From Microterricola gilva (lineage in GTDB: Bacteria; Actinomycetota; Actinomycetes; Actinomycetales; Microbacteriaceae): a stretch of DNA of 64,000 nt. Shown here one piece after another: positions 1-64,000 of the stretch. Within the stretch, counting starts at the first letter, position 1, and each line of letters begins with the position of its first letter. The notes under the pieces are model-generated. The model did not search any database and had not been told where the DNA came from. It was given only the letters and a program-made list of their open reading frames with translations. The stretch covers positions 3,348,001 to 3,412,000 of the forward strand of contig NZ_SHLC01000001.1 of assembly GCF_004217495.1 (NCBI RefSeq), in the 5' to 3' direction. The translations under genes were made by a program, and so were the position numbers.

Positions 1-251
1 GTGGCGTGTGGCTCGACCGTGGCGAGCTCGACAAGATCATCGAGCGCTCCTTCGGCGCGGCACCGGCCCAGCAGGCTCCGGCCCAGGCGCCGGCGCAGCC
101 CGTTCAGCACGGCTACCAGCAGCAGCCCGGATACCAGCACCAGCCACAGCAGGGCTTCAACCCGCGCGAGCTGTTCGGAGGCGGTCAGAGCACCGACCAG
201 TACGGCCGCAAGCGCAAGAAGGACAACTGGCTCAGCGAGCTCTTCGACTGA
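1..251 (+). CDS. TFIIB-type zinc-ribbon protein, C-terminal part
   Basis: Only the end of this gene lies in the window. Read in the frame giving GVWLDRGELDK, it matches the closing half of the zf-TFIIB ribbon, where CRGVWLDRGEL is the usual wording. The zinc-binding cysteines lie to the left of the window. The rest is a Gln/Pro/Ala-rich linker with QQP and QHQP repeats and a basic-then-hydrophobic end, RKRKKDNWLSELFD. The family is common in Actinobacteria and has no settled biochemical role. The gene converges on a LacI gene, with a strong palindrome between them. The family call is fairly secure from the ribbon half; the full length cannot be judged. Confidence 0.75.
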   Translation, partial: GVWLDRGELDKIIERSFGAAPAQQAPAQAPAQPVQHGYQQQPGYQHQPQQGFNPRELFGGGQSTDQYGRKRKKDNWLSELFD

Positions 252-289
252 GCCGCGGGCGTCTCCGCCCGAAACTCACGCCCGCAGTT

Positions 290-351
290 GCGCGCCAGTT
301 ACCGCGCTATGCGCCAGTAGTTTCTACGGCGTAGCGCGGTAACTGGCGCGC
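290..351. terminator. Inverted repeat between convergent genes (GCGCCAGTTACCGCG family, copy 1)
   Basis: Arms of 23 bp at 290-312 and 329-351 pair with one mismatch. The loop contains GTAGTTTCTAC, itself a short hairpin. It sits between a rightward and a leftward gene, so it could end both transcripts, although it has no T-tract. Related palindromes follow the genes ending at 2457 and 19142. Confidence 0.6.
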
Positions 352-363
352 GGGCCGCAGCCG

Positions 364-1296
364 TCAGGCCGACTCGCGCCGGATGACGCTGGCCGGGCCG
401 GGAAGCTCCGACCCCGGGTCGAGCCCGAGCACGGTGCGTGCCGCGCGGCGCCCGAACGCCGCGGTGTCGATGCGCACCGTGGTCAGCGCCGGGCTGAAGA
501 GCTCGCCGGCGGCGGAATCATCGAAGCCGATCACGGCGAGGGCGCGCGGCACGGCGATGCCCAGACGTTGCGCGGCGGAGAGCACGCGCAGCGCACTCTC
601 GTCGTCGGTGCCTGCGACCGCCGTGATCGCGGGATTCCGCGCTGTGAACTCTGCGAGCGCCGCGCGGTCGCCCTCCGCCGTTCCCGGCAGCACGAAGCTC
701 TGCACGGCCGGCAGGCCGGCATTCATGGCCGTGCGCTCTGCGTAGCCGCGCCGGAGCCCGGCCAGGTGCGCGATGCGCTCGTTCGCGGTCACCGCCATGC
801 CGATCCGCTCGTGGCCCCGCTCGATCAGGTAGCCGATCTGCACGGCCGTGTGGGCGGCGAGCCCATTCACCCAGCCGCCGTCCGCGCCCTCGGCGGCGGC
901 GCCGAAGTAGTAGCTGTCGAGATCGAGCACCGCCCGCGGGGCGATCGCCGTGGCAAGTTGCTCGCTGTCGCCAGGCCGCTCTCCGTAGCGCACGAGCAGG
1001 GTGAAGCCGAGGCGCTCGAGCTCCTCGTCGAGGCCATCGATGAAGCCGGCGAGGCTCGTGCCGCCGTGCGGCAGGCGCGCGGCCTTCAGCACGACGATGC
1101 GGGAGCTGCCCTCGCGCAGTGCCCTGGCGACACCGTGCGGCAGGTAGCCGAGCTCGGCGGCCGCGCGGCGAACGCGCTCGCGGGTCGCCGGCGCGATCGT
1201 CTGGTCCGGTGTGTCGTTCAACACGAAACTCACCGTGGCCGGCGAGACCCCGCTCGCCCTGGCGACGTCTTTCATCGTTGCGCGCGCAGCTGCCAC
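364..1296 (-). CDS. LacI-family transcriptional regulator
   Basis: A sugar- or polyol-responsive repressor of the LacI type, 310 aa. The N-terminal helix-turn-helix and hinge are clear: MKDVARASGVSPATVSFVLN, then ATRERVRRAAAELGYLPHGVARALR. A periplasmic-binding-protein-like sensor domain follows, with the typical VIGFDDSAAGELFSPALTTVR near the C-terminus. The GTG start is chosen because GAGGAGG lies 7 nt upstream; an internal ATG 21 nt later has no ribosome-binding site. The protein is slightly short for the family. It is divergent from a zinc dehydrogenase gene, with a LacI-type palindrome between them, so it probably controls that gene and itself. The effector cannot be inferred. Confidence 0.85.
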   Translation of the reverse strand: MAAARATMKDVARASGVSPATVSFVLNDTPDQTIAPATRERVRRAAAELGYLPHGVARALREGSSRIVVLKAARLPHGGTSLAGFIDGLDEELERLGFTLLVRYGERPGDSEQLATAIAPRAVLDLDSYYFGAAAEGADGGWVNGLAAHTAVQIGYLIERGHERIGMAVTANERIAHLAGLRRGYAERTAMNAGLPAVQSFVLPGTAEGDRAALAEFTARNPAITAVAGTDDESALRVLSAAQRLGIAVPRALAVIGFDDSAAGELFSPALTTVRIDTAAFGRRAARTVLGLDPGSELPGPASVIRRESA

Positions 1297-1372
1297 CCGC
1301 CGACCTCCTCTCGCAATCCTGTGAGGCGACCGAGCGTCATGCCCGCCGCCTTTCCCTCAACACTAGACTGGA

Positions 1373-1386
1373 CTAATTCGATTTAG
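1373..1386. promoter_or_regulatory. Putative LacI-type operator
   Basis: CTAATTCGATTTAG is a 14-bp palindrome around a central TCGA, with only the fifth and tenth positions unpaired. An even-length palindrome with a central CG is usual for LacI operators. It lies between the divergent lacI and dehydrogenase genes, 52 bp before the dehydrogenase ATG. Confidence 0.5.
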
Positions 1387-1437
1387 CAGCGCAGCGGTCG
1401 CCGCGGCATCCGCTGGCACGAGAAAGGACACGGTTCG

Positions 1438-2457
1438 ATGAGAGCTGTCATGGTCACCGGCCCCGGAACGACGGATGTCGTCGAGATCGATCGGCCCGTC
1501 GCGGGCCCGACGGACGTGCTGGTCCGCATCCGCGCCTGCGGCATCTGTGGCTCCGACCACATGTACACGCTGTACGGCGGGATCCCGCCGCGCCAGGGCG
1601 CGACCCCGCTCGGCCACGAGCCGGCCGGTGAGGTTGAGGCCGTCGGTGCCGAGGTGCGGGGCGTCGAGGTCGGCGACCACGTCGTGATCAACCCGATGGC
1701 GGCCTCCGACGGCATCATTGGCTCCGGCGGAGCCCAGGGCGCGTTCTCCTCACACATCGTTCTGCTCGACGCCGTCGCCGGCGTGCACTTCCGCGTCATC
1801 CCGAAGGAGATCCCCTTCGAGGTCGCGGCCCTCAACGAGCCGATGGCCGTCGCGCGGCACGCCGTGAACCGCTCGGGCGCGACCGTCGGCGAGCGCGCCG
1901 TCGTGTTCGGCGCAGGCCCCATCGGGCTCGGTGTACTGCTCAGCCTCAAGGCCAAGGGCGTCGAGCACGTCGTCGTGATCGATGTGCTGCCCGGGCGCCT
2001 GGCCAAGGCGCTCGAGGTCGGCGCGGATGCCGTGATCAACTCGCTCGACGAGGATGTCGCCTCCCGCCTGATCGAGCTGCACGGCGAGGCGCCCGCCGCG
2101 GTCGGTCAGCGCGGACCCCGCCCGGCCACCGACGTCTACATCGACGCGGCCGGAGTCGCCGCGGTGCCGACGACCGTGTTCGGGATCGTCAAGCAGGGCG
2201 CGCGCCTCGTCATCCCGGCCGTGCACAAGAAGCCGGTCGAGGTCGACTTCGGCGCGCTGCTCACGAGCGAGATCTCCATCATCATGTCGATGGGATACCC
2301 GAGCGAGATCTTCGAGGTGACCGACGACATCATCGCCAACTGGCGGAAGTACCAGCTGATCATCAGCGACCGCTTCCCGGCGGAGCAGACGCTGGAGGCG
2401 CTCGAGCTGGCGGCGACGCCCGGCGCGGCCGACAAGGTGATGGTCACGTTCGACTGA
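1438..2457 (+). CDS. Zinc-dependent medium-chain alcohol/polyol dehydrogenase
   Basis: NAD(P)-dependent oxidation of an alcohol or polyol; the substrate is unknown. Catalytic-zinc ligands are visible: Cys37 in CGICGSDH, His60-Glu61 in GHE, and Glu134 in LNEPMAVA. The nucleotide fold has GAGPIG at 158-163. The four-cysteine lobe that holds the structural zinc in many relatives is missing; residues 81-105 read HVVINPMAASDGIIGSGGAQ, with no cysteine. The length of 339 aa is normal. The start has GAAAGGA 9 nt upstream. Its divergent LacI neighbour suggests induction by a sugar or sugar alcohol. Sorbitol/threonine-dehydrogenase-like enzymes are the closest comparison, but I would not name a substrate. 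Confidence 0.8.
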   Translation: MRAVMVTGPGTTDVVEIDRPVAGPTDVLVRIRACGICGSDHMYTLYGGIPPRQGATPLGHEPAGEVEAVGAEVRGVEVGDHVVINPMAASDGIIGSGGAQGAFSSHIVLLDAVAGVHFRVIPKEIPFEVAALNEPMAVARHAVNRSGATVGERAVVFGAGPIGLGVLLSLKAKGVEHVVVIDVLPGRLAKALEVGADAVINSLDEDVASRLIELHGEAPAAVGQRGPRPATDVYIDAAGVAAVPTTVFGIVKQGARLVIPAVHKKPVEVDFGALLTSEISIIMSMGYPSEIFEVTDDIIANWRKYQLIISDRFPAEQTLEALELAATPGAADKVMVTFD

Positions 2458-2474
2458 TCGCCTCGTCGAGTTGC

Positions 2475-2532
2475 GCGCCAGTTACCGCGTTTTGCGCCAG
2501 TAGTTTCTACGGCGTAGCGCGGTAACTGGCGC
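2475..2532. terminator. Inverted repeat (GCGCCAGTTACCGCG family, copy 2)
   Basis: GCGCCAGTTACCGCG at 2475-2489 pairs perfectly with 2518-2532. The loop shares the GCGCCAGTAGTTTCTACGGC string with copy 1. It lies between the convergent dehydrogenase and lipoate-ligase genes and is a likely bidirectional terminator without a T-tract. Confidence 0.6.
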
Positions 2533-2624
2533 ACTGGGCGTGTGGTCCGGCGCCGCGAAGCGTGTCGCGCGGTGCCGACGCGGGCGCAACGCGGGCGCAG
2601 GCGCGTGGCCCGCCGCGGCATCCG

Positions 2625-3674
2625 TCAGGGAACGCGGTTGAGCCAGGCCTCCGTGCCGAACTTGGTCTCGACGAGCTCCTCCGCTGCCGCGTACTCGGCA
2701 TCCGTCAGCTCGCCGGGGGTCGCGCCATAGAGCCCGGCGAAGGTCTCCTTCATGCGCTCGATGATCTCCTCGCGGGCGAGCCCGGTCTGGCTGCGCAGCG
2801 GGTCGACGCGCTTGGCGGCGCTCGCGATGCCCTTGTCGCTGAGCTTCTCGCGGCCGATGCGCAGCACCTGCGTCATCACGTCGCCGTCCATGTCGTAGCT
2901 CATCGTCACGTGGTGGAGCACGCCGCCGTTGCCGAGGCGCTTCTGCGCGGCGCCGCCGATCTTGCCCTTCGGGCTGGTGATGTCGTTGAGCGGTTGGTAG
3001 CTCGCCTCGATGCCGAGCGACTGCAGCGCCTGCAGCACCCACGCGTCGAGGAAGGCGTAGGAGTCGGCGAAGCTCATGCCGCCGACGAGGGATGCCGGCA
3101 CGTAGAGCGAGTAGGTGATGATGGCGCCCTTCTCCATCATCATGGCCCCGCCGCCGGAGATGCGGCGGACAACGTCGTAGCCGTGCGCTGCCGCGCCCTC
3201 CGGGTCGACCTCGTTCTTCAGCGACTGGAAGCTGCCGATGACGACGGCCGACTCGTCCCACTCCCAGATGCGCAGCAGCGGGCCGCGCACGCCGTCGCCG
3301 ACCTCGGTGGCGAGCACCTCGTCCAGCGCCAGGTGCATCGCAGGCGAGACCGCCTTGCTGTGCACGATCTGCCAGTCGTAGTCGCTCCAGCTGGTCGCGG
3401 CGGACAGGGCGCGGCGAATGGCGACGGCCACCCCCTCCGCCGAGAAGCCGAGCAGCACGGCATCCGCGGGCAGCGCCTGCTTCACCGCGGCGGCGTAGCT
3501 GGCCGCATCGGCGTTGGCCGACATGCCCTCGATACCGGCATTGACCGCGTCGAGCGCCTCGTCGGGCTCGAGGAAGAAGTCGCCGGCGAGCCGGAATCCC
3601 CTGATCGCACCCTCGACGACCTCGAAGTCGACGACGACAAGCTTGCCGCCAGGAACCTTGTATTCACCATGCAC
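2625..3674 (-). CDS. lplA: Lipoate-protein ligase A family protein, domain-permuted
   Basis: Attaches lipoate, or a related acyl group, to the lysine of E2/GcvH lipoyl domains in the cytoplasm. The catalytic BPL/LplA/LipB fold starts near residue 100 and carries RRISGGGAMMM and the lysine motif KGKIGGAAQKR. The first 90 residues (VPGGKLVVVDFEV...LEPDEALDAVNAGIEG) resemble the small accessory domain that forms the C-terminus of E. coli LplA, or a separate subunit (LplB) in archaea. Here it comes first, so the protein is a circular permutation or LplB-LplA fusion. The gene looks leaderless: TAGGCT at 3681-3686, a 6-nt gap, then the GTG start. A 68-bp-family repeat begins 5 bp further upstream. 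Octanoyl or lipoyl transfer activity cannot be separated by sequence alone. Confidence 0.8.
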   Translation of the reverse strand: MHGEYKVPGGKLVVVDFEVVEGAIRGFRLAGDFFLEPDEALDAVNAGIEGMSANADAASYAAAVKQALPADAVLLGFSAEGVAVAIRRALSAATSWSDYDWQIVHSKAVSPAMHLALDEVLATEVGDGVRGPLLRIWEWDESAVVIGSFQSLKNEVDPEGAAAHGYDVVRRISGGGAMMMEKGAIITYSLYVPASLVGGMSFADSYAFLDAWVLQALQSLGIEASYQPLNDITSPKGKIGGAAQKRLGNGGVLHHVTMSYDMDGDVMTQVLRIGREKLSDKGIASAAKRVDPLRSQTGLAREEIIERMKETFAGLYGATPGELTDAEYAAAEELVETKFGTEAWLNRVP

Positions 3675-3691
3675 GCGTTCAGCCTACGACT

Positions 3692-3784
3692 GCGCGACGC
3701 GATGCGTCGCGAAAGGCTTGCCGCGACAGCGGCAAGCAAGGCGGCAGCCCCAGCCAAGGAAATCTCAGGAACCGCAACCGGTGC
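3692..3784 (+). repeat. 68-bp GNA-hairpin repeat, copy A (with 25-bp extra hairpin)
   Basis: The hairpin CGCGACGC-GAT-GCGTCGCG (3693-3711) is followed by the conserved GGCGGCAGCC, CCAAGGAAATCTCAGGAACC and a final GGTGC. Compared with copies C, D and E it has about 25 extra bases. These form a second hairpin, CTTGCCGC-GACA-GCGGCAAG (3717-3736). The copy lies just upstream of the lplA -10 box. Confidence 0.8.
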
Positions 3785-3815
3785 GGGTGCGGGTGCCGGT
3801 GCGGGTGTGCGTACG

Positions 3816-4706
3816 TCAGTCGCGCGCCGGCATCCGCTCGTCCAGCCACCCGATCGTGTCGGCCATCACCTCGGCGCGGTTGATCTCGTTGAAGACCTCG
3901 TGCCGTGCGCCCGGGTAGACGATCAGCGTCACGTCGGTGAGCCCGGAGCGCGTGCGGTAGGACTCGACGAGCTTGAGTGCGCTCTTCTCCGCTCCGAGGG
4001 AATCGTCGTCGCCGACCTGCACCAGCAGCGGCAGATCCGGCAGGTGGCGGGCGGGGCGGCCGAGCAGGCGCAGCGCGTCGATCGGCCCGAACAGCTTCAT
4101 CAGCGGTGTGGTCGTGGTGAGCGGGTCGGCGAGGAAGGCACTGTGCACGGCGGGGTCGCGGCTCAGCCACTCGACCCCGGTCGTGCCGAGATGGGTGTGC
4201 CTGCGGTTGAGGTCGCCGCTCTCCATGGAGCCGAACATCCGGTACGCGGTGCCGGTGAGGATGACGGCGTCGAAGTCGTTGGGGTGCTTATTCACGAGGA
4301 TCTGCGACATCAGCGAGCCCCAGGAGTGCCCGAGCAGGACGAGCGGCAGGCCGGGGTGCTCCGCCCGCGCCTCGGCCGTGATGATGCCGGTGAACTGATG
4401 CAGCGCGTCGAGCGTGGCGCGCAGCCCGCCTGGGCCGAGCTTGCCCATGCGGTCGAGGTCACCGCCGTGCTGCTCGAACCCGGTGCGGCCGTGGCCGCGG
4501 TGGTCATCGGCGTACACCGAGTAGCCGGCCGTGTTCAGCGCGCCGACCAGCTCGAGGTAGCGCAGCGCGTGCTCGCCGACGCCGTGCGCGAGCTGGACCA
4601 CGGCGCGCGGATTCGGCACCGGCCAGGAGTAGTAGTGGATGTGCACGCCGTGCGCATCGGTGTAGGTGCGGCTCGGAATCTCGATGTCGCTGCTCGGCTG
4701 GCCCAT
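3816..4706 (-). CDS. Alpha/beta hydrolase, monoacylglycerol lipase/lysophospholipase type
   Basis: Cytosolic serine hydrolase of the Hydrolase_4 family, which usually cleaves monoacylglycerols or lysophospholipids. The order of motifs is complete: the oxyanion region LAHGVGEHALRY (39-50), DHRGHGRTG (68-76), nucleophile elbow GHSWG with Ser128, the acid in LVQVGDDDSLG, and the histidine in GARHEVFNE. The length of 296 aa is usual. There is no signal peptide. The start is probably leaderless: CAGAAT at 4713-4718, a 6-nt gap, then ATG. Repeat copy B sits directly upstream, over the -35 region. The gene stands alone between repeat copies A and B; its physiological substrate is not shown. Confidence 0.8.
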   Translation of the reverse strand: MGQPSSDIEIPSRTYTDAHGVHIHYYSWPVPNPRAVVQLAHGVGEHALRYLELVGALNTAGYSVYADDHRGHGRTGFEQHGGDLDRMGKLGPGGLRATLDALHQFTGIITAEARAEHPGLPLVLLGHSWGSLMSQILVNKHPNDFDAVILTGTAYRMFGSMESGDLNRRHTHLGTTGVEWLSRDPAVHSAFLADPLTTTTPLMKLFGPIDALRLLGRPARHLPDLPLLVQVGDDDSLGAEKSALKLVESYRTRSGLTDVTLIVYPGARHEVFNEINRAEVMADTIGWLDERMPARD

Positions 4707-4721
4707 GCGGCCATTCTGGCA

Positions 4722-4780
4722 GCTCGACGCGCAGCGTCGAGAGAGGCGGCAGCCAGATCCAAGGAAATCTTTGGACAGTT
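4722..4780 (+). repeat. 68-bp GNA-hairpin repeat, copy B (3' half diverged)
   Basis: The hairpin CTCGACGC-GCA-GCGTCGAG (4723-4741) differs from the other copies at both arms in a compensating way, so pairing is kept. GAGAGGCGGCAGCC and CCAAGGAAATCTTTGGA follow; beyond that the match fades. It lies upstream of the hydrolase -10 box. Confidence 0.65.
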
Positions 4781-4795
4781 CTCGGTTCCTGCCGG

Positions 4796-4868
4796 GTTTC
4801 GACCCTTCGACAAGCTCAGGTCAGGCCAAGCTCAACCACCCGAGGCCCCCTCCCGGGCAGGCCTGACC
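4796..4868. repeat. TTTCGACAAGCTCAACC-type repeat plus inverted repeat
   Basis: Contains TTTCGACCCTTCGACAAGCTCA and AAGCTCAACCACCC. Related sequence occurs at 28711-28746 and 49247-49292. An inverted repeat, GGTCAGGCC (4819-4827) with GGCCTGACC (4860-4868), spans the second part. It lies between the divergent hydrolase and marR genes. Confidence 0.5.
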
Positions 4869-4888
4869 GGGGTCCGCGGCAGCTTGAA

Positions 4889-4917
4889 TTTACTTAGCAA
4901 GGCTAATGAGCTATGCT
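4889..4917 (+). promoter_or_regulatory. marR promoter with embedded operator
   Basis: A weak -35 (TTTACT, 4889-4894), a 17-bp spacer and -10 TATGCT (4912-4917). The inverted repeat TTAGC-AAG-GCTAA (4894-4906) fills the spacer, a position that suits MarR autorepression. Confidence 0.55.
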
Positions 4918-4925
4918 AATGAATC

Positions 4926-5351
4926 GTGGCCAAGACTATTGCCGAGCAGAGCTCAGACGTACGCATGGCCACCCTTCGACTCGCGCGCAGGCTGCGGGCC
5001 GAGAAAGCCGATGACGACCTCAGCGACGGACAGTTCTCTGTGCTCGCCGCGCTCTACGTGCACGGGCACCACACGCTCGGTGCCCTCGCCGAGCGCGAGC
5101 ACATCTCGTCGCCGTCGATGAATCGCACCGTCAACTGCCTCGAGGGCCTGGGCTACCTGGTCCGCGAGGCCGACGCGGAGGACCGCCGCAAGGTCAACAT
5201 CAGCCTCACCGAGGCCGGCCACACCGTGGTCACAGAAACAGTCAAGAAGCGCGACCGCTGGCTCACCCGCCAGATGCGGGAGCTCAGCAGCGAAGAGCGG
5301 GCCACCCTGGCATCCGCCGCCGAAATTCTCAGGAGATTAGCCACCCAGTGA
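4926..5351 (+). CDS. MarR-family transcriptional regulator
   Basis: Small dimeric repressor, 141 aa, of the type that senses phenolic compounds or drugs. The winged helix runs from about residue 45 to 100 (TLGALAEREHISSPSMNRTV, then GYLVREADAEDRRKVNISLT), with the family's DRR wing motif. The GTG start has no ribosome-binding site and follows the -10 box by 8 nt, so the mRNA is probably leaderless. The stop overlaps the GTG of the MFS gene by four bases (GTGA), which ties the two into one operon. A TTAGC...GCTAA palindrome lies in its promoter. It likely represses itself and the exporter. Confidence 0.85.
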   Translation: MAKTIAEQSSDVRMATLRLARRLRAEKADDDLSDGQFSVLAALYVHGHHTLGALAEREHISSPSMNRTVNCLEGLGYLVREADAEDRRKVNISLTEAGHTVVTETVKKRDRWLTRQMRELSSEERATLASAAEILRRLATQ

Positions 5352-6826
5352 GTGCCATGTTCCGCTCCCTCTCGAATTACAACTACCGCGTCTGGTTCAT
5401 CGGCGCGCTGGTCTCCAACGTGGGTGCGTGGATGCAGGCGACGACACAGAACTGGGTCGTGCTCACCCAGCTGACCGACAACGACGCCGTGGCCGTCGGC
5501 ATCACGATGGCACTGCAGTTCGGGCCGCAGCTCGTGCTCGTGCCGATCACCGGCCTCATCGCCGACCGCTTCGACCGGCGCACGATCCTCTTCTTCACGC
5601 AGTCGTCGCTGATGCTGCTCGGCACCGCGCTCGGCCTGCTGCTGCTGCTCGGCCACGCCGAGCTCTGGCACCTCTACCTCTTCGCGCTGCTGCTCGGCAT
5701 CGTCAACGCCATCGATGGCCCCGCCCGCCAGACCTTCGTCTCCGACCTGGTCAGCGAACACAACATGGCTAACGCCGTCGCCCTCAACTCGGCCTCGTTC
5801 AACGCCGCCCGCCTCATCGGTCCGGCCGTCGCCGGCCTGCTGATCGTGCTCATCGGCTCCGGCTGGGTGTTCATCGTCAACGCCTTCACCTTCATCGGCG
5901 TGCTGATCGCCCTCGCCATGCTCAACTCGAGCAGGCTGCGCCGGATGCCGCGGGCTCCCCGCTCCCGCGGGCAGTTCGTCGAGGGCTTCCGCTACGTGTC
6001 GAAGCGGCCAGACCTCATCGTCGTCTTCATCATCGTGTTCCTTGTCGGCGCCTTCGCCATGAACTTCCCGATCGTGTCCTCGACCATGGCCGTCGAATTC
6101 GGTCGAGGCGCCGGCGAGTACGGCCTGCTCTCCTCGATCCTCGCGATCGGCTCTCTCTCCGGCGCACTGCTCGCCGCGCGGCGCGAGCGGGCCCGGTTCG
6201 GCGTGATCATCATCGCCGTCGGCGGCCTGGGCGTCGCCTCGTTGATCTCCGCGCTGATGCCGTCGTTCTGGACCTTCGCCGCCTCCGTGATCTTCATCGG
6301 CTTCGCCGCCGTCACCATGCTCACCACGGCGAACGGCTTCGTGCAGACCACGACGGAGCCGGCCGTGCGCGGCCGCGTGATGGCGCTCTACATGGCGATC
6401 CTGATGGGCGGAACCCCCGTCGGCGCCCCGATCGTCGGCTGGGTCGCGAACGCGATGGGCCCGCGCTGGGCGCTCGGCGTCGCCGCGGTCGCCGGCCTCG
6501 TCGGCTTCGCGATCGGAGTCGGCTGGCTCGTCATTGCCCATGAGCTGCGCCTGCAGCCGCACCCGCAGGCCCGTTGGCGCCTCGTGCTGACGCACAGCGG
6601 CCGCCCGCTCAGCGCCTTGATCGAGGCAGAGTCGCTCGACGGCCGGATCGACGGCGTGCGGATGCCGGTGCCGACAACGACCACGCCGATCGCCGTGGTC
6701 AGCGAGAACCGCGTGACGCCCGAGGAGTTCTCGGAGCAGGTCGCGCTCACCTCGCCGATCCCGCTGCCGAAGTACCAGCGCGAGCGCGCAGAGGCCGAGG
6801 CCGCGGAAGGCGCCGGCCGCCGCTAA
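5348..6826 (+). CDS. MFS transporter, drug/siderophore exporter type (DHA3)
   Basis: Twelve-helix major facilitator, 492 aa, resembling EntS/TetV-like DHA3 exporters. The N-terminal half carries the A-like motif GLIADRFDRRTILFFTQ after helix 2 and DGPARQTFVSDLV near helix 4. The C-terminal half has NGFVQTTTEPAVRGRVMALY, typical of this group. A soluble tail of roughly 90 residues follows the last helix and ends Ala/Glu/Arg-rich. Translation is coupled to marR through a GTGA overlap. The TAA stop lies inside AAGGAAACGTCAAGAACCG, which looks like the 3' part of the 68-bp repeat family. The exported compound is unknown. Confidence 0.8.
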   Translation: MSAMFRSLSNYNYRVWFIGALVSNVGAWMQATTQNWVVLTQLTDNDAVAVGITMALQFGPQLVLVPITGLIADRFDRRTILFFTQSSLMLLGTALGLLLLLGHAELWHLYLFALLLGIVNAIDGPARQTFVSDLVSEHNMANAVALNSASFNAARLIGPAVAGLLIVLIGSGWVFIVNAFTFIGVLIALAMLNSSRLRRMPRAPRSRGQFVEGFRYVSKRPDLIVVFIIVFLVGAFAMNFPIVSSTMAVEFGRGAGEYGLLSSILAIGSLSGALLAARRERARFGVIIIAVGGLGVASLISALMPSFWTFAASVIFIGFAAVTMLTTANGFVQTTTEPAVRGRVMALYMAILMGGTPVGAPIVGWVANAMGPRWALGVAAVAGLVGFAIGVGWLVIAHELRLQPHPQARWRLVLTHSGRPLSALIEAESLDGRIDGVRMPVPTTTTPIAVVSENRVTPEEFSEQVALTSPIPLPKYQRERAEAEAAEGAGRR

Positions 6827-6853
6827 GGAAACGTCAAGAACCGCCACCACTGC
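6822..6853 (+). repeat. Possible 3' remnant of the 68-bp repeat (copy F)
   Basis: TAAGGAAACGTCAAGAACCG and the following CCACCACTGC align to the last 30 bases of copies A and C. The hairpin half is absent, and the match includes the MFS stop codon. This is weaker than copies A to E. Confidence 0.4.
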
Positions 6854-6925
6854 CTGACGGTTTGGACGGCTCTACCGGCTGGCTGCGCCTGAAGTGGCGC
6901 GGAGCAACAGCGATACGCTCGAAGC

Positions 6926-7879
6926 ATGAGCTCAGCGGCATCCGTCACCCCCGAGTCCCAGCCACCACTCGTCGTCAGCCTGCCCGGCAACGCCCTGCGG
7001 GCAGCGCTCGGGCCGGTGCCGGACGGCGTCGAGCTGATTGACTGGGACATGAAGGGCCCGGCGCCGCTCCCCCACATCGACATCGTCGTGCAGCCGTACA
7101 TGGGCGCGACGCCCCTGCTCGCGAACCTCGCGGGCACGAGCACACGGCTCGTGCAGAGCCAGTCGATCGGCTACGACGGGGTGGCCGATGTGCTGCCCGG
7201 CGGGCACGTCTTCGCGAATGCGGCGTCCGTGCACGAGACATCGACAGCCGAGCTCACGCTCGCCCTCATCCTGGCCTCGCAGCGCGGGATCCCCGACTTC
7301 GTCCGCGCCGCCGGCGAGGGTCGCTGGGCGCCGGCCCGGCACGCCAGCCTCGCCGACCGCACCGTGCTCATCATCGGCTACGGCGGCGTCGGCCAGGCGA
7401 TCGAGGCCAGGCTCCTCCCGTTCGAGGTGAACGTCGTGCGCGTCGCATCCAGCGCCCGCCAGGGCGAGACCGGCCCGATCCACGGCATCGCTGAACTGCC
7501 GGAGCTGCTTCCGCAGGCCGACATCGTCGTGGTCGGCGTCCCGCTCAGCGAGAGCACCCACCACCTCGTCGACGACGCCTTCCTGGCGGCGATGCCGGAC
7601 GGCGCGCTGCTGGTGAACATCGCGCGCGGTCCGGTCGCCGACACGGCCGCGCTGCTCGCGCACGCCGGCAGGGGCCGGCTGCGGCTGGCCCTCGACGTGA
7701 CGGACCCGGAGCCGCTGCCGGCCGGGCATCCGCTGTTCACGCTGCCGAACGTGCTGATCTCGCCCCACGTCGGCGGGGCGTCGACGGCGATGATGCCGCG
7801 CATGGCTCGCCTCTTGGCCGATCAGATCGAGCGGATGCTGCAGGGCGACGCCCCACGCAACGTGGTCGTCCGCAGCTAG
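6926..7879 (+). CDS. D-isomer-specific 2-hydroxyacid dehydrogenase
   Basis: NAD(P)H-linked reduction of a 2-oxoacid, or the reverse reaction. The Rossmann motif GYGGVG is at 151-156, catalytic Arg234 in NIARGP, Glu262 in TDPEPLP and His281 in SPHVGG. These four features are complete for the family. The length of 317 aa is normal. A likely leaderless promoter precedes the ATG: TACGCT at 6914-6919, then CGAAGC. It is not in an operon; the lacI-type rhamnose regulator converges on it 21 bp downstream. The substrate (glyoxylate, hydroxypyruvate, phosphonate or other) cannot be set from the sequence. Confidence 0.85.
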   Translation: MSSAASVTPESQPPLVVSLPGNALRAALGPVPDGVELIDWDMKGPAPLPHIDIVVQPYMGATPLLANLAGTSTRLVQSQSIGYDGVADVLPGGHVFANAASVHETSTAELTLALILASQRGIPDFVRAAGEGRWAPARHASLADRTVLIIGYGGVGQAIEARLLPFEVNVVRVASSARQGETGPIHGIAELPELLPQADIVVVGVPLSESTHHLVDDAFLAAMPDGALLVNIARGPVADTAALLAHAGRGRLRLALDVTDPEPLPAGHPLFTLPNVLISPHVGGASTAMMPRMARLLADQIERMLQGDAPRNVVVRS

Positions 7880-7900
7880 CTCAGCCCCGCTCGCCGGGCG

Positions 7901-8908
7901 CTAGCCGACGGTGGAGGCGCGCACGACGAGCTCCGGCTGGAACACGATCTGTTCGCGCACGAAATCCGCCCCGCCGGCCGCCTCACGCAGCAAGAGGTCG
8001 ACGGCTGTTGACCCGATGAGCGTGCTCGGCTGCCGGATCGAGCTGAGCGGAACGACGGTGGCTGCGGCGAAATCGATGTCGTCGTAGCCGATCAGCGCCA
8101 CGTCCTGCGGCACGCGCACCTCACCGAGCATTGTCAGCGCCTGCAGGATGCCGACCGCGAGCAGGTCGTTGACCGCGAAGACTGCCTCGGGCCTGGCGAA
8201 TGCTGCGCGGTCGCGCAGCGCCTCGCCGACGGAGCGCCCGTGCAGCACGGTGAGGCCCTCGGAGTCGATCACCTCGAGGCTCGCTCCGTACACCTCGTCC
8301 ACGGCATTCTGCGCACCGCGCAGGCGGTCGGCGACCTGACGGATGCCGAGGTGCCCGCCAACGAAGGCGATGCGACGACGGCCGAGGTCGAGCAGGTGGC
8401 GCACGGCCAGATAGCCGCCGGCGACGTCATCGACGGACACGGAGGAGAACTCCCGTTCGCCGTCCTGGCGGTCGACGAGAACCGTCGGAGTGCCGCGATC
8501 GCGCAGCGCACGCAGGCGGCTCAGGTCTTCGCTCAGCGGCGAGATGAGCACGCCGTGCACGCGCTGCTCCTGGAAGAGGTCGATGTATGCCGCCTCGCGC
8601 TCCGGCTTCTCGTCGCTGTTGCCGAGCAACACAGAGAGCGAGCCATCCGCCGCGCGGTCTTCTGCGCCGCGCGCGACATCCGTGAAGAAGGGGTTGCGGA
8701 CGTCGAGCACGATCAGGCCGATGCTGTGGCTCTGGCCGGCGCGCAGCTGCCTGGCTGCCTCATTGCGCACGAAGCCGAGCGACTCGATCGCCTCTTGCAC
8801 ACGGGCGACGGTGTCCGGCGCCACCTTGTCGGGGCGGTTCATCACATTGGACACGGTGCCGACTGAGACGCCTGCGAGCGCAGCGACATCCCTCACACTC
8901 ACGGACAC
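7901..8908 (-). CDS. LacI-family regulator of the rhamnose operon
   Basis: Repressor of the adjacent L-rhamnose genes, by position. The DNA-binding part reads VRDVAALAGVSVGTVSNVMN, followed by a hinge with EAARQLRAGQS and a sugar-binding-protein fold ending with DVALIGYDDIDFAAATVVPL. I place the start at the GTG with AGGGGGAGAGGGAA just upstream, giving 335 aa. A longer reading frame exists but its extra 45 residues look non-coding. The gene is divergent from the ABC operon. Two matching operator-like sites (9055-9068 and 14319-14332) carry the shared AAACGATTCA. It is a LacI-type regulator, unlike the AraC-type RhaR/RhaS of enterics. Confidence 0.85.
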   Translation of the reverse strand: MSVSVRDVAALAGVSVGTVSNVMNRPDKVAPDTVARVQEAIESLGFVRNEAARQLRAGQSHSIGLIVLDVRNPFFTDVARGAEDRAADGSLSVLLGNSDEKPEREAAYIDLFQEQRVHGVLISPLSEDLSRLRALRDRGTPTVLVDRQDGEREFSSVSVDDVAGGYLAVRHLLDLGRRRIAFVGGHLGIRQVADRLRGAQNAVDEVYGASLEVIDSEGLTVLHGRSVGEALRDRAAFARPEAVFAVNDLLAVGILQALTMLGEVRVPQDVALIGYDDIDFAAATVVPLSSIRQPSTLIGSTAVDLLLREAAGGADFVREQIVFQPELVVRASTVG

Positions 8909-9008
8909 GGCTTCCCTCTCCCCCTGGGCACCCGCCCAGCCAACGCCACCGGACGACGGCAGCTCTGAGACTACGCAATAAAACGTATCAATTCGACCCC
9001 GTTTCGAT

Positions 9009-9037
9009 TTGACAGTGCCCGATCCTGGGCATAGATT
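9009..9037 (+). promoter_or_regulatory. Promoter of the rhamnose operon
   Basis: A near-consensus sigma-70-type promoter: TTGACA (9009-9014), a 17-bp spacer, TAGATT (9032-9037). The start point would fall near 9044, giving a leader of about 55 nt with GGAGG at 9083-9087 before the ATG. Confidence 0.75.
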
Positions 9038-9054
9038 GCTCACGTTCGAAAAGA

Positions 9055-9068
9055 TTAAAACGATTCAA
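9055..9068. promoter_or_regulatory. Putative LacI operator, rhamnose operon
   Basis: TTAAAACGATTCAA, an imperfect palindrome around CG, placed about 10 bp after the predicted start point. It shares AAACGATTCA with a second site upstream of the isomerase gene, which fits roadblock or promoter-blocking repression. Confidence 0.6.
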
Positions 9069-9099
9069 TAGCTCCTCACTGTGGAGGTTAGGTCCGTCA

Positions 9100-10623
9100 A
9101 TGTCGATAACTCCCAGCACCGTCGGGCCAGCCGCGCTCGAGCTTCGAAACGTTGCAAAGTCCTTCGGCGCCGTCGTTGCTCTGAAGTCAGCCAGCCTGAC
9201 CGTGCAGATGAATTCGATCCACGCGCTCGTCGGCGAGAACGGCGCGGGCAAATCGACACTCGTCAAGATCGTCGCCGGCCTCTACCAGCGAGACAGCGGC
9301 GACTTCCTGCTCCGCGGCGAAGAGGTGGACTTCTCGTCCACCGCCGAATCGAAGGCGGCCGGCATCGCCGTCATCTACCAGGAGCCGACGCTGTTCCCCG
9401 ATCTCTCGGTCACCGAGAACATCTTCATGGGGCGCCAGCCGACCAACCGCTTCGGCAAGATCGACCGCAAGCGGATGCGCAGAGAGGTTCAGGGGCTCTT
9501 CGCCCGCCTCGACGTGCGCATCAACCCCGATCGTCCGGCAGAGGGATTGTCGATCGCCGATCAGCAGATCATCGAGATCGCCAAGGCCATCTCGCTTGAC
9601 GCCCGCGTGCTCATCATGGACGAGCCGACGGCCGCGCTCAGCGGTGTCGAGGTCGAACGCCTCTTCGCAGTGGCCAGGAGCCTCCGCGACGAAGGCCGCG
9701 CGCTCGTCTTCATCTCCCACCGCTTCGACGAGGTCTTCGCGCTCTGCGACACGATCACCGTCATGCGCGACGGCGAGTACATCTCCACCGACAGCATCGA
9801 GTCGACCACCGTTCCCGAGATCGTGCGCCGCATGGTCGGCCGCGATGTCGCCGATCTCTTCCCGAAGCAGCCAGCAGAGATCGGCGAGCCGGTACTCGAG
9901 GTCGTCGGCCTGAACTCCGCCGGCATCTTCCACGACGTCAACTTCACCGTGCGCGCAGGAGAAATCGTCGGCCTCGCCGGCCTCGTCGGCGCCGGGCGCA
10001 GCGAGATCGCACGCGCCATCTTCGGCGTCGACAACTACGACGCCGGCACCGTGCGCATCGCAGGCACGACCGTTCCCCGGCGCAATCCGGCTGCGGCCAT
10101 GAGCCTCGGCCTCGCCCTGGTGCCTGAGGACCGCCGCAAGCAGGGCCTCGTGATCGACGCCACCGTCAGTCGCAGCACGACCATGGCCATCCAGAAGCAG
10201 CTGACGAAGTTCGGGCTGCTCACTTCCCGCGCCGAGAACGCCGCCGCCCGCATCTGGGCCAGCCGTCTCGAGGTCAAGACCAACGCGCTCGACACCGTGG
10301 TCGGCACCCTGAGCGGCGGCAACCAGCAGAAGGTCGTGCTGGCGAAGTGGCTCGCCACGAACCCCCGCGTCCTGATCATCGACGAGCCGACGCGCGGCAT
10401 CGACGTCGGAACCAAGTCCGAGGTCCACCGCTTGCTCTCGGAGCTCGCCGGGAAGGGTCTCGCCATCTTGATGATCTCCTCAGAGCTTCCAGAGGTGCTC
10501 GGCATGGCCGACCGCGTGCTCGTCATGCGCGAGGGCCGCCTCACCGCCGAGCTGAGCAGGGCAGAAGCCACCTCAGAAACTGTTATGTACGCCGCGACGC
10601 ACGCATCGGAGCACCACTCGTGA
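9100..10623 (+). CDS. rhaT: Sugar ABC transporter ATPase (probable L-rhamnose importer)
   Basis: Double-ATPase subunit of a CUT2-type (ribose-like) importer, 507 aa. The first Walker A is GENGAGKST (45-53), and the first signature is degenerate (LSIADQQ), as is usual in this class. The second half has the strong signature LSGGNQQKV and Walker B LIIDEPT. It opens the operon after the TTGACA/TAGATT promoter. Its TGA overlaps a GTG of the next permease gene. The rhamnose assignment rests on the downstream mutarotase, isomerase, aldolase and kinase. The symbol follows the rhizobial rhaSTPQ usage, not the E. coli RhaT symporter. Confidence 0.85.
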   Translation: MSITPSTVGPAALELRNVAKSFGAVVALKSASLTVQMNSIHALVGENGAGKSTLVKIVAGLYQRDSGDFLLRGEEVDFSSTAESKAAGIAVIYQEPTLFPDLSVTENIFMGRQPTNRFGKIDRKRMRREVQGLFARLDVRINPDRPAEGLSIADQQIIEIAKAISLDARVLIMDEPTAALSGVEVERLFAVARSLRDEGRALVFISHRFDEVFALCDTITVMRDGEYISTDSIESTTVPEIVRRMVGRDVADLFPKQPAEIGEPVLEVVGLNSAGIFHDVNFTVRAGEIVGLAGLVGAGRSEIARAIFGVDNYDAGTVRIAGTTVPRRNPAAAMSLGLALVPEDRRKQGLVIDATVSRSTTMAIQKQLTKFGLLTSRAENAAARIWASRLEVKTNALDTVVGTLSGGNQQKVVLAKWLATNPRVLIIDEPTRGIDVGTKSEVHRLLSELAGKGLAILMISSELPEVLGMADRVLVMREGRLTAELSRAEATSETVMYAATHASEHHS

Positions 10624-11675
10624 CCATGACGCTGACCCCACCCTCAGCCCAGACGCCCGCCCCCAGCCGCAGTGGATTCACGCTCGGCCTGTACTCCTTC
10701 CTGCGCGCACGAGAGACGAGCATCCTGCTCGCGCTGATCCTCGTCATCCTCGTCACGACGATCAAGAACCCCAACTTCCTGTTCAGCCCCGACGGGTGGC
10801 GCGATCTGCTGCTGACGCCGGCGATCCTGATCTTGGTGGCCATCGGCCAGGCGATCGTGATCATCACCCGCAGCGTCGACCTCTCGGTCGGCTCGGTCCT
10901 CGGCCTCACCGCATACCTGACCGGCCGTCTCTTCATCGACATCCCCGGCATCCCGATCATCGCCGTGTTCGTCGCCGGCATCGTGCTCGGCGGGCTGCTC
11001 GGACTCATCAATGGCGCACTGGTGGCCTTTGCGAAGGTGCCGGCGCTGGTGATCACGCTCGGAACGCTCTACGCCTACCGCGGCATCAATGTGCTCTGGG
11101 CCGGCAGTGACCGGATCAACGCATCGGACATGCCCAAGGACTTCCTCGCCCTGGGCACCAGCTCGCTGCTCTCGATCCCGGTGCTGACCATCATCGCCGT
11201 GATCGTGCTCGTCGCGGCCGGCTGGTACATGCGAAACACCCGCGGTGGACGCGAGTTCTACGCGATCGGTTCCGAGCCGGCCGCGGCCGAACTGTACGGC
11301 CTGCGTGTCACCAAGCGCATCCTCATCGCCTTCGTCGCCTGTGGCGCTCTGGCCGGCCTGGCCGGCGTGCTCTACGCAGCCCGCTACGGCACCGTCAACT
11401 CGCAGGCAGGCAGTGGCTTCGAGCTGGATGCCGTCGGCGCGGCGGTGATCGGCGGCGTGGCGATCTTCGGCGGCAGCGGCACGGTCTGGGGCGCCGCCCT
11501 GGGTGCTGCACTCCTGCTCACGATCAACCGCGCGCTCCCGATCCTCGGCGTTCCCGATTTCTGGCAGCGTGCCGTCGTCGGCGTGCTCATCATCGGCGCC
11601 ATCGTTCTCGACCGGGTGCTCTCGCTCCGTCAGACCCGCAAGCTCCTGGAAGAGAGGGACGACTCGAATGTCTAG
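10620..11675 (+). CDS. rhaP: Sugar ABC transporter permease (first)
   Basis: BPD_transp_2-family membrane subunit of a ribose-type importer, 351 aa, with about eight to ten hydrophobic segments. The typical cytoplasmic features are present: GLTAYLTG and LINGALVAFAKVPALVITLG in the first half, and FYAIGSEPAAAELYGL followed by GGVAIFGGSGTVWGA in the second. The GTG start overlaps the ATPase stop (GTGA) with GGAG 9 nt upstream. An ATG two codons later is the alternative. The next permease starts inside its last codons. It pairs with the second permease to form a heterodimeric channel. Confidence 0.85.
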   Translation: MTMTLTPPSAQTPAPSRSGFTLGLYSFLRARETSILLALILVILVTTIKNPNFLFSPDGWRDLLLTPAILILVAIGQAIVIITRSVDLSVGSVLGLTAYLTGRLFIDIPGIPIIAVFVAGIVLGGLLGLINGALVAFAKVPALVITLGTLYAYRGINVLWAGSDRINASDMPKDFLALGTSSLLSIPVLTIIAVIVLVAAGWYMRNTRGGREFYAIGSEPAAAELYGLRVTKRILIAFVACGALAGLAGVLYAARYGTVNSQAGSGFELDAVGAAVIGGVAIFGGSGTVWGAALGAALLLTINRALPILGVPDFWQRAVVGVLIIGAIVLDRVLSLRQTRKLLEERDDSNV

Positions 11676-12735
11676 CACCGCAACCATTCCGGCCCAGACG
11701 ACCGCTCCCCGCGTCTACCGCGACTACGGCCGGCCCGCGTGGCGCCGCATCCTCTTCACCCGCGAAAGCGCCGTCATCGGACTGCTGATCCTGGTGATCA
11801 TCGGAGCCACGTTCGGTGTGCGCAACTTCGGCAGCCCGATCACGATGACCTACCTGTTGCTCGATGTCGCGCCGATCCTGCTCATCGCGCTGCCGATGAC
11901 GCTGGTCATCATCACGGGCGAGATCGACCTCTCGGTTGCGAGCATGGTCGGGCTGAGCAGCGTGCTCGTCGGCATCCTGCACCAGGGCGGTCTGCCCATC
12001 CCCGCCGCAGCGGCCGTTGCGATCATCGCCGGCGCGGTTGGCGGGGCACTGAACGGCTTCCTCGTGACCGCCGTCGGTCTGCCATCGCTGGCCGTGACGA
12101 TCGGAACGCTCGCGCTGTACCGCGGACTCGCCGTCGGCCTGCTCGGCACAACGGCCGTCACCGATTTCGACGAGTTCTGGACGAGCCTCGCCAAGTCGAA
12201 GATCGGCGAGACCGGCATCCCGTCGATCATGATCCCGTTCGTGCTTCTCGCGATCGTCTTCGCCGTTCTGCTGCACTTCACACCGTTCGGCCGGGGCATC
12301 TTCGCGATCGGCCTGAGCCCGGATGCCGCGACGTTCTCCGGCGTCAACGTCAACCGCACGAAGATGATCCTCTTCATCCTGACCGGCACGCTCTCGGCCT
12401 TCGCCGGCATCTACTACACGCTGCGATTCGGCAGCGCCCGCGGCGACAACGCGACGGGGCTCGAGCTCCAGGTCATCGCCGCGGTGCTCCTCGGCGGGGT
12501 GTCGATCTTCGGCGGCCGCGGTGCGCTGCACGGAGTCATCGCCGGCGTTCTCCTGATCGGCGTGCTCGCCAGCGCGCTGCGCCTGGCCAACGTCACGTCC
12601 GACGTCATCAACATCATCACCGGGGTGCTGCTCGTGCTCTCGGTGGTGTCAGCAAGCTTCCTGGCCTGGCTTCAGAAGAAGAGGCAGGGCCCGGGAAGGC
12701 TCAAACGAGGTCGGACCCCCGCAGCCAAGGCCTAA
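11668..12735 (+). CDS. rhaQ: Sugar ABC transporter permease (second)
   Basis: Partner permease, 355 aa, from the same BPD_transp_2 family. It overlaps the first permease by eight bases (the ATG lies before that gene's TAG), so translation is coupled. Family features include MTLVIITGEIDLSVASMVGL, ALNGFLVTAVGLPSLAVTIG, IFAIGLSPDAATFSGV and GGVSIFGGRGALHG. The C-terminus is basic (KKRQGPGRLKRGR), as expected for a cytoplasmic end. The binding-protein gene follows after 61 bp. Confidence 0.85.
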   Translation: MSSTATIPAQTTAPRVYRDYGRPAWRRILFTRESAVIGLLILVIIGATFGVRNFGSPITMTYLLLDVAPILLIALPMTLVIITGEIDLSVASMVGLSSVLVGILHQGGLPIPAAAAVAIIAGAVGGALNGFLVTAVGLPSLAVTIGTLALYRGLAVGLLGTTAVTDFDEFWTSLAKSKIGETGIPSIMIPFVLLAIVFAVLLHFTPFGRGIFAIGLSPDAATFSGVNVNRTKMILFILTGTLSAFAGIYYTLRFGSARGDNATGLELQVIAAVLLGGVSIFGGRGALHGVIAGVLLIGVLASALRLANVTSDVINIITGVLLVLSVVSASFLAWLQKKRQGPGRLKRGRTPAAKA

Positions 12736-12796
12736 GTCCACCTTGTCGTCGATGCAATCACACATCGGCTTCACCCCATAGATAGGAAGAACAACG

Positions 12797-13849
12797 ATGT
12801 TGATCCACAACCGTTTCTCGGGCAAGACCCGTGTCGGCGCCATCGCAGCACTCGCCGTGAGCGTTGCGCTTCTGGCCTCCGGCTGCTCGGCCAACACTGA
12901 CGGCGGCACGACCGCTGGCGGCGATGCCGGCAGCGCGAACCTGGCGGTCACCTTCCTGCCGAAGAATCTCGGCAACCCGTACTTCGACACCTCAGACAAG
13001 GGTGGCGAAACCGCCGTCAATGAGTTCGGCGGTACATTCGCGCAGGTCGGGCCGGCAGAGGCCAGCCCCGATGCCCAGGTCAGCTACATCAACACACTTA
13101 CCCAGCAGGGTGTCGGCGCGATCGTGGTTTCGGCCAACGACCCGAAGGCCATCGGCGACGCACTGAACGAGGCTCGTGACGCCGGCATCAAGGTCGTCAC
13201 CTACGACTCCGACACCGAGGCACAGTTCCGCGATGTCTTCATCAACCAGGCCGACTCCGCCGGCATTGCCAAGGTGCAGGTCGACATGATCGCAGAGCAG
13301 ATCGGTGACGCCGGCGAGATCGCCATCCTCTCCGCCAGCGCCAACGCGACGAACCAGAACGCCTGGATCGAGCTCATGAAGGCCGATCTGGCCGAGAACC
13401 ACCCGGACATCACGCTCGTCGAGACCGTCTACGGCGATGACGATGACCAGACCTCGTTCGACAAGACCGCGGCCCTGCTGCAGACCCACCCGAACCTCAA
13501 GGGCATCGTCTCTCCCACCACCGTCGGAATCGCTGCAGCCGCTCGCTACCTGCAGACCTCTGACTTCAAGGGCAAGGTTGCTCTCACCGGTCTCGGAACG
13601 CCGAACCAGCTGCGCGACTACATCGACGACGGCACGATGACGGCGTTCGCCCTGTGGAACCCGGCCGACCTCGGCTACCTGGCCGCGTTCGCGGCGAAGG
13701 CGCTCATCGTCGGTGACATCACCGGTGCAGAGGGTGACACCTTCGAGGCCGGCAAGCTCGGTTCGTACACGGTTGGCGCCGACAGTGTCGTGCTGCTCGG
13801 CGACCCCTACGTGTTCAACAAGGACAACATCGCGGACTTCGACTTCTAA
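12797..13849 (+). CDS. rhaS: Rhamnose-binding lipoprotein of the ABC importer
   Basis: Extracytoplasmic sugar-binding lipoprotein, 350 aa. The signal peptide ends in the lipobox LASGC with Cys30 as the lipidated residue. A Gly/Ala/Thr-rich linker follows, then a periplasmic-binding fold of the RbsB/LsrB type: LAVTFLPKNLGNPYFDTSDK at the start, YINTLTQQGVGAIVVSANDP, then VVTYDSDTEAQFRDVFINQA. AGGAAG lies 7 nt before the ATG. In rhizobia RhaS is the matching component. Rhamnose specificity is inferred from the operon. Confidence 0.85.
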   Translation: MLIHNRFSGKTRVGAIAALAVSVALLASGCSANTDGGTTAGGDAGSANLAVTFLPKNLGNPYFDTSDKGGETAVNEFGGTFAQVGPAEASPDAQVSYINTLTQQGVGAIVVSANDPKAIGDALNEARDAGIKVVTYDSDTEAQFRDVFINQADSAGIAKVQVDMIAEQIGDAGEIAILSASANATNQNAWIELMKADLAENHPDITLVETVYGDDDDQTSFDKTAALLQTHPNLKGIVSPTTVGIAAAARYLQTSDFKGKVALTGLGTPNQLRDYIDDGTMTAFALWNPADLGYLAAFAAKALIVGDITGAEGDTFEAGKLGSYTVGADSVVLLGDPYVFNKDNIADFDF

Positions 13850-13953
13850 GTCCCGCTGTGATCACCGTCCGGCCGGCGAGGTGGGTCGCCGGCCGGACTC
13901 TCGGTCCTCCACCCACCGAAGCCTCCATGAACACCACTCAAAGGACTAGCCAC

Positions 13954-14322
13954 ATGCAGCGTGTCTGCTTCCAGCTGCAGGTCAAGCATGACCGCATCGA
14001 TGCCTACACGGAGCGCCACGCGGCCGTGTGGCCCGAGATGCTCGAGGCACTCGAGCGCTGCGGCTGGCACAACTACTCGATCTTCCTGCGCCCAGACGGG
14101 CTGCTGATCGGCTACTTCGAAACCCCCTCCCTGACCGACGCCCTCGCCGGCATGGCCGACACCGCGGTCAATGCGCGCTGGCAGGCGTCGATGGCCGAGT
14201 ACTTCGAAGACCTCGACGGTGCGGCACCCGACGAGGGCTTCCTCGTTCTCGATGAGGTCTTCAACCTGGAGGAGCAGCTGACCGCGACTCGCGCCGGCCT
14301 TGACTCTTCCCCCACAAATTGA
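13954..14322 (+). CDS. rhaM: L-rhamnose mutarotase
   Basis: Interconverts alpha- and beta-L-rhamnopyranose so that the isomerase receives its preferred anomer. The protein (122 aa) has the family pattern: MQRVCFQLQVKHD, then YTERHAAVWPEMLEALERCG with the catalytic-region His, W/HNYSIFLRPDGLLIGYFE, and ARWQASMAEYF near the end. I chose the ATG with AAGGAC 8 nt upstream. An in-frame ATG nine codons earlier is possible. The stop codon TGA lies inside a putative LacI operator. It sits between the importer and the isomerase genes. Confidence 0.9.
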   Translation: MQRVCFQLQVKHDRIDAYTERHAAVWPEMLEALERCGWHNYSIFLRPDGLLIGYFETPSLTDALAGMADTAVNARWQASMAEYFEDLDGAAPDEGFLVLDEVFNLEEQLTATRAGLDSSPTN

Positions 14323-14332
14323 AACGATTCAT
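14319..14332. promoter_or_regulatory. Second putative LacI operator in the rhamnose locus
   Basis: TTGAAACGATTCAT, close to a TGAAWCGWTTCA palindrome, matches the AAACGATTCA core of the site at 9055-9068. It overlaps the rhaM stop codon and precedes rhaI by about 105 bp, so rhaI may have its own regulated promoter. Confidence 0.6.
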
Positions 14333-14436
14333 AGATTCACTCGCCGAGTTGTTTCAGATTCGTTCCCCCCAAACTTTCACCCGCAGCACACACACTCGTC
14401 GGCATCGTCGACACGTCTAGAGAAGTGACAAGGCCC

Positions 14437-15621
14437 ATGACCACCACCTTCGATTCCATCGCCGGCCAGCTCGACGGCCAGGCCATTGAGCTCCCATCGT
14501 GGGCGTTCGGCAACTCAGGCACCCGTTTCAAGGTCTTCTCGACCCCCGGTACGCCGCGCACCATCCAGGAGAAGCTGACGGATGCCGCGCAGGTGCACAG
14601 GCTGACCGGCCTCGCACCGAAGGTGGCCTTGCACATCCCGTGGGACAAGGTCGACGACTACAGCGCCCTGCGTGAGTTCGCGGCCGGTGTCGGCGTCGAG
14701 CTCGGCACAGTCAACTCCAACACCTTCCAGGACGACGACTACAAGTTCGGCAGCCTCACCCACACGGATGCAGTCGTGCGCCAGAAGGCCATCGACCACC
14801 ACTTCGAGTGCATCGATGTGATGAACGCCACCGGCTCGAGCGATCTGAAGATCTGGCTCGCCGACGGCACCAACTACCCGGGCCAGGGAGACATCCGCGG
14901 CCGCCAGGACCGGCTCGCCGAGTCGCTGCAGGCCATCTATGACCGGCTCGGCGACGAGCAGCGCCTTGTGCTCGAGTACAAGTTCTTCGAGCCGGCGTTC
15001 TATCACACCGATGTTCCCGACTGGGGCACCAGCTACGCCCACGTCACCGCGCTCGGCGAGAAGGCCTTCGTCTGCCTCGACACCGGCCACCACGCCCCTG
15101 GCACCAACATCGAGTTCATCGTCGCCCAGCTGCTGCGCCTCGGCAAGCTCGGCTCATTCGACTTCAACTCGCGCTTCTACGCCGACGACGACCTGATCGT
15201 CGGCGCGGCCGACCCGTTCCAGTTGTTCCGCATCATGTACGAGGTCGTGCGCGGCGGCGGCTACGGCCCCGCGACCGAGAGCGGCACCTCGCCGGTCGCG
15301 TTCATGCTCGACCAGTGCCACAACGTCGAGGACAAGATCCCCGGTCAGATCCGCTCCGTGCTGAACGTGCAGGAGATGACGGCCCGTGCGCTGCTCGTCG
15401 ATCGCATCGCGCTGGATGCCGCGCAGGCCACCGGTGACGTGCTCGGCGCCAACGCCATCCTGATGGACGCCTTCTACACCGATGTGCGCGGCCCGCTCGC
15501 GGCCTGGCGCGAGTCGCGTGGCCTGCCTGCCGACCCGATGGCGGCGTACGCGGCGTCCGGCTACCAGGCCCAGATCGCGGCGGAGCGCGTCGGCGGCACC
15601 CAGTCGAGCTGGGGCGCGTAG
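14437..15621 (+). CDS. rhaI: L-rhamnose isomerase
   Basis: Converts L-rhamnose to L-rhamnulose. It belongs to the TIM-barrel rhamnose isomerase group found in Gram-positive bacteria and pseudomonads. Metal- and substrate-site regions are recognisable: LEYKFFEPAFYHTDVPDWG, CLDTGHHAPGTNIEFIV and DFNSRFYADDDLIVGA. The length is 394 aa from the ATG; a GTG 12 nt upstream is a possible alternative start, and the ribosome-binding signal is not decisive. The 114-bp gap after rhaM holds the second operator. The fused aldolase gene follows after 60 bp. Confidence 0.9.
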   Translation: MTTTFDSIAGQLDGQAIELPSWAFGNSGTRFKVFSTPGTPRTIQEKLTDAAQVHRLTGLAPKVALHIPWDKVDDYSALREFAAGVGVELGTVNSNTFQDDDYKFGSLTHTDAVVRQKAIDHHFECIDVMNATGSSDLKIWLADGTNYPGQGDIRGRQDRLAESLQAIYDRLGDEQRLVLEYKFFEPAFYHTDVPDWGTSYAHVTALGEKAFVCLDTGHHAPGTNIEFIVAQLLRLGKLGSFDFNSRFYADDDLIVGAADPFQLFRIMYEVVRGGGYGPATESGTSPVAFMLDQCHNVEDKIPGQIRSVLNVQEMTARALLVDRIALDAAQATGDVLGANAILMDAFYTDVRGPLAAWRESRGLPADPMAAYAASGYQAQIAAERVGGTQSSWGA

Positions 15622-15681
15622 CCCGCGGCATCGACCAAACACCGCCACATTTCCGCCCTCAGCAACGAAAGCAGCGACACC

Positions 15682-17718
15682 ATGACGAATCAGGCAGCAG
15701 CAGACCTCATCGCCCGCAGCAACCGCCTCGGCGCCGACCCCAAGAACACCAACTACGCCGGCGGCAACACGAGCGCCAAGGGCCTGGAGACCGACCCGGT
15801 CACGGGCGAGCCGGTCGAGTTGATGTGGGTCAAGGGCTCGGGCGGAGACCTCGGAACGCTGAGCGAAGCCGGTTTGGCCGTGCTGCGCGTCGACCGCCTG
15901 CGCGCTCTCGTCGATGTCTACCCCGGCCTCGACCGCGAAGACGAGATGGTCGCCGCCTTCGACTTCACGCTGCACGGCAAGGGCGGCGCCACCCCCTCGA
16001 TCGACACCGCCATGCACGGCCTCGTCGACGCCGCCCACGTTGACCACCTTCACCCGGACTCCGGCATCGCCATCGCGACGGCGGCCGACGGCGAGGCGCT
16101 GACCGCCACGATCTTCGGCGACACGGTCGTCTGGGTACCGTGGCGTCGCCCCGGCTTCCAACTCGGCCTCGACATCGCCGCCATCAAGGCCAAGAACCCG
16201 GCCGCCATCGGTTGCATCCTCGGCGGCCACGGCATCACAGCGTGGGGCGACACGAGCGAGGCGGCAGAGGCGAACTCGCTGTGGATCATCGACACCGCGG
16301 CCGCCTACATCGCTGAGCACTCAACAGCGGAGCCGTTCGGCCCAGCGCTCGAGGGCTTCGGCGCCCTGCCCGATGCGGAACGGCGTGCCAAGGCGGCAGC
16401 GCTCGCGCCCGTCATCCGCGGCCTGGCCTCGACAGACAAGCCGATGGTCGGTCACTTCACCGACAGCGCCGAGGTTCTCGACTTCCTCGCCTCCAGCGAG
16501 CACCCCCGCCTGACGGCGCTCGGCACCAGCTGCCCCGACCACTTCCTGCGCACCAAGGTCAAGCCGATGGTGCTCGACCTGCCGGCGGATGCCGGCATCG
16601 ACGAGTCGATCGCACGACTCCAGGAGCTGCACACCGCCTACCGCGCCGACTACCAGGCCTACTACGACCGCAACGCCGACGCGGCGAGTCCCGCCATTCG
16701 CGGCGCAGACCCGCTCATCGTGCTCGTGCCCGGTGTCGGCATGTTCAGCTACGGAGCCAACAAGCAAACGGCGCGCGTCGCCGGTGAGTTCTACGTGAAC
16801 GCCATCAACGTGATGCGCGGCGCGGAAGGCCTCTCCAGCTACGCGCCGATCGATGAGGCCGAGAAGTTCCGCATCGAATACTGGGCCCTCGAGGAGGCCA
16901 AGCTCCAGCGGATGCCGAAGCCGAAGCCCCTCGCCAGCCGCATCGCGCTCGTCACCGGCGCGGCATCCGGAATCGGCAAGGCCATCGCCGTGCGCCTGGC
17001 CGCCGAGGGCGCCTGTGTCGTCATCGCCGACCTCGATCTGGTCAAGGCGCAGGCCGCCGCGGCCGAACTCGGCGGAACCGACGTCGCCATCGGTGTTGCG
17101 GCCGACGTCTCCAACGAGGCTGCGGTGCAGGCCGCGATCGACGAGGCCGTTCTCGCCTTCGGCGGCCTCGACCTCGTCGTCAACAACGCCGGGCTCTCGC
17201 TCTCCAAGGCGCTGCTCGACACCACGGAGGCGGATTGGGACCTCCAGCACAATGTGATGGCCAAGGGCTCCTTCCTGGTGTCGAAGAACGCCGCGCGCGT
17301 GCTCATCGCCCAGAAGCTCGGCGGCGACATCATCTACATCTCCTCGAAGAACTCCGTCTTCGCCGGCCCGAACAACGTCGCATACTCGGCGACAAAGGCC
17401 GACCAGGCCCACCAGGTGCGCCTGCTGGCCGCCGAACTCGGCGAGCACGGCATCAAGGTCAACGGCATCAACCCGGACGGCGTCGTGCGCGGTTCCGGCA
17501 TCTTCGCCTCCGGCTGGGGCGCCAACCGCGCGGCAACCTACGGCATCGAAGAGGAGGACCTGGGCAAGTTCTACGCCCAGCGCACCATCCTGAAGCGCGA
17601 GGTCGTGCCGGAGAACGTGGCGAACGCCGTGTTCGTGCTCTGCTCCTCCGACCTCTCGCACACCACCGGCCTGCACATCCCGGTCGACGCCGGCGTCGCC
17701 GCCGCCTTCCTGCGATGA
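15682..17718 (+). CDS. rhaD: Bifunctional rhamnulose-1-phosphate aldolase / L-lactaldehyde dehydrogenase
   Basis: A 678-aa fusion. Residues 1 to about 400 form a class II aldolase: NYAGGNTSAKG, HVDHLHPDSGIAIA and GGHGITAWG supply the zinc histidines. From about residue 415 a short-chain dehydrogenase begins: ALVTGAASGIGKAIA, NNAGLSLSKALL and YSATKADQAHQ (Tyr and Lys of the active site). Together they cleave L-rhamnulose-1-phosphate to dihydroxyacetone phosphate and L-lactaldehyde and oxidise the latter to L-lactate. Such fusions are known in several bacterial phyla. The TGA overlaps the kinase ATG (ATGA). The dehydrogenase step is inferred from the known fusions. Confidence 0.9.
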   Translation: MTNQAAADLIARSNRLGADPKNTNYAGGNTSAKGLETDPVTGEPVELMWVKGSGGDLGTLSEAGLAVLRVDRLRALVDVYPGLDREDEMVAAFDFTLHGKGGATPSIDTAMHGLVDAAHVDHLHPDSGIAIATAADGEALTATIFGDTVVWVPWRRPGFQLGLDIAAIKAKNPAAIGCILGGHGITAWGDTSEAAEANSLWIIDTAAAYIAEHSTAEPFGPALEGFGALPDAERRAKAAALAPVIRGLASTDKPMVGHFTDSAEVLDFLASSEHPRLTALGTSCPDHFLRTKVKPMVLDLPADAGIDESIARLQELHTAYRADYQAYYDRNADAASPAIRGADPLIVLVPGVGMFSYGANKQTARVAGEFYVNAINVMRGAEGLSSYAPIDEAEKFRIEYWALEEAKLQRMPKPKPLASRIALVTGAASGIGKAIAVRLAAEGACVVIADLDLVKAQAAAAELGGTDVAIGVAADVSNEAAVQAAIDEAVLAFGGLDLVVNNAGLSLSKALLDTTEADWDLQHNVMAKGSFLVSKNAARVLIAQKLGGDIIYISSKNSVFAGPNNVAYSATKADQAHQVRLLAAELGEHGIKVNGINPDGVVRGSGIFASGWGANRAATYGIEEEDLGKFYAQRTILKREVVPENVANAVFVLCSSDLSHTTGLHIPVDAGVAAAFLR

Positions 17719-19142
17719 GCGCCGGCACGGTCGCGGCCGTCGACCTCGGGGCGACGAGCGGCCGCGTCATCGTGGCGAAGGTCGGGCAGAACGCGATCGA
17801 GATGCGCACCGTCACGCGCTTTGCCAACACGCCGGTGCAGACGATCGACGGCCTGCACTGGAACGTGCTCGGGCTCTACCGCAGCGCGCTGGCCGGCCTC
17901 GGCACCGCGCTGCGGGAGGAGCCGGAACTCAGCAGCATCGGCATCGACTCCTGGGCCGTCGACTACGCCCTGCTCCGGGGCGAGCGGATGCTGGGAACAC
18001 CGTTCCACTACCGCGACGAGCGCACGCAGCGCGGCGTCGAGGCCGCACACGCCCTCGTTCCCCTGGCCGAGCTCTACGCCAGGAACGGGCTGCAGTTCCT
18101 GCCGTTCAACAGCCTGTACCAGCTCACCACCGACCGTCTCGACGGCGTGCTTGAGCTGGCGGACGGCGCGCTGCTCATCCCCGATCTGTTCGCGTACTGG
18201 CTCACCGGGCGCCGCGTCGCCGAGCGGAGCAACGCCTCAACGACGGGGCTGCTCTCGGTCACGAACGGCCAGTGGGATACCGAGCTGCTTGCCCGGCTGA
18301 AGCTGCCGGCATCCGTGCTGCCCCGGCTCGTCGACGCCGGTGCGCGCATCGGATCCATCCTGCCGGCCGTTGCCGCCGAGCTCGGTGCCAGCCGCCCGAT
18401 CGACGTGATCGCGGTCGGCTCGCACGACACCGCCTCTGCCGTGCTCGCCGTGCCGATGCGGGCCGAGCGCGCCGCGTACATCTCGTGTGGGACCTGGGGG
18501 CTCGTCGGCCTTGAGCTGGAGCATCCGGTGCTGAGCGACGCGGCCAGAGAGTCCAACTTCACCAATGAGGGTGGCGTCGACGGCACCGTCCGCTTCCTGC
18601 ACAACGTGATGGGCCTCTGGCTGCTGAGCGAGTCGGTGCGCAGCTGGGAGAAGGCCGACGGCACCGCGATCGACCTCGTCGAGCTGCTTGCAGCAGCGGC
18701 GGCCGTGACGGCGGCCGTCGCCGTGTTCGATGCGAACGACCCTCGCTTCCTGGCGACCGGCGACATGCCGCGGCGCATCGCCGAGTACTGCACCGAACAC
18801 GGTCTGACGGCCCCAGCCAGCAGAGCCGAGGTCGTGCGCAGCATCATCGAGAGCCTCGCCGAGGCGTTCGCGGATGCCGTGCGAACCGCAGCCCACCTGG
18901 CCGACCGAACCGTCGATGCTGTGCACATCGTGGGCGGCGGCTCGCAGAATGAACTGCTCTGCCAGCTGACAGCCGACCACCTCGGGCTGCCGGTGCTCGC
19001 AGGGCCGGTCGAGGCAACAGCGCTCGGCAACGTGCTGGTGCAGGCGCGGGCGCAGGGCTTCATCGACGGCGACCTCGCGGAGTTGCGCGCGCTCGTCGCT
19101 CGCAGCTTTGCGCCCCGCCGCTACGAGCCGCGCGACCGCTGA
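17715..19142 (+). CDS. rhaB: Rhamnulokinase (FGGY family)
   Basis: ATP-dependent phosphorylation of L-rhamnulose at C1, 475 aa. The N-terminal phosphate loop is AAVDLGATSGRVIVAKVG. The middle has IGIDSWAVDYALL, typical of rhamnulokinases. The C-terminal ATPase fold has ISCGTWGLVGLE and VHIVGGGSQNELLCQLTAD, followed by EATALGNVLVQ. It is translationally coupled to the aldolase by ATGA. It is the last gene of the operon and is followed by a palindrome. Order in the pathway is mutarotase, isomerase, kinase, aldolase and dehydrogenase. Confidence 0.9.
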   Translation: MSAGTVAAVDLGATSGRVIVAKVGQNAIEMRTVTRFANTPVQTIDGLHWNVLGLYRSALAGLGTALREEPELSSIGIDSWAVDYALLRGERMLGTPFHYRDERTQRGVEAAHALVPLAELYARNGLQFLPFNSLYQLTTDRLDGVLELADGALLIPDLFAYWLTGRRVAERSNASTTGLLSVTNGQWDTELLARLKLPASVLPRLVDAGARIGSILPAVAAELGASRPIDVIAVGSHDTASAVLAVPMRAERAAYISCGTWGLVGLELEHPVLSDAARESNFTNEGGVDGTVRFLHNVMGLWLLSESVRSWEKADGTAIDLVELLAAAAAVTAAVAVFDANDPRFLATGDMPRRIAEYCTEHGLTAPASRAEVVRSIIESLAEAFADAVRTAAHLADRTVDAVHIVGGGSQNELLCQLTADHLGLPVLAGPVEATALGNVLVQARAQGFIDGDLAELRALVARSFAPRRYEPRDR

Positions 19143-19186
19143 GCGCGGCGGAGCTCGTGACGCCGATCGTGGCGTGCTGTTGCGGC

Positions 19187-19253
19187 GTTGCGCGCCAGTT
19201 ACCGCGTTGTGCGGTAGAAACAACTACGGCATAACGCGGGAAGTACCGCGCAG
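19187..19253. terminator. Imperfect inverted repeat (GCGCCAGTTACCGCG family, copy 3)
   Basis: The left arm TTGCGCGCCAGTTACCGCG is identical to copies 1 and 2. The right arm has diverged, and the inner GTAGAAACAACTAC is in the opposite orientation to the GTAGTTTCTAC of the others. It follows rhaB and probably ends the rhamnose transcript. Confidence 0.5.
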
Positions 19254-19321
19254 GGTCGGCGCGGCACCAGAGCGGCGCCGACGCACGGCCGATCAGCACA
19301 TCCCGTCGCCAGGAGGGCACC

Positions 19322-20305
19322 ATGAGCAGCTACGACCACGCCATCGACTGGGTGCGCCGCGAGACGGAATCCGCGCACCTGCCTGCCGCGGTGCTCGGCA
19401 TCGCGACGGCCGAGGGCGTGCAGGAACTCGTGGCCTTCGGCGCGAGCGGTGAGCGCGCGGCATCCGTCGGCGACCACTTCCCGCTGTTCTCCGTCACCAA
19501 GCCGATCGTCGCGATGACCGCCCTGCGTGCCGTCGAGCGTGGCCGCCTCGCGCTCACCGACCCGCTGACCGCGGCGATCCCCGAGTTCGGCGCGAAGCGG
19601 GCTGACACCGTCGAGCTGCGCCACATGCTCAGCCACAGCTCCGGCATCGGCGACCCGCCCTTCGACTCGGCGACCGGGCGCCGCGCCGACCTGCTAGCGG
19701 ACGGCTCGGAGTTCGCCGCGGGCGCCGCCGTGCGCTACTCCACCCTGGCCTTCGAGGGCATCGCGGCGATGATCGAACACGCGAACGGTTCGCCATGGGA
19801 GCAGGCCGTCGCCGAGCTGGTCGCGGATGCCGGCGCCGACGGATTCACCTTCGACGTCGACTGCGAGCCGCACCCGATCTTCGGCGCGGCCGACGTCGGC
19901 CTCGACTACGACGCCGTGCACCCGCATCACCCGGGTGCGGGCGCCTTCGCCCGCGCCGAAGACCTGCTGGCGATCGGACGCGCGCTGCTCGTCAACGACG
20001 GCTCGCTGCTGCATCCGGCAACCGTGGCGGCACTGCAGAGCTCCCAGACCGATGGCCTGCCGGTGTTCTCCCCCGCCCCCGGCCGCCCGGGCGAGACGTG
20101 GGGCCTCGGCTTCAGGCTCCGACAGAACAGCCCCGGCCTGCTGGCCGGTGACGGTTACGGGCACAGCGGTTGGGGCGGCGCCGAGTTCTGGGTGTACCCG
20201 GAGCAGGGCGCCTGCTTCACGCTGCTGACCAACGTGATGGAGCCAGCGCGCTTCGGGGTGAACATCGACCGCCTGCACAACGCGGTCGTCGCCGGCACCC
20301 GCTGA
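19322..20305 (+). CDS. Serine hydrolase, beta-lactamase/esterase-like (class C fold)
   Basis: Penicillin-binding-protein-like serine hydrolase, 327 aa. The SxxK motif is in FSVTKP near residue 59, and the third-box-like HSGWGGAEFWV is near the C-terminus. A tyrosine in VRYSTLAFEGIA sits where the second motif is expected. There is no signal peptide, so it is probably a cytosolic esterase or peptidase rather than an antibiotic-resistance enzyme. The start has AGGAGG close upstream. It is co-directional with the rhamnose operon but separated by 179 bp and a palindrome. It converges on the galactose gene set. Confidence 0.75.
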   Translation: MSSYDHAIDWVRRETESAHLPAAVLGIATAEGVQELVAFGASGERAASVGDHFPLFSVTKPIVAMTALRAVERGRLALTDPLTAAIPEFGAKRADTVELRHMLSHSSGIGDPPFDSATGRRADLLADGSEFAAGAAVRYSTLAFEGIAAMIEHANGSPWEQAVAELVADAGADGFTFDVDCEPHPIFGAADVGLDYDAVHPHHPGAGAFARAEDLLAIGRALLVNDGSLLHPATVAALQSSQTDGLPVFSPAPGRPGETWGLGFRLRQNSPGLLAGDGYGHSGWGGAEFWVYPEQGACFTLLTNVMEPARFGVNIDRLHNAVVAGTR

Positions 20306-20330
20306 GCGCCCGCTGACGGCCCGTCTTTTC

Positions 20331-20364
20331 TGCGCGGGCCCGGTGAATTCACCGGGCCCGCGCA
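20331..20364. terminator. Perfect 34-bp palindrome with GAATTC centre (copy 1)
   Basis: Perfect dyad centred on GAATTC between 20347 and 20348. Outer imperfect arms extend it (CGGCCCGTCTTTTCTG on the left, CAGAAAGCGGGCCG on the right). The T-rich stretch on the left strand and the A-rich stretch on the right would suit termination in both directions. It separates convergent genes. The central 22 bp recur at 44709-44730. Confidence 0.65.
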
Positions 20365-20396
20365 CAGAAAGCGGGCCGCGAGATCGGCTCCGCCGG

Positions 20397-21314
20397 TTAG
20401 AGGGCCTGGATGGCCTGGATGCCCCAGCTGAGTTCCCACGCCTCGCCTGGCGCGAGCCAGCGCAGGCCCTCGCCGCTGCGGAGCGCGTTCGGCGGCGCGG
20501 TCATCGGCTCGATCGCGATCGCGGTGGTGTAGCCGGCATCCGTTGGGAAGTCGGGCGTGACGTAGATCTGGACGTAGCCGAAGTCGGGGTCGGCCCAGAG
20601 CCGCGCCCCGCGGCCGTCCGGCGCGATCAGCTCGGCGTGCAGCCGGCCATCGCTGCGCTCCAGCTCGGTGAAGCAGGCGTGTGACACGATCTCGGCGACG
20701 CGGCGCCCGGCGCGCAGGCTCTCGGCCGCGCCGCGCACCGACCGTCGTTCGCCGGGGAAGTGCCGTTCATCCAGCGGCAGGATCGCGTTGGCCGGCAGGC
20801 TGAACCGCAGCTCGTCGACCGGCCAGTCGCCGACCCGCAGGTACGGGTGCACGCCGAGCGCGACCGGGGCAGGCGCATCGCCGCTGTTTCGGATGCGGTG
20901 CGTCGCCGTGATCCCGTTCTGGCTCAGCTCGTAGCGCAGCTCCGTCTGCAGCTCGAAGGGGTAGCCGGCGTGCCCGGCGACAGGCGCGGCCAGCTCGAGC
21001 CAGGACTCCCCGCGCTCGAGCAGAGTGTAGTCGTGGTCGGCCAACAGCCCGTGGATCGCGTTGCCCGCTGCCTGCTCGGTGACGTCCAGCTCGAGCCGCC
21101 GCCCGTCGTGAACCCAGCTGGCGCCATCGACCCGGTTCGGCCAGGGCACGAGCACGGTCCCGGCCGACAGCGGCGGCGTCGGGTCGAGGGTCGAGCAGAT
21201 GAGCTCGACCCCGTCGACCCGGAGCGCACGCAGGCTGGCGCCCCTGGCGGAGACGACCGCGCGCACGCGCGCGCCGCCGTCTCCGTCATGGCCACCGGCC
21301 GTCAGTTCGAACAC
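20397..21314 (-). CDS. Aldose 1-epimerase
   Basis: Galactose-mutarotase-fold enzyme, 305 aa, which interconverts alpha and beta anomers of free aldohexoses. Active-site pieces are present: NRVDGASW, NAIHGLLADHDY with the first His, GVHPYL with the second, and IEPMTAPPNAL with the catalytic Glu. The GTG start lies 3 bp after the alpha-galactosidase stop, so the two are one operon and translation is probably coupled. Galactose released by the hydrolase would be its substrate. Confidence 0.85.
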   Translation of the reverse strand: MFELTAGGHDGDGGARVRAVVSARGASLRALRVDGVELICSTLDPTPPLSAGTVLVPWPNRVDGASWVHDGRRLELDVTEQAAGNAIHGLLADHDYTLLERGESWLELAAPVAGHAGYPFELQTELRYELSQNGITATHRIRNSGDAPAPVALGVHPYLRVGDWPVDELRFSLPANAILPLDERHFPGERRSVRGAAESLRAGRRVAEIVSHACFTELERSDGRLHAELIAPDGRGARLWADPDFGYVQIYVTPDFPTDAGYTTAIAIEPMTAPPNALRSGEGLRWLAPGEAWELSWGIQAIQAL

Positions 21315-21317
21315 GGG

Positions 21318-23471
21318 TCAGGCGTCGACCGCGGTGACGTGGAACAGCACAGAGGTGTCAGGGTCGAGCGACGGCGCCTCGATGCCGACCGTGCCGAGGA
21401 CGCATCCGGGCAGCGTGACACCGCTGAGCAACCACGGCGGAACCACGGCGCCCTCCGGCAGCGGGGTGCCGGGGAACACGGGGTTCACCCTGTAGCTGCG
21501 CTCGGCGTCGAGCCCTGGCAGCGTCACGCGGCCGGGCGGCCAGTTCGCCGGACGCTCTGTGACGCTGAAGGCATAGAGCGCCTCCGCGCCGTCCCTGGCG
21601 ACGACGCCCTGCAGCCGGGTCGCGGCGTTCGGCAGATCGGCGTGCACGACGCGGCCGCTGTGCAGCAGGCCGCGGTGCTCGCGGTGGAACGCGATCCAGC
21701 TGCCGACCGTCGCCAGCGTGGCCTCGTCCTCCTCGAGCAGATTCAACTCAACACCGAGGTGACCCCAGAGCGCCTTCTCCGCGCGGTAGTCGAGCGGGTG
21801 GATGCGGTGGGTGGTGTGCGATTCCGCCGCGCCGATGTGGGTGCCCTGGTACTCGGGCGGGACCATCAGCCCGGTCCAGCGCTGGATCTCGAGCCGCTCG
21901 TGCGGGTCGTTGCAGTCGCTCGGCCAGACGCGGTCGGTGTGTGCGAGCACGCCGAGGTCGATGCGGCCGCCGCCGCTGGCGCAGGACTCGATCTCGAGGC
22001 CGGGGAAGGCCTCCTTGAGCTCGGCCATGAGGCGGTACGCCTGCAGCGTCTGCACGCGCGCCCCCGGCCGCCCGCTCGGCGAGTGGCCGGCATCCAGCAG
22101 GTAGCGGTTGTGATCCCACTTGATGTACGCGATGTCGAGCGCGCTGACCAGGGCGAACATGCCGTCGCGCACGTGCTCGTACGCGCCCTCGTGCCCGAGG
22201 TCGAGCACGTGCTGGTAACGCGAGGGGATGCCGGCGCCATGCCCGGCGTCGAAGATCCACTCCGGGTGGGTGCGGGCGAGCTCGGAGTCGAGGTTGATCA
22301 TCTCCGGCTCGAACCACAGCCCGAACTCCATGCCCAGCTCGCGCACGCGCCGCGCGAGCGGCTCCAGGCCAGTGGGCCAGACTGCGGGGTCGACAGTCCA
22401 GTCGCCGAGCGAGGTTCTGTCGCTGCGGCGGCCGAGGAACCACCCGTCATCGACGACGAAGCGCTCGACACCGAGCGCGGCGCCCTTCTCGGCCAGCGCG
22501 CTCAGGGTGTCGAGGTCGTGGTTGAAGTAGACGGCCTCCCAGGTGTTCAGGATGATGGGGCGCGGGCGTGACGGGTGCTGTGGCCAGGCCCGGATCGTCT
22601 CGTGGAATCGGCCGGCCAGCTCGTCGAGGCCGTTGCCCCATGAGCCGTAGAGCCACGGGCTCGTGTAGCGCTCGCCGGCGGCGAGTGTGACCTCGCCCGG
22701 GAGGATGATCTCGCCGGCGGAGAGGTGCTGCACCCCGCTCGGCATGCGCTCGGCGGCGAGCACCTGGTTGCCACTCCAGCCCAGGTGCACGGCCCACACG
22801 GCGCCACTCTGGAATCCGAAGCCTGCTTCGCCTGCGGCGAGCAGCATGGTGTGCTCGAGGCCGGGCTTGCCGCCGCGGGATTCCCGCAGCCAGGCGCCGA
22901 TGTGGAACGGGCGCCGCTGCGGCACCTTCTCGAGCGACCAGCGGCCGGTGAAGTCGAGCACCTCCGTCGCGGTGACCGGAACGGGGAACGCCAGCTCGAG
23001 GCCGTCGACCCGGTAGCTCTCGCCCCGCTCGTTGACGAGAGTTGCCCGCTGGCGCGCGAGGCCGCTGGCCAACACCTCGATCTCGATCGAGAGGCTGAGA
23101 CCGTACTCGGCGTCCACCGCGTCGGAGCGCAGCACCTGGCCGCCGTCACGGGTGTCGACGCTGGTCGTCGCCGCGCCGAACTTCGGCGCCCACCGGGTGC
23201 CGTCGCTGCTGCCGCTGAGACCGGGGCGGCCCAGCCAGCCCTCGGCCAGCTGCGGGAGCACGGGAACGGGCTGCGGGTAGCTCACGGCGCTATCTCCGAT
23301 GGCAGGCAGCGCTGACAGCACGATCGCCGCGAGGGCGGCGTCATCGAGCTCGCCGAGATCGGCACCCCAATGCACGATGCGCGGGAGCCTGCCGGCATCC
23401 ACCAACGCGATGATGCTGGTTCCGCCAGCGCGGAGCTGTACAACCGAGCCGTCTACTGCCGTCATTGCCAT
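21318..23471 (-). CDS. Alpha-galactosidase, GH36
   Basis: Hydrolyses terminal alpha-galactosides such as melibiose and raffinose, 717 aa. It has the N-terminal beta-sandwich and central barrel of GH36. Catalytic residues are clear: the nucleophile Asp453 in YIKWDHNRYLL, the acid/base Asp519 in VWPSDCND, and the family motif CASGGGRIDLG at 497-507. WFEPEMINLDSEL is also typical. There is no signal peptide, so it acts on imported oligosaccharides. The likely ribosome-binding site is AGAGGA. The upstream gap shares CATGGACRAAAC with the araC promoter region. Confidence 0.9.
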   Translation of the reverse strand: MAMTAVDGSVVQLRAGGTSIIALVDAGRLPRIVHWGADLGELDDAALAAIVLSALPAIGDSAVSYPQPVPVLPQLAEGWLGRPGLSGSSDGTRWAPKFGAATTSVDTRDGGQVLRSDAVDAEYGLSLSIEIEVLASGLARQRATLVNERGESYRVDGLELAFPVPVTATEVLDFTGRWSLEKVPQRRPFHIGAWLRESRGGKPGLEHTMLLAAGEAGFGFQSGAVWAVHLGWSGNQVLAAERMPSGVQHLSAGEIILPGEVTLAAGERYTSPWLYGSWGNGLDELAGRFHETIRAWPQHPSRPRPIILNTWEAVYFNHDLDTLSALAEKGAALGVERFVVDDGWFLGRRSDRTSLGDWTVDPAVWPTGLEPLARRVRELGMEFGLWFEPEMINLDSELARTHPEWIFDAGHGAGIPSRYQHVLDLGHEGAYEHVRDGMFALVSALDIAYIKWDHNRYLLDAGHSPSGRPGARVQTLQAYRLMAELKEAFPGLEIESCASGGGRIDLGVLAHTDRVWPSDCNDPHERLEIQRWTGLMVPPEYQGTHIGAAESHTTHRIHPLDYRAEKALWGHLGVELNLLEEDEATLATVGSWIAFHREHRGLLHSGRVVHADLPNAATRLQGVVARDGAEALYAFSVTERPANWPPGRVTLPGLDAERSYRVNPVFPGTPLPEGAVVPPWLLSGVTLPGCVLGTVGIEAPSLDPDTSVLFHVTAVDA

Positions 23472-23552
23472 CCTTGTGCGTCCTCTACTCTGAGCATCCG
23501 CTCATCCTATGGTCCACGCGAGCTCAGCGGACATAACATTTCTCACGACGGG

Positions 23553-23565
23553 CATGGACGAAACC
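23553..23565. promoter_or_regulatory. Possible AraC-regulator half-site upstream of the alpha-galactosidase
   Basis: CATGGACGAAACC matches CATGGACAAAACA in the araC promoter region (26586-26598) at 11 of 13 positions. It lies about 80 bp upstream of the alpha-galactosidase start. Confidence 0.35.
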
Positions 23566-23590
23566 GCTGCCCGGTGCGGCCGCTTCGTGC

Positions 23591-26530
23591 CTACAGATCC
23601 TCGATGCGCGTGAAGAGTAGGAGCTCGGGCAGCGAGGTGGCGAAGTAGTCGATGCGGCCGTCTTCGCGCACGGGCTGGGGAACATCGATGAGCATGCGCA
23701 CCTCGCCGAGCGAGACGGGCGGATCGCCGAGCGGCAGGCCGAGCGCCGCGCGGGCACCGTCCCAGGCGGCGAGCGCCTGGCCCTCTCCGCCCTCCCACGG
23801 CTGGAATGGCCTGGATTCGAGCAACTCAACGGCCTCTGCCGGCCGGCCGAGCTCCGTCAGCAGCTTCGCGTACTCCACGGCGAGGTCATCACGGGAGGTG
23901 GCGGCGAACGGGATGCGGGCGAGGCGGTCCTCGGCGGGAACGCCGATGCGCTTCAGCAGCTGGTCCGACTCGAACCAGAGCCGGGCGTCGGTCGGGCGCA
24001 ATGCCAGGGCGCGCTCGTAGTAGTCGCGCGCCGTCTCGGCGTCACCGAGCAGGTTGTAGCGGGCGACGCCCGCGTTGCGCAGCACGGTTGCATCGGTGCT
24101 GCCGAGTTCCAGGGCCCGCTCCCACAGCGCCAAGGCCGGCTCGTGGCGACGCTGGTGGTAGAGGAACATGCCGAGCAGCGACAACGCCTGCAGGTCGTGC
24201 GGGTCGCTGGCGATGGCCTCGCGCAGCACGTCGTGTTGATCGAGCGTGCTGGGGAAGGTGCGGGCGGCAGACACCGAGCTCGCCTCGGCGCGCGCGGCGG
24301 CCGCGGCATCCCTTCGACCCAGTCGGTCGAGAACCGAGGCCTTCGCGTAGAGCGCGATGGGCACCGCGTTGCCTGCGGCCGAGCTGGGCAGTTCGGTGGC
24401 CAAGGTGAACGCGGCCACGGCGCCGTCGAGCTCGCCGAAACCGGCCAGGTCGAAGCCGATGTCGAGCTGCGTCGCCGCATCCCGGGTCGTCTGCGCTTCG
24501 TCGAGCGTCGCGTCGAGGGTCCTGGCCAGCTGGTCCAGCGGGTCGAGCGCGCGGGTCTCCGCCAGCAGCGCGTCGGCCGCAGCCGTGTCACCAGTGCGGC
24601 GCAGCAGCACCGTCAACAGGGCGCGCGAGCGCAGATCGTCCGCGTCGAGGCGCACCGCCGCGCCGGCGTGCTGCAGCGCGCGGGCGTCGTTTCCGACGAC
24701 GGCATCCAGGCGGGCCATCTCGAACTCCGAGCTCTGGCGCCACTTCCGATCCCACGCAGCCTTGGCGAAGGCGCTGTAGGCCTCATCCGGCCGGCCGAGG
24801 CGGCGCAGGATGCTGCCGAGCCGGTAGGAGAGCTCACCGGATTCCGGGTTGAGGTTGCGCGAGCGGGCACGCTCAAGGCCGCGCTGCGCGTACTCGAGCG
24901 CGGTCGCATAGTCGGCGCTCTTGTACGCGTGGGTGGCCATGGCGAGGTTGCTGCGGATGTCGCCGGGGTCACGCCGCAGCGCCTCGCGCCAGTAGCTGAG
25001 TGCTGAGCGGGTGGGGTGGCGGTACTGGTCGAGGTGCACGCCCGTGTAGTACAGCTCGTCGATCGAGTCGATCTCCGCCGGCATCGGCGGCTCGGTCGCC
25101 AGATCCGGTTCCGGCTGCTGCACGTGCGGCCGCGGGGTCCAGCTGAGCACGCCGACGACGTCGAGGGTGAGCTCCGTGGCATCCACCGCGCCGGGCAGGG
25201 CCTGCTCGATGGTGAACGGCGTCTCGGGCGCGAGGTCGACGGTCCATGCCTCGACCAGCTCGGCGCCCCGGCGCAGTTCGATGCGCTGGCCGGAGCGGAT
25301 GCCAGTGCTCGCGACTCCGAGCTTCACCCGGGTCTCCTGCTCGGAGCTCGCGGTGATCGAGAGGTGCACGGCGGCCTCGAGGTTGGCCTGGTGCACGACG
25401 CCGATGCGCTGGATCGGGTACCAGTACTGCGAGAAGGCCTTCGTCTCGCCCGGGGCGATGAAGGTGAAGTCGGGCTGGTTGTCGGTGAACACACCGGCCA
25501 TCAGCTCGATGTACGGGCCGTCATCCTCGGTCAGGTGTGCATCCCAGGTGCGGCCGAACTCCGAGTTGCCCCACGTCCACTGCTTCTTGCCCGGCGCGAT
25601 GTGGCGGTCGGCCCAGTGCACGAACCCCGCGTCGACGTCGTGGTCGTAGCCGCCGAAGAAGTCGTCCTGCGTTCCGGTGACCATGTAGCTGGTCGGCACG
25701 GGGATGTTCTTGTAGAAGTCGAGCCGGTCCCCGCCGGTGGCCGCGTGCTCGGTGTAGTCGAAGCCGTAGTACGGGCGGTCGGCGGCCGGGAACGCGGTCA
25801 CCGCGCGGCGGGCGTGGTCGGCCACCCACTGCACATCGGTCGGGAAGAAGGACTGGTAGTTGTCGTGCACCCTGGCGGCGACGTTGGCCCACCAGAGGAA
25901 GGTCTCGGTCTCGCTCGTGCGGTTGTGCAGGCGGGCGACGAGCTCGATCAGCGCGCTGTCCTGGCGGATGCGGATGCCGTGCATGCCCTTCATGCGGGAG
26001 AAGGGGTCATGGTCGGAGCACCAGACGGTGACGGAGCCGTCGTCGCCGTGCTCGATCTCGACGTCGACGGGCAGGTAGGTCGCCGGGCGGTGGTGCTGCG
26101 GCCAGTTGAACTCGACGCCGCCGCTGATCCACGGGCCTGCGAGGCCGACGAGCGCCGGCTTGATCACGTTGTTGCGGTAGAAGAAGTCGTAGTCAGCGCT
26201 CTTGTCGTAGCCGATGTGGATGCGCCCGCCGAGCTCGGGCAGGATCACCAGGCGGAGCCAGCGGTTCTCCAGGTGCACGGCGTCCCACGAGCGCATCGCC
26301 GGCTCGGTCTCGATCTTGTCGGTGAACGGGATCGGGTAGACCCGCCCGCTCGAGCCTTGGTAGACGCGGTGCTCGAAGAACATCGGGTAGCGGTCGGGCT
26401 CCGCGGTGTCGTAGCTGAGGATGTCAAGGTTCTCGCGCCACGCGATGGCTGCTCCGGTCGCCAGCTCACCGGCGAGGGCCGCGGGGGCGTCGGGCAGGTG
26501 GATGCGGGGAGGAGTCGTCGGGCTGTTCAC
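23591..26530 (-). CDS. DUF5107 and tetratricopeptide-repeat protein
   Basis: A 979-aa two-part protein. Residues from about 30 to 400 match DUF5107, a mutarotase-like beta-sandwich: YPMFFEHRVYQGSSGRVYPI, LPELGGRIHIGYDK, GGVEFNWPQHHRP, FLWWANVAARVHD. From about residue 500 a series of tetratricopeptide repeats fills the C-terminus (YWREALRRDPGDIRSNLAMA, EYAQRGLERA, LWERALELGSTDATVLRNAG). There is no signal peptide. The GTG start appears leaderless, with TAGCGT at 26538-26543. Tryptophan- and histidine-rich segments suggest carbohydrate binding. It stands with alpha-galactosidase and an AraC regulator. The function is unproven; a glycoside hydrolase or a sugar-bound scaffold are both possible. 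Confidence 0.75.
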   Translation of the reverse strand: MNSPTTPPRIHLPDAPAALAGELATGAAIAWRENLDILSYDTAEPDRYPMFFEHRVYQGSSGRVYPIPFTDKIETEPAMRSWDAVHLENRWLRLVILPELGGRIHIGYDKSADYDFFYRNNVIKPALVGLAGPWISGGVEFNWPQHHRPATYLPVDVEIEHGDDGSVTVWCSDHDPFSRMKGMHGIRIRQDSALIELVARLHNRTSETETFLWWANVAARVHDNYQSFFPTDVQWVADHARRAVTAFPAADRPYYGFDYTEHAATGGDRLDFYKNIPVPTSYMVTGTQDDFFGGYDHDVDAGFVHWADRHIAPGKKQWTWGNSEFGRTWDAHLTEDDGPYIELMAGVFTDNQPDFTFIAPGETKAFSQYWYPIQRIGVVHQANLEAAVHLSITASSEQETRVKLGVASTGIRSGQRIELRRGAELVEAWTVDLAPETPFTIEQALPGAVDATELTLDVVGVLSWTPRPHVQQPEPDLATEPPMPAEIDSIDELYYTGVHLDQYRHPTRSALSYWREALRRDPGDIRSNLAMATHAYKSADYATALEYAQRGLERARSRNLNPESGELSYRLGSILRRLGRPDEAYSAFAKAAWDRKWRQSSEFEMARLDAVVGNDARALQHAGAAVRLDADDLRSRALLTVLLRRTGDTAAADALLAETRALDPLDQLARTLDATLDEAQTTRDAATQLDIGFDLAGFGELDGAVAAFTLATELPSSAAGNAVPIALYAKASVLDRLGRRDAAAAARAEASSVSAARTFPSTLDQHDVLREAIASDPHDLQALSLLGMFLYHQRRHEPALALWERALELGSTDATVLRNAGVARYNLLGDAETARDYYERALALRPTDARLWFESDQLLKRIGVPAEDRLARIPFAATSRDDLAVEYAKLLTELGRPAEAVELLESRPFQPWEGGEGQALAAWDGARAALGLPLGDPPVSLGEVRMLIDVPQPVREDGRIDYFATSLPELLLFTRIEDL

Positions 26531-26580
26531 CTGCCCAACGCTATGCAGCTCCCCGCCGCCGCTGAAGTGAGGATTCGCCG

Positions 26581-26598
26581 CAAAACATGGACAAAACA
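26581..26598. promoter_or_regulatory. Direct repeat, possible AraC operator
   Basis: CAAAACA-TGGA-CAAAACA, two identical 7-mers repeating every 11 bp, one helical turn, as AraC-type monomers prefer. It lies between the divergent DUF5107 and araC genes. Confidence 0.45.
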
Positions 26599-26631
26599 CC
26601 GAGAGCCGCGCCGAGGTGAGAGAGTGGAACC

Positions 26632-27495
26632 ATGGCACGACCCGATGGATTCCCCCGGCAGCGCATCGCGATCGTTCCTCGCCCGCTCGTGGCGGAGGCC
26701 GACGCGCGCCCGATCACCCGCCGCCTGCAGGTGACGGATGCCGGCTGGTTCCCCCATGCGCGCGGGCACGAGCGTTCGCGCCCAGGCGGCGCCGCGGAAT
26801 CCGTGATCATGCTCTGCGTCGCCGGCTCTGGCTGGGTGGAGCTGGACGGCGCACGGCACACCGTGCAGGCCCCGGCGCTGGTCGCCCTTCCGGCCGGCCG
26901 CGCTCATCGTTACGGCGCGAGCGACGACAAGCCATGGACGATCTGGTGGTTGCACGTGCGGGGCAGCGACGCCGATGAGCTCGTCGCCGCCTGCGTCGAC
27001 TCCGAACGGTCGCCGGTCGCCGTGCTCCGCGAGGTCGACCGCACGACCCAGCTGGCCGAACACATCGTGGCGATCCTCGAGAAGGACCCGTCCCCGCCGC
27101 GGCTGGTGCGCGCCGCCGGGCTCGCGTGGAATCTCCTGACGACGCTGGTCTCCGACCTCGCGGTCGCTGACAGCAACGACCCGCTGCAGCGCGCGATGAA
27201 CTACCTGGCGCACAGGCTCGACCGCCCCGTGAGCGTTCCGGAGCTCGCCCGCGAGGCCCGCGTCTCGCCCTCCCACCTCGGCGCCCTCTTCCGTGCGGCA
27301 ACCGGCGGCGGACCCCTCGCCCACCACATCACGCTGCGGATGGCGCGAGCCAGGCAGCTCCTCGACGGCACAGATCTCTCGGTGTCCGAGGTGGCGCGAG
27401 AGACCGGCTACTCAGACCCCCTGTACTTCTCGCGGCAGTTCCGCCAGGCCCACGGCGAGAGTCCGAGCGCCTACCGCGAGCTGCGCAAGGGCTGA
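26632..27495 (+). CDS. AraC-family transcriptional regulator with cupin sensor
   Basis: Probable activator of the galactoside genes, 287 aa. The N-terminal cupin-like domain includes GSGWVELDGARHTVQAPALV and LPAGRAHRYGA. The C-terminal double helix-turn-helix starts near residue 190: SVPELAREARVSPSHLGALF, then LSVSEVARETGYSDPLYFSR and FRQAHGESPSAYR, all standard for AraC/XylS. It may be leaderless (GAGAGT at 26620-26625). It is divergent from the DUF5107 gene. The direct repeat in the intergenic gap and the partial copy before the alpha-galactosidase are candidate sites. Confidence 0.85.
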   Translation: MARPDGFPRQRIAIVPRPLVAEADARPITRRLQVTDAGWFPHARGHERSRPGGAAESVIMLCVAGSGWVELDGARHTVQAPALVALPAGRAHRYGASDDKPWTIWWLHVRGSDADELVAACVDSERSPVAVLREVDRTTQLAEHIVAILEKDPSPPRLVRAAGLAWNLLTTLVSDLAVADSNDPLQRAMNYLAHRLDRPVSVPELAREARVSPSHLGALFRAATGGGPLAHHITLRMARARQLLDGTDLSVSEVARETGYSDPLYFSRQFRQAHGESPSAYRELRKG

Positions 27496-27631
27496 CAGCG
27501 CCCGCGGGCGGGCCCCGACCCATCCCACGGTCGCGGCGCGGGCCCTCCCGGCGGCAGAATAGAGGTGGTGCCGCCCGGGCACGCCGAATCCTCGGCCCCC
27601 GTGGACGGCGAGCGCCGCCGAGGGGCATCAC

Positions 27632-28627
27632 ATGAACTCATCCGCCGAGACCCGGGTCGGGGTCTACATCGACTTCGACAACATCGTGATCTCCCGCTAC
27701 AACCAGCTGCACACCCGCGGGCAGTTCCAGAAGGACCACGCGCGCGACGTCGTTCCCGGCAACGGCGGGACGTCCCCCGAGGTCGCCAACCGCCTCGACG
27801 AGGCCACGGTCGACCTCGGCGCCATCCTCGACTTCGCCTCCTCCTTCGGCACGATCGGCGTGAGCCGTGCATACGCCGACTGGTCGGTCCCCATCAACGC
27901 GAGCTACCGCCGCCAGCTGATCGACCGTGCCGTCGACTTGGTGCAGCTGTTCCCGGTTGTCGCATCGATGAAGAACGGTGCAGACATCCGTCTCGCCGTC
28001 GACGTCGTCGAAGACCTGTTCCGCCTCTCCGACCTCACCCACGTCGTGATCGTCGCCGGCGACTCCGACTACATCGCGCTGGCCCAGCGCGCCAAGCTGC
28101 TCGGCCGCTACGTCGTCGGAATCGGCGTGGCCGGCGGCACGAGCAAGGCACTCGCCGCCGCCTGCGACGAGTTCGCCGACTACGACGCGCTGCCGGGAAC
28201 CGTGCGGAGCGCCGCGCAGGCGCGGCCGAAGCGCAAGACCGATGCCGATGCTGCCGCAGCCACCTCGACCGGTGCGGATGCCGCGGCGCCCGGCGACGAC
28301 TCGGCCCAGGCCAAGCGCGGCAGCAAGCCGAAGTCGGCACGCCAGGCGAAGGCAGCGCACGAGGCGGCCGGCGATCTGCTCACCCGGGCACTCGAACTCG
28401 GCGCGGCCAAGTACGACGAGGACTGGCAGGCCAGCGGCAACGTGAAGAACCAGATGCTGCGCATGGACCCGACGTTCCAGGAGCGCGCCCTCGGCTTCTC
28501 GTCCTTCACCGACTTCGTCAAGTCGATGGAGCCGCGGGTCGAGATCGACGAGACGCACCCCTCGCGCCGCATCCGACTCCGCCCGCTCGGCACGCAGCTG
28601 ACGTTCTCGGCGCTGCCGGAGGCCTGA
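27632..28627 (+). CDS. NYN-domain (PIN-like) protein with C-terminal OST-HTH/LOTUS-like region
   Basis: Putative RNA-binding ribonuclease, 331 aa. The NYN domain spans about residues 8-185. Acidic residues at the expected positions are VGVYIDFDNIVIS, DIRLAVDVVEDLF and HVVIVAGDSDYIAL. An Ala/Lys-rich linker (residues about 195-250) leads to a C-terminal segment (AGDLLTRALEL..., GFSSFTDFVKSMEPRVEI) that resembles an OST-HTH/LOTUS RNA-binding module. GAGGGG precedes the ATG. It has no functional neighbour. Such proteins are widespread in Actinobacteria without a defined substrate. Confidence 0.75.
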   Translation: MNSSAETRVGVYIDFDNIVISRYNQLHTRGQFQKDHARDVVPGNGGTSPEVANRLDEATVDLGAILDFASSFGTIGVSRAYADWSVPINASYRRQLIDRAVDLVQLFPVVASMKNGADIRLAVDVVEDLFRLSDLTHVVIVAGDSDYIALAQRAKLLGRYVVGIGVAGGTSKALAAACDEFADYDALPGTVRSAAQARPKRKTDADAAAATSTGADAAAPGDDSAQAKRGSKPKSARQAKAAHEAAGDLLTRALELGAAKYDEDWQASGNVKNQMLRMDPTFQERALGFSSFTDFVKSMEPRVEIDETHPSRRIRLRPLGTQLTFSALPEA

Positions 28628-28639
28628 GCGTCGCCACAA

Positions 28640-28707
28640 GCATCGGTCGCCGTTCCTGACATTGCCTTGGTAAAGGCTGCCGCCTTTCGCGACGCTTCGC
28701 GTCGCGC
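28640..28707 (-). repeat. 68-bp GNA-hairpin repeat, copy D
   Basis: The full 68-bp unit on the minus strand, with hairpin CGCGACGC-GAA-GCGTCGCG (28706-28688) followed by GGCGGCAGCC, CCAAGGCAATGTCAGGAACG and a final CGATGC. It lies 13 bp after the NYN gene. Confidence 0.85.
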
Positions 28708-28710
28708 TGG

Positions 28711-28746
28711 TTGAGCCTGTCGAAACCCTGATTTCGACAGGCTCAA
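28711..28746. terminator. 15-bp perfect hairpin of the TTTCGACAGGCTCAA type
   Basis: TTGAGCCTGTCGAAA, a 6-nt loop, then TTTCGACAGGCTCAA. It lies between the convergent NYN and aldo/keto reductase genes. It probably serves as a terminator and belongs to the same repeat type as 4796-4848 and 49247-49292. Confidence 0.6.
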
Positions 28747-28781
28747 TCAGCGGATGGGCGGCTCAACCAGCGGACGGGAGG

Positions 28782-29780
28782 TCAGGCGGAGGCCTCCGTC
28801 AGCAGCGCGAGCTCGGCCGCGCTCAGCTGCAGCGACGCCGAGGCGATGAGGTCTGGCAACTGCTCGGCCGTGCGCGCGCTGGCGATCGGTGCCACGACGG
28901 TCGGCTGCTGCCGGAGCCACGCGAGGGCGACGCTGGCCACGGATGCCGCGTGCACCGCCGCGACCGCGTCCAGCGCCGCGAGCACCCCGCGGCCGCGCTC
29001 ATCGAGGTACGCGCGCGCCGCTCCGGCGCGCGGGCTCTCGGGAGTCGCCGCCGAATCCACTGCGGGGGCCGCGGCATCCGGCGCATCACGGTACTTGCCG
29101 CTCAGGAAGCCCTTGGCGAGCGCGAAGTAGGGGAACACCGCGAGGCCCTCGCGCTCCGCCCGCTCGCGCAGGCCATGCTCGAAGTCGCGCTCAACGAGGT
29201 TGTAGTGCGGTTGCAGGGCGACGGCCCGGTGCAGCCCGTTCTCGGCTGTCACGCGGAACCACTCGTCGATGCGCTCCGGCGAGTAGTTGGAGAGCGCGAT
29301 GTAGCGCACCTTGCCGGCGTCGACCAGTTCGGAGAGGGCACCGACGGTGTCGGCGAGCGGAACGCTCTCGTCGTCGAAGTGCGCGTAGTAGAGGTCGATG
29401 TGGTCGGTGCCGAGGCGGGCGAGGGAGGCATCCGCAGCGGCCCGGATGTTGTCGGGGGCGAGCCCGCTGAACGACGGGTGCGTGCTCACCTTGCTGGCGA
29501 TCACGAGGTCGTCGCGGTTGCCCCGCGACGCCGCCCAGCGGCCGATGACGCTCTCGCTCTCGCCTCCGCTGTGGCCCGGCGCCCAGTGCGAGTAGCCGTC
29601 GGCGGTGTCGATGAAGTTGCCGCCGCCCGCGACGAAGGCATCGAGCACCTCGAAGGAGGCGGTCTCGTCGGCCGTCCAGCCGAAGACGTTGCCGCCGAGC
29701 GCGAGCGGGAAGATCGAGAGATCGGAATCACCGATGGGCACCCGGGTGGCTGTGTCGGTCTGGATGGCGGGAACGGTCAT
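28782..29780 (-). CDS. Aldo/keto reductase
   Basis: NADPH-dependent reductase of the AKR superfamily, 332 aa, of the YajO/Tas-like group. The barrel start is FPLALGGNVFGWT, the active-site Asp and Tyr are in FIDTADGYSHWAPGHS, the Lys in VIASKVSTH, and the His in YYAHFDD. The cofactor end has PIASARTAEQLPDLIA. The start is the ATG after AGAGGAGA; a longer frame is available but lacks a signal. It is divergent from the FadR-type gene. The substrate is unknown. Confidence 0.85.
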   Translation of the reverse strand: MTVPAIQTDTATRVPIGDSDLSIFPLALGGNVFGWTADETASFEVLDAFVAGGGNFIDTADGYSHWAPGHSGGESESVIGRWAASRGNRDDLVIASKVSTHPSFSGLAPDNIRAAADASLARLGTDHIDLYYAHFDDESVPLADTVGALSELVDAGKVRYIALSNYSPERIDEWFRVTAENGLHRAVALQPHYNLVERDFEHGLRERAEREGLAVFPYFALAKGFLSGKYRDAPDAAAPAVDSAATPESPRAGAARAYLDERGRGVLAALDAVAAVHAASVASVALAWLRQQPTVVAPIASARTAEQLPDLIASASLQLSAAELALLTEASA

Positions 29781-29897
29781 GTGCTGTCTCCTCTGCTCGC
29801 GGCGGGCGGATGCCCCGTACTTTCCAACGAGCATGGCTCACGGCTATTCCGCGTGCGGCCAGGATGTCGCCGCATGACGGGATCGACCGTGTTACTC

Positions 29898-29925
29898 TGT
29901 GGTCAGACCACAGTGGTCCGACCAC
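29898..29925. promoter_or_regulatory. Twin palindromes, probable FadR-family operator
   Basis: Two near-adjacent perfect palindromes: TGTGGTCAGACCACA (29898-29912) and GTGGTCCGACCAC (29913-29925). Each contains TGGTCNGACCA, matching the TGGTNNNACCA pattern typical of FadR-type GntR regulators. They overlap a possible -10 (TACTCT, 29893-29898). Confidence 0.75.
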
Positions 29926-29974
29926 ATGCGCGTGCCAGCAGCGCCGCACCCGCCGACTCACCGCAGAGGACACC

Positions 29975-30703
29975 ATGCCCGTAGAGCCACGCGCCTGGGA
30001 GCTCGTGCTGCGCCACATCGAGCGGGAGCTCCTCGACGGCGGCCTGCAACCTGGCGACCACCTGCCGCCGGAGCGCGCCCTCGCGGCCGATCTCGGCGTC
30101 GGCCGCTCCAGTGTGCGCGAGGCCGTGCGCGTGCTCGAGGGCTTCGGGCTCATCCGCACCCAGACAGGCAGCGGTCCGAGCGCCGGCGCGATCATCGTCG
30201 CGACACCGCAGGGCGGCATGTCGGCGCTGATGCGCCTGCAGGTCGCGGCCCAGGGCTTTCCCGTCGCCGACATCGTCAAGACCCGTCTGCTGCTCGAGAC
30301 CCAGATCGCCTCCGGGCTCGCGGAGTCCTCCCCCGCACCCTCGCTCGCCGCCGCCACCACACTGCTCGCCGCGATGGACGCCGACGGACTGACCCCGGCC
30401 GAGTTCCTCGCCCTCGACGCCCAGTTCCACGTGGCACTGGCCGAGGCCTCAGGCAATCAGGTCGTGACCGCCATGATGGCCGGGCTGCGCGACGCGGTCG
30501 AGAGCTATGCGCTGGCCGGCCTGTCGGCCATCGCCGACCCGCAACGCATGCTCGACCGCCTGCGCGCGGAGCACCACGGCATCGTCGAGGCCATCGACGG
30601 CCGGGATGCCGCGGCCGCCGGCATCCGCATTCACGCGCACATCGCCGGCTACTACGCCGAGACCCACAGCCACGCAACCCACGAGGAGACACCGACATGG
30701 TGA
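29975..30703 (+). CDS. GntR-family regulator, FadR subfamily
   Basis: Likely lactate-responsive repressor, 242 aa. The winged helix is at the N-terminus ([20 protein letters not shown], then [38 protein letters not shown]). The helical FCD effector domain includes [26 protein letters not shown] and [17 protein letters not shown] with metal-type His residues. The chosen ATG has GAGGACACC directly upstream. The gene ends inside the lldD-like gene, which starts 7 bp earlier, so they are one operon. The twin palindromes just upstream suggest autoregulation. LldR is the closest functional model. Confidence 0.85.
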
Positions 30704-32214
30704 AACGCCAGTTCCCCAACCCCATCGAGCTCGCCGAACTGATGAAGTTCAAGAAGCCGACGCTGAATGCCACCGACCGCCGTCTCGAGAAGGCGCTCAC
30801 GATCGCTGATCTGCGCACGATCGCCCAGCGCCGCACGCCGAAGGCGCCGTTCGACTACACCGAGGGCTCGGCCGAGGGCGAGATCTCGCTGAAGCGCGCC
30901 CGTCAGGCGTTCGAGGACGTCGAGTTCCACCCGGCGATCCTGCGCAACGTGCCCGTCGTCGACACCACGACAACGGTGCTCGGCGGGCCGAGCAGCATGC
31001 CGTTCGGCATCGCGCCGACCGGCTTCACCCGCATGATGCAGACCGAGGGCGAGACGGCTGGCGCCGGCGCGGCCGGTGCCGCCGGCATCCCGTTCACCCT
31101 CTCGACGCTCGGCACCACCTCGATCGAGGACGTCAAGGCGGCCAACCCCACCGGCCGCAACTGGTTCCAGCTCTACGTGATGAAGGACCGCGAGGTCTCG
31201 TACAACCTCGTCCGTCGCGCGGCGGAGGCCGGCTTCGACACCCTGTTCTTCACGGTCGACACCCCCGTCGCCGGTGCACGCCACCGCGACAAGCGCAACG
31301 GCTTCTCGATTCCGCCGCAGCTGACGCCCGGCACCGTCATCAACGCACTCCCCCGGCCGGCCTGGTGGATCAACTTCCTCACCACCCCCAAACTCGAGTT
31401 CGCTTCGCTCTCCTCGACCGGCGGCACCGTCGGCGAGCTGCTGAACGACGCCATGGACCCGACGATCTCCTTCGACGACCTCGCGATCATCCGCTCGATG
31501 TGGCCGGGCAAGCTCGTGGTCAAGGGCGTGCAGACCGTCGAGGACGCGAAGCTCCTCGCCGACCTCGGCGTCGACGGCGTCGTGCTCTCCAACCACGGCG
31601 GCCGCCAGCTCGACCGCGCCCCGATTCCCTTCCACCTGCTGCCGTCCGTCGCCCGCGAGGTGGGCAAGGACATGGAGGTGCAGATCGACACCGGCATCAT
31701 GAACGGTGCCGACATCGTGGCCTCGATCGCCCTCGGCGCCGACTTCACCCTCATCGGCCGCGCGTACCTCTACGGCCTCATGGCCGGCGGACGCCGCGGT
31801 GTCGACAAGACGATCTCGATCCTGCGGACCGAGATCGAGCGCACCATGAAGCTGCTCGAGGTCTCCACGCTGGCCGAGCTCGGCCCGCAGCACGTGACGC
31901 AGCTGACCCGCCTGGCGCCGATCCCCCGTGCCGTTGCGGATGCCGCGGCCGCCACCGCCGAGGCGAAGCCGCGCACGGTGCGCACACCGAAGGCAGCTCC
32001 CGCGGCGAAGGCCGTTGCCGCACCGAAGGCGGCCGCGAAGGCCGCTCCGGCGGCGAAGGGTGCGGCCGCGAAGGCGGCTCCGGCGAAGGCTCCGGCCGCG
32101 AGGGCCACCCCGGCCAAGAAGGCGCCGGCGAAGACTGCTGCAGCGAAGACCGCGGCGACGGCGACGAGGTCCCCCGCGACGCGCAAGCCGGCGGCATCCG
32201 CCCCGAAGGAGTAA
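30697..32214 (+). CDS. lldD: FMN-dependent L-lactate dehydrogenase (LldD type) with Lys/Ala/Pro-rich tail
   Basis: Alpha-hydroxyacid dehydrogenase of the LldD/glycolate oxidase family, 505 aa, which oxidises L-lactate to pyruvate. The FMN barrel is complete: [67 protein letters not shown] with the catalytic His, and [19 protein letters not shown]. The core ends near residue 410. About 90 residues then follow made almost only of Ala, Lys, Pro and Thr, with repeated PAAK, APAK and KAAP words, like histone H1/HU tails of actinobacteria. The tail is in frame to the stop. It is translationally coupled to the FadR-type gene. Confidence 0.85.
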
Positions 32215-32233
32215 CACCCCCGGAGGAGAACAG

Positions 32234-32276
32234 GCGATCGGGAGGATGGAATCACGGATTCCGTCCTCCCGATCGC
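32234..32276 (+). terminator. Terminator of the lactate operon
   Basis: A 20-bp stem (32234-32253 with 32257-32276) with one G-T position and a 3-nt loop, 20 bp after the lldD stop. No T-tract follows beyond TCT, so it may be an I-shaped actinobacterial terminator. Confidence 0.75.
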
Positions 32277-32314
32277 GTCTAGCCCTTCGCACGGTCGACT
32301 GCCATGATCGATCC

Positions 32315-32725
32315 GTGCATTCATTCCCCCCACCCTCGGAACCCCCGGTGGGCGCGTCGGCCCCTCCCGGCTGGTACCCGGATCCCACGGCATCCGACCT
32401 ACATCGTTGGTGGGACGGCTCCGCGTGGTCAGACACCGATTTCAAGCTTGCGAAGCCGGTCGTCCCGCTGACGGTGAAGTCTCTGATTGCGATCAGCCCG
32501 TTCGGCCGCATCGGGTCGGTCGGCAATGTGATCTTCAGCTCACTGATGCTGTTCGGCTTTGTGACGAACCTCGCACCCGCCCCGAGCCTCTTCGAGACGG
32601 CGGGCCTCGCCATCGGAATCCTGCTTGTCCTCGCCTTCACGACGATCGCGGTCCTCATCCGTGTCTTCACGGTGCCAGAGCGGATCCTCGCGTGGTGGGA
32701 GCGCCTCAATAACCCACCGTCGTAA
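32315..32725 (+). CDS. DUF2510 membrane protein
   Basis: Small membrane protein, 136 aa. Residues about 20-40 carry the DUF2510 signature GWYPDP...LHRWWDGSAWSD, a short tryptophan-rich motif common at the start of actinobacterial membrane proteins. Two hydrophobic segments follow (VIFSSLMLFGFVTNLAPAP and AIGILLVLAFTTIAVLIRVF). The GTG start appears leaderless, with CATGAT at 32303-32308. It has no operon partner. The function is unknown. Confidence 0.75.
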   Translation: MHSFPPPSEPPVGASAPPGWYPDPTASDLHRWWDGSAWSDTDFKLAKPVVPLTVKSLIAISPFGRIGSVGNVIFSSLMLFGFVTNLAPAPSLFETAGLAIGILLVLAFTTIAVLIRVFTVPERILAWWERLNNPPS

Positions 32726-32863
32726 GCGCGCCGGCAATGCAGGCAAACTGCACGGCTGTGGACCGCCCCTGCCTGTGTTCAGTGCGTCCACTGCGGCTTT
32801 GCCTGTTCTCACGACAGCGTGGCCCGCGGGCTGGCCACGCGATTCACGGGGTTGCGGCGCGGC

Positions 32864-34156
32864 TCAGAGCCAGGCGGGGGTGGAGCTGCCGAGGGGCACG
32901 ACCGGGCCCTGCGAACGGCCAGGGAGCTCGATGATCGCGCGGGCGCGGCGCAGCTCGCCGTAGGCGCTCGGCACGGTCTCCAGCTCGGCCGCGAGCGCGT
33001 CGCTGTGCTCGGCACCCGGCAGCGGCTCCTCGGCCTGCTCGGACACGCCGAGCCCGATCAGCGCCTGCGCCGTCGCCGCGAGTGAGGCCCGCATGGTGGC
33101 CGCGCTCCCCTCGGCGAGCGCCGCGCAGATTCCACCGGCGAGCATGTATCCGGTGGCGTGATCGAGTGCCTGCGCGCGAAGCACCCCGGGTTTCTCTGCG
33201 CTGCCCTCGACCACCGCGATGCCGGATGCCGCCTGCACCAACGAGTCGAATCCACGACGTTCCGCCCATGCGCTGCCCTGCGGATAGGCGCTGAGCGCGG
33301 CGACAACGAGGTGCGGATGCCGGGCGCGCAGACTCTGTTCGTCGAGTCCGAAGCGGTCGAGGCTGCCCGGCCGGTAGCCGAGCACGACGACGTCGGCACC
33401 GGCGAGCAGCGCCTCCAGCGTTCCGCGCTCCTCACCCAGGTCGAGTGTGATCGAGCGCTTTCCCGCCCCCGTGTCGATGTGCTGCATGGCGATCTCCGCC
33501 GGCTCAACGGGGTCGACCCTGAGCACATCTGCACCGAGCAATGCCAGCGCGCGCGTGCACGTCGGTCCGGCGATCACCCGGGAGAGGTCGAGCACGCGCG
33601 GCACGCGATCCGCCTCACGACTGGACCAGCCACCGGACCGATCCCACTCCAGCAGCGGAGCCGGCGCGATCAGCCCCGCGAACTCCTCCGGCCGGCGCAC
33701 GCGCACGCAGAGGGCATCGGCCGCGACGGCGCGAGCCTCGGCCTCCGCCGCGCTCATCCCGGCCAGCGCCGCCGCGAACTCCTTGCGACCCGCGGTGTCG
33801 GGCAGCTCGAATGCGAGACGCAGCCGGAGTGCATGGTGCGGGTAGTTCGCGTGCGTGCGCACCCAGCCGTCGGAGGTGGGGAAAAAGCCGCTGAGTGGCG
33901 CCCAGGCGGCGGCCGGCTCCCCGTCGATGCTGAGGTAGTTGTAACTGCTGAAGTTGACCCCGACACGGCGCGGGCTCACCGAGACGTCGGGCAGTCCGAG
34001 CAACCGGGCGGCCTGGCCCGCAACGAAGGCAACGCTGTCGGTGGCCAGTTCCCCGGCGCGGAGTCGCGCCGTCAGCCCCGTCTGGCCCGGCTCGATGCCC
34101 ACCCGGTCCCGGTCGGCTCCGACGGCGGCTTCCAGACGCTCCAGCACGCTTCCCAT
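32864..34156 (-). CDS. CaiB/BaiF (family III) CoA-transferase
   Basis: Transfers CoA between carboxylic acids through aspartyl-CoA intermediates, 430 aa. The family core is in the second half: PRVLDLSRVIAGPTCTRALA followed by LLGADVLRVD, then RSITLDL, VLGYRPGSLDRFGL and AALSAYPQGSAW. The N-terminal 180 residues are a related but weaker repeat of the fold (VGVNFSSYNYLSIDGEPAAA). A likely leaderless promoter is present: TATGCT at 34163-34168, a 6-nt gap, ATG. It has no partner genes for a specific acid. The substrate is unknown. Confidence 0.8.
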   Translation of the reverse strand: MGSVLERLEAAVGADRDRVGIEPGQTGLTARLRAGELATDSVAFVAGQAARLLGLPDVSVSPRRVGVNFSSYNYLSIDGEPAAAWAPLSGFFPTSDGWVRTHANYPHHALRLRLAFELPDTAGRKEFAAALAGMSAAEAEARAVAADALCVRVRRPEEFAGLIAPAPLLEWDRSGGWSSREADRVPRVLDLSRVIAGPTCTRALALLGADVLRVDPVEPAEIAMQHIDTGAGKRSITLDLGEERGTLEALLAGADVVVLGYRPGSLDRFGLDEQSLRARHPHLVVAALSAYPQGSAWAERRGFDSLVQAASGIAVVEGSAEKPGVLRAQALDHATGYMLAGGICAALAEGSAATMRASLAATAQALIGLGVSEQAEEPLPGAEHSDALAAELETVPSAYGELRRARAIIELPGRSQGPVVPLGSSTPAWL

Positions 34157-34223
34157 GCGGCGAGCATACGCCCGCGCCCAGCCGCCGGCCCGTCCCGGGC
34201 TGCGCTGCGGGAGGCGGAAAGCA

Positions 34224-34262
34224 CGAAGGGAGGCCAGAATCCGAGATTCTGGCCTCCCTTCG
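34224..34262. terminator. Perfect 18-bp stem terminator after the GH3 gene
   Basis: CGAAGGGAGGCCAGAATC, loop CGA, and its exact complement (34245-34262). It lies 51 bp beyond the GH3 stop and in front of the CoA-transferase promoter. Confidence 0.75.
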
Positions 34263-34313
34263 GCGCTATCGCCTCCCGACAGCTGGGCCAGCAGGCCCGG
34301 GAGGCACGTCTGG

Positions 34314-36560
34314 CTAGCGCCCGGCGTTGGCCGCGTCGAGCAACTGGCCGATGCCGTCGACGTCGAAGCCCAGGCTGGCGAAGGTCTTCAGACGGCTGAT
34401 CGGGAGCGAGCCGATCATCTTGAAGATCTCCTCGCCGCCGGCCACGGCGTTGTCGCCACCGAAGCTGGCGGCGAGCGCCTGCATAACCATCGGGCCGGCC
34501 ACGGGGTCGGCCATGACCTCACCGAGCGAGGTGTCTGGGCCGAGCGGCAGCAGCACGGCGTCGCCCGCAACGGTGACCGTGCCCGATTCGCGGATGTCGC
34601 GGCTCGACGCACCGACGGAAACCGTGTACTCGCCGCTCTCGAGGATCCACTCGTCGATGCGGGTGTCCCAGTACGTGAGGTCCTCGCGACGCGCCGTGAT
34701 GCTCGCGGTGCGGCTCTCCCCGGCCGCGAGTTCCACCGAGGCGAAGCCCTTGAGCTCCTGCGGTGCGCGCTGCACGCCGGAGGCGGCGAGCCCCGTGTAG
34801 AGCTGGACGACCTCACGGCCGTCGCGGCCGCCCGTGTTAGTCACGGTGACCGTTGCGGTGATGCCGGCCTCGTCCGCCGTGAGCTCGAGGCCCGAGTAGG
34901 CGAACGTCGTGTACGAGAGGCCGTGGCCGAAGGGGTACTGCACCGCAAGCTTGCGGGCGTCGTACCAGCGGTAGCCGACGAACAGGCCCTCGCCGTAGCG
35001 CACGTGGCCGTGCTCGCCCGGGAACTCGAGGAAGGCTGGGCTGTCTTCGATGCGCATCGGGAAGGTCTCGGAGAGACGGGCGGAGGGGTTGACGACGCCG
35101 TAGAGCACGTCGGCGGTTGCGCCACCGCCGGCCTGACCGAGCAGCCAGCCCTCGAGGATCGCCGGAACGCGGGCCTCGAAGTCACCGAGGCGCACGACGC
35201 CGCCGTTGGAGAGCACGACGACGGTGCGCGGGTTGACGGCGAGCACGGCGTCAAGCAGCTCGAGCTGCACGGCGGGGAGTTCGATGTGCTCGCGGTCGAA
35301 GCCCTCCGACTCCTCTGCGGCGGGGATGCCGAGGAACACCACGGCGACGTCGGCGGCAGCGGCGGCCGCGACGGCCTCGTCACGGAGCGCTGCGGCATCC
35401 GAGTTGTCACCATCGAGGGTGAAGCCGGCGGCGAAGCTCGACTGCTCCGCGAGCGCGCCGATCTCCTCGAGCGCGGTGTCGAGCTTGGTCGGGTTGATCA
35501 TCGAGCTGCCTGCACCCTGGTAGCGGGGCGTGCGGGCGAACTCGCCGATGATCGCGACGGATGCCGACGGCGCCAGCGGCAGCAGTTCGGACTCGTTCTT
35601 CAACAGCACGATGCTGCGGGCGGCGGCCTCGCGGGCGAGGGCGTGGTGGGCGTCGACGTCGTAGCCGGCGTTGGCGTCTGCACCGGCCTGGGCCTTGAGT
35701 GCGAGTTCGACGGTGCGAAGAGCCGCCAGGTCGAGCACGGCCTCGTCGAGCTCGCCCGCACGCACGGCGGCGACGAGCTCGGCGTCGGTGCGGCCGTCGC
35801 TGGACGGCATCTCGAGGTCGAGACCGGCTGCGACGCCCGTGACGCGGTCGTTGACGGCGCCCCAGTCGGAGACGACGACGCCGGTGAAGCCCCACTCGTC
35901 ACGCAGCACGGTGTTCAACAGCCACGGGTTCTCTGAGGTGTACACGCCGTTGAGCTTGTTGTACGAGCACATGACCGTCCAGGGCTGCTCGTCCTCGACG
36001 ACGCGCTGGAAGCCGCGCAGGTAGATCTCGCGGAGCGGCCGCGGGTCGACGTCGGAGCTCGAGCGCATGCGGTCGTTCTCCTGGTTGTTGGCCGCGAAGT
36101 GCTTGAGGGAGGTGCCGACGCCCTGGCTTTGCAGGCCGCGCACGAGGGCGGAGCCGAGGATGCCGGAGACGATGGGGTCCTCGGAGAGGTACTCGAAGTT
36201 GCGCCCACAGAGCGGGGAGCGCTTGATGTTGATGCCGGGTCCGAGGAGCACTCCGACGCCCTCGGTCTTGGCCTCCTCGCCGAGTGCGACGCCGACGCGC
36301 TCGAGGAGTTCGGTGTCGAAGCTCGCGCCGAGGCCAACGGCGGGCGGGAAGCACGTGGCAGGGATGCTGTCGGCGAGGCCGAGGTGGTCGGCGCTCTCCC
36401 GCTGCAGGCGAACGCCGTGCGGGCCGTCGGTCAGCACGATGCTCGGAACTCCGGCTCGTTCAACCGCCTTGGTGGTCCAGAAGTTGGCGCCGCTGGTGAG
36501 CGAGGCCTTTTCTTCCAGAGTGAGTGATGCCACAATTTCCGCGGCTGATTTCTCGGTCAT
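34314..36560 (-). CDS. Glycoside hydrolase family 3 (beta-glucosidase-like)
   Basis: Retaining exo-glycosidase, 748 aa, cytosolic (no signal peptide). The GH3 barrel starts TEKSAAEIVASLTLEEKASL. LTDGPHGVR and KHFAANNQE (153-161) line the active site, and the nucleophile is Asp232 in GVVVSDWGAV. The alpha/beta sandwich and the C-terminal fibronectin-III-like domain are present (FGHGLSYTTFAYSGLEL, VTNTGGRDGREVVQLY). About 85 further residues follow. GAGGAGC is 5 nt before the ATG. The promoter holds a 25-bp operator candidate shared with the PAP2 gene. Substrate choice (glucoside, xyloside or other) is not visible. Confidence 0.85.
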   Translation of the reverse strand: MTEKSAAEIVASLTLEEKASLTSGANFWTTKAVERAGVPSIVLTDGPHGVRLQRESADHLGLADSIPATCFPPAVGLGASFDTELLERVGVALGEEAKTEGVGVLLGPGINIKRSPLCGRNFEYLSEDPIVSGILGSALVRGLQSQGVGTSLKHFAANNQENDRMRSSSDVDPRPLREIYLRGFQRVVEDEQPWTVMCSYNKLNGVYTSENPWLLNTVLRDEWGFTGVVVSDWGAVNDRVTGVAAGLDLEMPSSDGRTDAELVAAVRAGELDEAVLDLAALRTVELALKAQAGADANAGYDVDAHHALAREAAARSIVLLKNESELLPLAPSASVAIIGEFARTPRYQGAGSSMINPTKLDTALEEIGALAEQSSFAAGFTLDGDNSDAAALRDEAVAAAAAADVAVVFLGIPAAEESEGFDREHIELPAVQLELLDAVLAVNPRTVVVLSNGGVVRLGDFEARVPAILEGWLLGQAGGGATADVLYGVVNPSARLSETFPMRIEDSPAFLEFPGEHGHVRYGEGLFVGYRWYDARKLAVQYPFGHGLSYTTFAYSGLELTADEAGITATVTVTNTGGRDGREVVQLYTGLAASGVQRAPQELKGFASVELAAGESRTASITARREDLTYWDTRIDEWILESGEYTVSVGASSRDIRESGTVTVAGDAVLLPLGPDTSLGEVMADPVAGPMVMQALAASFGGDNAVAGGEEIFKMIGSLPISRLKTFASLGFDVDGIGQLLDAANAGR

Positions 36561-36586
36561 TCCGTGCTCCTCTTCGGTGAGATTGT

Positions 36587-36619
36587 GAAAACCATACATG
36601 ACTCGGTTTTCATTTCCAA
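36587..36619 (-). promoter_or_regulatory. GH3 promoter with TetR operator candidate (site 1)
   Basis: On the minus strand, -35 TTGGAA (36619-36614), a 17-bp spacer and -10 TATGGT (36596-36591). The operator candidate at 36587-36611 has perfect 7-bp arms, GAAAACC and GGTTTTC, and covers the -10. It also overlaps the -35 region of tetR (36607-36612). It matches 39279-39303 at 24 of 25 positions. Confidence 0.65.
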
Positions 36620-36641
36620 GGAAGTTCCGTAGCATTCAGCT

Positions 36642-37247
36642 ATGGCACAGCGAGGCTCGTACGCAAAAGGGGTCGCCAAGCGCGAGGAAATTCTGACCGA
36701 GGCGCTCCAGGTGATCGCGCAGAACGGCTACAGCCGCGCCTCCGTGCGCGAATTGGCCGAGGCCGTCGGCCTGAGCCAGGCCGGCCTGCTGCACTACTTC
36801 AGCTCGAAAGAAGAGCTCTTCACCGCCGTTCTGCAGAAGCGCGACGAGGTGGATGCCGCCGTCTACCTCGACGGGAGCAGCGAGCTCGAGGCCCTCTCCG
36901 GGCTGGCCGCCGTGATGCGCCACAACACCGAGGTTCCCGGCCTCGCCCAGCTCTACTCGCGGCTCTCGGCCGAGGCGACCGATCCAGCCCACCCCGCCCA
37001 CGATTTCTTCGTGCAGCGCACGGCGCAGTTCCGACTGCTCTTCGCCGAGAACGTGCGGTCCCGCCAGCAGCAGGGCACCCTGCCGGCCCACCTCGACCCC
37101 GAGAAAGTGGCGACGATCATGATCGCCCTCGCCGACGGCCTGCAGACGCAGTGGACGCTCGACCCCAGCATCGACATGGCCGAGCACATCGACTACCTCG
37201 CCAGCCTCCTGAGCATCGGCGGTTCGGGCACCCAGACGGCGGAATGA
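36642..37247 (+). CDS. TetR-family transcriptional regulator
   Basis: TetR repressor, 201 aa. The helix-turn-helix is in the first 55 residues: KREEILTEALQVIAQNGYSR, ASVRELAEAVGLSQAGLLHY and FSSKEELFTAV. The rest is a helical ligand domain. It is likely leaderless: TAGCAT at 36630-36635, a 6-nt gap, ATG. Its promoter overlaps the shared 25-bp operator, so it should control itself and the divergent GH3 gene. The ROK gene overlaps its stop (ATGA). The effector is probably an aglycone or glycoside, by context. Confidence 0.8.
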   Translation: MAQRGSYAKGVAKREEILTEALQVIAQNGYSRASVRELAEAVGLSQAGLLHYFSSKEELFTAVLQKRDEVDAAVYLDGSSELEALSGLAAVMRHNTEVPGLAQLYSRLSAEATDPAHPAHDFFVQRTAQFRLLFAENVRSRQQQGTLPAHLDPEKVATIMIALADGLQTQWTLDPSIDMAEHIDYLASLLSIGGSGTQTAE

Positions 37248-38476
37248 TGTCGCCGTCCCGGGACGGCTCGCGGGTGAGCAGCGACATCCGCCGCCACAAC
37301 CTCAGCCTCCTCACCAGGCAACTGGCGAGCAACGGTCCGCAGTCGCGCACCAGACTTGCCGAGACCACCGGCCTGACCAAGGGCGCCATCACCGCGCTCA
37401 CGGCCGCGCTGGTCGAGGTCGGCGTGCTGCGCGAGGGGGATGAAGGCGCTTCGCCCGCGCGGGCCGGCACGGGCCGCAAGCGCACCCTGTTGCGCCTGGC
37501 GGCCGACGACATGGCCATCCTGGTGCTCCAGCTGGACGCCGACGTGGCGACCGCGCTGCTCACCACCCTGGCGGGCGACGAACTGCTGCGCACTGAACGC
37601 CATCACGGCCGGCCGATGGGTCAGCCAGGCCCGATCATCGACGTGCTGGCCGACACGCTGCGCGGGGCGCTCGACGAGGCCGCCCGCATCGGCCGCCGCG
37701 TGCTCGACTCCGTCGTCGTGGTGTTCGCACCGGTCAGCGGCGACCCGGCCATCGTGGTGGCCGACACCGACCTCGACTGGGGCCCCATCGATCTGCTCGG
37801 CGAGCTGCGGGCCCGCGAGCCCCGCCTCGCTCCGGACGCCCGCCTCTGCCCGGACGCGGCGCTGGCCGCGCAGGCCGAGCATTCGCTGCTGCCCGGAATC
37901 GACGAGATGCTCTACATCAAGAGCAACTCCGGAATCGGCGGGGCCGCGATCGCAGGCGGCCGACTCGTCGTCGGGTCCAGGAGCATGGCAGGGGCATTCG
38001 GCCACATCGCCATCGTCCCGAACGGCGAGCCGTGCCTGTGCGGACAGCACGGCTGCCTGGTCACCGTCGCGGGCCCAGACGTCGTGCTGCGGGATGCGGG
38101 CCTCGACGGGCTTCGGCAGAGCGCCGGCCTGACGGTTGCGCTCGGGGAGCTCGTGCGGCGGCTTCGGGCCGGCGACGAGCAGGCCGTCGCGGCCTGGGAG
38201 CCGGCATCCGAATGGCTGGCCCGCACGCTGAGCGTCCTCACGCTGAGCTTCGACCCGGCCGCCATCGTGCTCGGTGGCTACTGGGCCGAGCTCACCGATC
38301 TCGTCGAGCCGCGCCTCCGCCGACTGGTCCCGCCCATCGCCGTCGCCGCCGGCTGGACGCCTCCGGCCATTCTGGCCGGCACGCTCGGCGCCGACGCGGC
38401 TCTCAACGGCGCCGTGTGGAACGCGCGCGACCGACTGCTCTTCGACCCGATGCAGCTGTCGGCCCGCCGCGACTAG
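37244..38476 (+). CDS. ROK-family transcriptional regulator
   Basis: NagC/XylR-like regulator, 410 aa. The winged helix comes first (HNLSLLTRQLASNGPQSRTR and AETTGLTKGAITALTAALVE). The sugar-kinase-like ROK domain follows, with the zinc-binding CLCGQHGCL. The usual GEFGH before it reads GAFGH here, so the catalytic-type Glu is replaced. It is therefore a sensor and not a sugar kinase. It is coupled to tetR by ATGA. Two regulators in one operon suggest combined control by aglycone and sugar. A CCAAACG palindrome at the transporter start point is a candidate target. Confidence 0.8.
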   Translation: MMSPSRDGSRVSSDIRRHNLSLLTRQLASNGPQSRTRLAETTGLTKGAITALTAALVEVGVLREGDEGASPARAGTGRKRTLLRLAADDMAILVLQLDADVATALLTTLAGDELLRTERHHGRPMGQPGPIIDVLADTLRGALDEAARIGRRVLDSVVVVFAPVSGDPAIVVADTDLDWGPIDLLGELRAREPRLAPDARLCPDAALAAQAEHSLLPGIDEMLYIKSNSGIGGAAIAGGRLVVGSRSMAGAFGHIAIVPNGEPCLCGQHGCLVTVAGPDVVLRDAGLDGLRQSAGLTVALGELVRRLRAGDEQAVAAWEPASEWLARTLSVLTLSFDPAAIVLGGYWAELTDLVEPRLRRLVPPIAVAAGWTPPAILAGTLGADAALNGAVWNARDRLLFDPMQLSARRD

Positions 38477-38514
38477 CGCGACGGGCCGACAGCTGCTGCC
38501 GTGGGTCCCTGCCG

Positions 38515-39243
38515 TCAGCTCGCTTCGACCGACTTCCGGGCGCCGCCGAACAGCGGCTTGCCGTAGTCCTTCTGGAGCAGCGTCGAGAAGGCCCACCACA
38601 GCAGCAGCGTCGCCGAGGCACCGCCGACGACGCCGATGATGGCATCGGAGAACCAGTGCGCGTTGATGAAGGTGCGCTGCCAGATCATGCCGAGCACGAG
38701 CACGGTGCCGACGATCCACCAGCCGAAGCGCTTCGAGGCCGGCAGGATCGCGGCGACGGCGACGAGCAGGATGCCGGCGCTGACCGCGTGACCGGATGGC
38801 AGCGAGCCGTGGTCCACCTGGAACAGGGGGCCGAACAGGCCGGCCGCGATGTCGTCGGCCGGGCGCGGCCGGTCGACGAGATTCTTGGTGAGCTGTGAGA
38901 CACCGAAGTTGCCGACGAGCTCGGCGGTGAGGAAGAACACGGCCGAGCGCCAGCGGCGGATGATGAAGAGCCAGGCCGGGATCAGGATCAGGGTCAGCAC
39001 GGCACCGGGGATCTGACCGAAGTGCTGGAAGAACATCGGGAACGGCCCCTCGGCCTGCTCGACGCTCGACGCACCGATCAGCCGGCGCCAGGCGTCGTCG
39101 ATGTCCTGCGTGAACGGGCTGGTGGGGTTCGCCGCGACGCTGGCCGCGAAGATCAGGAACACGGCGAGACCCGCCAGTCCGATCCAGAGGAGAACCCGAG
39201 GCCGCGTGGCCTTTTTCGTTTGCACTTCCGACACCGTTGTCAT
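38515..39243 (-). CDS. PAP2-family membrane phosphatase
   Basis: Integral membrane acid phosphatase, 242 aa, with about six hydrophobic segments. The three PAP2 motifs are intact: KNLVDRPRP, PSGH in GSLPSGHAVS, and RTFINAHWFSD. Enzymes of this group dephosphorylate phosphatidic acid, undecaprenyl diphosphate or related lipids. The start is the ATG after GAAAGGG. Its upstream region carries the same 25-bp operator candidate as the GH3 gene, including the TATGGT box. A link with glycoside use is unexpected and may reflect a cell-envelope response. Confidence 0.8.
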   Translation of the reverse strand: MTTVSEVQTKKATRPRVLLWIGLAGLAVFLIFAASVAANPTSPFTQDIDDAWRRLIGASSVEQAEGPFPMFFQHFGQIPGAVLTLILIPAWLFIIRRWRSAVFFLTAELVGNFGVSQLTKNLVDRPRPADDIAAGLFGPLFQVDHGSLPSGHAVSAGILLVAVAAILPASKRFGWWIVGTVLVLGMIWQRTFINAHWFSDAIIGVVGGASATLLLWWAFSTLLQKDYGKPLFGGARKSVEAS

Positions 39244-39278
39244 GTCCGCCCTTTCAAGACGCCCGTCATTGCGATGGG

Positions 39279-39303
39279 GGAAACCATACATGACTCGGTT
39301 TTC
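39279..39303. promoter_or_regulatory. TetR operator candidate (site 2)
   Basis: The 25 bp are identical to site 1 except for one base in the left arm, and contain AAACCATACATGACTCGG. It lies upstream of the PAP2 gene and about 60 bp upstream of the transporter promoter. Confidence 0.65.
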
Positions 39304-39337
39304 GAATCGGAAGTGCGCCCGCGCCAAAGTTCAACGC

Positions 39338-39386
39338 TTGAACTATTGGCCCCTTGGCCTCATACTGATTACCAAACGTCGTTTGG
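39338..39386 (+). promoter_or_regulatory. Promoter and palindrome of the transporter-esterase operon
   Basis: TTGAAC (39338-39343), a 17-bp spacer, CATACT (39361-39366). The perfect palindrome CCAAACGTCGTTTGG (39372-39386) covers the expected start point and could be a repressor site, perhaps for the ROK protein. Confidence 0.65.
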
Positions 39387-39440
39387 TTTTGAACGCGTTG
39401 CCCCCTTTTGCAGCACCCTTTCTCAACGAAGAGGAGAATC

Positions 39441-40730
39441 GTGTCCACTCAAACCCCCGGCTCCGACGTCGATAGCGACGGCCGCACCGAACTCTCGTCG
39501 ACCGCGCTCCGCAGCCCGCTTGCCACCAAGCCGCTGCTGCCGTCCATCGCCGTCACCTCGGTGTTCCTGTTCGCCACCTACGCGGCGCTCACCGGCATCC
39601 TGCTGCCCGCCCAGGTGGCGCTACTGGACGAAGACAACAAGATCGCGAATCTCGCCATCGTCAGCACGGTGTCGTTCATCTTCACCCTCTTCGCCCAGCC
39701 GATCGTCGGTGCATTCAGCGACCGCACCCGCTCGCGCCTCGGCCGCCGCGCACCGTGGATGCTGATCGGCGCCGCCGTCGCGATGATCTTCCTGCTCGGT
39801 CTCGGCGGCATGCAGAATGTGCTCTGGATCACGGTGTTCTGGGTGATCATCCAGGTCTCGCTGAACGCGCTTCAGGGCCCGATGTCGGCGATCGTTCCCG
39901 ACCGCTTCCCGCGCTCCCGCCGCGGCATGGCCTCGGCCATGGTCGGCGTCGGCACGATGATCGGCGCCGCGCTCGGCACGGTCGCCGCCGCTCAGTTCAT
40001 CCACAACATCGGCGTCGGCTACGCCGTGTTCGGCGCGGGTGTGCTCATCGTCACGATCCTCTTCGTCATCATCAACCGCGACAGCTCGAGCGTCGGCGGC
40101 GTGGTCGAGCCCTGGAGCTGGAAGGCCTTCTTCGCCGGCTTCTGGATCAGCCCGAAGAAGAGCCCGGACTTCGCCTGGGCCTTCGCCGCACGCTTCTTCT
40201 TCATCCTCGGCTACTTCGTGATCGCCGCATACAACCTCTACATCCTGACCGACTACATCAAGATGCCACTCGACGAGGCAGCAGCGAGCGCCGGCCTGCT
40301 CGCGATGGCCGGCGTCGTGCCTACGCTCATCTCGATCGTGCTCGCCGGCTGGTGGAGCGACAAGATCGGCCGCCGCAAGGTGTTCATCTACGCCGCGACC
40401 ATCATCATGGTCATCGGTCTCGCCATGCCGCTGCTGATGCCGAACTTCACCGGAATGCTGCTCATGGGCATCATCAACGGTTTCGGCTTCGGCCTCTACA
40501 TGGCGTGCGACACGGCGCTCATGACCGAGGTGCTGCCTGGCGACGGTGTCGCCGCCGGCAAGGACCTCGGCATTCTGAACGTCGCCACGAACATCCCGCA
40601 GGCGATGAGCCCCGCTGTGGCCGGCATCATCATCTCGGCGCTGGGCGGATACCCCGCACTGTTCGTCTTCGGCATGGTCGCCGTGATCATCGCCGCCTTC
40701 GTCCTCGTCCCCATCAAGAGCGTTCGCTAG
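39441..40730 (+). CDS. MFS sugar transporter, GPH/SLC45-like
   Basis: Twelve-helix transporter, 429 aa, probably a glycoside:cation symporter. The loop after helix 2 reads GAFSDRTRSRLGRRAPWMLI, the hallmark of the SLC45/GPH group. Its counterpart in the second half is AGWWSDKIGRRKVFIYA. MPLDEAAASAGLLAMAG and DTALMTEVLPGDGVAAGKDL also fit. The GTG start has GAGGAGA 4 nt upstream. The first esterase follows after 10 bp. It probably takes up the substrate acted on by the esterases and the GH3 enzyme. Confidence 0.8.
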   Translation: MSTQTPGSDVDSDGRTELSSTALRSPLATKPLLPSIAVTSVFLFATYAALTGILLPAQVALLDEDNKIANLAIVSTVSFIFTLFAQPIVGAFSDRTRSRLGRRAPWMLIGAAVAMIFLLGLGGMQNVLWITVFWVIIQVSLNALQGPMSAIVPDRFPRSRRGMASAMVGVGTMIGAALGTVAAAQFIHNIGVGYAVFGAGVLIVTILFVIINRDSSSVGGVVEPWSWKAFFAGFWISPKKSPDFAWAFAARFFFILGYFVIAAYNLYILTDYIKMPLDEAAASAGLLAMAGVVPTLISIVLAGWWSDKIGRRKVFIYAATIIMVIGLAMPLLMPNFTGMLLMGIINGFGFGLYMACDTALMTEVLPGDGVAAGKDLGILNVATNIPQAMSPAVAGIIISALGGYPALFVFGMVAVIIAAFVLVPIKSVR

Positions 40731-40740
40731 GAGAACAGCT

Positions 40741-42282
40741 GTGACCATCGCCACCCCTCCCATCGTCCAGACCAGCGCGGGAGCCGTACGCGGCTTCTGG
40801 CGTGAAGCCCCGGATGCCGCAGGCTCCCCCTCAGCGGCATTCCTCGGCATCCCGTTCGCCGAGCCGCCGATCGGCGAGCACCGCTTCGCGGCTCCGGTCC
40901 CGCACGGGGCATGGGAGGGGGTGCGCGATGCCGTCGAGTTCGGTGCCACCCCGCACCGCGAGGTCATCGGCGAGATGACCATGATCCCCGAGCCCGCCTT
41001 TCCCGGTGAGTCGACTCTCAACGTCAACGTCTTCACGCCGACGCCAGGCGAGGCCTCGGCCCTGCCCGTGCTCGTCTACATCCACGGCGGCGGCTACGTG
41101 TCCGGCTCGCCGTCGAGCCCCTGGTACGACGGCGCCCCGTTCAACCGCGACGGCGTCGTGCTGGTCTCGGTCTCCTACCGCCTCGGCTTCCACGGCTTCG
41201 GCTTCATCGAGGACGCCCCGCTCAACCGCGGCGTGCTCGACTGGATGCTCGCCCTCGAGTGGGTGCAGCAGAACATCGCCGAATTCGGTGGCGACCCGGC
41301 CCGCGTGACGATCGTCGGGCAGTCGGCCGGCGGTGGGGCAGTGCTCACCCTGCTCGGCATCCCGAGCGCGCAGCACCTCTTCCAGAGTGTGTACTCGATC
41401 TCCGGCGTGCCGACCGCGACGACACTCGATGCGGCGGAGGCCGCGGGGCGCCGGCTCGCCGAGCTCGGCGGCGTCGCACCGACACGGGCCGGACTCGGCA
41501 CCCTGACGGAGCAGCGCGTGCTCGAACTGCAGGCTCAGATCTCCTCGGTGAGCATGGGCGGCGGTGACGAGGAGGCAGACCCCATCGCCGGCCTGGTCGC
41601 CCTTGCCGGTGACGGCCTCGTGCTCGGCCCCGTCGTCGACGGCGAGCTGATCCCGCTGCCGAGCCGCGAGGCATACGCCGCCGGCATCGGCTCTGACAAG
41701 GCCGTGATCCTCGGTGCAACCGACCAGGAGTTCAACATGGTGCTCGCCGGCGCCCAGGATGCGCTGGCCGCAGTGCCTGCCGCCGCGCTGCTCGGTCGAC
41801 TGCAGAGCTCAGAGGAGATCGTCGCGGGCTACCTCGCCGCGCACGAGGGCCTCGGCACAGCCGACCTCGTCGGGCAGTACCTCACGGACTTCATGTTCCG
41901 CGCGCCCTCCGTCGCCATCGCCGAGGCACGCGCCTCCTTCGCCGAGGGCAGCGACGCGGCGGCCGGCACCTGGATCTACCGCTTCGCGTGGTCGTCCCCG
42001 ACCATCGGATCCGCCTGCCACTGCCTCGACGTGCCGTTCTTCTTCGACCAGCTCGGCGCCGAACGGGTCGTGAACATCGCCGGAGCCGAGCCGTCCCAGA
42101 AGCTCGCCGACGAGGTGCACGGCGGGGCGCTGGCCCTGATCACCGCCGGCGCGGCCGACTGGCCGGCGTGGAACAACGTCGACCGCGAGGCCCGCGTCTA
42201 CGACGTGCCGGAGTCGTCGGTGCAGGCCGACGCCTTCGCCGATGTGCGCATGCTGCTCCCGCAGCCGGCACCGGCGCTCTAG
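40741..42282 (+). CDS. Type-B carboxylesterase (first of two)
   Basis: Serine esterase of the carboxylesterase/para-nitrobenzyl esterase family, 513 aa, with no signal peptide. The family opening is FLGIPFAEPPIGEHRFAAP. The oxyanion loop is HGGG (115-118), the nucleophile is Ser195 in GQSAGGG, and the late histidine is in CHCLDVPFFFD. The start is a GTG with AGGAGAA 6 nt upstream, in one operon with the transporter. It is a close paralog of the next gene, with the same length and the same motifs. It would remove acyl groups from an imported compound. Confidence 0.85.
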   Translation: MTIATPPIVQTSAGAVRGFWREAPDAAGSPSAAFLGIPFAEPPIGEHRFAAPVPHGAWEGVRDAVEFGATPHREVIGEMTMIPEPAFPGESTLNVNVFTPTPGEASALPVLVYIHGGGYVSGSPSSPWYDGAPFNRDGVVLVSVSYRLGFHGFGFIEDAPLNRGVLDWMLALEWVQQNIAEFGGDPARVTIVGQSAGGGAVLTLLGIPSAQHLFQSVYSISGVPTATTLDAAEAAGRRLAELGGVAPTRAGLGTLTEQRVLELQAQISSVSMGGGDEEADPIAGLVALAGDGLVLGPVVDGELIPLPSREAYAAGIGSDKAVILGATDQEFNMVLAGAQDALAAVPAAALLGRLQSSEEIVAGYLAAHEGLGTADLVGQYLTDFMFRAPSVAIAEARASFAEGSDAAAGTWIYRFAWSSPTIGSACHCLDVPFFFDQLGAERVVNIAGAEPSQKLADEVHGGALALITAGAADWPAWNNVDREARVYDVPESSVQADAFADVRMLLPQPAPAL

Positions 42283-42301
42283 CCACACCGACACCAGAAC
42301 C

Positions 42302-42356
42302 GCAGGAGGAGAGCATCGCCGGGCCGATCAGTGCTCTGCGGTGGCTCTCCTCCCGC
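42302..42356. terminator. Hairpin between the two esterase genes
   Basis: GCAGGAGGAGAGC (42302-42314) pairs with GCTCTCCTCCCGC (42344-42356) with one mismatch, and ATTT follows. The whole unit is similar to the terminator at 50571-50633, so it could attenuate expression of the second esterase. Confidence 0.65.
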
Positions 42357-42396
42357 ATTTCCGGCACACTTCACTGAACGAGCTAAGGACTTCACC

Positions 42397-43920
42397 ATGA
42401 GCCTCCCCATCGAACTCGACACGAGCGTCGCCCCCGAGGTGCGCACGACGGCCGGCGTGGTGCGTGGGCGCTGGCGCCCGACATCCGGCGCGGCATCCGC
42501 CGCCTTCCTCGGCATTCCCTTCGCCGAGGCGCCGGTCGGCGCGCTGCGCTTCGCCGCCCCGATTCCGCACGCACCGTGGGAGGGCGTCCGTGACGCCCTC
42601 GAGTTCGGCGCGACCCCGCAGCGCGAGACGCTGTCAGAGATCACGCTGATTCCGGAGCCCTCGATCCCCGGTGCGTCGACGTTGAACGTCAACGTGTTCA
42701 CGCCGACTCCGGGTGGCGACGCCGCCCTGCCGGTGCTCGTGTACATCCACGGCGGCGGTTTCACCGCAGGCTCCCCCGCGAGCCCCTGGTACGACGGGGC
42801 GTCGTTCAACCGCGACGGCGTCGTCACGGTGTCGATCTCGTACCGACTCGGCTTCGACGGCTTCGGCCTGATCGACGGCGCACCGGACAACCGCGGCGTG
42901 CTGGACTGGCTGCTCGCCCTGGAGTGGGTGCAGCAGAACATCGGCGCGTTCGGCGGCGATGCGTCCCGCGTGACGATCGTCGGGCAGTCGGCCGGCGGCG
43001 GTGCCGTGCTCACTCTGCTCGGCATGAAGAGCGCCCAGCACCTCTTCCACGGCGTCTATTGCATCTCGGGCGCCGTCGGCGATGTCAGCCGCGAGCGCGC
43101 GACAACCCTCTCGCTCCGTCTGGCCGAGCTTGCCGGCGTCGAGCCGACGCGGGCCGGATTCGCCACACTCAGCGAGGAGCGCATCCTCGAGCTCCAGCAG
43201 AAGGCACAGGAGCCGGCCGACGGCCCGCTCTCCCCGATGGACGGCATCAAGGCCATCGCGACGGAGGGCATCGCCCTCGCCCCCATGGTTGACGGCGTCG
43301 TGATCACCCAGCCGACGATGGACTCGATCCGCCAGGGTGTCGGCGCAGACAAGCCGCTCGTGCTCGGCGCGACCGACGACGAGTTCTCGATGGCCCTCGA
43401 CGAGGCCAAGGGCAAGCTGCGCTTCGTGCCGAAGGGCCTGCTGCTCGGCAAGGCCGGGCTGAGTAAGCCCGTGCGCAAGGCCTACCTCGCCGCGAACCCT
43501 GATGTCGCGAAGCGTGGCACAGCCGCGACCTTCGGCCGCTACCTGACCGACATCCTGTTCCGCAGCTTCATCCTGCGTCTCGTGGCCGCGCGTGAGGCCG
43601 GCGCCGCTCAGGCCGAGCTCGGCCGCACCTGGGTGTACCGCTTCTCGTGGGAGTCGCCCACCTACCACTACGCCATGCACTGCATCGACGTGCCGTTCTT
43701 CTTCGACTGCCTCGGCAGCGAGAAGATCGCCGCCATCGCCGGGGACAACCCGCCGCAAATCCTGGCCGATGAGGTGCACGCCGAGGCGGTCGCATTCGTG
43801 ACCACCGGTGACCCGGGTTGGCCGGCATACAGCGGACCGACCGGATTCACGCGGGTCTTCGATGTGCCGTCATCCGTGATCCCCGACGGCTACGCGAACG
43901 TGCGTCCGCTGCTCGGCTGA
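42397..43920 (+). CDS. Type-B carboxylesterase (second of two)
   Basis: Paralog of the preceding esterase, 507 aa. Shared segments include SAAFLGIPFAEAPVG, LNVNVFTPTPGG, PVLVYIHGGGFTAGSP, the elbow VGQSAGGGAVLTLLG with Ser198, and HCIDVPFFFDCLG. The ATG has AAGGAC 8 nt upstream; a longer frame back to 42331 has no such signal. A hairpin lies between the two genes. The pair probably arose by tandem duplication. Divergence in the middle region (residues about 230-400) suggests different acyl substrates. Confidence 0.85.
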   Translation: MSLPIELDTSVAPEVRTTAGVVRGRWRPTSGAASAAFLGIPFAEAPVGALRFAAPIPHAPWEGVRDALEFGATPQRETLSEITLIPEPSIPGASTLNVNVFTPTPGGDAALPVLVYIHGGGFTAGSPASPWYDGASFNRDGVVTVSISYRLGFDGFGLIDGAPDNRGVLDWLLALEWVQQNIGAFGGDASRVTIVGQSAGGGAVLTLLGMKSAQHLFHGVYCISGAVGDVSRERATTLSLRLAELAGVEPTRAGFATLSEERILELQQKAQEPADGPLSPMDGIKAIATEGIALAPMVDGVVITQPTMDSIRQGVGADKPLVLGATDDEFSMALDEAKGKLRFVPKGLLLGKAGLSKPVRKAYLAANPDVAKRGTAATFGRYLTDILFRSFILRLVAAREAGAAQAELGRTWVYRFSWESPTYHYAMHCIDVPFFFDCLGSEKIAAIAGDNPPQILADEVHAEAVAFVTTGDPGWPAYSGPTGFTRVFDVPSSVIPDGYANVRPLLG

Positions 43921-44047
43921 TCCCTCAAGAACCTCGGCTGAGCGGCGCCCTACACGTCCGCTCAGCCGAGCCACCACAATCTCACACGCAGCCGTGACCG
44001 CGCAAAGGTGAACGTACCCCCAGCCAGGGGCATGCCAAGCTGGAGGC

Positions 44048-44659
44048 ATGTTCGTCAAGATCTGTGGGCTCAGTGAGCCCGTCACCCTGGCCGCCGCCCT
44101 CGAGGCCGGTGCGGATGCCGTCGGCTTCGTGTTCGCGGCCGGCAGCCCGCGCACGGTCGACGCGGCCACGGTGCGCGAGCTCGTGCAAGCGGTTCCCGCC
44201 TCCGTGCACACGGTCGGCGTCTTCCGCGGGCAGCCATTCGACGAGGTCGTCGAGACGGCGCGTGCCGCCGGCGTCAGCACCGTGCAGCTGCACGGCGGTG
44301 AGCCGGTGAGTGAACTCGATCGACTCCGCGAGGAGGGCTTCGACACCATCCGGGCCCTCTCCCTCGACGAGTACCTGAGCGCCCTCGCGACCGACCCGAG
44401 CGGCCTCCGTCGGCATCGCCTGCTCATCGACGCGCCGACCCCCGGCGCCGGCGAACCCTTCGACACCGGCGCGCTCCTCGCCGATCCACCGCATGGCCAG
44501 TGGCTCCTCGCCGGCGGCCTGCACCCTGGCAACGTTGGGCGGCTGATCGCCGAGGCCGGTCCAGGCGGTGTCGACGTCTCGAGCGGTGTCGAGAGCAGCC
44601 GCGGCGTCAAGGACGCCGCGCTGATCACCGCCTTCCTCGCGGCTGCCCGCGCCGCCTGA
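44048..44659 (+). CDS. trpF: Phosphoribosylanthranilate isomerase
   Basis: Third specific step of tryptophan synthesis, 203 aa. The start MFVKICGLSE has the catalytic Cys6. VDAATVRELVQAVP and VQLHGGEP follow the usual order. The phosphate-binding end is LAGGLHPGNV and VDVSSGVESSRGVKD. No other trp gene is nearby. Many actinobacteria have no trpF because PriA performs this step, so a separate copy is worth noting. GGAGG lies only 1 nt before the ATG, too close to act in the usual way. Confidence 0.85.
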   Translation: MFVKICGLSEPVTLAAALEAGADAVGFVFAAGSPRTVDAATVRELVQAVPASVHTVGVFRGQPFDEVVETARAAGVSTVQLHGGEPVSELDRLREEGFDTIRALSLDEYLSALATDPSGLRRHRLLIDAPTPGAGEPFDTGALLADPPHGQWLLAGGLHPGNVGRLIAEAGPGGVDVSSGVESSRGVKDAALITAFLAAARAA

Positions 44660-44701
44660 CGGCCGGCGCCGCGTAGGCCGCACCGCGACGGCCCACTTAA
44701 C

Positions 44702-44737
44702 GTGCAGCGGCCCGGTGAATTCACCGGGCCGCTGCAC
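44702..44737. terminator. Perfect 36-bp palindrome with GAATTC centre (copy 2)
   Basis: Perfect dyad centred between 44719 and 44720, followed by TTTT. It has the same 22-bp core as 20337-20358. The outer parts are also related: GACGGCCC on the left and AGCGGGCCGCG on the right. It again lies between convergent genes (trpF and the peptide transporter). Confidence 0.65.
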
Positions 44738-44769
44738 TTTTAGCGGGCCGCGCCCGCCACGCGAATGGG

Positions 44770-46269
44770 TCAGCGCACGCCGGCCATCAGCTTCAGCACC
44801 GGCTTCGTGAACAGTGCGAGGATCCCGCCGAGCACGATCGCGATGCCACCGAGGATGCCGAAGTAGGCGACCTCGTTCTCGCTCGAGTACAGCCCGGCCA
44901 GCTGGCCGGAGATGGCCGTCCCGAGCGCGACGGAGAGGAAGAACAGCGCAACCATCTGGGTCGTGAACGCCTGCGGGGCGAGCTTGGTCGCCACCGAGAG
45001 GCCGACGGGCGAGAGCAGCAGCTCGGCGATGGTGAACACGAGCAGGATGCCGATGATCGCCAGCAGCGGCGTGCTGTTGGCCGCACCGCCGGCGAACGGC
45101 AGGAACAGCAGGAAGCCGACACCCATGATCGCGGTGCCGAGCGCGAACTTGACCGGAGTCGACGGTTGGCGGGTGCCGAGCTTGGTCCAGATGGCGGCGA
45201 AGACGCCGGAGAGCACGATGATGAAGATCGGGTTGATCGACTGCACCCAGGAGATCGGCATCACCCAGCCGAAGAGGTCGCGGTTGAGCTGCTTGTCTGA
45301 GTAGATCGTGAGCACGGTGAACTGCTGCTGGTACAGCGACCAGAAGGCGACGCTCGCGATGAACAGCGGGATGAAGCCGAAGACACGCGAGCGCTCCGTG
45401 GCCGAGACCTTCTTGCTGGAGAGGATGACCGTGAAGTAGGCGATCGCCGCCACCACCGTGAGCATGATCACGATCAGGGCCAGATTCTCGGCCCGGATGA
45501 CGCCGAGCAGCACGAGGGCGAGCACGAGCAGCACCGCGGCGACCGCGACGCCGATGACGAGCGGTCGGCGCTCACGGGGCAGCGGGTTCGGCACATCGTG
45601 TGCACTGGCAGGCAGACGCTTGCGACCGAACGCGTACTGGGTCAGGCCAATGGCCATGCCGACGGCCGCGAGGGCGAAACCCCAGTGGAAGCCCAGCGTG
45701 CTCTGCAGCAGGCCCGTGAGGATCGGGCCGAGGAACGCGCCGAGGTTGATGCCGAGGTAGAAGATCGAGAACCCGGCGTCGCGCCGCGGGTCACCGGGCG
45801 AGTAGAGCGTGCCGACTACGCTCGTGGCGTTCGCCTTGAGCCCGCCTGACCCGATCGCAACCATGATGAGGCCGACGATCACCCCGCTGAAGCCGGGCAG
45901 CAGAGCGAGGGCGAGGTGGCCGCACATGATCACGATCGCGCTGACGAAGAGCACGCGCTCCGAGCCGAGGACGCGGTCGGCCAGCCAGGCACCGAGGATG
46001 GTCGAGAGGTAGACGGCGCCGCCGTAGGCGCCGACGATGCCGGCGGCGGTGGCCTGCGGCATCCCGAGCCCGCCGTCGCTGACGGCGAAGTACAGGTAGA
46101 TCAGCAGGATGCCCTGCATGCCGTAGAAGCTGAACCGCTCCCACATCTCCACGCCGAACACCGTCGCCAGAGGGCGGGGTTGGCCGAAGAAGCTGTGATC
46201 TGCGGCCGCCGCGGCCGCAGCCTCCGAGGTCGATGCGGGTGTTGCGATGCCCTCAGGCTCGGTACTCAT
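44770..46269 (-). CDS. POT-family di-/tripeptide:proton symporter
   Basis: Peptide transporter of the PTR2/POT family, 499 aa, with about 14 hydrophobic segments. The proton-coupling signature ExxER is in VEMWERFSFYGMQG near residue 42. ADRVLGSERVLFVSAIV and the PTR2 motif region FSIFYLGINLGAFLGPILTG are present, as is ELLLSPVGLSVATKLAP late in the protein. The N-terminus is an Ala-rich cytoplasmic stretch. It may be leaderless (CACACT at 46276-46281, a 6-nt gap, ATG). It lies downstream of the arginine operon but is separated from it by strong hairpins. Confidence 0.85.
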   Translation of the reverse strand: MSTEPEGIATPASTSEAAAAAAADHSFFGQPRPLATVFGVEMWERFSFYGMQGILLIYLYFAVSDGGLGMPQATAAGIVGAYGGAVYLSTILGAWLADRVLGSERVLFVSAIVIMCGHLALALLPGFSGVIVGLIMVAIGSGGLKANATSVVGTLYSPGDPRRDAGFSIFYLGINLGAFLGPILTGLLQSTLGFHWGFALAAVGMAIGLTQYAFGRKRLPASAHDVPNPLPRERRPLVIGVAVAAVLLVLALVLLGVIRAENLALIVIMLTVVAAIAYFTVILSSKKVSATERSRVFGFIPLFIASVAFWSLYQQQFTVLTIYSDKQLNRDLFGWVMPISWVQSINPIFIIVLSGVFAAIWTKLGTRQPSTPVKFALGTAIMGVGFLLFLPFAGGAANSTPLLAIIGILLVFTIAELLLSPVGLSVATKLAPQAFTTQMVALFFLSVALGTAISGQLAGLYSSENEVAYFGILGGIAIVLGGILALFTKPVLKLMAGVR

Positions 46270-46338
46270 GTCTTAAGTGTGACACCCGAGGGCTGGCGCG
46301 GCACTATCTGGGCGTGATCGCGCCGCGTTGATCTGCGT

Positions 46339-46432
46339 TCTGCGCCACGTTCCGCGCTGCGCGCCACGTGATGTGGCGCACAGTGCTGCACGTGGCGCAG
46401 AGCGCGCTCCCGGCACGCAGTTGGGAGCGCGC
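46339..46432. terminator. Nested and tandem hairpins after rocD
   Basis: TCTGCGCCACGT (46339-46350) pairs with 46390-46401 and encloses GCGCCAC/GTGGCGC (46361-46367, 46373-46379). Next to it GCGCGCTCCC (46402-46411) pairs with GGGAGCGCGC (46423-46432). On the minus strand this is a strong terminator for the rocD operon. Confidence 0.65.
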
Positions 46433-46441
46433 GGACGATGT

Positions 46442-47677
46442 CTAGCCGGCGAGCTCCGTCAGCACGGCGCGCAGCTGCTCGACGGCCCAGTCCAGATCGG
46501 CGGCCTCGACCACGATCGGCGGGGCGAGGCGGATGGTGGATCCGTGCGTGTCCTTGGCGAGCACGCCGCGCTCCATCAGCGCCTCGCAGACGGCACGGCC
46601 GCTGGCCAGCTCCGGGTCGATGTCGATGCCGGCCCAGAGCCCTGCGCCGCGCACCGCGACGACACCGTGTCCGATGAGCGCGGCGAGGTCGGCACGCAGC
46701 CGCTCGCCGAGGACGCGGGCGCGCTCCTGCATCTCGCCGGTCGCGAGCATGCGGACCACGGCGAGGCCGATGGCCGCGGCCAAGGGGTTGCCGCCGAAGG
46801 TCGAGCCGTGCTGGCCCGGCTGGATCACGCCGAGGATGTCGCTGTTGCCGACGACCGCAGAGACGGGAACGATGCCGCCGCCGAGCGCCTTGCCGAGCAG
46901 GTACAGATCGGGGACGACGCCGACCAGGCCGCAGGCGAAGGTCGCACCGGTTCGGCCGAGGCCGGACTGGATCTCGTCGGCGATGAACAGCACGTTGTGG
47001 CGACTGGTGATCTCGCGCACGGCCGGCAGGAAGTCGGCGGGAGGCACGACGATGCCGGACTCGCCCTGAATCGGTTCAATCAGCACGGCGACGGTGTTCT
47101 CGTCGATCGCCGCCTCGATCGCCGCGGCGTCGCCGTACGGCACGGAGCGGAAGCCGGGCGTGAACGGACCGAAGTCGGCGCGGGCGTCCTCGTCATCGCT
47201 GAAGCTGATGATCGTGGTGGTTCGGCCGTGGAAGTTGCCGGCCATCACGATGATGTTGGCGGCATCCGGCGCGACGCCCTTGACCCGGTAGCCCCAGGCG
47301 CGGGCCACCTTGATGCCGGACTCGACGGCCTCTGCGCCCGTGTTCATCGGCAGGACCATGTCCTTGCCCGCGAGCGTCGCGAGCTCGGTGACGAACGGAC
47401 CGAGCTGGTCGTTGTGGAACGCACGGCTGGTGAGCGTGATGCGTCCGAGCTGGGCGCGGGCGGCGTCGAGCAGCACGGGGTTGGAGTGGCCGAAGTTGAC
47501 GGCCGAGTATGCGGCGAGGCAGTCGAGGTAGCGACGGCCGTCGACGTCGGTGACCCATGCACCGTCACCGGATGCCACCACGACGGGCAGCGGGTGGTAG
47601 TTGTGTGCGGCGTGCTCTTCTTCAAGCACGATGGCCGCGAACTGACGCGGGGTCGTTGAGGTGGTTGAGAGGGTCAT
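46442..47677 (-). CDS. rocD: Ornithine aminotransferase
   Basis: PLP enzyme that converts ornithine and 2-oxoglutarate to glutamate semialdehyde and glutamate, 411 aa. Class III features are complete: LDCLAAYSAVNFGHSNP, PMNTGAEAVESGIKVAR, NFHGRTTTIISFS, LFIADEIQSGLGRTG with the cofactor Asp, and LLGKALGGGIVPVSAVV with the PLP lysine. The ATG overlaps the stop of the upstream ddaH-like gene (ATGA), so the two are coupled. The product is the substrate of the second PutA domain encoded nearby. Confidence 0.9.
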   Translation of the reverse strand: MTLSTTSTTPRQFAAIVLEEEHAAHNYHPLPVVVASGDGAWVTDVDGRRYLDCLAAYSAVNFGHSNPVLLDAARAQLGRITLTSRAFHNDQLGPFVTELATLAGKDMVLPMNTGAEAVESGIKVARAWGYRVKGVAPDAANIIVMAGNFHGRTTTIISFSDDEDARADFGPFTPGFRSVPYGDAAAIEAAIDENTVAVLIEPIQGESGIVVPPADFLPAVREITSRHNVLFIADEIQSGLGRTGATFACGLVGVVPDLYLLGKALGGGIVPVSAVVGNSDILGVIQPGQHGSTFGGNPLAAAIGLAVVRMLATGEMQERARVLGERLRADLAALIGHGVVAVRGAGLWAGIDIDPELASGRAVCEALMERGVLAKDTHGSTIRLAPPIVVEAADLDWAVEQLRAVLTELAG

Positions 47678-48564
47678 CGGCGCAGCTCCAGGGTGCAGCA
47701 CTTGACGCCGCCGCCGCCGAGCAGGAGCTCGGAGAGGTCGACGCCAATGGGGTTGTAGCCGTGCTCGATCAGCTGGCGCTCGAAGTCCTTGGCGCGGCTG
47801 GCGATCACGACGTTGAGGCCGTCACTGTACGAGTTGAGGCCGAGGATGGCGGCATCCGTCTCGTTGACGATGATGGCGTCGGGGTACCGCTCCTGCAGAA
47901 TCGCGAGGCTCGGTGCGTCGAAGGCGCTCGGCAGGTAGGCGATGTGCTCCTGGCCCGGCGTGCTGTCGAGCACGGCGAGCGCGGTGTCGAGGTGGTAGAA
48001 GCTCGGGTTGATCAGGGTGAGGGTGATGACCTCACGGTTGTAGACGCGGCCGAGCTCCTGGTGCGAGCGGGAGTCGCTGCGGAAGCCGGTTCCGGCCAGG
48101 ATCGTGTCGCCGACGAGCAGGAAGTCGCCCTCGCCCTCGTTGATCTCCTCCGGCACGGCGACGGTGAAGCCGTTGTCGCCGAACCACTTCATGTACGCGG
48201 GGCCCTCCGGCTGGCGCTCGGGGTGGGTGAAGCTGGCACCGTATGCGATGCCGTCGATCACCATTCCGCCGTTGGCCGCGTAGACCATGTCCGGCAGCCC
48301 CTCGATGGGGTCGATCAGCTTCACGTCGAAGCCGAGGCTGATGTAGACGTCGTAGAGCGTCTGCCACTGCCGCACGGCGAGGCTGGTGTCGGTCGGCAGC
48401 GCCGGATCCATCCACGGGTTGATGCGGTAGACGACGGTGAAGTGCTCCGGCTTGCACATCAGCACGGAGCGGGCGATGGCCTTGCGCTGCCTGGCCTCCG
48501 CCTTCGTGGCCGGCTGGCCGGCCGGCTGGCCGGTCTGGATTTCTGGGGTGGTTGTACTGGGCAC
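47674..48564 (-). CDS. ddaH: Dimethylarginine dimethylaminohydrolase-like amidinotransferase-fold enzyme
   Basis: Guanidino-group-modifying enzyme, 296 aa. Active-site pieces are DMVYAANGGMV, EGDFLLVGDTILAG, SFYHLDTALAVL with the His, and the C-terminal Cys in GGGGVKCCTLEL. The same fold includes dimethylargininase (yielding citrulline) and arginine dihydrolase (ArgZ-type, yielding ornithine and ammonia). Coupling to ornithine aminotransferase favours a role that supplies ornithine, but I cannot decide from sequence alone. The GTG start has AAGGAGG 5 nt upstream. It is divergent from an Lrp-type gene, its likely regulator. Confidence 0.8.
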   Translation of the reverse strand: MPSTTTPEIQTGQPAGQPATKAEARQRKAIARSVLMCKPEHFTVVYRINPWMDPALPTDTSLAVRQWQTLYDVYISLGFDVKLIDPIEGLPDMVYAANGGMVIDGIAYGASFTHPERQPEGPAYMKWFGDNGFTVAVPEEINEGEGDFLLVGDTILAGTGFRSDSRSHQELGRVYNREVITLTLINPSFYHLDTALAVLDSTPGQEHIAYLPSAFDAPSLAILQERYPDAIIVNETDAAILGLNSYSDGLNVVIASRAKDFERQLIEHGYNPIGVDLSELLLGGGGVKCCTLELRR

Positions 48565-48803
48565 GAGAGCCTCCTTGGTCAACGATGGAGTGGTCCCACG
48601 GCTCACCAAACGGCCGCCGCGAGGTCACACTGTCTTGCAGATGGCGGACCAGGTCGCTCGTTGAGCCTGAGGCGGTCGGTCATTGACCACTTCAGACGCC
48701 ACCCTCAGTTTCACACGGCGTGAAGCTGCGATACTCGCCGACCCGCGCTGAAATTCGGCGTTCTCACCGGGGCTAACGCAAGGAAACGGCGTAGACTCGG
48801 AAC

Positions 48804-49241
48804 ATGGACAATCTGGATCGCGGCATTCTCGACCTCCTCCGCCAGAACGCCCGCGCGGGCTATGGCGACATCGGCTCGGTCGTCGGCCTCTCGGCGTCCG
48901 CCGTGAAGCGCCGCGTCGACCGGCTGGTCGCCGACGGCACGATTCGCGGCTTCACCATCCAGGTCGATCCGGCCGTCGATGGCATGAGCACCGAGGCGTA
49001 CGTCGAGCTGTTCTGCCGGGGCACCGTCGCCCCCGACGAGCTGCGCCGCATCCTCTCGGCCGTGCCGGAGGTGGTGGATGCCGGCACCGTCACGGGCAGC
49101 GCCGACGCCATCGTGCACCTGCGCTCCCGCGACATCCCGAGCCTCGAGGACGCACTCGAGCGCCTGCGCATCGCCCCCAACGTCGACCACACCCGCAGCG
49201 CGATCGTGCTCTCACGCCTCGTGCAGCGCGGCAGCGACTGA
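48804..49241 (+). CDS. Lrp/AsnC-family regulator
   Basis: Amino-acid-responsive regulator, 145 aa. The helix-turn-helix (DRGILDLLRQNARAGYGDIG, SVVGLSASAVKRRVDRLVAD) is joined to a RAM effector domain (AYVELFCRGTVAPDELRRIL, VVDAGTVTGSADAIVHLRSR). It is clearly leaderless: TAGACT at 48792-48797, CGGAAC, ATG. It is divergent from the ddaH-like/rocD operon across 239 bp. Control of that operon by arginine or ornithine is the likely role. Confidence 0.85.
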   Translation: MDNLDRGILDLLRQNARAGYGDIGSVVGLSASAVKRRVDRLVADGTIRGFTIQVDPAVDGMSTEAYVELFCRGTVAPDELRRILSAVPEVVDAGTVTGSADAIVHLRSRDIPSLEDALERLRIAPNVDHTRSAIVLSRLVQRGSD

Positions 49242-49246
49242 GCTGA

Positions 49247-49292
49247 TTTCGACAAGCTCACTCGACGGGGTGGTTGGTTGAGCCTGCCGAAA
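49247..49292. repeat. TTTCGACAAGCTCA repeat, inverted pair
   Basis: TTTCGACAAGCTCA at 49247-49260 and GGTTGAGCCTGCCGAAA at 49276-49292 form an imperfect inverted pair between the convergent Lrp and FetB-like genes. It is the same repeat type as 4796-4848 and 28711-28746. Confidence 0.5.
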
Positions 49293-49311
49293 CGTGACAA
49301 CGGGGTTCAGC

Positions 49312-50064
49312 TCACACGCGGGCCGCAACCGGCTTCTGGCGCACAGGGCCAAGCGCGCTGACCAGCACAACGGCGACGATCACACCCGCGCACAGCACGG
49401 CGGCCAGGACGACGATCTGAAAGCGGCCGGCCTCCAGCGGCGACGCCCCGCCGAAGATGGCACCGACGAAGGCGCCGGGCAGGGTGACGAGACCCGTGGT
49501 CTTGGTCTGGTCGATGGAGGGCACGAGCGCGAAATGCGAGGCCTGGCGCGCGAGATCCCGTGTGGCCCGGCGCGGGGTCGCACCGAGGGCGAGCCAGCCC
49601 TCCACCTCGTCCCAGTGGTCGATCACGGCCTCCGTGAAACGGCGCCCGGTCAGGGTCGCGATCGCCATGGCGTTGCCGATCACGATGCCACCGACGGCCA
49701 ACACGTAGCGTGGCGAGAACTCGATCGCGCCGCTGCCGAACACGATGAGGAGGCTGACGCCGACGCCGAGGCCCATCGCCAGCCCGACCTCGGCGAATCG
49801 GACGGGCGAGAAACCGAGCCGGCGAGTGCTTGTCGCGGCGGCCGCGACAAACATGACGACGAGCCCGATCGCCACCAACAGCGGATTGCCGATGATGCCG
49901 GCCAGCACGAGGCTGACCGCGGCGAGCTGAGCCGCCCCGCGGAGCACTGCGAGCACGGGCGCCAACGGCGCCTGCATACGGAATCTCCAGCCGAGCACGC
50001 CGGCGATCGCCATCAGCAGCGCGACGCCGACGATGGTGGGGACCAGCTCAGGCAACCACGGCAC
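49312..50064 (-). CDS. FetB/UPF0014-family permease
   Basis: Membrane protein of the FetB (YbbM) family, 250 aa, with about six to seven hydrophobic segments. Family features include LRGAAQLAAVSLVLAGI, GGIVIGNAMAIATLTGRR, EGWLALGATPRRATRDLARQ and TTGLVTLPGAFVGAIFGGAS. In E. coli FetB works with the ATPase FetA in iron efflux; no ATPase gene is adjacent here. The GTG start is leaderless (TACGCT at 50071-50076, CGATCC), which rules out the longer frame that reaches 50202. Confidence 0.8.
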   Translation of the reverse strand: MPWLPELVPTIVGVALLMAIAGVLGWRFRMQAPLAPVLAVLRGAAQLAAVSLVLAGIIGNPLLVAIGLVVMFVAAAATSTRRLGFSPVRFAEVGLAMGLGVGVSLLIVFGSGAIEFSPRYVLAVGGIVIGNAMAIATLTGRRFTEAVIDHWDEVEGWLALGATPRRATRDLARQASHFALVPSIDQTKTTGLVTLPGAFVGAIFGGASPLEAGRFQIVVLAAVLCAGVIVAVVLVSALGPVRQKPVAARV

Positions 50065-50189
50065 GGATCGAGCGTAGCGGCGCGACGCGCACGCTGGCGA
50101 GGGCGGCGCGGCTTCGTGCCAACGCCCGGATGCCACCCCGCTACGCTGTCGGCAGGATCGACACGCGCGATCGCCGACATGGAGGCACA

Positions 50190-50555
50190 ATGCACCTGGC
50201 ACTCAGCATCGACAAGGCGTCGACGACGCCGCCATTCGAGCAGCTGCGGATGCAGTTGCTCGCCGCCGTGCAAGACGGCCGCCTGCCAGCTGGCACCCGC
50301 CTGCCGACGGTGCGCGGCCTCGCCACCGAGCTCGGCCTCGCGGTGAACACGGTGGCCGGCAGCTATCGGGCGCTCGAGAAGGACGGCGTCATCGAGACGC
50401 GCGGACGCGCAGGCAGCTTCGTCGCGGAGACGGGCGACCCCACCGCGACGCAGCTGCAGCTGGCCGCGCACGCCTTCGCGGAGCGGGCCGGCCAGCTCGG
50501 CGTCGCACCGGATGCCGCGATCAAAGCCGTACGCGCCGCGCTCGCGCACAGCTGA
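50190..50555 (+). CDS. Short GntR-family regulator (YtrA/YhcF type)
   Basis: Small winged-helix regulator, 121 aa. The DNA-binding domain occupies residues 1-80 (PPFEQLRMQLLAAVQDGRLP, LPTVRGLATELGLAVNTVAG, YRALEKDGVIETRGRAGSFV). Only a short helical tail follows, without an effector domain, as in the YtrA subfamily. GGAGG lies 4 nt before the ATG, and TACGCT at 50142-50147 is a probable -10. Regulators of this type usually sit with ABC transporter genes; the divergent FetB-like permease may be its partner. Confidence 0.8.
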   Translation: MHLALSIDKASTTPPFEQLRMQLLAAVQDGRLPAGTRLPTVRGLATELGLAVNTVAGSYRALEKDGVIETRGRAGSFVAETGDPTATQLQLAAHAFAERAGQLGVAPDAAIKAVRAALAHS

Positions 50556-50570
50556 CCCGAACGCAGAGAG

Positions 50571-50633
50571 AAAAACAGGAGCAGAGCTCCGCCGGGGCCG
50601 TATGGCGCTCCGCGGTGCTCTGCTCCTGTTTTT
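50571..50633. terminator. Bidirectional terminator
   Basis: AAAAACAGGAGCAGAGC (50571-50587) pairs perfectly with 50617-50633, which ends in TTTTT. T-tracts on both strands fit termination of the convergent gntR and putA genes. The unit is similar to 42302-42356 and 60031-60097. Confidence 0.85.
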
Positions 50634-50659
50634 GACGTTGGCTGGGGGTGGCCCGCCTG

Positions 50660-53600
50660 TTAGATCACGCCCTCTGAGAGGGTGCTCGGGTTGCCGAAGC
50701 GGTGAGCCGTGATCGAGATCGCCTGCTCGCGCAGGAACGGCAGCACCTCGATGCGGCCGGCCTGGGTGACCTCGTGATCGTAGATCGCGACGTCCGGGCT
50801 GCCGCCGAGCGCGGTGGACAGCGCGGCGGACGCTCCGCCACCGATCGCGTCGACGATGCGCACGCGGGAGGTGGTGATGCCGCCTGATGCCGCACGCTGA
50901 AGCCACGCGGCATCCGACTCGGTCTTCACGACGATGTCGCGCGACTCCAGCTGCGCCTGCACCGCGGCGGGCAGCGCGAGGGCGCTGGACACCTCGAAGC
51001 GGGAGCGGGAGAGCACGCCGGCCGCGATCACGCGCAGGGCGTGGCCGAGGCTGGCCGCCTCAGACACCCGCACCGTGACGGGCAGGTGGCGGTAGCGGAA
51101 CACGTTGCGCTCGAGGCCGAGCGCCGAGACGTCCTTCGCGGTGCCGAACTCCTCGGCCCAGGCGATGGCGTCGCTGAGCGCGCTGCGCCGCAGCACGTCG
51201 AACTCCTCGTAGCCGAGCGAGGACTGCGACGCCTCGATGAGGGCGCTGACCCGGTCGTCGAGGCCGCGCAGGTGCAGCGTCTGGCTGTGCGCGCCCGGGT
51301 TGTTCACCCAGCCGCCGAGTCCGATCAGGTAGTTCGGTCCGCCTGCCTTGGTGCCAGCACCGACCGAGGACCGCTTCCAGCCACCGAAGGGCTGGCGCTG
51401 CACGATCGCACCGGTCGTGCCGCGGTTGACGTAGAGGTTTCCCGCCTCGACGGTGTCGAGCCAGAGCGCGAGCTCCTCGGCGTCGAGCGAGTGCAGGCCG
51501 GCGGTCAGACCGTAGTCGACCGCGTTCTGGAAGCGGATCGCCTCCTCGAGGTTGCGGGCGTGCATCACACCGAGCACCGGGCCGAAGAATTCGGTGAGGT
51601 GGAAGTAGGAGCCAGGCGCGACACCGGTGCGGATACCGGGCGACCACAGCTTGCCGGTGGCGTCGAGCTGCTTCGGCTCCACCAGCCAGCTCTCGCCTGC
51701 GCCGAGCTCGGTGAGCGCGTGCAGCAGCTTGCCGGAGGCCGGCTCGACGATCGGACCCATCTGCGTCTCCGGGTTGGCCGGGTAGCCGACCTTCAGCGAG
51801 CTCGCGGCATCCACCAGCTGGCTCTCGAAGCGCTTGGAGTGGGCGACGGAGCCGACGACGATCACGAGGCTCGCGGCCGAGCACTTCTGGCCGGCGTGAC
51901 CGAACGCGCTCTTGATGACATCGGATGCCGCCAGGTCGAGGTCCGCGCTCGGCGTGACGATCACAGCGTTCTTGCCGCTCGTCTCGGCCAGCAGCGGCAG
52001 GTCGGGGCGGAAGGAGCGGAACAGCTGGGCCGTCTCGTAGCCACCGGTCAGGATCACGCGGTCGACGGAGGGGTGCGAAACGAGCTGGCGGCCGAGCTCG
52101 TGCCTGGCCTCGCCGGCGAAGTCGACGAGGGCGAGCAGCTCGCGCGGGACGCCGGCCTGCCAGAGGGCCTCGACCATGATCGCGCCGGAGCGGCGGGCCA
52201 GCTTGGCCGGCTTGATGATGACGCCTGAGCCGGCGGCGAGCGCCGAGAGCACGGAGCCTGCCGGGATGGCGACGGGGAAGTTCCACGGCGGGGTGACGAC
52301 AGTGAGCGTTGACGGCACGAAGCGCGCACCCTGCACGGCATCGAGGTCCTTCGCGCGCTCTGCGTAGTAGTGGGCGAAGTCGATCGCCTCGCTGATCTCG
52401 GGGTCGGCTTCTGCGATGGTCTTGCCGGTCTCGGCGGCCATCACCTCGATCAGTCGGCCGCGGTTGGCGGCGAGGGCGATGCCGGCGCGGTGCAGCACCT
52501 CGGCGCGCTCCGCGCCGCTGCGACGGCCCCACTCGACGCCGGTGTGGGCGACGGTGTCGATCACGCGCTCGAGCACGGCGGCGTCGCTGATCGAGGCGGC
52601 CTCGATCACGTCGACGCCGATCTGCGACTCGGCGACGCGGCCGAGGATCGCGCGACCCCACGCCCGGTTGGCCGGCAGGGCCGGGTCAGTGTCCGGCTCA
52701 TTGCGGAAACCAGAAGTCTCCGAGGCTTCGGCGGCCGTGTCGACCGCGGCGCTGACGACCGCATCGGCCGTCTGAGTCGGCTGGGCGGATGCCGCGGCCT
52801 CCGGCTCGTACTCCTCGAGCGCCTCGGCCATCTCCCCGCGGCTGAGCCCGAGCACCATGGCGGTCAGGTTCGGGTCGGAGGCCTCCTCGGTCACCGGGGC
52901 GGGCGGGCGCAGCGCGTCGATCACGTCGATGAGCACCGGAGCGCGCTCCGTCGAGCGGTTCTGCGTGCGGTTCGGCCCTGGCACGACGGTGTCGAGCTCG
53001 GCGAGCGATGCGCTGAAGCGGCGGGTCTCGCGCTGCAACAGGGCGGCCGAGCTGTTCAGCTCGAACACCGCCGACATGAAGTTCTCCTGGCTGGCGTTCT
53101 CTTCGAGACGGCGGATCAGGTAGGCGATGGCGACGTCGAACTCGGCCGGGTTCACGACCGGCGTGTAGAGCAGCAGCTCGCCGACGTCCTTCTTCACGGC
53201 CTCGGCCTGACCGGTTGCCATGCCGAGGAGCATCTCGAACTCGATGTTGGACTGCACACCGCGCTGGCCGGCGAGCAGCCAGGCGAATGCGACGTCGAAC
53301 AGGTTGTGCCCGGCCACACCGAGGCGGACGGCATCCGTGTTCTCGTAGGTGAGCGCCCAGTTCAGCACGCGCTTGTAGTTGGTGTCGCTGTCCTGCTTCG
53401 TCGAGTAGGTGGCGAGCGGCCAGTCGTGTACGGCGGCGTCGACGTGCTCCATCGCGAGGTTGGCGCCCTTGACGAGGCGCACCTTGATCGGGGCGCCGCC
53501 ACGGGCCCGGCGGGCCTTCGACCACTCGGTGAGGCCCTGCAGCGCGTCGAGCGCGTCGGGCAGGTAGGCCTGCAGCACGATGCCGGCCTCGAGGTTCAGC

Positions 53601-54370
53601 AGCTGCGGCTGGTCGAGGATCCGCTCGAAGACCGCGATCGTCAGGTCGAGGTCGCGGTACTCCTCCATGTCGAGGTTGATGAACTTGGTGCGCCCGTTGA
53701 CCGGTGCCGAGTTCGCGGCCAGCTCGTAGAGCGGGGTGAGGCGCTCGACGGTGCGCTCGACGGCCTCGTCGAACGACCACATCGAGAGCTGGCTCGAGAC
53801 GGCGCTGACCTTGATCGAGACGTAGTCGACGTCGGGGCGGGCGAGCAGCGCGCGGGTGCCCTCGAGGCGGCGGTCGGCCTCCTTCTGGCCGAGCACGGCC
53901 TCGCCGAGCAGGTTGAGGTTGAGGCGGTTGCCGCCGGAACGCAGCTGCTCGATCACGGGGCCGAGCTTCTCCGGCGAGGCGTCGACGACGAGGTGGCCGA
54001 CCATCTCGCGCAGCACACGGCGCGCGACGGGGATGACGACCCACGGGATGACGGGGCCGAGCACGCCGCCCAGGCCGATGGCGCCGCGCATGTACCAGGG
54101 CAGGAAGCGCGGCGTCTTCGCCGCGACGGCCTGCAGGTTGTGTCCGGCGACCATGAGGTCTTCCGGCCGCATGACACCGTCGACGAAGCCGACGGTGAAG
54201 TCGAGCCCGTTGGGGTCTTTCAGCACACCGGCGAGGCGCTCGGCGGCGGGATCGGCCGGGGCGTTGGCGCTGTCGGCCAGCCACTTCTTCACGAGGGCGA
54301 TGGTCGCCGTCTCGAGTTCGCGGGCGTCGGGGCCCTCAGCCTGGAGTTCGGAGCTGGAGAGGTGCGGCAT
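50660..54370 (-). CDS. putA: Bifunctional proline dehydrogenase / glutamate semialdehyde dehydrogenase
   Basis: Oxidises proline to glutamate, 1236 aa. The N-terminal proline dehydrogenase has DVDYVSIKVSAVSSQLSMW and KVRLVKGANLAMEH, then VRLGVAGHNLFDVAFAW. A variable Glu/Ala-rich linker of about 100 residues follows. The aldehyde dehydrogenase has PPWNFPVAIPAG, AETSGKNAVIVTPSADLD and the catalytic Cys in GHAGQKCSAA, then QPFGGWKRSS. A C-terminal domain of about 200 residues closes the protein. There is no DNA-binding ribbon-helix-helix domain, so it does not regulate itself. It looks leaderless: TAGTCT at 54378-54383, a 7-nt gap, ATG. The divergent LysR is its likely activator. Confidence 0.9.
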   Translation of the reverse strand: MPHLSSSELQAEGPDARELETATIALVKKWLADSANAPADPAAERLAGVLKDPNGLDFTVGFVDGVMRPEDLMVAGHNLQAVAAKTPRFLPWYMRGAIGLGGVLGPVIPWVVIPVARRVLREMVGHLVVDASPEKLGPVIEQLRSGGNRLNLNLLGEAVLGQKEADRRLEGTRALLARPDVDYVSIKVSAVSSQLSMWSFDEAVERTVERLTPLYELAANSAPVNGRTKFINLDMEEYRDLDLTIAVFERILDQPQLLNLEAGIVLQAYLPDALDALQGLTEWSKARRARGGAPIKVRLVKGANLAMEHVDAAVHDWPLATYSTKQDSDTNYKRVLNWALTYENTDAVRLGVAGHNLFDVAFAWLLAGQRGVQSNIEFEMLLGMATGQAEAVKKDVGELLLYTPVVNPAEFDVAIAYLIRRLEENASQENFMSAVFELNSSAALLQRETRRFSASLAELDTVVPGPNRTQNRSTERAPVLIDVIDALRPPAPVTEEASDPNLTAMVLGLSRGEMAEALEEYEPEAAASAQPTQTADAVVSAAVDTAAEASETSGFRNEPDTDPALPANRAWGRAILGRVAESQIGVDVIEAASISDAAVLERVIDTVAHTGVEWGRRSGAERAEVLHRAGIALAANRGRLIEVMAAETGKTIAEADPEISEAIDFAHYYAERAKDLDAVQGARFVPSTLTVVTPPWNFPVAIPAGSVLSALAAGSGVIIKPAKLARRSGAIMVEALWQAGVPRELLALVDFAGEARHELGRQLVSHPSVDRVILTGGYETAQLFRSFRPDLPLLAETSGKNAVIVTPSADLDLAASDVIKSAFGHAGQKCSAASLVIVVGSVAHSKRFESQLVDAASSLKVGYPANPETQMGPIVEPASGKLLHALTELGAGESWLVEPKQLDATGKLWSPGIRTGVAPGSYFHLTEFFGPVLGVMHARNLEEAIRFQNAVDYGLTAGLHSLDAEELALWLDTVEAGNLYVNRGTTGAIVQRQPFGGWKRSSVGAGTKAGGPNYLIGLGGWVNNPGAHSQTLHLRGLDDRVSALIEASQSSLGYEEFDVLRRSALSDAIAWAEEFGTAKDVSALGLERNVFRYRHLPVTVRVSEAASLGHALRVIAAGVLSRSRFEVSSALALPAAVQAQLESRDIVVKTESDAAWLQRAASGGITTSRVRIVDAIGGGASAALSTALGGSPDVAIYDHEVTQAGRIEVLPFLREQAISITAHRFGNPSTLSEGVI

Positions 54371-54551
54371 GGTCACGAGACTAGTTCTTTCGACGGGATG
54401 AAACACGGGGGCGCGGCGGTGCGCTTGCTGCAGATCTGCTGCGTGTTTCTCCAGTGTGAGGCCGCGCAACACTTCGGTAAAGCGAATGTTTATGACGAAT
54501 ATCAGTTAGTAGAATCGATGGATTGCCAGGCCCGATCACAGGGAGAATCCG

Positions 54552-55505
54552 ATGCTTGACGTGCGCCGACTGCGCCTGCTCCGTGAGGTGAAACTGCGCG
54601 GGACGCTCGCCGCCGTTGCCGACGCCCTCGCGTACAGCCCGTCCTCCGTGTCGCAGCAGTTGACACTGCTCGAGAAGGAGGTGGGCGTCCCCCTCCTCGA
54701 GAAGTCCGGACGCCGGGTGCTGCTGACCCCGCAGGCCGAGCTGCTCGTTGCACGGGCCGCCGAGGTGCTCGACACCCTCGAACGGGCAGAGGGCGAGCTC
54801 GCGGCATCCCTCACCACCGTGAGCGGAACCGTGCGCCTGGCCGTGTTCCAGTCGGCGGCGCACGCCGTCATCCCGCAGGCGCTCACGATCCTCGCCGCCG
54901 ACTACCCGGAGCTGCGGGTGGAGATGACGGAGCGCGAGCCGGATGCCGGCCTGTTCGAGGTGTCCGCCCGCGACTTCGACCTCGTCATCGCCGAGCAGTA
55001 CCCCGACCACACGCGTGAGCACCGCCCCGACCTCGACCGCGTGCACCTCGTCACCGACGTCATCCGCCTCGCTACCGCGCGACGCGTAGCGTCGCGAAAT
55101 GCGGCAGCCCCCAATCAGGGAGCCTCGGGGGCCGCGACCGATGCTCAAGCAATCCGGACTCTCGCCGAGGCCGCCGCACTGCCGTGGGTGATGGAACCGG
55201 AGGGCACGGCGGCCCGTGCCTGGGCCACGCAGCTCTGCCGCGCGGCAGGCTTCGAGCCCGATGTGCGCTTCGAGACGGCCGACCTCATGGCGCACATCCG
55301 CCTGATCCGCTCCGGCAACGCCGTCGGGCTGTTGCCCGACCTCGTCTGGGCCGGCGAGAACCCGACGGTGCGGCTGCTCGAGCTGCCCGGCACCCCGCAC
55401 CGTGACGTCTTCACCTCGGCGCGGCGCTCCAGCGCCGAGCGCCCGGGCGTCTCGGCCGTGCGCGAGGCCCTCGCGCGGGCCGTCGCGGAGCTCTCCCCCG
55501 CCTGA
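54552..55505 (+). CDS. LysR-family regulator carrying an in-frame repeat
   Basis: Probable regulator of putA, 317 aa. The winged helix is normal (MLDVRRLRLLREVKLRGTLA, VADALAYSPSSVSQQLTLLE, LEKSGRRVLLTPQAE). The effector domain is normal up to VHLVTDVIRLATA. It then runs through 68 bp of dispersed repeat (copy E, 55077-55144), read as ARRVASRNAAAPNQGASGAA, and resumes with TLAEAAALPWVMEPEG. The frame stays open. The insert replaces the loop where relatives usually have a short stretch such as LPADHP. It may still be active. GGGAGAA precedes the ATG. Confidence 0.8.
   Translation: MLDVRRLRLLREVKLRGTLAAVADALAYSPSSVSQQLTLLEKEVGVPLLEKSGRRVLLTPQAELLVARAAEVLDTLERAEGELAASLTTVSGTVRLAVFQSAAHAVIPQALTILAADYPELRVEMTEREPDAGLFEVSARDFDLVIAEQYPDHTREHRPDLDRVHLVTDVIRLATARRVASRNAAAPNQGASGAATDAQAIRTLAEAAALPWVMEPEGTAARAWATQLCRAAGFEPDVRFETADLMAHIRLIRSGNAVGLLPDLVWAGENPTVRLLELPGTPHRDVFTSARRSSAERPGVSAVREALARAVAELSPA
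55077..55144 (+). repeat. 68-bp GNA-hairpin repeat, copy E (inside lysR)
   Basis: The full 68-bp unit with hairpin CGCGACGC-GTA-GCGTCGCG (55078-55096), then GCGGCAGCCCCCAATCAGGG and CCGCGACCGATGC. It is in the same orientation as the host gene and translated without a stop. Confidence 0.85.
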
Positions 55506-55525
55506 GCCAGCGGCATCCACCTCGC

Positions 55526-55567
55526 GCCAGCGCCGAACTCGCAGAAGCCAGCGCCGAACTCGTAGAA
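55526..55567 (+). repeat. Tandem 21-bp direct repeat
   Basis: Two adjacent 21-bp units (55526-55546 and 55547-55567), each containing AGCGCCGAACTCG, with one mismatch. They run into the terminator hairpin that follows. Confidence 0.75.
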
Positions 55568-55601
55568 AGGGTCCGCTTCGAGGCGCGAAGCGGACCGTTT
55601 C
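55565..55601. terminator. Bidirectional terminator after lysR
   Basis: GAAAGGGTCCGCTTCG (55565-55580) pairs with CGAAGCGGACCGTTTC (55586-55601) with one mismatch and a 5-nt loop. It lies between convergent genes. Confidence 0.75.
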
Positions 55602-55647
55602 TTCGAGCTCGGCGCGGATGCCGGAGCGCGGATGCCGGAGCGCGGCG

Positions 55648-56055
55648 CTAGATGGGCAGGGTCGTTGTGCCGTTGCGCTTCTTGTCGACCGTCTTCTTCA
55701 GGAAGATCATCGGCAGGAAGAAAGTGGCGCAGGCGGTGACCAGCCACACCAGGACGGGCGCGACGATCCACGCGCGCCAGCCCTCGATCTCGAGTCCGCC
55801 TGGGAACAGCGACGCGACGAAGAGCGCGACGAAGGTGGAGACGAGGCCGATGCCGCCGAGGAAGGCCGGCGCGTTGCGCGCGGCGATCTTGAACAGGAAC
55901 GGGCTGACCACGCTCTGGATGATCGCGAACACCAGCACCGCCACGGTCGCGCCGCTCCAGCTGAGGGTGACCTCCGGCACCAGCCACATCGCCACGAGCA
56001 GGCCGATGGCGGCGGACGCGATGAAGATGGCGGTGCGAATCAGGAAGCGGATCAT
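55648..56055 (-). CDS. Small four-helix membrane protein (phage-holin-family-like, DUF)
   Basis: Membrane protein of 135 aa with four hydrophobic segments (LIRTAIFIASAAIGLLVAMW; ATVAVLVFAIIQSVVSPFLF; GGIGLVSTFVALFVASLF; APVLVWLVTACATFFLPMIF). It resembles the group annotated as phage holin family (superfamily IV), which in Actinobacteria is chromosomal and not tied to phage. The C-terminus is basic. The start is set by a leaderless signal: TACGAT at 56062-56067, a 6-nt gap, ATG. No phage genes are nearby. The function is unknown. Confidence 0.7.
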   Translation of the reverse strand: MIRFLIRTAIFIASAAIGLLVAMWLVPEVTLSWSGATVAVLVFAIIQSVVSPFLFKIAARNAPAFLGGIGLVSTFVALFVASLFPGGLEIEGWRAWIVAPVLVWLVTACATFFLPMIFLKKTVDKKRNGTTTLPI

Positions 56056-56133
56056 GTGCTCATCGTAGGGCCGGAGCCGCGGCATCCGGGGTACACGGGC
56101 GCGCCGAGTCGCACCGCCAGCGGCGAGGGGCTC

Positions 56134-57696
56134 CTAGAAGCGCCAGATCAGCGGCACGTAGAAGGTGGCGACGGCGAGGAAGAGCAGAAGCAGCGGCAGG
56201 CCGAGCTTCCAGTAGTCGGTGAAGCGGTAGCCACCGGGGCCCATCACCATCATGTTCGCCGGGGTGGCGATGGGCGTGAGGAAGGAGGCGGCGCCGGCCA
56301 CCGTGAGGCCCATGAGGAACGGCAGCACCGAGACGCCCATCGTCGCGGCCACCGAGACGGCGACCGGGATGACGATGAGCACCGTGGCCGTGTTGCTGAT
56401 GAGTTGACCGAGCACAACGGTGATGAGGCAGAGTGCGAAGAGGGCCAGCTGCGGCCCGGAATCGCCGACGACGCCGAGCAGGCCGTCGGCGATGAGGTCG
56501 GCCGCGCCGGTCTGCATGAACGCCGTCGAGAGCGGGATCATCCCGGCCACGAGCACGACCGTCGTCCACGAGATGCTGCGGTAGGCCTGCGGCACCGACA
56601 CCGTGCGGGTGAGCACCATGGCCAGCGCCGCCACGATACCGGCGATCGCTGCCGGCACCAGCCCGGTCGCCAGCAGCACGACCATGCCGGTCAGGATGCC
56701 GATCGCCCAGCCGGCGCGGGGGCCGAGCGGCACCGTGCGGCGCAGCAGATCGGGCGAGTCGACCACCAGCACATCGGGGTCTGCCGTGTGCTCGTCCAGG
56801 GCGGCCCAGCTGCCCTCGAGCAGCAGCGTGTCGCCGGCGGCCAGGGCCGCATCCTTGCCCTCGAGGTTCTCGCCCTTCCGCTGCACCGCGAGGATCACCA
56901 GGTCGCCGCTCGGCGTGCACATGCCGGGGAACACCGTGAGGCCGATGAGGGTCGAGCGCGGCGGGATGACAACCTCCGCGACACCGCCGCTGGCGTCGAT
57001 CAGCTCGGCCGGCGGGGTGGTCAGCGCATACTGACTGCGCAGCACCCTGGCGTGGTCGCTCAGGTCGCGCGGCATCAGGCTCGCCGTGCGCTCCGGCACC
57101 AGCTTGTTGCCGAAGGCCATGGTGATCAACAGGGTGCCGATGACGAGGGGCACACCGGCCAGGCCGAACTCGAAGAAGCCGAATGCGCCCTCGCCGGCGT
57201 CGACGGCGGCCTCGGAGACGATGATGTTCACCGGCGTCCCGGTGAGGGCGAGCATCGACCCCGCGTGGGCGGCGAAGGCGAGCGGCAGCAGCATCCGCGA
57301 TGGGGCGAGGCCGGCGCGGACAGCGACGACCACGACGACGGGCAGCAGCGCCGCCACGGCGCCGTTCACGCTGATCAGCGCGGTGAGCACGGCAACGAGC
57401 AGCATCACGAGGACGAGCAGCTTGCGCGGGTTCTTGCCCGCTGCACCGATCACCTTTTGGCCGGCCCAGGTCGTGACGCCCGTGGCATCCAGGCCCTCGC
57501 TCACGACGAAGAGTGATGCGATGAACAGAACGGTCGGGTCGCCGAAACCGGCGAGGGACTGCTGCAGTGTGAGCACGCCCGTCGCCCACAGCGCGACGGC
57601 GACAGCAAGCGCGATGGCGCCGACCGGAATGCGGTTCGACATGAACAGGGCGACAGACACCAACAGGATGATGAGCGTTATCGCGATGGGGTCCAC
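56134..57696 (-). CDS. SLC13/DASS-type permease with TrkA-C domain
   Basis: Membrane permease, 520 aa, of the SLC13/CitMHS-like superfamily that moves dicarboxylates, sulfate or similar anions. The two hairpin motifs are seen in SVNGAVAALLPVVVVVAV... LTGTPVNIIVSEAAV and in GQLISNTATVLIVIPVAVSV... LTPIATPANMMVMGPGGYR. A cytoplasmic TrkA-C (RCK_C) domain lies at about residues 225-300 (IPPRSTLIGLTVFPGMCT... GDTLLLEGSWAAL). Many relatives have two such domains. The GTG start is leaderless: TAGTGT at 57703-57708, a 6-nt gap. The substrate is not evident. Confidence 0.8.
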   Translation of the reverse strand: MDPIAITLIILLVSVALFMSNRIPVGAIALAVAVALWATGVLTLQQSLAGFGDPTVLFIASLFVVSEGLDATGVTTWAGQKVIGAAGKNPRKLLVLVMLLVAVLTALISVNGAVAALLPVVVVVAVRAGLAPSRMLLPLAFAAHAGSMLALTGTPVNIIVSEAAVDAGEGAFGFFEFGLAGVPLVIGTLLITMAFGNKLVPERTASLMPRDLSDHARVLRSQYALTTPPAELIDASGGVAEVVIPPRSTLIGLTVFPGMCTPSGDLVILAVQRKGENLEGKDAALAAGDTLLLEGSWAALDEHTADPDVLVVDSPDLLRRTVPLGPRAGWAIGILTGMVVLLATGLVPAAIAGIVAALAMVLTRTVSVPQAYRSISWTTVVLVAGMIPLSTAFMQTGAADLIADGLLGVVGDSGPQLALFALCLITVVLGQLISNTATVLIVIPVAVSVAATMGVSVLPFLMGLTVAGAASFLTPIATPANMMVMGPGGYRFTDYWKLGLPLLLLFLAVATFYVPLIWRF

Positions 57697-57821
57697 AGCA
57701 TGACACTAACGCTGTGCCTAACGTTTCGATGCCATTTCTCGCAGCGGCCCCACGCGGCGCGCTACCGTGGAGCCCATCGGGCCCCGAGCGGGCCGACACG
57801 AGCCACGAACGGATGGTCACG

Positions 57822-58244
57822 ATGAAGAGATTTCCCCTCGGAACACTGTTGGGCTCGCCGCGACGACACCGCGTCGCAGCGGCCATCGCGATCGCAGCGG
57901 CGACCGGTCTGGCACTGAGCGGATGCCAGGTCTACGGCGTCGGTGCGCCGGCCGAGCCGGACCCCGTCGGCTTCTGGGGCACAGCGGACACCGCTGGACT
58001 CCCCTTCCTCGCTTTCACCGAAGACGGCAAGGTGGCCGGCTCGGATGGCTGCAATCAGCTCACCGGCGCGTGGGAGGTTGAGGGGTCGACGATCGACTTC
58101 ATCGACGTTGCCTCGACACTCATGGCTTGCGAGGGCGTCGACACCTGGCTGTCAGCACTCGACTCGGCGACGATCTCCGGCGAGACGATGACGATCATGG
58201 ACAACGCCGACAAGGAGATCGGCACGCTGAAGTTCGTCGAGTAG
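57822..58244 (+). CDS. META-domain lipoprotein
   Basis: Secreted lipoprotein, 140 aa from the preferred ATG. The signal peptide is basic (KRFPLG...SPRRHR) and ends in LALSGC, with Cys35 lipidated. The mature part is a META/HslJ-like domain: VGFWGTAD, LAFTEDGKVAGSDGCNQLTG, STLMACEG, and KEIGTLKFVE. Cys residues in DGCNQ and MACEG are typical of the family. An alternative ATG lies three codons earlier. META proteins are linked with stress tolerance; the role here is unknown. Confidence 0.8.
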   Translation: MKRFPLGTLLGSPRRHRVAAAIAIAAATGLALSGCQVYGVGAPAEPDPVGFWGTADTAGLPFLAFTEDGKVAGSDGCNQLTGAWEVEGSTIDFIDVASTLMACEGVDTWLSALDSATISGETMTIMDNADKEIGTLKFVE

Positions 58245-58300
58245 TCAGGCGCAGAGCAACGGCGGCGGCTCGCGGCATCCGCCGCGGATAGGCTCGGCTC

Positions 58301-59917
58301 ATGACTGAAGCTACTCACGACGTTGTGATTGTCGGCGGCGGGCACAACGGCCTCGTCGCCGCCGCCTATCTGGCCAAGGCAGGCAAGAGCGTGCTCCTGC
58401 TGGAGCGGGACGACCACCTCGGCGGCGCCGCCGTCTCTGCCGAGGCGTTCAGCGGCGTCGACGCCCGGCTCTCGCGCTACTCCTATCTGGTGAGCCTGTT
58501 GCCAGCCCGCATCATCGAGGAGCTCGGACTCGACATCCGGCTGGCGCAGCGCCGGTACAGCTCGTACACCCCGGATCCCGCCGACACCACGACGGGCCTG
58601 CTCGTCGACAACTCGAACCGCCGCTCCACCCGCGCCTCCTTCGCCCGTGTCGGCGCCGACGGTGACTTCGCCGCGTGGAACGACTTCTACGCCGACACCG
58701 CCCGCGTCGCCGCCGCGCTCTTCCCAAGTGTCTGCGAGCCGCTGCCGACGCGCAGCGAGGCCCGCCGGCTGCTCGGCGACGACGCCCTCTGGACCAGCTT
58801 CTTCGAGCAGCCGCTCGGCCAGGTCATCACCGAGCGCTTCGACAGCGACCTCGTGCGCGGCGTCGTCGCCACCGACGGCCTGATCGGAACCTTCACCTCC
58901 GTCGACGATCCGTCGCTCGACGCGAACCGCTGCTTCCTCTACCACGTGATCGGCAACGAGACCGGGGACTGGCACGTGCCGATCGGGGGCATGGGCGCCG
59001 TCTCCGGCGAGATCGAGCGCGCGGCGCGGCTCGCAGGCGCACGCATCGTGACCGGAGCGGAGGTCACGAGCATCGGTGCGGACGGCGAGGTGCGCTACCG
59101 GCGCGGCCGCCACGAGCGCCGTGTTGTCGGCGGCACCGTTCTCGCCAACGTCGCGCCGTTCGTGCTCGACCGCCTGCTCGCGGCCGGTGGTGCGGCGAGC
59201 GCCGGCATCGGCATTGCCGACGCCGACACCGGCGCGGATGCCGTCGCCGCCCGCCCGGAGGGCGCGCAGGTCAAGGTCAACCTCATGCTCAGCCGGCTGC
59301 CGAAGCTGCGCGACGCTACGGTGACCCCTGAGGCGGCCTTTGGCGGGACCTTCCACATCAACGAGCGCTACAGCCAGCTCGAGGGAGCGTACGACGAGGC
59401 CTCCCGCGGCGTGATCCCCGAGGTGCTGCCCTGCGAGATCTACTGCCACACGCTGGCCGACCCGTCGATCCTCGGGCCGGAGCTGGCGGCATCCGGGGCG
59501 CACACCCTCACCGTCTTCGCGCTGCACGCGCCCGACCGCTGGCTGACCGAGGCCAACAACGATGCGACACGGGAACGGCTCCAGGCCGCCGTGCTCGCCT
59601 CGCTCAACTCGGTGCTCGCCGAGCCGATCGAGGACGTGGTGATGCGGGATGCCGACGGCGAACTGTGCATCGAGACGAAGACGACGCTCGACCTCGAGCA
59701 CGCGCTGAACATGCCGGGCGGCAACATCTTCCACGGGCCGTTGTCGTGGCCGTTCCTCGAGGACGACGCCCCGCGGGAGACCGCGGCGGAGCGCTGGGGT
59801 GTCGCGACGGCGCACCCGCGCGTGCTGATCTGCGGCTCGGGTGCCGTGCGCGGCGGTGCCGTCAGCGGCCTCGGAGGGCACAACGCGGCCATGGCGGTGC
59901 TGGAGGAGTCGGAATAG
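58301..59917 (+). CDS. FAD-dependent phytoene-dehydrogenase-like oxidoreductase (PYROXD2-like)
   Basis: FAD-binding oxidoreductase of the phytoene desaturase superfamily, 538 aa. The dinucleotide fold is VVIVGGGHNGLVAAAYLAKA, then LLERDDHLGGAAVS. The middle shows HVPIGGMGAVSGEIERAARL, and the C-terminal FAD contact is HALNMPGGNIFHGPLSW followed by GSGAVRGGAVSGLGGHNAAM. No carotenoid genes are adjacent, so it is more like PYROXD2 than a carotenoid enzyme. It is leaderless (TAGGCT at 58289-58294, CGGCTC, ATG). The TAG stop overlaps repeat copy C. The substrate is unknown. Confidence 0.8.
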   Translation: MTEATHDVVIVGGGHNGLVAAAYLAKAGKSVLLLERDDHLGGAAVSAEAFSGVDARLSRYSYLVSLLPARIIEELGLDIRLAQRRYSSYTPDPADTTTGLLVDNSNRRSTRASFARVGADGDFAAWNDFYADTARVAAALFPSVCEPLPTRSEARRLLGDDALWTSFFEQPLGQVITERFDSDLVRGVVATDGLIGTFTSVDDPSLDANRCFLYHVIGNETGDWHVPIGGMGAVSGEIERAARLAGARIVTGAEVTSIGADGEVRYRRGRHERRVVGGTVLANVAPFVLDRLLAAGGAASAGIGIADADTGADAVAARPEGAQVKVNLMLSRLPKLRDATVTPEAAFGGTFHINERYSQLEGAYDEASRGVIPEVLPCEIYCHTLADPSILGPELAASGAHTLTVFALHAPDRWLTEANNDATRERLQAAVLASLNSVLAEPIEDVVMRDADGELCIETKTTLDLEHALNMPGGNIFHGPLSWPFLEDDAPRETAAERWGVATAHPRVLICGSGAVRGGAVSGLGGHNAAMAVLEESE

Positions 59918-59984
59918 CGCGACGCGAAGCGTCGCGAAAGGCGGCAGCCCTCAGCCAGGCAAACTCGGGAACCGCAGGCGATGC
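59917..59984 (+). repeat. 68-bp GNA-hairpin repeat, copy C
   Basis: The full 68-bp unit: hairpin CGCGACGC-GAA-GCGTCGCG (59918-59936), GGCGGCAGCC, CAGCCAGGCAAACTCGGGAA, ending CGATGC. The first base is the last base of the oxidoreductase stop codon. Confidence 0.85.
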
Positions 59985-60030
59985 TCGCGGGGTTGTCACG
60001 AACCTAACCGGCGCGGCTGGCTCGACTCCG

Positions 60031-60097
60031 AAAAACGCAGGAGCACAGCAGCGCGGGCCGGTCATTCAGCCCGGCGAGGCTCTGCTCCTGCGTTATT
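60031..60097. terminator. Bidirectional terminator
   Basis: AAAAACGCAGGAGCACAGC (60031-60049) pairs with GCTCTGCTCCTGCGTTATT (60079-60097) with two mismatches. It lies between the convergent oxidoreductase and aminopeptidase genes. The arms resemble those at 50571-50633. Confidence 0.75.
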
Positions 60098-60103
60098 GGC
60101 GGG

Positions 60104-61645
60104 CTACTGCACCTTGGTGAAGCGCTGCGCGAACTCCGTGAGCAGGCGCGCACCGTAGCCGGTCGCACCCTGCGAACGCCAGGAGTCGTCGGCATCCGAC
60201 TGCATCGTTCCGGCGATGTCGAGGTGTGCCCACGGCAGGCCGTCGACGAACTCGTTGAGGAACAGCGCGGCGGTCGTCGCTCCGGCGAAGCGCCCACCGA
60301 TGTTGCCGAGGTCGGCGACGTCGGAGTCGAGCTGCTTGCGGTACTTCTTCTCCAGCGGCAGCTGCCAGGCCGGCTCGTCGACGACGGATGCGGCGGCGCG
60401 CAGCTGGTCGACGATGGCCTGGTTGTTGCCGAGCACGGCGGCCGTCGACTGGCCGAGCGCCATCAATGCGGCCCCGGTGAGGGTGGCGATGTCGACGATC
60501 GCGTCCGGCTTCTCCTCCACGGCGAGCGCGAGGGCGTCCATCATGACGAGGCGGCCCTCTGCGTCGGTGTTCTTCACCTCGACCGTTCTACCGTTCCGCG
60601 CGGTGAGCACGTCTCCGAGCTTGGTCGCGGTGCCGGACGGCATGTTATCCGTGCACATCAGGAAGCCGGTCACGGCCGTGCCGAGGCCGAGATCGCGGAA
60701 CGCGGTGAAGGCGCCGAGCACGGCGGCCGCCCCGCCCATGTCCATCTTCATCAGCAGGTGCATGGGGTCGGAGGGCTTGAGGCTGATTCCGCCGGAGTCG
60801 TACATGATGCCCTTGCCGACGAGCGCGAGGTGTCCGGCCCCGACAGGCGCGCTTTCCGAGCCGGCAGACGGCATGTAGCGGAGCTTGACCATGCGCGGCT
60901 CCTCGGCGCTGCCGGCGTTGACGCCGAGCAGCCCGCCGCAGCCGAGCTCGATCAGGGCCTGCTTGTCGAACACCTCGACGGCGAAGCCGTGCTCGCGCCC
61001 CAGTTCGACGGCGAGCTCGGCGATGTCCGTGGCGGTGAGGTGGCCGGGCGGGGTGTTGCAGAGGTCGCGGGTGATGTTGCCGGCGCGGGCGCCGATCTGG
61101 GCACGGCGGACGGCGTCATCCGCCCCGGCAATCCCTGCGGTGCCGAGCAGTTCGAGCGCGGCCAGCGCGGTGCCCTTGGGCTTCGCCTTGAGCGCGTTGT
61201 ACCGGTAGCGGGCCAGCAGCACGCCCTCGGTCACAGCCTCGACGCCTGCGGCGTCCAGTCCGGGGAGGCCGGAGAGGTCCAGGCCGATGCGGGCGTGCGC
61301 GGATGCGGCGCGGGCGAAGGCCGCGGCGGCATCACGGAGGGCGGCGCGTGCGGCATCCGCACTCGCGGACTCATCCGGCGCACCGAGCCCGACCGCGATG
61401 ACGAGGCCGCCGGATGCCGTGAGCACCGTCTGCGTCTGGCCGGCCTTCGCCTCGAAGCCCAGCTTCGCCAGCGCGGCGCGGTCGAGGCCGAGCGCGGCGG
61501 GCACATCGCCGTCGGCGCCGACGACGTGGCCGGTCGCATCGAGCTCGGCGGAGAAGGTGTCGACGAGGCTCACCGCGGTCGGTGCGGCCTGCGACGGCAG
61601 GGCGCTGAAGTCGTTCGGAATGAGCTTGTGGTCACGGACTGACAT
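60104..61645 (-). CDS. pepA: Leucyl aminopeptidase, M17 family
   Basis: Cytosolic metallo-aminopeptidase, 513 aa. The two-metal site and catalytic residues are in the conserved blocks GKGIMYDSGGISLKPSDPMH, MKMDMGGAAAVLGAF and the signature NTDAEGRLVMMDAL. The N-terminal 170 residues form the less conserved domain of the family. GAAGGGGAA lies just before the ATG. It is monocistronic and ends next to a bidirectional terminator. It takes part in general peptide turnover; the POT peptide importer in this window would supply substrates. Confidence 0.9.
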   Translation of the reverse strand: MSVRDHKLIPNDFSALPSQAAPTAVSLVDTFSAELDATGHVVGADGDVPAALGLDRAALAKLGFEAKAGQTQTVLTASGGLVIAVGLGAPDESASADAARAALRDAAAAFARAASAHARIGLDLSGLPGLDAAGVEAVTEGVLLARYRYNALKAKPKGTALAALELLGTAGIAGADDAVRRAQIGARAGNITRDLCNTPPGHLTATDIAELAVELGREHGFAVEVFDKQALIELGCGGLLGVNAGSAEEPRMVKLRYMPSAGSESAPVGAGHLALVGKGIMYDSGGISLKPSDPMHLLMKMDMGGAAAVLGAFTAFRDLGLGTAVTGFLMCTDNMPSGTATKLGDVLTARNGRTVEVKNTDAEGRLVMMDALALAVEEKPDAIVDIATLTGAALMALGQSTAAVLGNNQAIVDQLRAAASVVDEPAWQLPLEKKYRKQLDSDVADLGNIGGRFAGATTAALFLNEFVDGLPWAHLDIAGTMQSDADDSWRSQGATGYGARLLTEFAQRFTKVQ

Positions 61646-61898
61646 GGTTCCCCTTCACTCGAGCGCGAGCGCCAGGTGCCGGGGTGCGCTCGGGCTGCTC
61701 GGGTCGGGTCTTCTCGTGATGGTAGCGCAGAACGCCTCAGTACAGCTGGGCCGACTGCAGCCTCAGCCGGCGGATCGTGGCACCGCCGATTTTGCTTGCC
61801 ACCGGCCGGCACTTCGGGGGTAGCCTGAAGAAAAGAATGACCCGCACGGGCATTGTCGGCCCACGCGGATCTTGGCGCTGAACCCTGCGGAGGTCGTC

Positions 61899-62405
61899 AT
61901 GTCACCCCAACCCACCGGACGATTCGCTCACCGCCCCGACGGGCTGTACCTGTTGCTCGACCGGCTGTTCGCCGCGCCGATCGAGAACGTGTGGTTCAGC
62001 CTGACGAATCCGCATCAGATGGAGAACTGGATAGGCACCTACACGGGTCAGCCGACGACAGGCGGGGTCAAGTTCCGGATGACGAGCGAACCCGACGCCG
62101 AGTGGGAGTACGTGACGATTCTCGAGTGCGCGCCGCCGCACCGCTTCCTGGTGGAGTCGCGAGAGGGCATCGAGAAGATGCGGGTGTTCTGCCACCTCAC
62201 CGAGGCGGGAGGCATGACCACGCTGACACTGGGTCAGCGGCTGCACGAGTCGAAGGATGCCGCCACGATGGGCCCGGGCTGGGACTACTACCTCGATCGG
62301 CTCATCGCGTCCCGCGCCGGCCATGCGCTGCCGGAATGGGAACACTACTACCCGGCCCACTCCGGCTACTACAAGGAGCTGGAGATCCCCGCGAAGAGTG
62401 CATGA
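61899..62405 (+). CDS. SRPBCC/AHSA1-like protein
   Basis: START/Bet-v1-like small-molecule-binding fold of the AHSA1 type, 168 aa. Typical pieces are LDRLFAAPIENVWFSLTNP, MENWIGTYTGQP, FRMTSEPDAEWEYVTILECA, PPHRFLVESR and TLTLGQRLHES, followed by GPGWDYYLDRLIAS. The start is the ATG with GGAGG 5 nt upstream; a longer frame is rejected. A possible promoter is TAGCCT at 61821-61826. Members are often annotated as polyketide cyclases or activators of Hsp90-like ATPase, without proof. The role is unknown. Confidence 0.8.
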   Translation: MSPQPTGRFAHRPDGLYLLLDRLFAAPIENVWFSLTNPHQMENWIGTYTGQPTTGGVKFRMTSEPDAEWEYVTILECAPPHRFLVESREGIEKMRVFCHLTEAGGMTTLTLGQRLHESKDAATMGPGWDYYLDRLIASRAGHALPEWEHYYPAHSGYYKELEIPAKSA

Positions 62406-62553
62406 GCCACCGCGCCGCCTCGCGTTGCACCTGAGCGCCCCGCGCGAAGCGGGTGTTGCGCGGCGCGTGCGCGCGGCATCCGGAGAGGCACCCGCAATAC
62501 TGAGGACAGCCAGTCGGCTGCCACGAGGCGGCCGGTGACCAGGAAGGGCGTCC

Positions 62554-63747
62554 ATGCCTCGCGGATCTCTCGTTCATCGCGCACACAACGAACAGGGTCG
62601 TGCAGCCGCGCGGAACGCGGTGGAGGGCAAGGCGCCGTCGGCGCACTCGGCCCACCTCGGCGCAGGCAGCGTGCCTCGTTCGCTGCGTCAGCGCGAGAAG
62701 CCGAGCATGTTCCACACCCGCCCGCTGGTGTGGGGCTTCACCGTGACGATCGGTGTGCTCATCGCCCTGGTTCTCGCGCTCACGCTGTACAACCTCGGAT
62801 CCGTGCTGATCTCGGTGTTCGCGGCGCTCTTCATCAGCCTCGGGCTCGACCCGCTGATCCGCTGGTTCCAGAAGCTCGGCATGCCGCGGGCGTGGGCGCT
62901 CGTCACGGTGATCGCGCTCATCGTCGCGATGCTGGCCACGATCCTGCTGATCATCATCCCGCTGATCATCGAGCAGGTGCAGCAGATCGTGACCACGGTG
63001 CCGCAGCAGGTCGCCGCGCTCGAGAAGAGCGGCTGGTTCACCCAGCTCGATGAGAACACCGGCGGCCTCGTCGGCACGGTCGTCGACTGGGTCCAGAAGA
63101 CGATCGCCGACCCCAAGTTCTGGGCGACCGTCGGCGGCGGGGCACTCCAGGTCGGATTCGCGGTGACGAACGCGCTGAGTTCCGGCTTCTTCGTCGCGAT
63201 CCTCACCATCTGGTTCGTCGCGACGCTCGACACGATGAAGACGGCCGCCTACTCGCTCGTCGCCGCATCCAAGCGTGAGGTCTTCTCCGGCTACGCCAAC
63301 CGCATCATGGACTCGGTCGGCCGCTACCTCAGCGGAATGGTCATCCTCGCCTTCATCAACTCGGTGTTCAGCGTCATCCTGCTCAGCCTGGTCGGCGTGC
63401 ACTACGCCTTCATCATCGGCGTCGCGGTCTTCTTCATCACGCTCATCCCCCTGGTCGGAACCGTGATCACCACGGCGTTCATGACCGTGATCGCGCTCTT
63501 CGTCTCGCCGACGGCCGCGCTCATCACGCTGCTCTCCATGCTCGTCTACATGCAGGTCGAGGCGTACATCCTCACGCCGCGGGTGATGAGCAAGGCCGTG
63601 CAGGTGCCGGGCTCGATCGTGTTGATCTCGGCCCTGGCCGGTGGCACGCTCGCCGGACTCGGCGGTGCCCTCGTCGCGATCCCCGTCTCGGCCGGGATCA
63701 TCCTGCTCATCCGCGAGGTGCTGATCCCGGCCAAGCAACGGCAGTAG
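62554..63747 (+). CDS. AI-2E transporter family membrane protein
   Basis: Integral membrane protein of the PerM/TqsA (UPF0118) family, 397 aa. The first 50 residues are a hydrophilic, basic stretch. About eight hydrophobic segments follow. Family landmarks are LDPLIRWFQKLGMPRAWALV, IIPLIIEQVQQIVTTVPQQV, VGVHYAFIIGVAVFFITLIPLVG and ILTPRVMSKAVQVPG near the end. AGGAAGGG precedes the ATG. Some members export autoinducer-2 and others are Na+(Li+)/H+ antiporters, so the substrate is open. The istA remnant lies 84 bp downstream. Confidence 0.8.
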   Translation: MPRGSLVHRAHNEQGRAAARNAVEGKAPSAHSAHLGAGSVPRSLRQREKPSMFHTRPLVWGFTVTIGVLIALVLALTLYNLGSVLISVFAALFISLGLDPLIRWFQKLGMPRAWALVTVIALIVAMLATILLIIIPLIIEQVQQIVTTVPQQVAALEKSGWFTQLDENTGGLVGTVVDWVQKTIADPKFWATVGGGALQVGFAVTNALSSGFFVAILTIWFVATLDTMKTAAYSLVAASKREVFSGYANRIMDSVGRYLSGMVILAFINSVFSVILLSLVGVHYAFIIGVAVFFITLIPLVGTVITTAFMTVIALFVSPTAALITLLSMLVYMQVEAYILTPRVMSKAVQVPGSIVLISALAGGTLAGLGGALVAIPVSAGIILLIREVLIPAKQRQ

Positions 63748-63830
63748 CGGTCTACCCCCGCGCGCTCTCCCCCAGCCAGGGGAAAGACCATGGACCGATT
63801 GCTTGATCTGGTCAGGCGCTCGTCACACCG

Positions 63831-64000
63831 CTAGACGTCCAGCATCGTCTCGGTGACGCGAAGGCCAACCAGAGCGCCGATGTGACTGAACGGGACAGAG
63901 TAGAAGTTCCTCGCCCAGACCAGATGGGCGCTCCTGTTCACCTTGCGCGTGCATGCCCGTGCTGATCTCGAACGGCGCAGAAGGCAGCGGCGTCACTTTC
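63831..64000 (-). pseudogene. IS21-family istA transposase remnant, frameshifted
   Basis: On the minus strand the window edge encodes VTPLPSAPFEISTGMHA in one frame. After an apparent two-base loss it continues in another frame with RKVNRSAHLVWARNFYSVPF, then SHIGALVGLRVTETMLDV and a stop. This order is the C-terminal region of IstA, the IS21 transposase, where LPxxPFEISTWMHARKV runs on without a break and continues beyond TMLEV. The frameshift, the Trp-to-Gly change and the early stop show decay. The upstream part lies outside the window, so an istB partner cannot be checked. Confidence 0.75.

Follow-up and report, generated by a model that had tools for sequence, protein, structure and literature searches.

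A 68-bp sequence at the end of a gene of Microterricola gilva (positions 59917-59984 of the window, by which we mean the whole stretch of 64,000 nucleotides that was analysed) raises the question of what kind of repeat it is, and of what spreads or maintains it. A reading made from the sequence alone had listed five copies (A to E), each beginning with an 8-bp stem closed by a short loop, and had proposed a REP-like element recognised as single-stranded DNA, for example by a RAYT/IS200-type transposase encoded elsewhere. Here, we describe a computational analysis which confirms that the repeat is a real dispersed element and that copies A to E form one family. On our best reading it is a REP-like element of gene ends, not described before, in bacteria of the Microterricola group. 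Papers given by PMC number are cited from excerpts.

Results

A family of hairpin repeats in the window and in the genome

Each unit opens with a hairpin, usually of 8 bp, whose tip is GC-GNA-GC; a core that hardly varies, AAAGGCGGCAGCC, comes next, and after it a more variable body of about 40 nt. A covariance model was built from 40 rows that included copy C, with D, E, A, B and a degraded copy lying outside them. The features in the window are these:

59918..59936, + strand: copy C hairpin, CGCGACGC-GAA-GCGTCGCG, 8 bp, abutting the stop codon (59915-59917) of the gene 58325-59917 (+)
59937..59949, + strand: copy C core, AAAGGCGGCAGCC
59950..60002, + strand: copy C variable body, with ragged 3' edge
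59916-60002, + strand: copy C covariance-model match, E 4e-25
28622..28708, - strand: copy D; hairpin 28688-28706, loop GAA; core 28675-28687; E 1.1e-22
55076..55162, + strand: copy E; hairpin 55078-55096, loop GTA; core 55097-55109; E 3.3e-19
3693..3802, + strand: copy A; hairpins 3693-3711 (loop GAT) and 3717-3736 (tetraloop GACA); core 3737-3749, CAAGGCGGCAGCC
3715-3802, + strand: copy A covariance-model match, E 1.6e-18
4721..4806, + strand: copy B; hairpin 4723-4741, loop GCA; core 4742-4754, AGAGGCGGCAGCC; E 2.4e-16
6783..6871, + strand: degraded copy, E 1.6e-7, overlapping the 3' end of an MFS transporter gene (5357-6826, +)

Copies A and B, which had been taken for variants, and the suspected remnant at 6822-6853 are all members of the family by the covariance model, and the loops are GAA, GAA, GTA, GCA and GAT, as the sequence-only reading gave them. 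A pattern of stem tip plus core with at most 3 mismatches matched the window 4 times, against 0 matches in 100 shuffles. Copy D is flanked by an NYN-domain gene (27632-28627, +) and an aldo/keto reductase gene (28782-29780, -), and copy E lies in frame within a LysR-family regulator gene (54552-55505, +; Pfam matches). Two plasmid-borne homologues are shorter than this regulator by 10-16 residues in the copy E region.

Copies C, D and E had each been described as exactly 68 bp long. The 8-bp stem of copy C stands, but its pairing begins at 59918, position 59917 being the last base of the stop codon TAG. The exact length of 68 bp falls: the two head-to-tail copies at chromosomal positions 226121 and 226191 repeat at 70 bp, and the 3' edge, where the body ends near GATGCTGG in the alignment, is ragged. 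The 5' end, on the other hand, is sharp, with a G preceding the stem in 73 of 75 M. gilva copies. The stem is followed by AAAG, or a one-base variant of it, in nearly all of the 73 M. gilva copies with a recognisable core.

With copy C as a BLAST query, 44 matches were found in the M. gilva genome (chromosome of 3,666,811 bases), out of which 40 candidates were scored. The covariance model gave 75 matches in the same genome (E <= 0.01) and 91, 28 and 25 in the congeners Root4, G076 and G212; the profile search that had been advised has thus carried the family far beyond the few copies of the window. Long-stem copies are under-counted here, because the model expects an 8-bp stem. Near chromosomal position 2477005 (L165), for instance, the list of 75 places misses a perfect 20-bp stem and the core that goes with it. 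Under stricter filters, 8 of 199 sampled Microbacteriaceae genomes match. The exact tip-plus-core pattern occurs in at least 81 stretches of a genome collection, nearly all from Microbacteriaceae; among the matches listed are Leifsonia Root4, M. pindariensis, Mycetocola, Cryobacterium and two VKM strains, and M. gilva itself may be missing from this list. 'Corynebacterium-like bacterium B27' and two MAGs (L112, L117), whose names are other or unclear, have one exact match each. The repeat had 0 matches in the viral contigs searched and no match in the plasmids and phages searched.

Doubled hairpins (at 661317, at 3351715, which is copy A, at 3547684 and at other places) and arrays of bodies (at 2692892 and in loci L137 and L271) indicate that modules of the unit duplicate too. 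A chromosomal region at 215000-232000 (L172) contains seven repeat matches within 6.3 kb, next to genes that we take, from their resemblance, to be purF, purM and one for a DUF3073 protein. Those of its copies that follow a small protein gene have counterparts in three Cryobacterium loci (L063, L068, L095).

The fold of the stem and the tip of the hairpin

Standard pairing was present in 100% of the 320 cells of the 40 aligned copies, with all 8 pairs in every row, whereas controls in which the stem alignment was slid were 3-57% paired. Cells changed on both sides numbered 21, against 2.4 in shuffles, and 0 of 500 shuffles reached 21. These data show that the letters of the stem are free while its pairing is kept. 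The 40 covariation copies had passed a filter for a GC..GC tip and a minimum of 6 pairs out of 8, and pairing and tip are therefore partly selected for in this set, since the search demanded both. The tip was accordingly judged on other sets, and the loop counts over all loci require the core first and the hairpin afterwards.

A core is recognisable in 73 of the 75 M. gilva copies. Of these 73, 66 have a GNA and 3 a GNNA loop, 70 have the inner GC/GC pairs and 71 the outer C-G pair; they have 24 distinct stems, one of which, CGCGACGC, recurs in 34. Over all fetched loci GNA closes 161 of 166 distinct 8-bp stems. Best-fit tetraloops over all fetched loci were GNNA in 7 of 8 (GCCA, GTCA, GACA) and GNRA in none of those 7; the set of 183 hairpins behind this count came out of 335 core-like places, of which many match by chance. 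The tip belongs, as the sequence-only reading had it, to a known type of very stable DNA mini-hairpin, a GNA or GNNA loop on at least two G-C pairs (PMC4686876, in excerpt). Such a tip favours a DNA reading, falling short of proof. The balance of G.T and A.C mismatches, which was meant to tell the RNA strand, was 16 to 10 (p 0.33, not significant).

Copies at gene ends, and a possible role as RNA

Genes were called with a custom script rather than a standard gene finder. By these calls, 29 of the 75 M. gilva copies are in the gaps of convergent gene pairs and 10 in those of divergent pairs; tandem gaps hold 22 that run antisense to both neighbouring genes and 7 that run in sense; a further 7 are inside a gene or unclassified, and 5 of the 75 are within predicted genes. 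When neighbours are merged, 22 are in convergent and 9 in divergent gaps, and the tandem gaps hold 21 copies in the opposite orientation and 7 in the same (p 0.013). A co-oriented gene precedes 36 copies, and 17 of these overlap its stop codon or start at most 12 nt from it. Together these counts show that the copies prefer the 3' ends of genes.

One explanation for this preference would be that the element works as RNA, the sense transcript of hairpin and core being a terminator or 3'-end stabiliser; such a role has been proposed for REPs. The closeness of those 17 copies to a stop codon speaks for it, as do the position of REPs in general, which mostly adjoin the 3' ends of ORFs (PMC3733652, in excerpt), and the terminator-like form of the long-stem copies at 2421316, where an A-run and a T-run flank a GC stem (e.g. 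TAATAAAAGGCGC-TGC-GCGCCTTTTATTA in G195). The mainly antisense direction of the tandem copies argues against a simple 3'-UTR RNA role, however, and the tetraloops are GNNA, not GNRA. An intrinsic terminator was rejected: AAAGG, not a T-run, directly follows ordinary stems, and terminator-like cores occur only inside some long stems. Membership of an Rfam family was likewise rejected, with 0 matches in the window at curated cut-offs, and a permissive Rfam search gave nothing convincing (best CRISPR-DR20, 17.1 bits against 42 needed). We therefore consider the RNA explanation unlikely. A suspected likeness of the core to SRP RNA was dropped, the SRP family being absent from both permissive Rfam searches.

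Orthologous sites and the search for a mover

Sites were compared between species, with one genome per species. At the Root4 counterparts of 40 M. gilva sites a core-like match was found at 17, and 14 of the 40 were judged orthologous by eye; three Root4 loci (89324, 245608, 308729) were dropped because flanks or offset did not fit, and the remaining counterparts had no copy within the fetched stretch. Eighteen orthologous pairs at 16 sites, chosen by hand and with 2 sites appearing twice, had changes at 5 of 234 core positions, 106 of 681 body positions and 65 of 682 positions of the upstream flank, with at most one core change per pair (core against body, Fisher p 1e-9); the core figure is somewhat lowered because shared copies were recognised only if their core was within 3 changes. 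The stems of these pairs contain 6 compensated pairs, but two rows (343618, 3455116) are out of stem register, and no argument is built on the stem figures of this comparison. The difference between core and body points to a core that is probably maintained, either by selection or by conversion from one copy to another; gene conversion between copies could by itself account for the low rate of core change.

Site occupancy varies between species. The REP-like dispersed character that the sequence-only reading had assigned is upheld by this, in that many copies exist and sites occupied in one species are empty in another. Where the orthologous site is empty, as at 897948 and 228162, the stem CGCGACGC is missing too, and at 955534 Root4 has the hairpin alone, without core. 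Clean empty sites were sought in Root4 for 16 M. gilva sites, most of whose intergenic regions were too divergent for an exact junction.

The transposase that had been suggested was not found in M. gilva or in the Microbacteriaceae carriers searched. The Y1 transposase domain PF01797 had 0 matches in the M. gilva genome and in 0 of 11 Microbacteriaceae carrier genomes, and was present in both of two MAGs whose origin is other or unclear; in the sample of 199 Microbacteriaceae genomes it occurred in 1, which was none of the 8 carriers (the congener G212 was left out of this search). A REP/RAYT system, marked by a Y1 gene flanked by the repeat, is thus not supported in M. gilva and the sampled Microbacteriaceae carriers. 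A search for a Y2 transposase, the mark of IS91/Helitron-like elements, found 0 in 5, with controls also giving no match. A group IIC intron or other retroelement was rejected, as reverse transcriptase PF00078 was found in just 1 of 5 congeners, and so was a REPIN, there being no inverted pairs: 9 of 9 neighbours less than 600 bp apart are in the same orientation. The alignment likewise speaks against a MITE of a DDE transposon, with unit ends that have no inverted repeat and no target duplication of fixed length. Flank repeats scoring at least 19 were found at 17 of 160 copies and in 11 of 478 mispaired controls; they vary in length, and most belong to other repeats or to tandem arrays. Where direct repeats flank a copy and end at its stem, they measure 30 bp in L072 (a tRNA-Ser tail), 32 bp in L077 and 11 bp in L088. 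In Mycetocola manganoxydans (L072, 3848-3995; also L129) a copy has a tRNA-Ser(GCT) gene on one side and, on the other, 30 bp that duplicate the 3' end of this gene. As to a neighbouring gene family as mover, only small clusters emerged when 390 proteins predicted at the M. gilva loci were compared all against all, and one large protein family adjoins 2 of the 75 M. gilva copies.

The element might nevertheless be a selfish relic, a non-autonomous single-strand DNA transposon (RAYT/IS200-like or dependent on another HUH enzyme) that no longer has its enzyme. Its sharp 5' edge at the hairpin, its high copy number, the sites that differ among species and the head-to-tail arrays are what such a history would leave behind. 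A dead relic is not expected to conserve its core while its body drifts at orthologous copies, however; PF01797 is missing from all 8 sampled carriers, and no replication-strand bias was found, the leading strand carrying the sense copy in 31 of 75 cases in M. gilva, 13 of 25 in G212 and 13 of 28 in G076. With tip and core fixed at orthologous sites, we have considered a function ahead of a relic, which we hold to be quite unlikely.

Scarcity of copies near the replication terminus

In the M. gilva chromosome, with dnaA at 3,531,285, the interval 1.203-2.005 Mb is free of copies in the list of 75 matches. The copies at 1203532 and 808391 are in paralogous segments, each beside a protein of about 470 residues that presumably has an HNH-like motif. 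The terminus quarter contains 2 of 56 merged loci in M. gilva (p 3.5e-5), 1 of 22 in G212 (p 0.025) and 1 of 24 in G076 (p 0.016), and 10 of 60 for a control, another M. gilva repeat family (Fisher p 0.03 against the hairpin repeat). Such a distribution would fit a site that is bound by a chromosome-organising protein and must be kept away from the terminus, and a fixed tip adjoining a fixed core would suit a binding site. The three genomes are not independent, though, because they have many sites in common; KS tests of position gave p 0.0014 (M. gilva), 0.15 (G212) and 0.054 (G076), with 0.36 for the control repeat, whose positions cover 100 of 108 places. In Pseudomonas, moreover, repeat deserts near the terminus accompany strain-specific DNA, strain-unique DNA of SBW25 lying towards the terminus (PMC2718517, in excerpt). 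A chromosome-organiser site is, in our judgement, distinctly improbable.

A second dispersed M. gilva repeat, TTTCGACARGCTCAACCARCGG, is present at 108 places with at most 1 mismatch (e.g. 99388-99409), the reversed pattern having 0, and it often adjoins the hairpin element.

Stems rewritten between species

Stems of up to 18-21 bp exist, and stems of this length can include the stop codon of the gene. At 179750 the 18-bp stems of M. gilva and Root4 have only the tip in common, and the bodies are nearly identical. At 2421316 the stems of G076 and G195, of about 20 bp, differ by a block in both arms, and the preceding 50 bases differ at about one position. At 3479095 the apex is common to M. 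gilva, G076, G195 and Root4, and the base of the stem, which contains the stop codon, differs. At 2477005, finally, M. gilva and Root4 have an identical perfect 20-bp stem that begins in the last codon of the gene; in G076 and G195 the stem and the core are both missing.

Long stems that include a gene's own last codons and stop, and the bare hairpin of Root4 at 955534, might suggest that the mobile part is limited to core and body, which would insert right behind hairpins or terminators already in place, in the manner of group IIC introns, so that the stem would be target DNA; but the recurrence of CGCGACGC in 34 of 73 copies and its absence from the empty sites 897948 and 228162, together with the single congener of five that has a reverse transcriptase, make this highly improbable.

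Discussion

A proposed gene-end signal with a renewable stem

We tentatively propose, at somewhat less than an even chance for the explanation as a whole, that the repeat is a gene-end REP-like element in which tip and core would together form a single recognition signal for a host factor. This factor may act at gene ends on a folded single strand, either an extruded DNA hairpin or a transcript, and the hairpin would mark or insulate the end of the transcription unit. Template switching makes and mends perfect stems (PMC8794818, in excerpt), and the one-step double changes of stem blocks fit such a process. We propose that stems stay perfect because the polymerase, switching templates, copies one arm onto the other, including coding arms with the stop codon; the element would spread in a way that does not depend on a Y1 transposase in the host genome.

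A narrower form of this proposal appears rather unlikely to us: the repeat would be a host-kept single-strand DNA signal in which an extruded hairpin with an ultra-stable d(GCGNAGC) tip and the 13-nt core mark gene ends, it would be kept out of the terminus domain, and its stem would be renewed when the adjacent gene end is copied by foldback, the letters being expendable and the fold alone inherited.

REP families without a transposase are an open puzzle, both in how they spread and in whether they are useful or selfish. The fixed core and drifting body at orthologous sites make the latter question testable, and the GNA/GNNA tip yields a concrete, testable hypothesis of single-strand DNA. The stem blocks swapped between close species constitute a natural record of template switching in hairpins.

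Comparison with known systems

REPINs, with their RAYT transposases, are hairpin repeats found in tens of copies per genome, and the present repeat resembles them in this; it differs from them in that its sampled carriers have no Y1 transposase and its copies form no inverted pairs. We judge it to be a REP in the broad sense only, on the strength of 75 copies, 5 of them inside predicted genes, and the covariation of the stem. It was rejected as a GTAG/CGTC-tagged REP, since GTAG precedes the stem in 5 of 75 copies and the 3' side is of AAAG type. With the REPs of these super-families it has in common that they are short dispersed palindromes, mostly intergenic and beside the 3' ends of genes, some of which supply a stop codon or sit in frame within genes, and the CGTC class is reported to have no dedicated transposase (PMC3733652, in excerpt). 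Unlike them, it has no conserved GTAG tag, its stem sequence is free, a 13-nt core and a body of about 40 nt follow the hairpin, and among the matches listed it is confined to Microbacteriaceae and a few single-match records. The excerpt of PMC3733652 contains no mention that we found of Actinobacteria, Leifsonia or Clavibacter, and a literature search gave no description of the repeat among the entries listed, which were the leading ones where result sets were larger. The intergenic repeats of SBW25 (PMC2718517, in excerpt) are similar in their position at gene tails and in leaving large regions repeat-free, and are set apart, by their description, by an apparently unrelated sequence. The nearest likeness of the tip is to the GCGNAGC mini-hairpin DNA, which has the same class of loop, GNA or GNNA closed by at least two G-C pairs; in the excerpt of PMC4686876 that hairpin is a chemical and aptamer motif, whereas here it is the conserved tip of a genomic repeat family.
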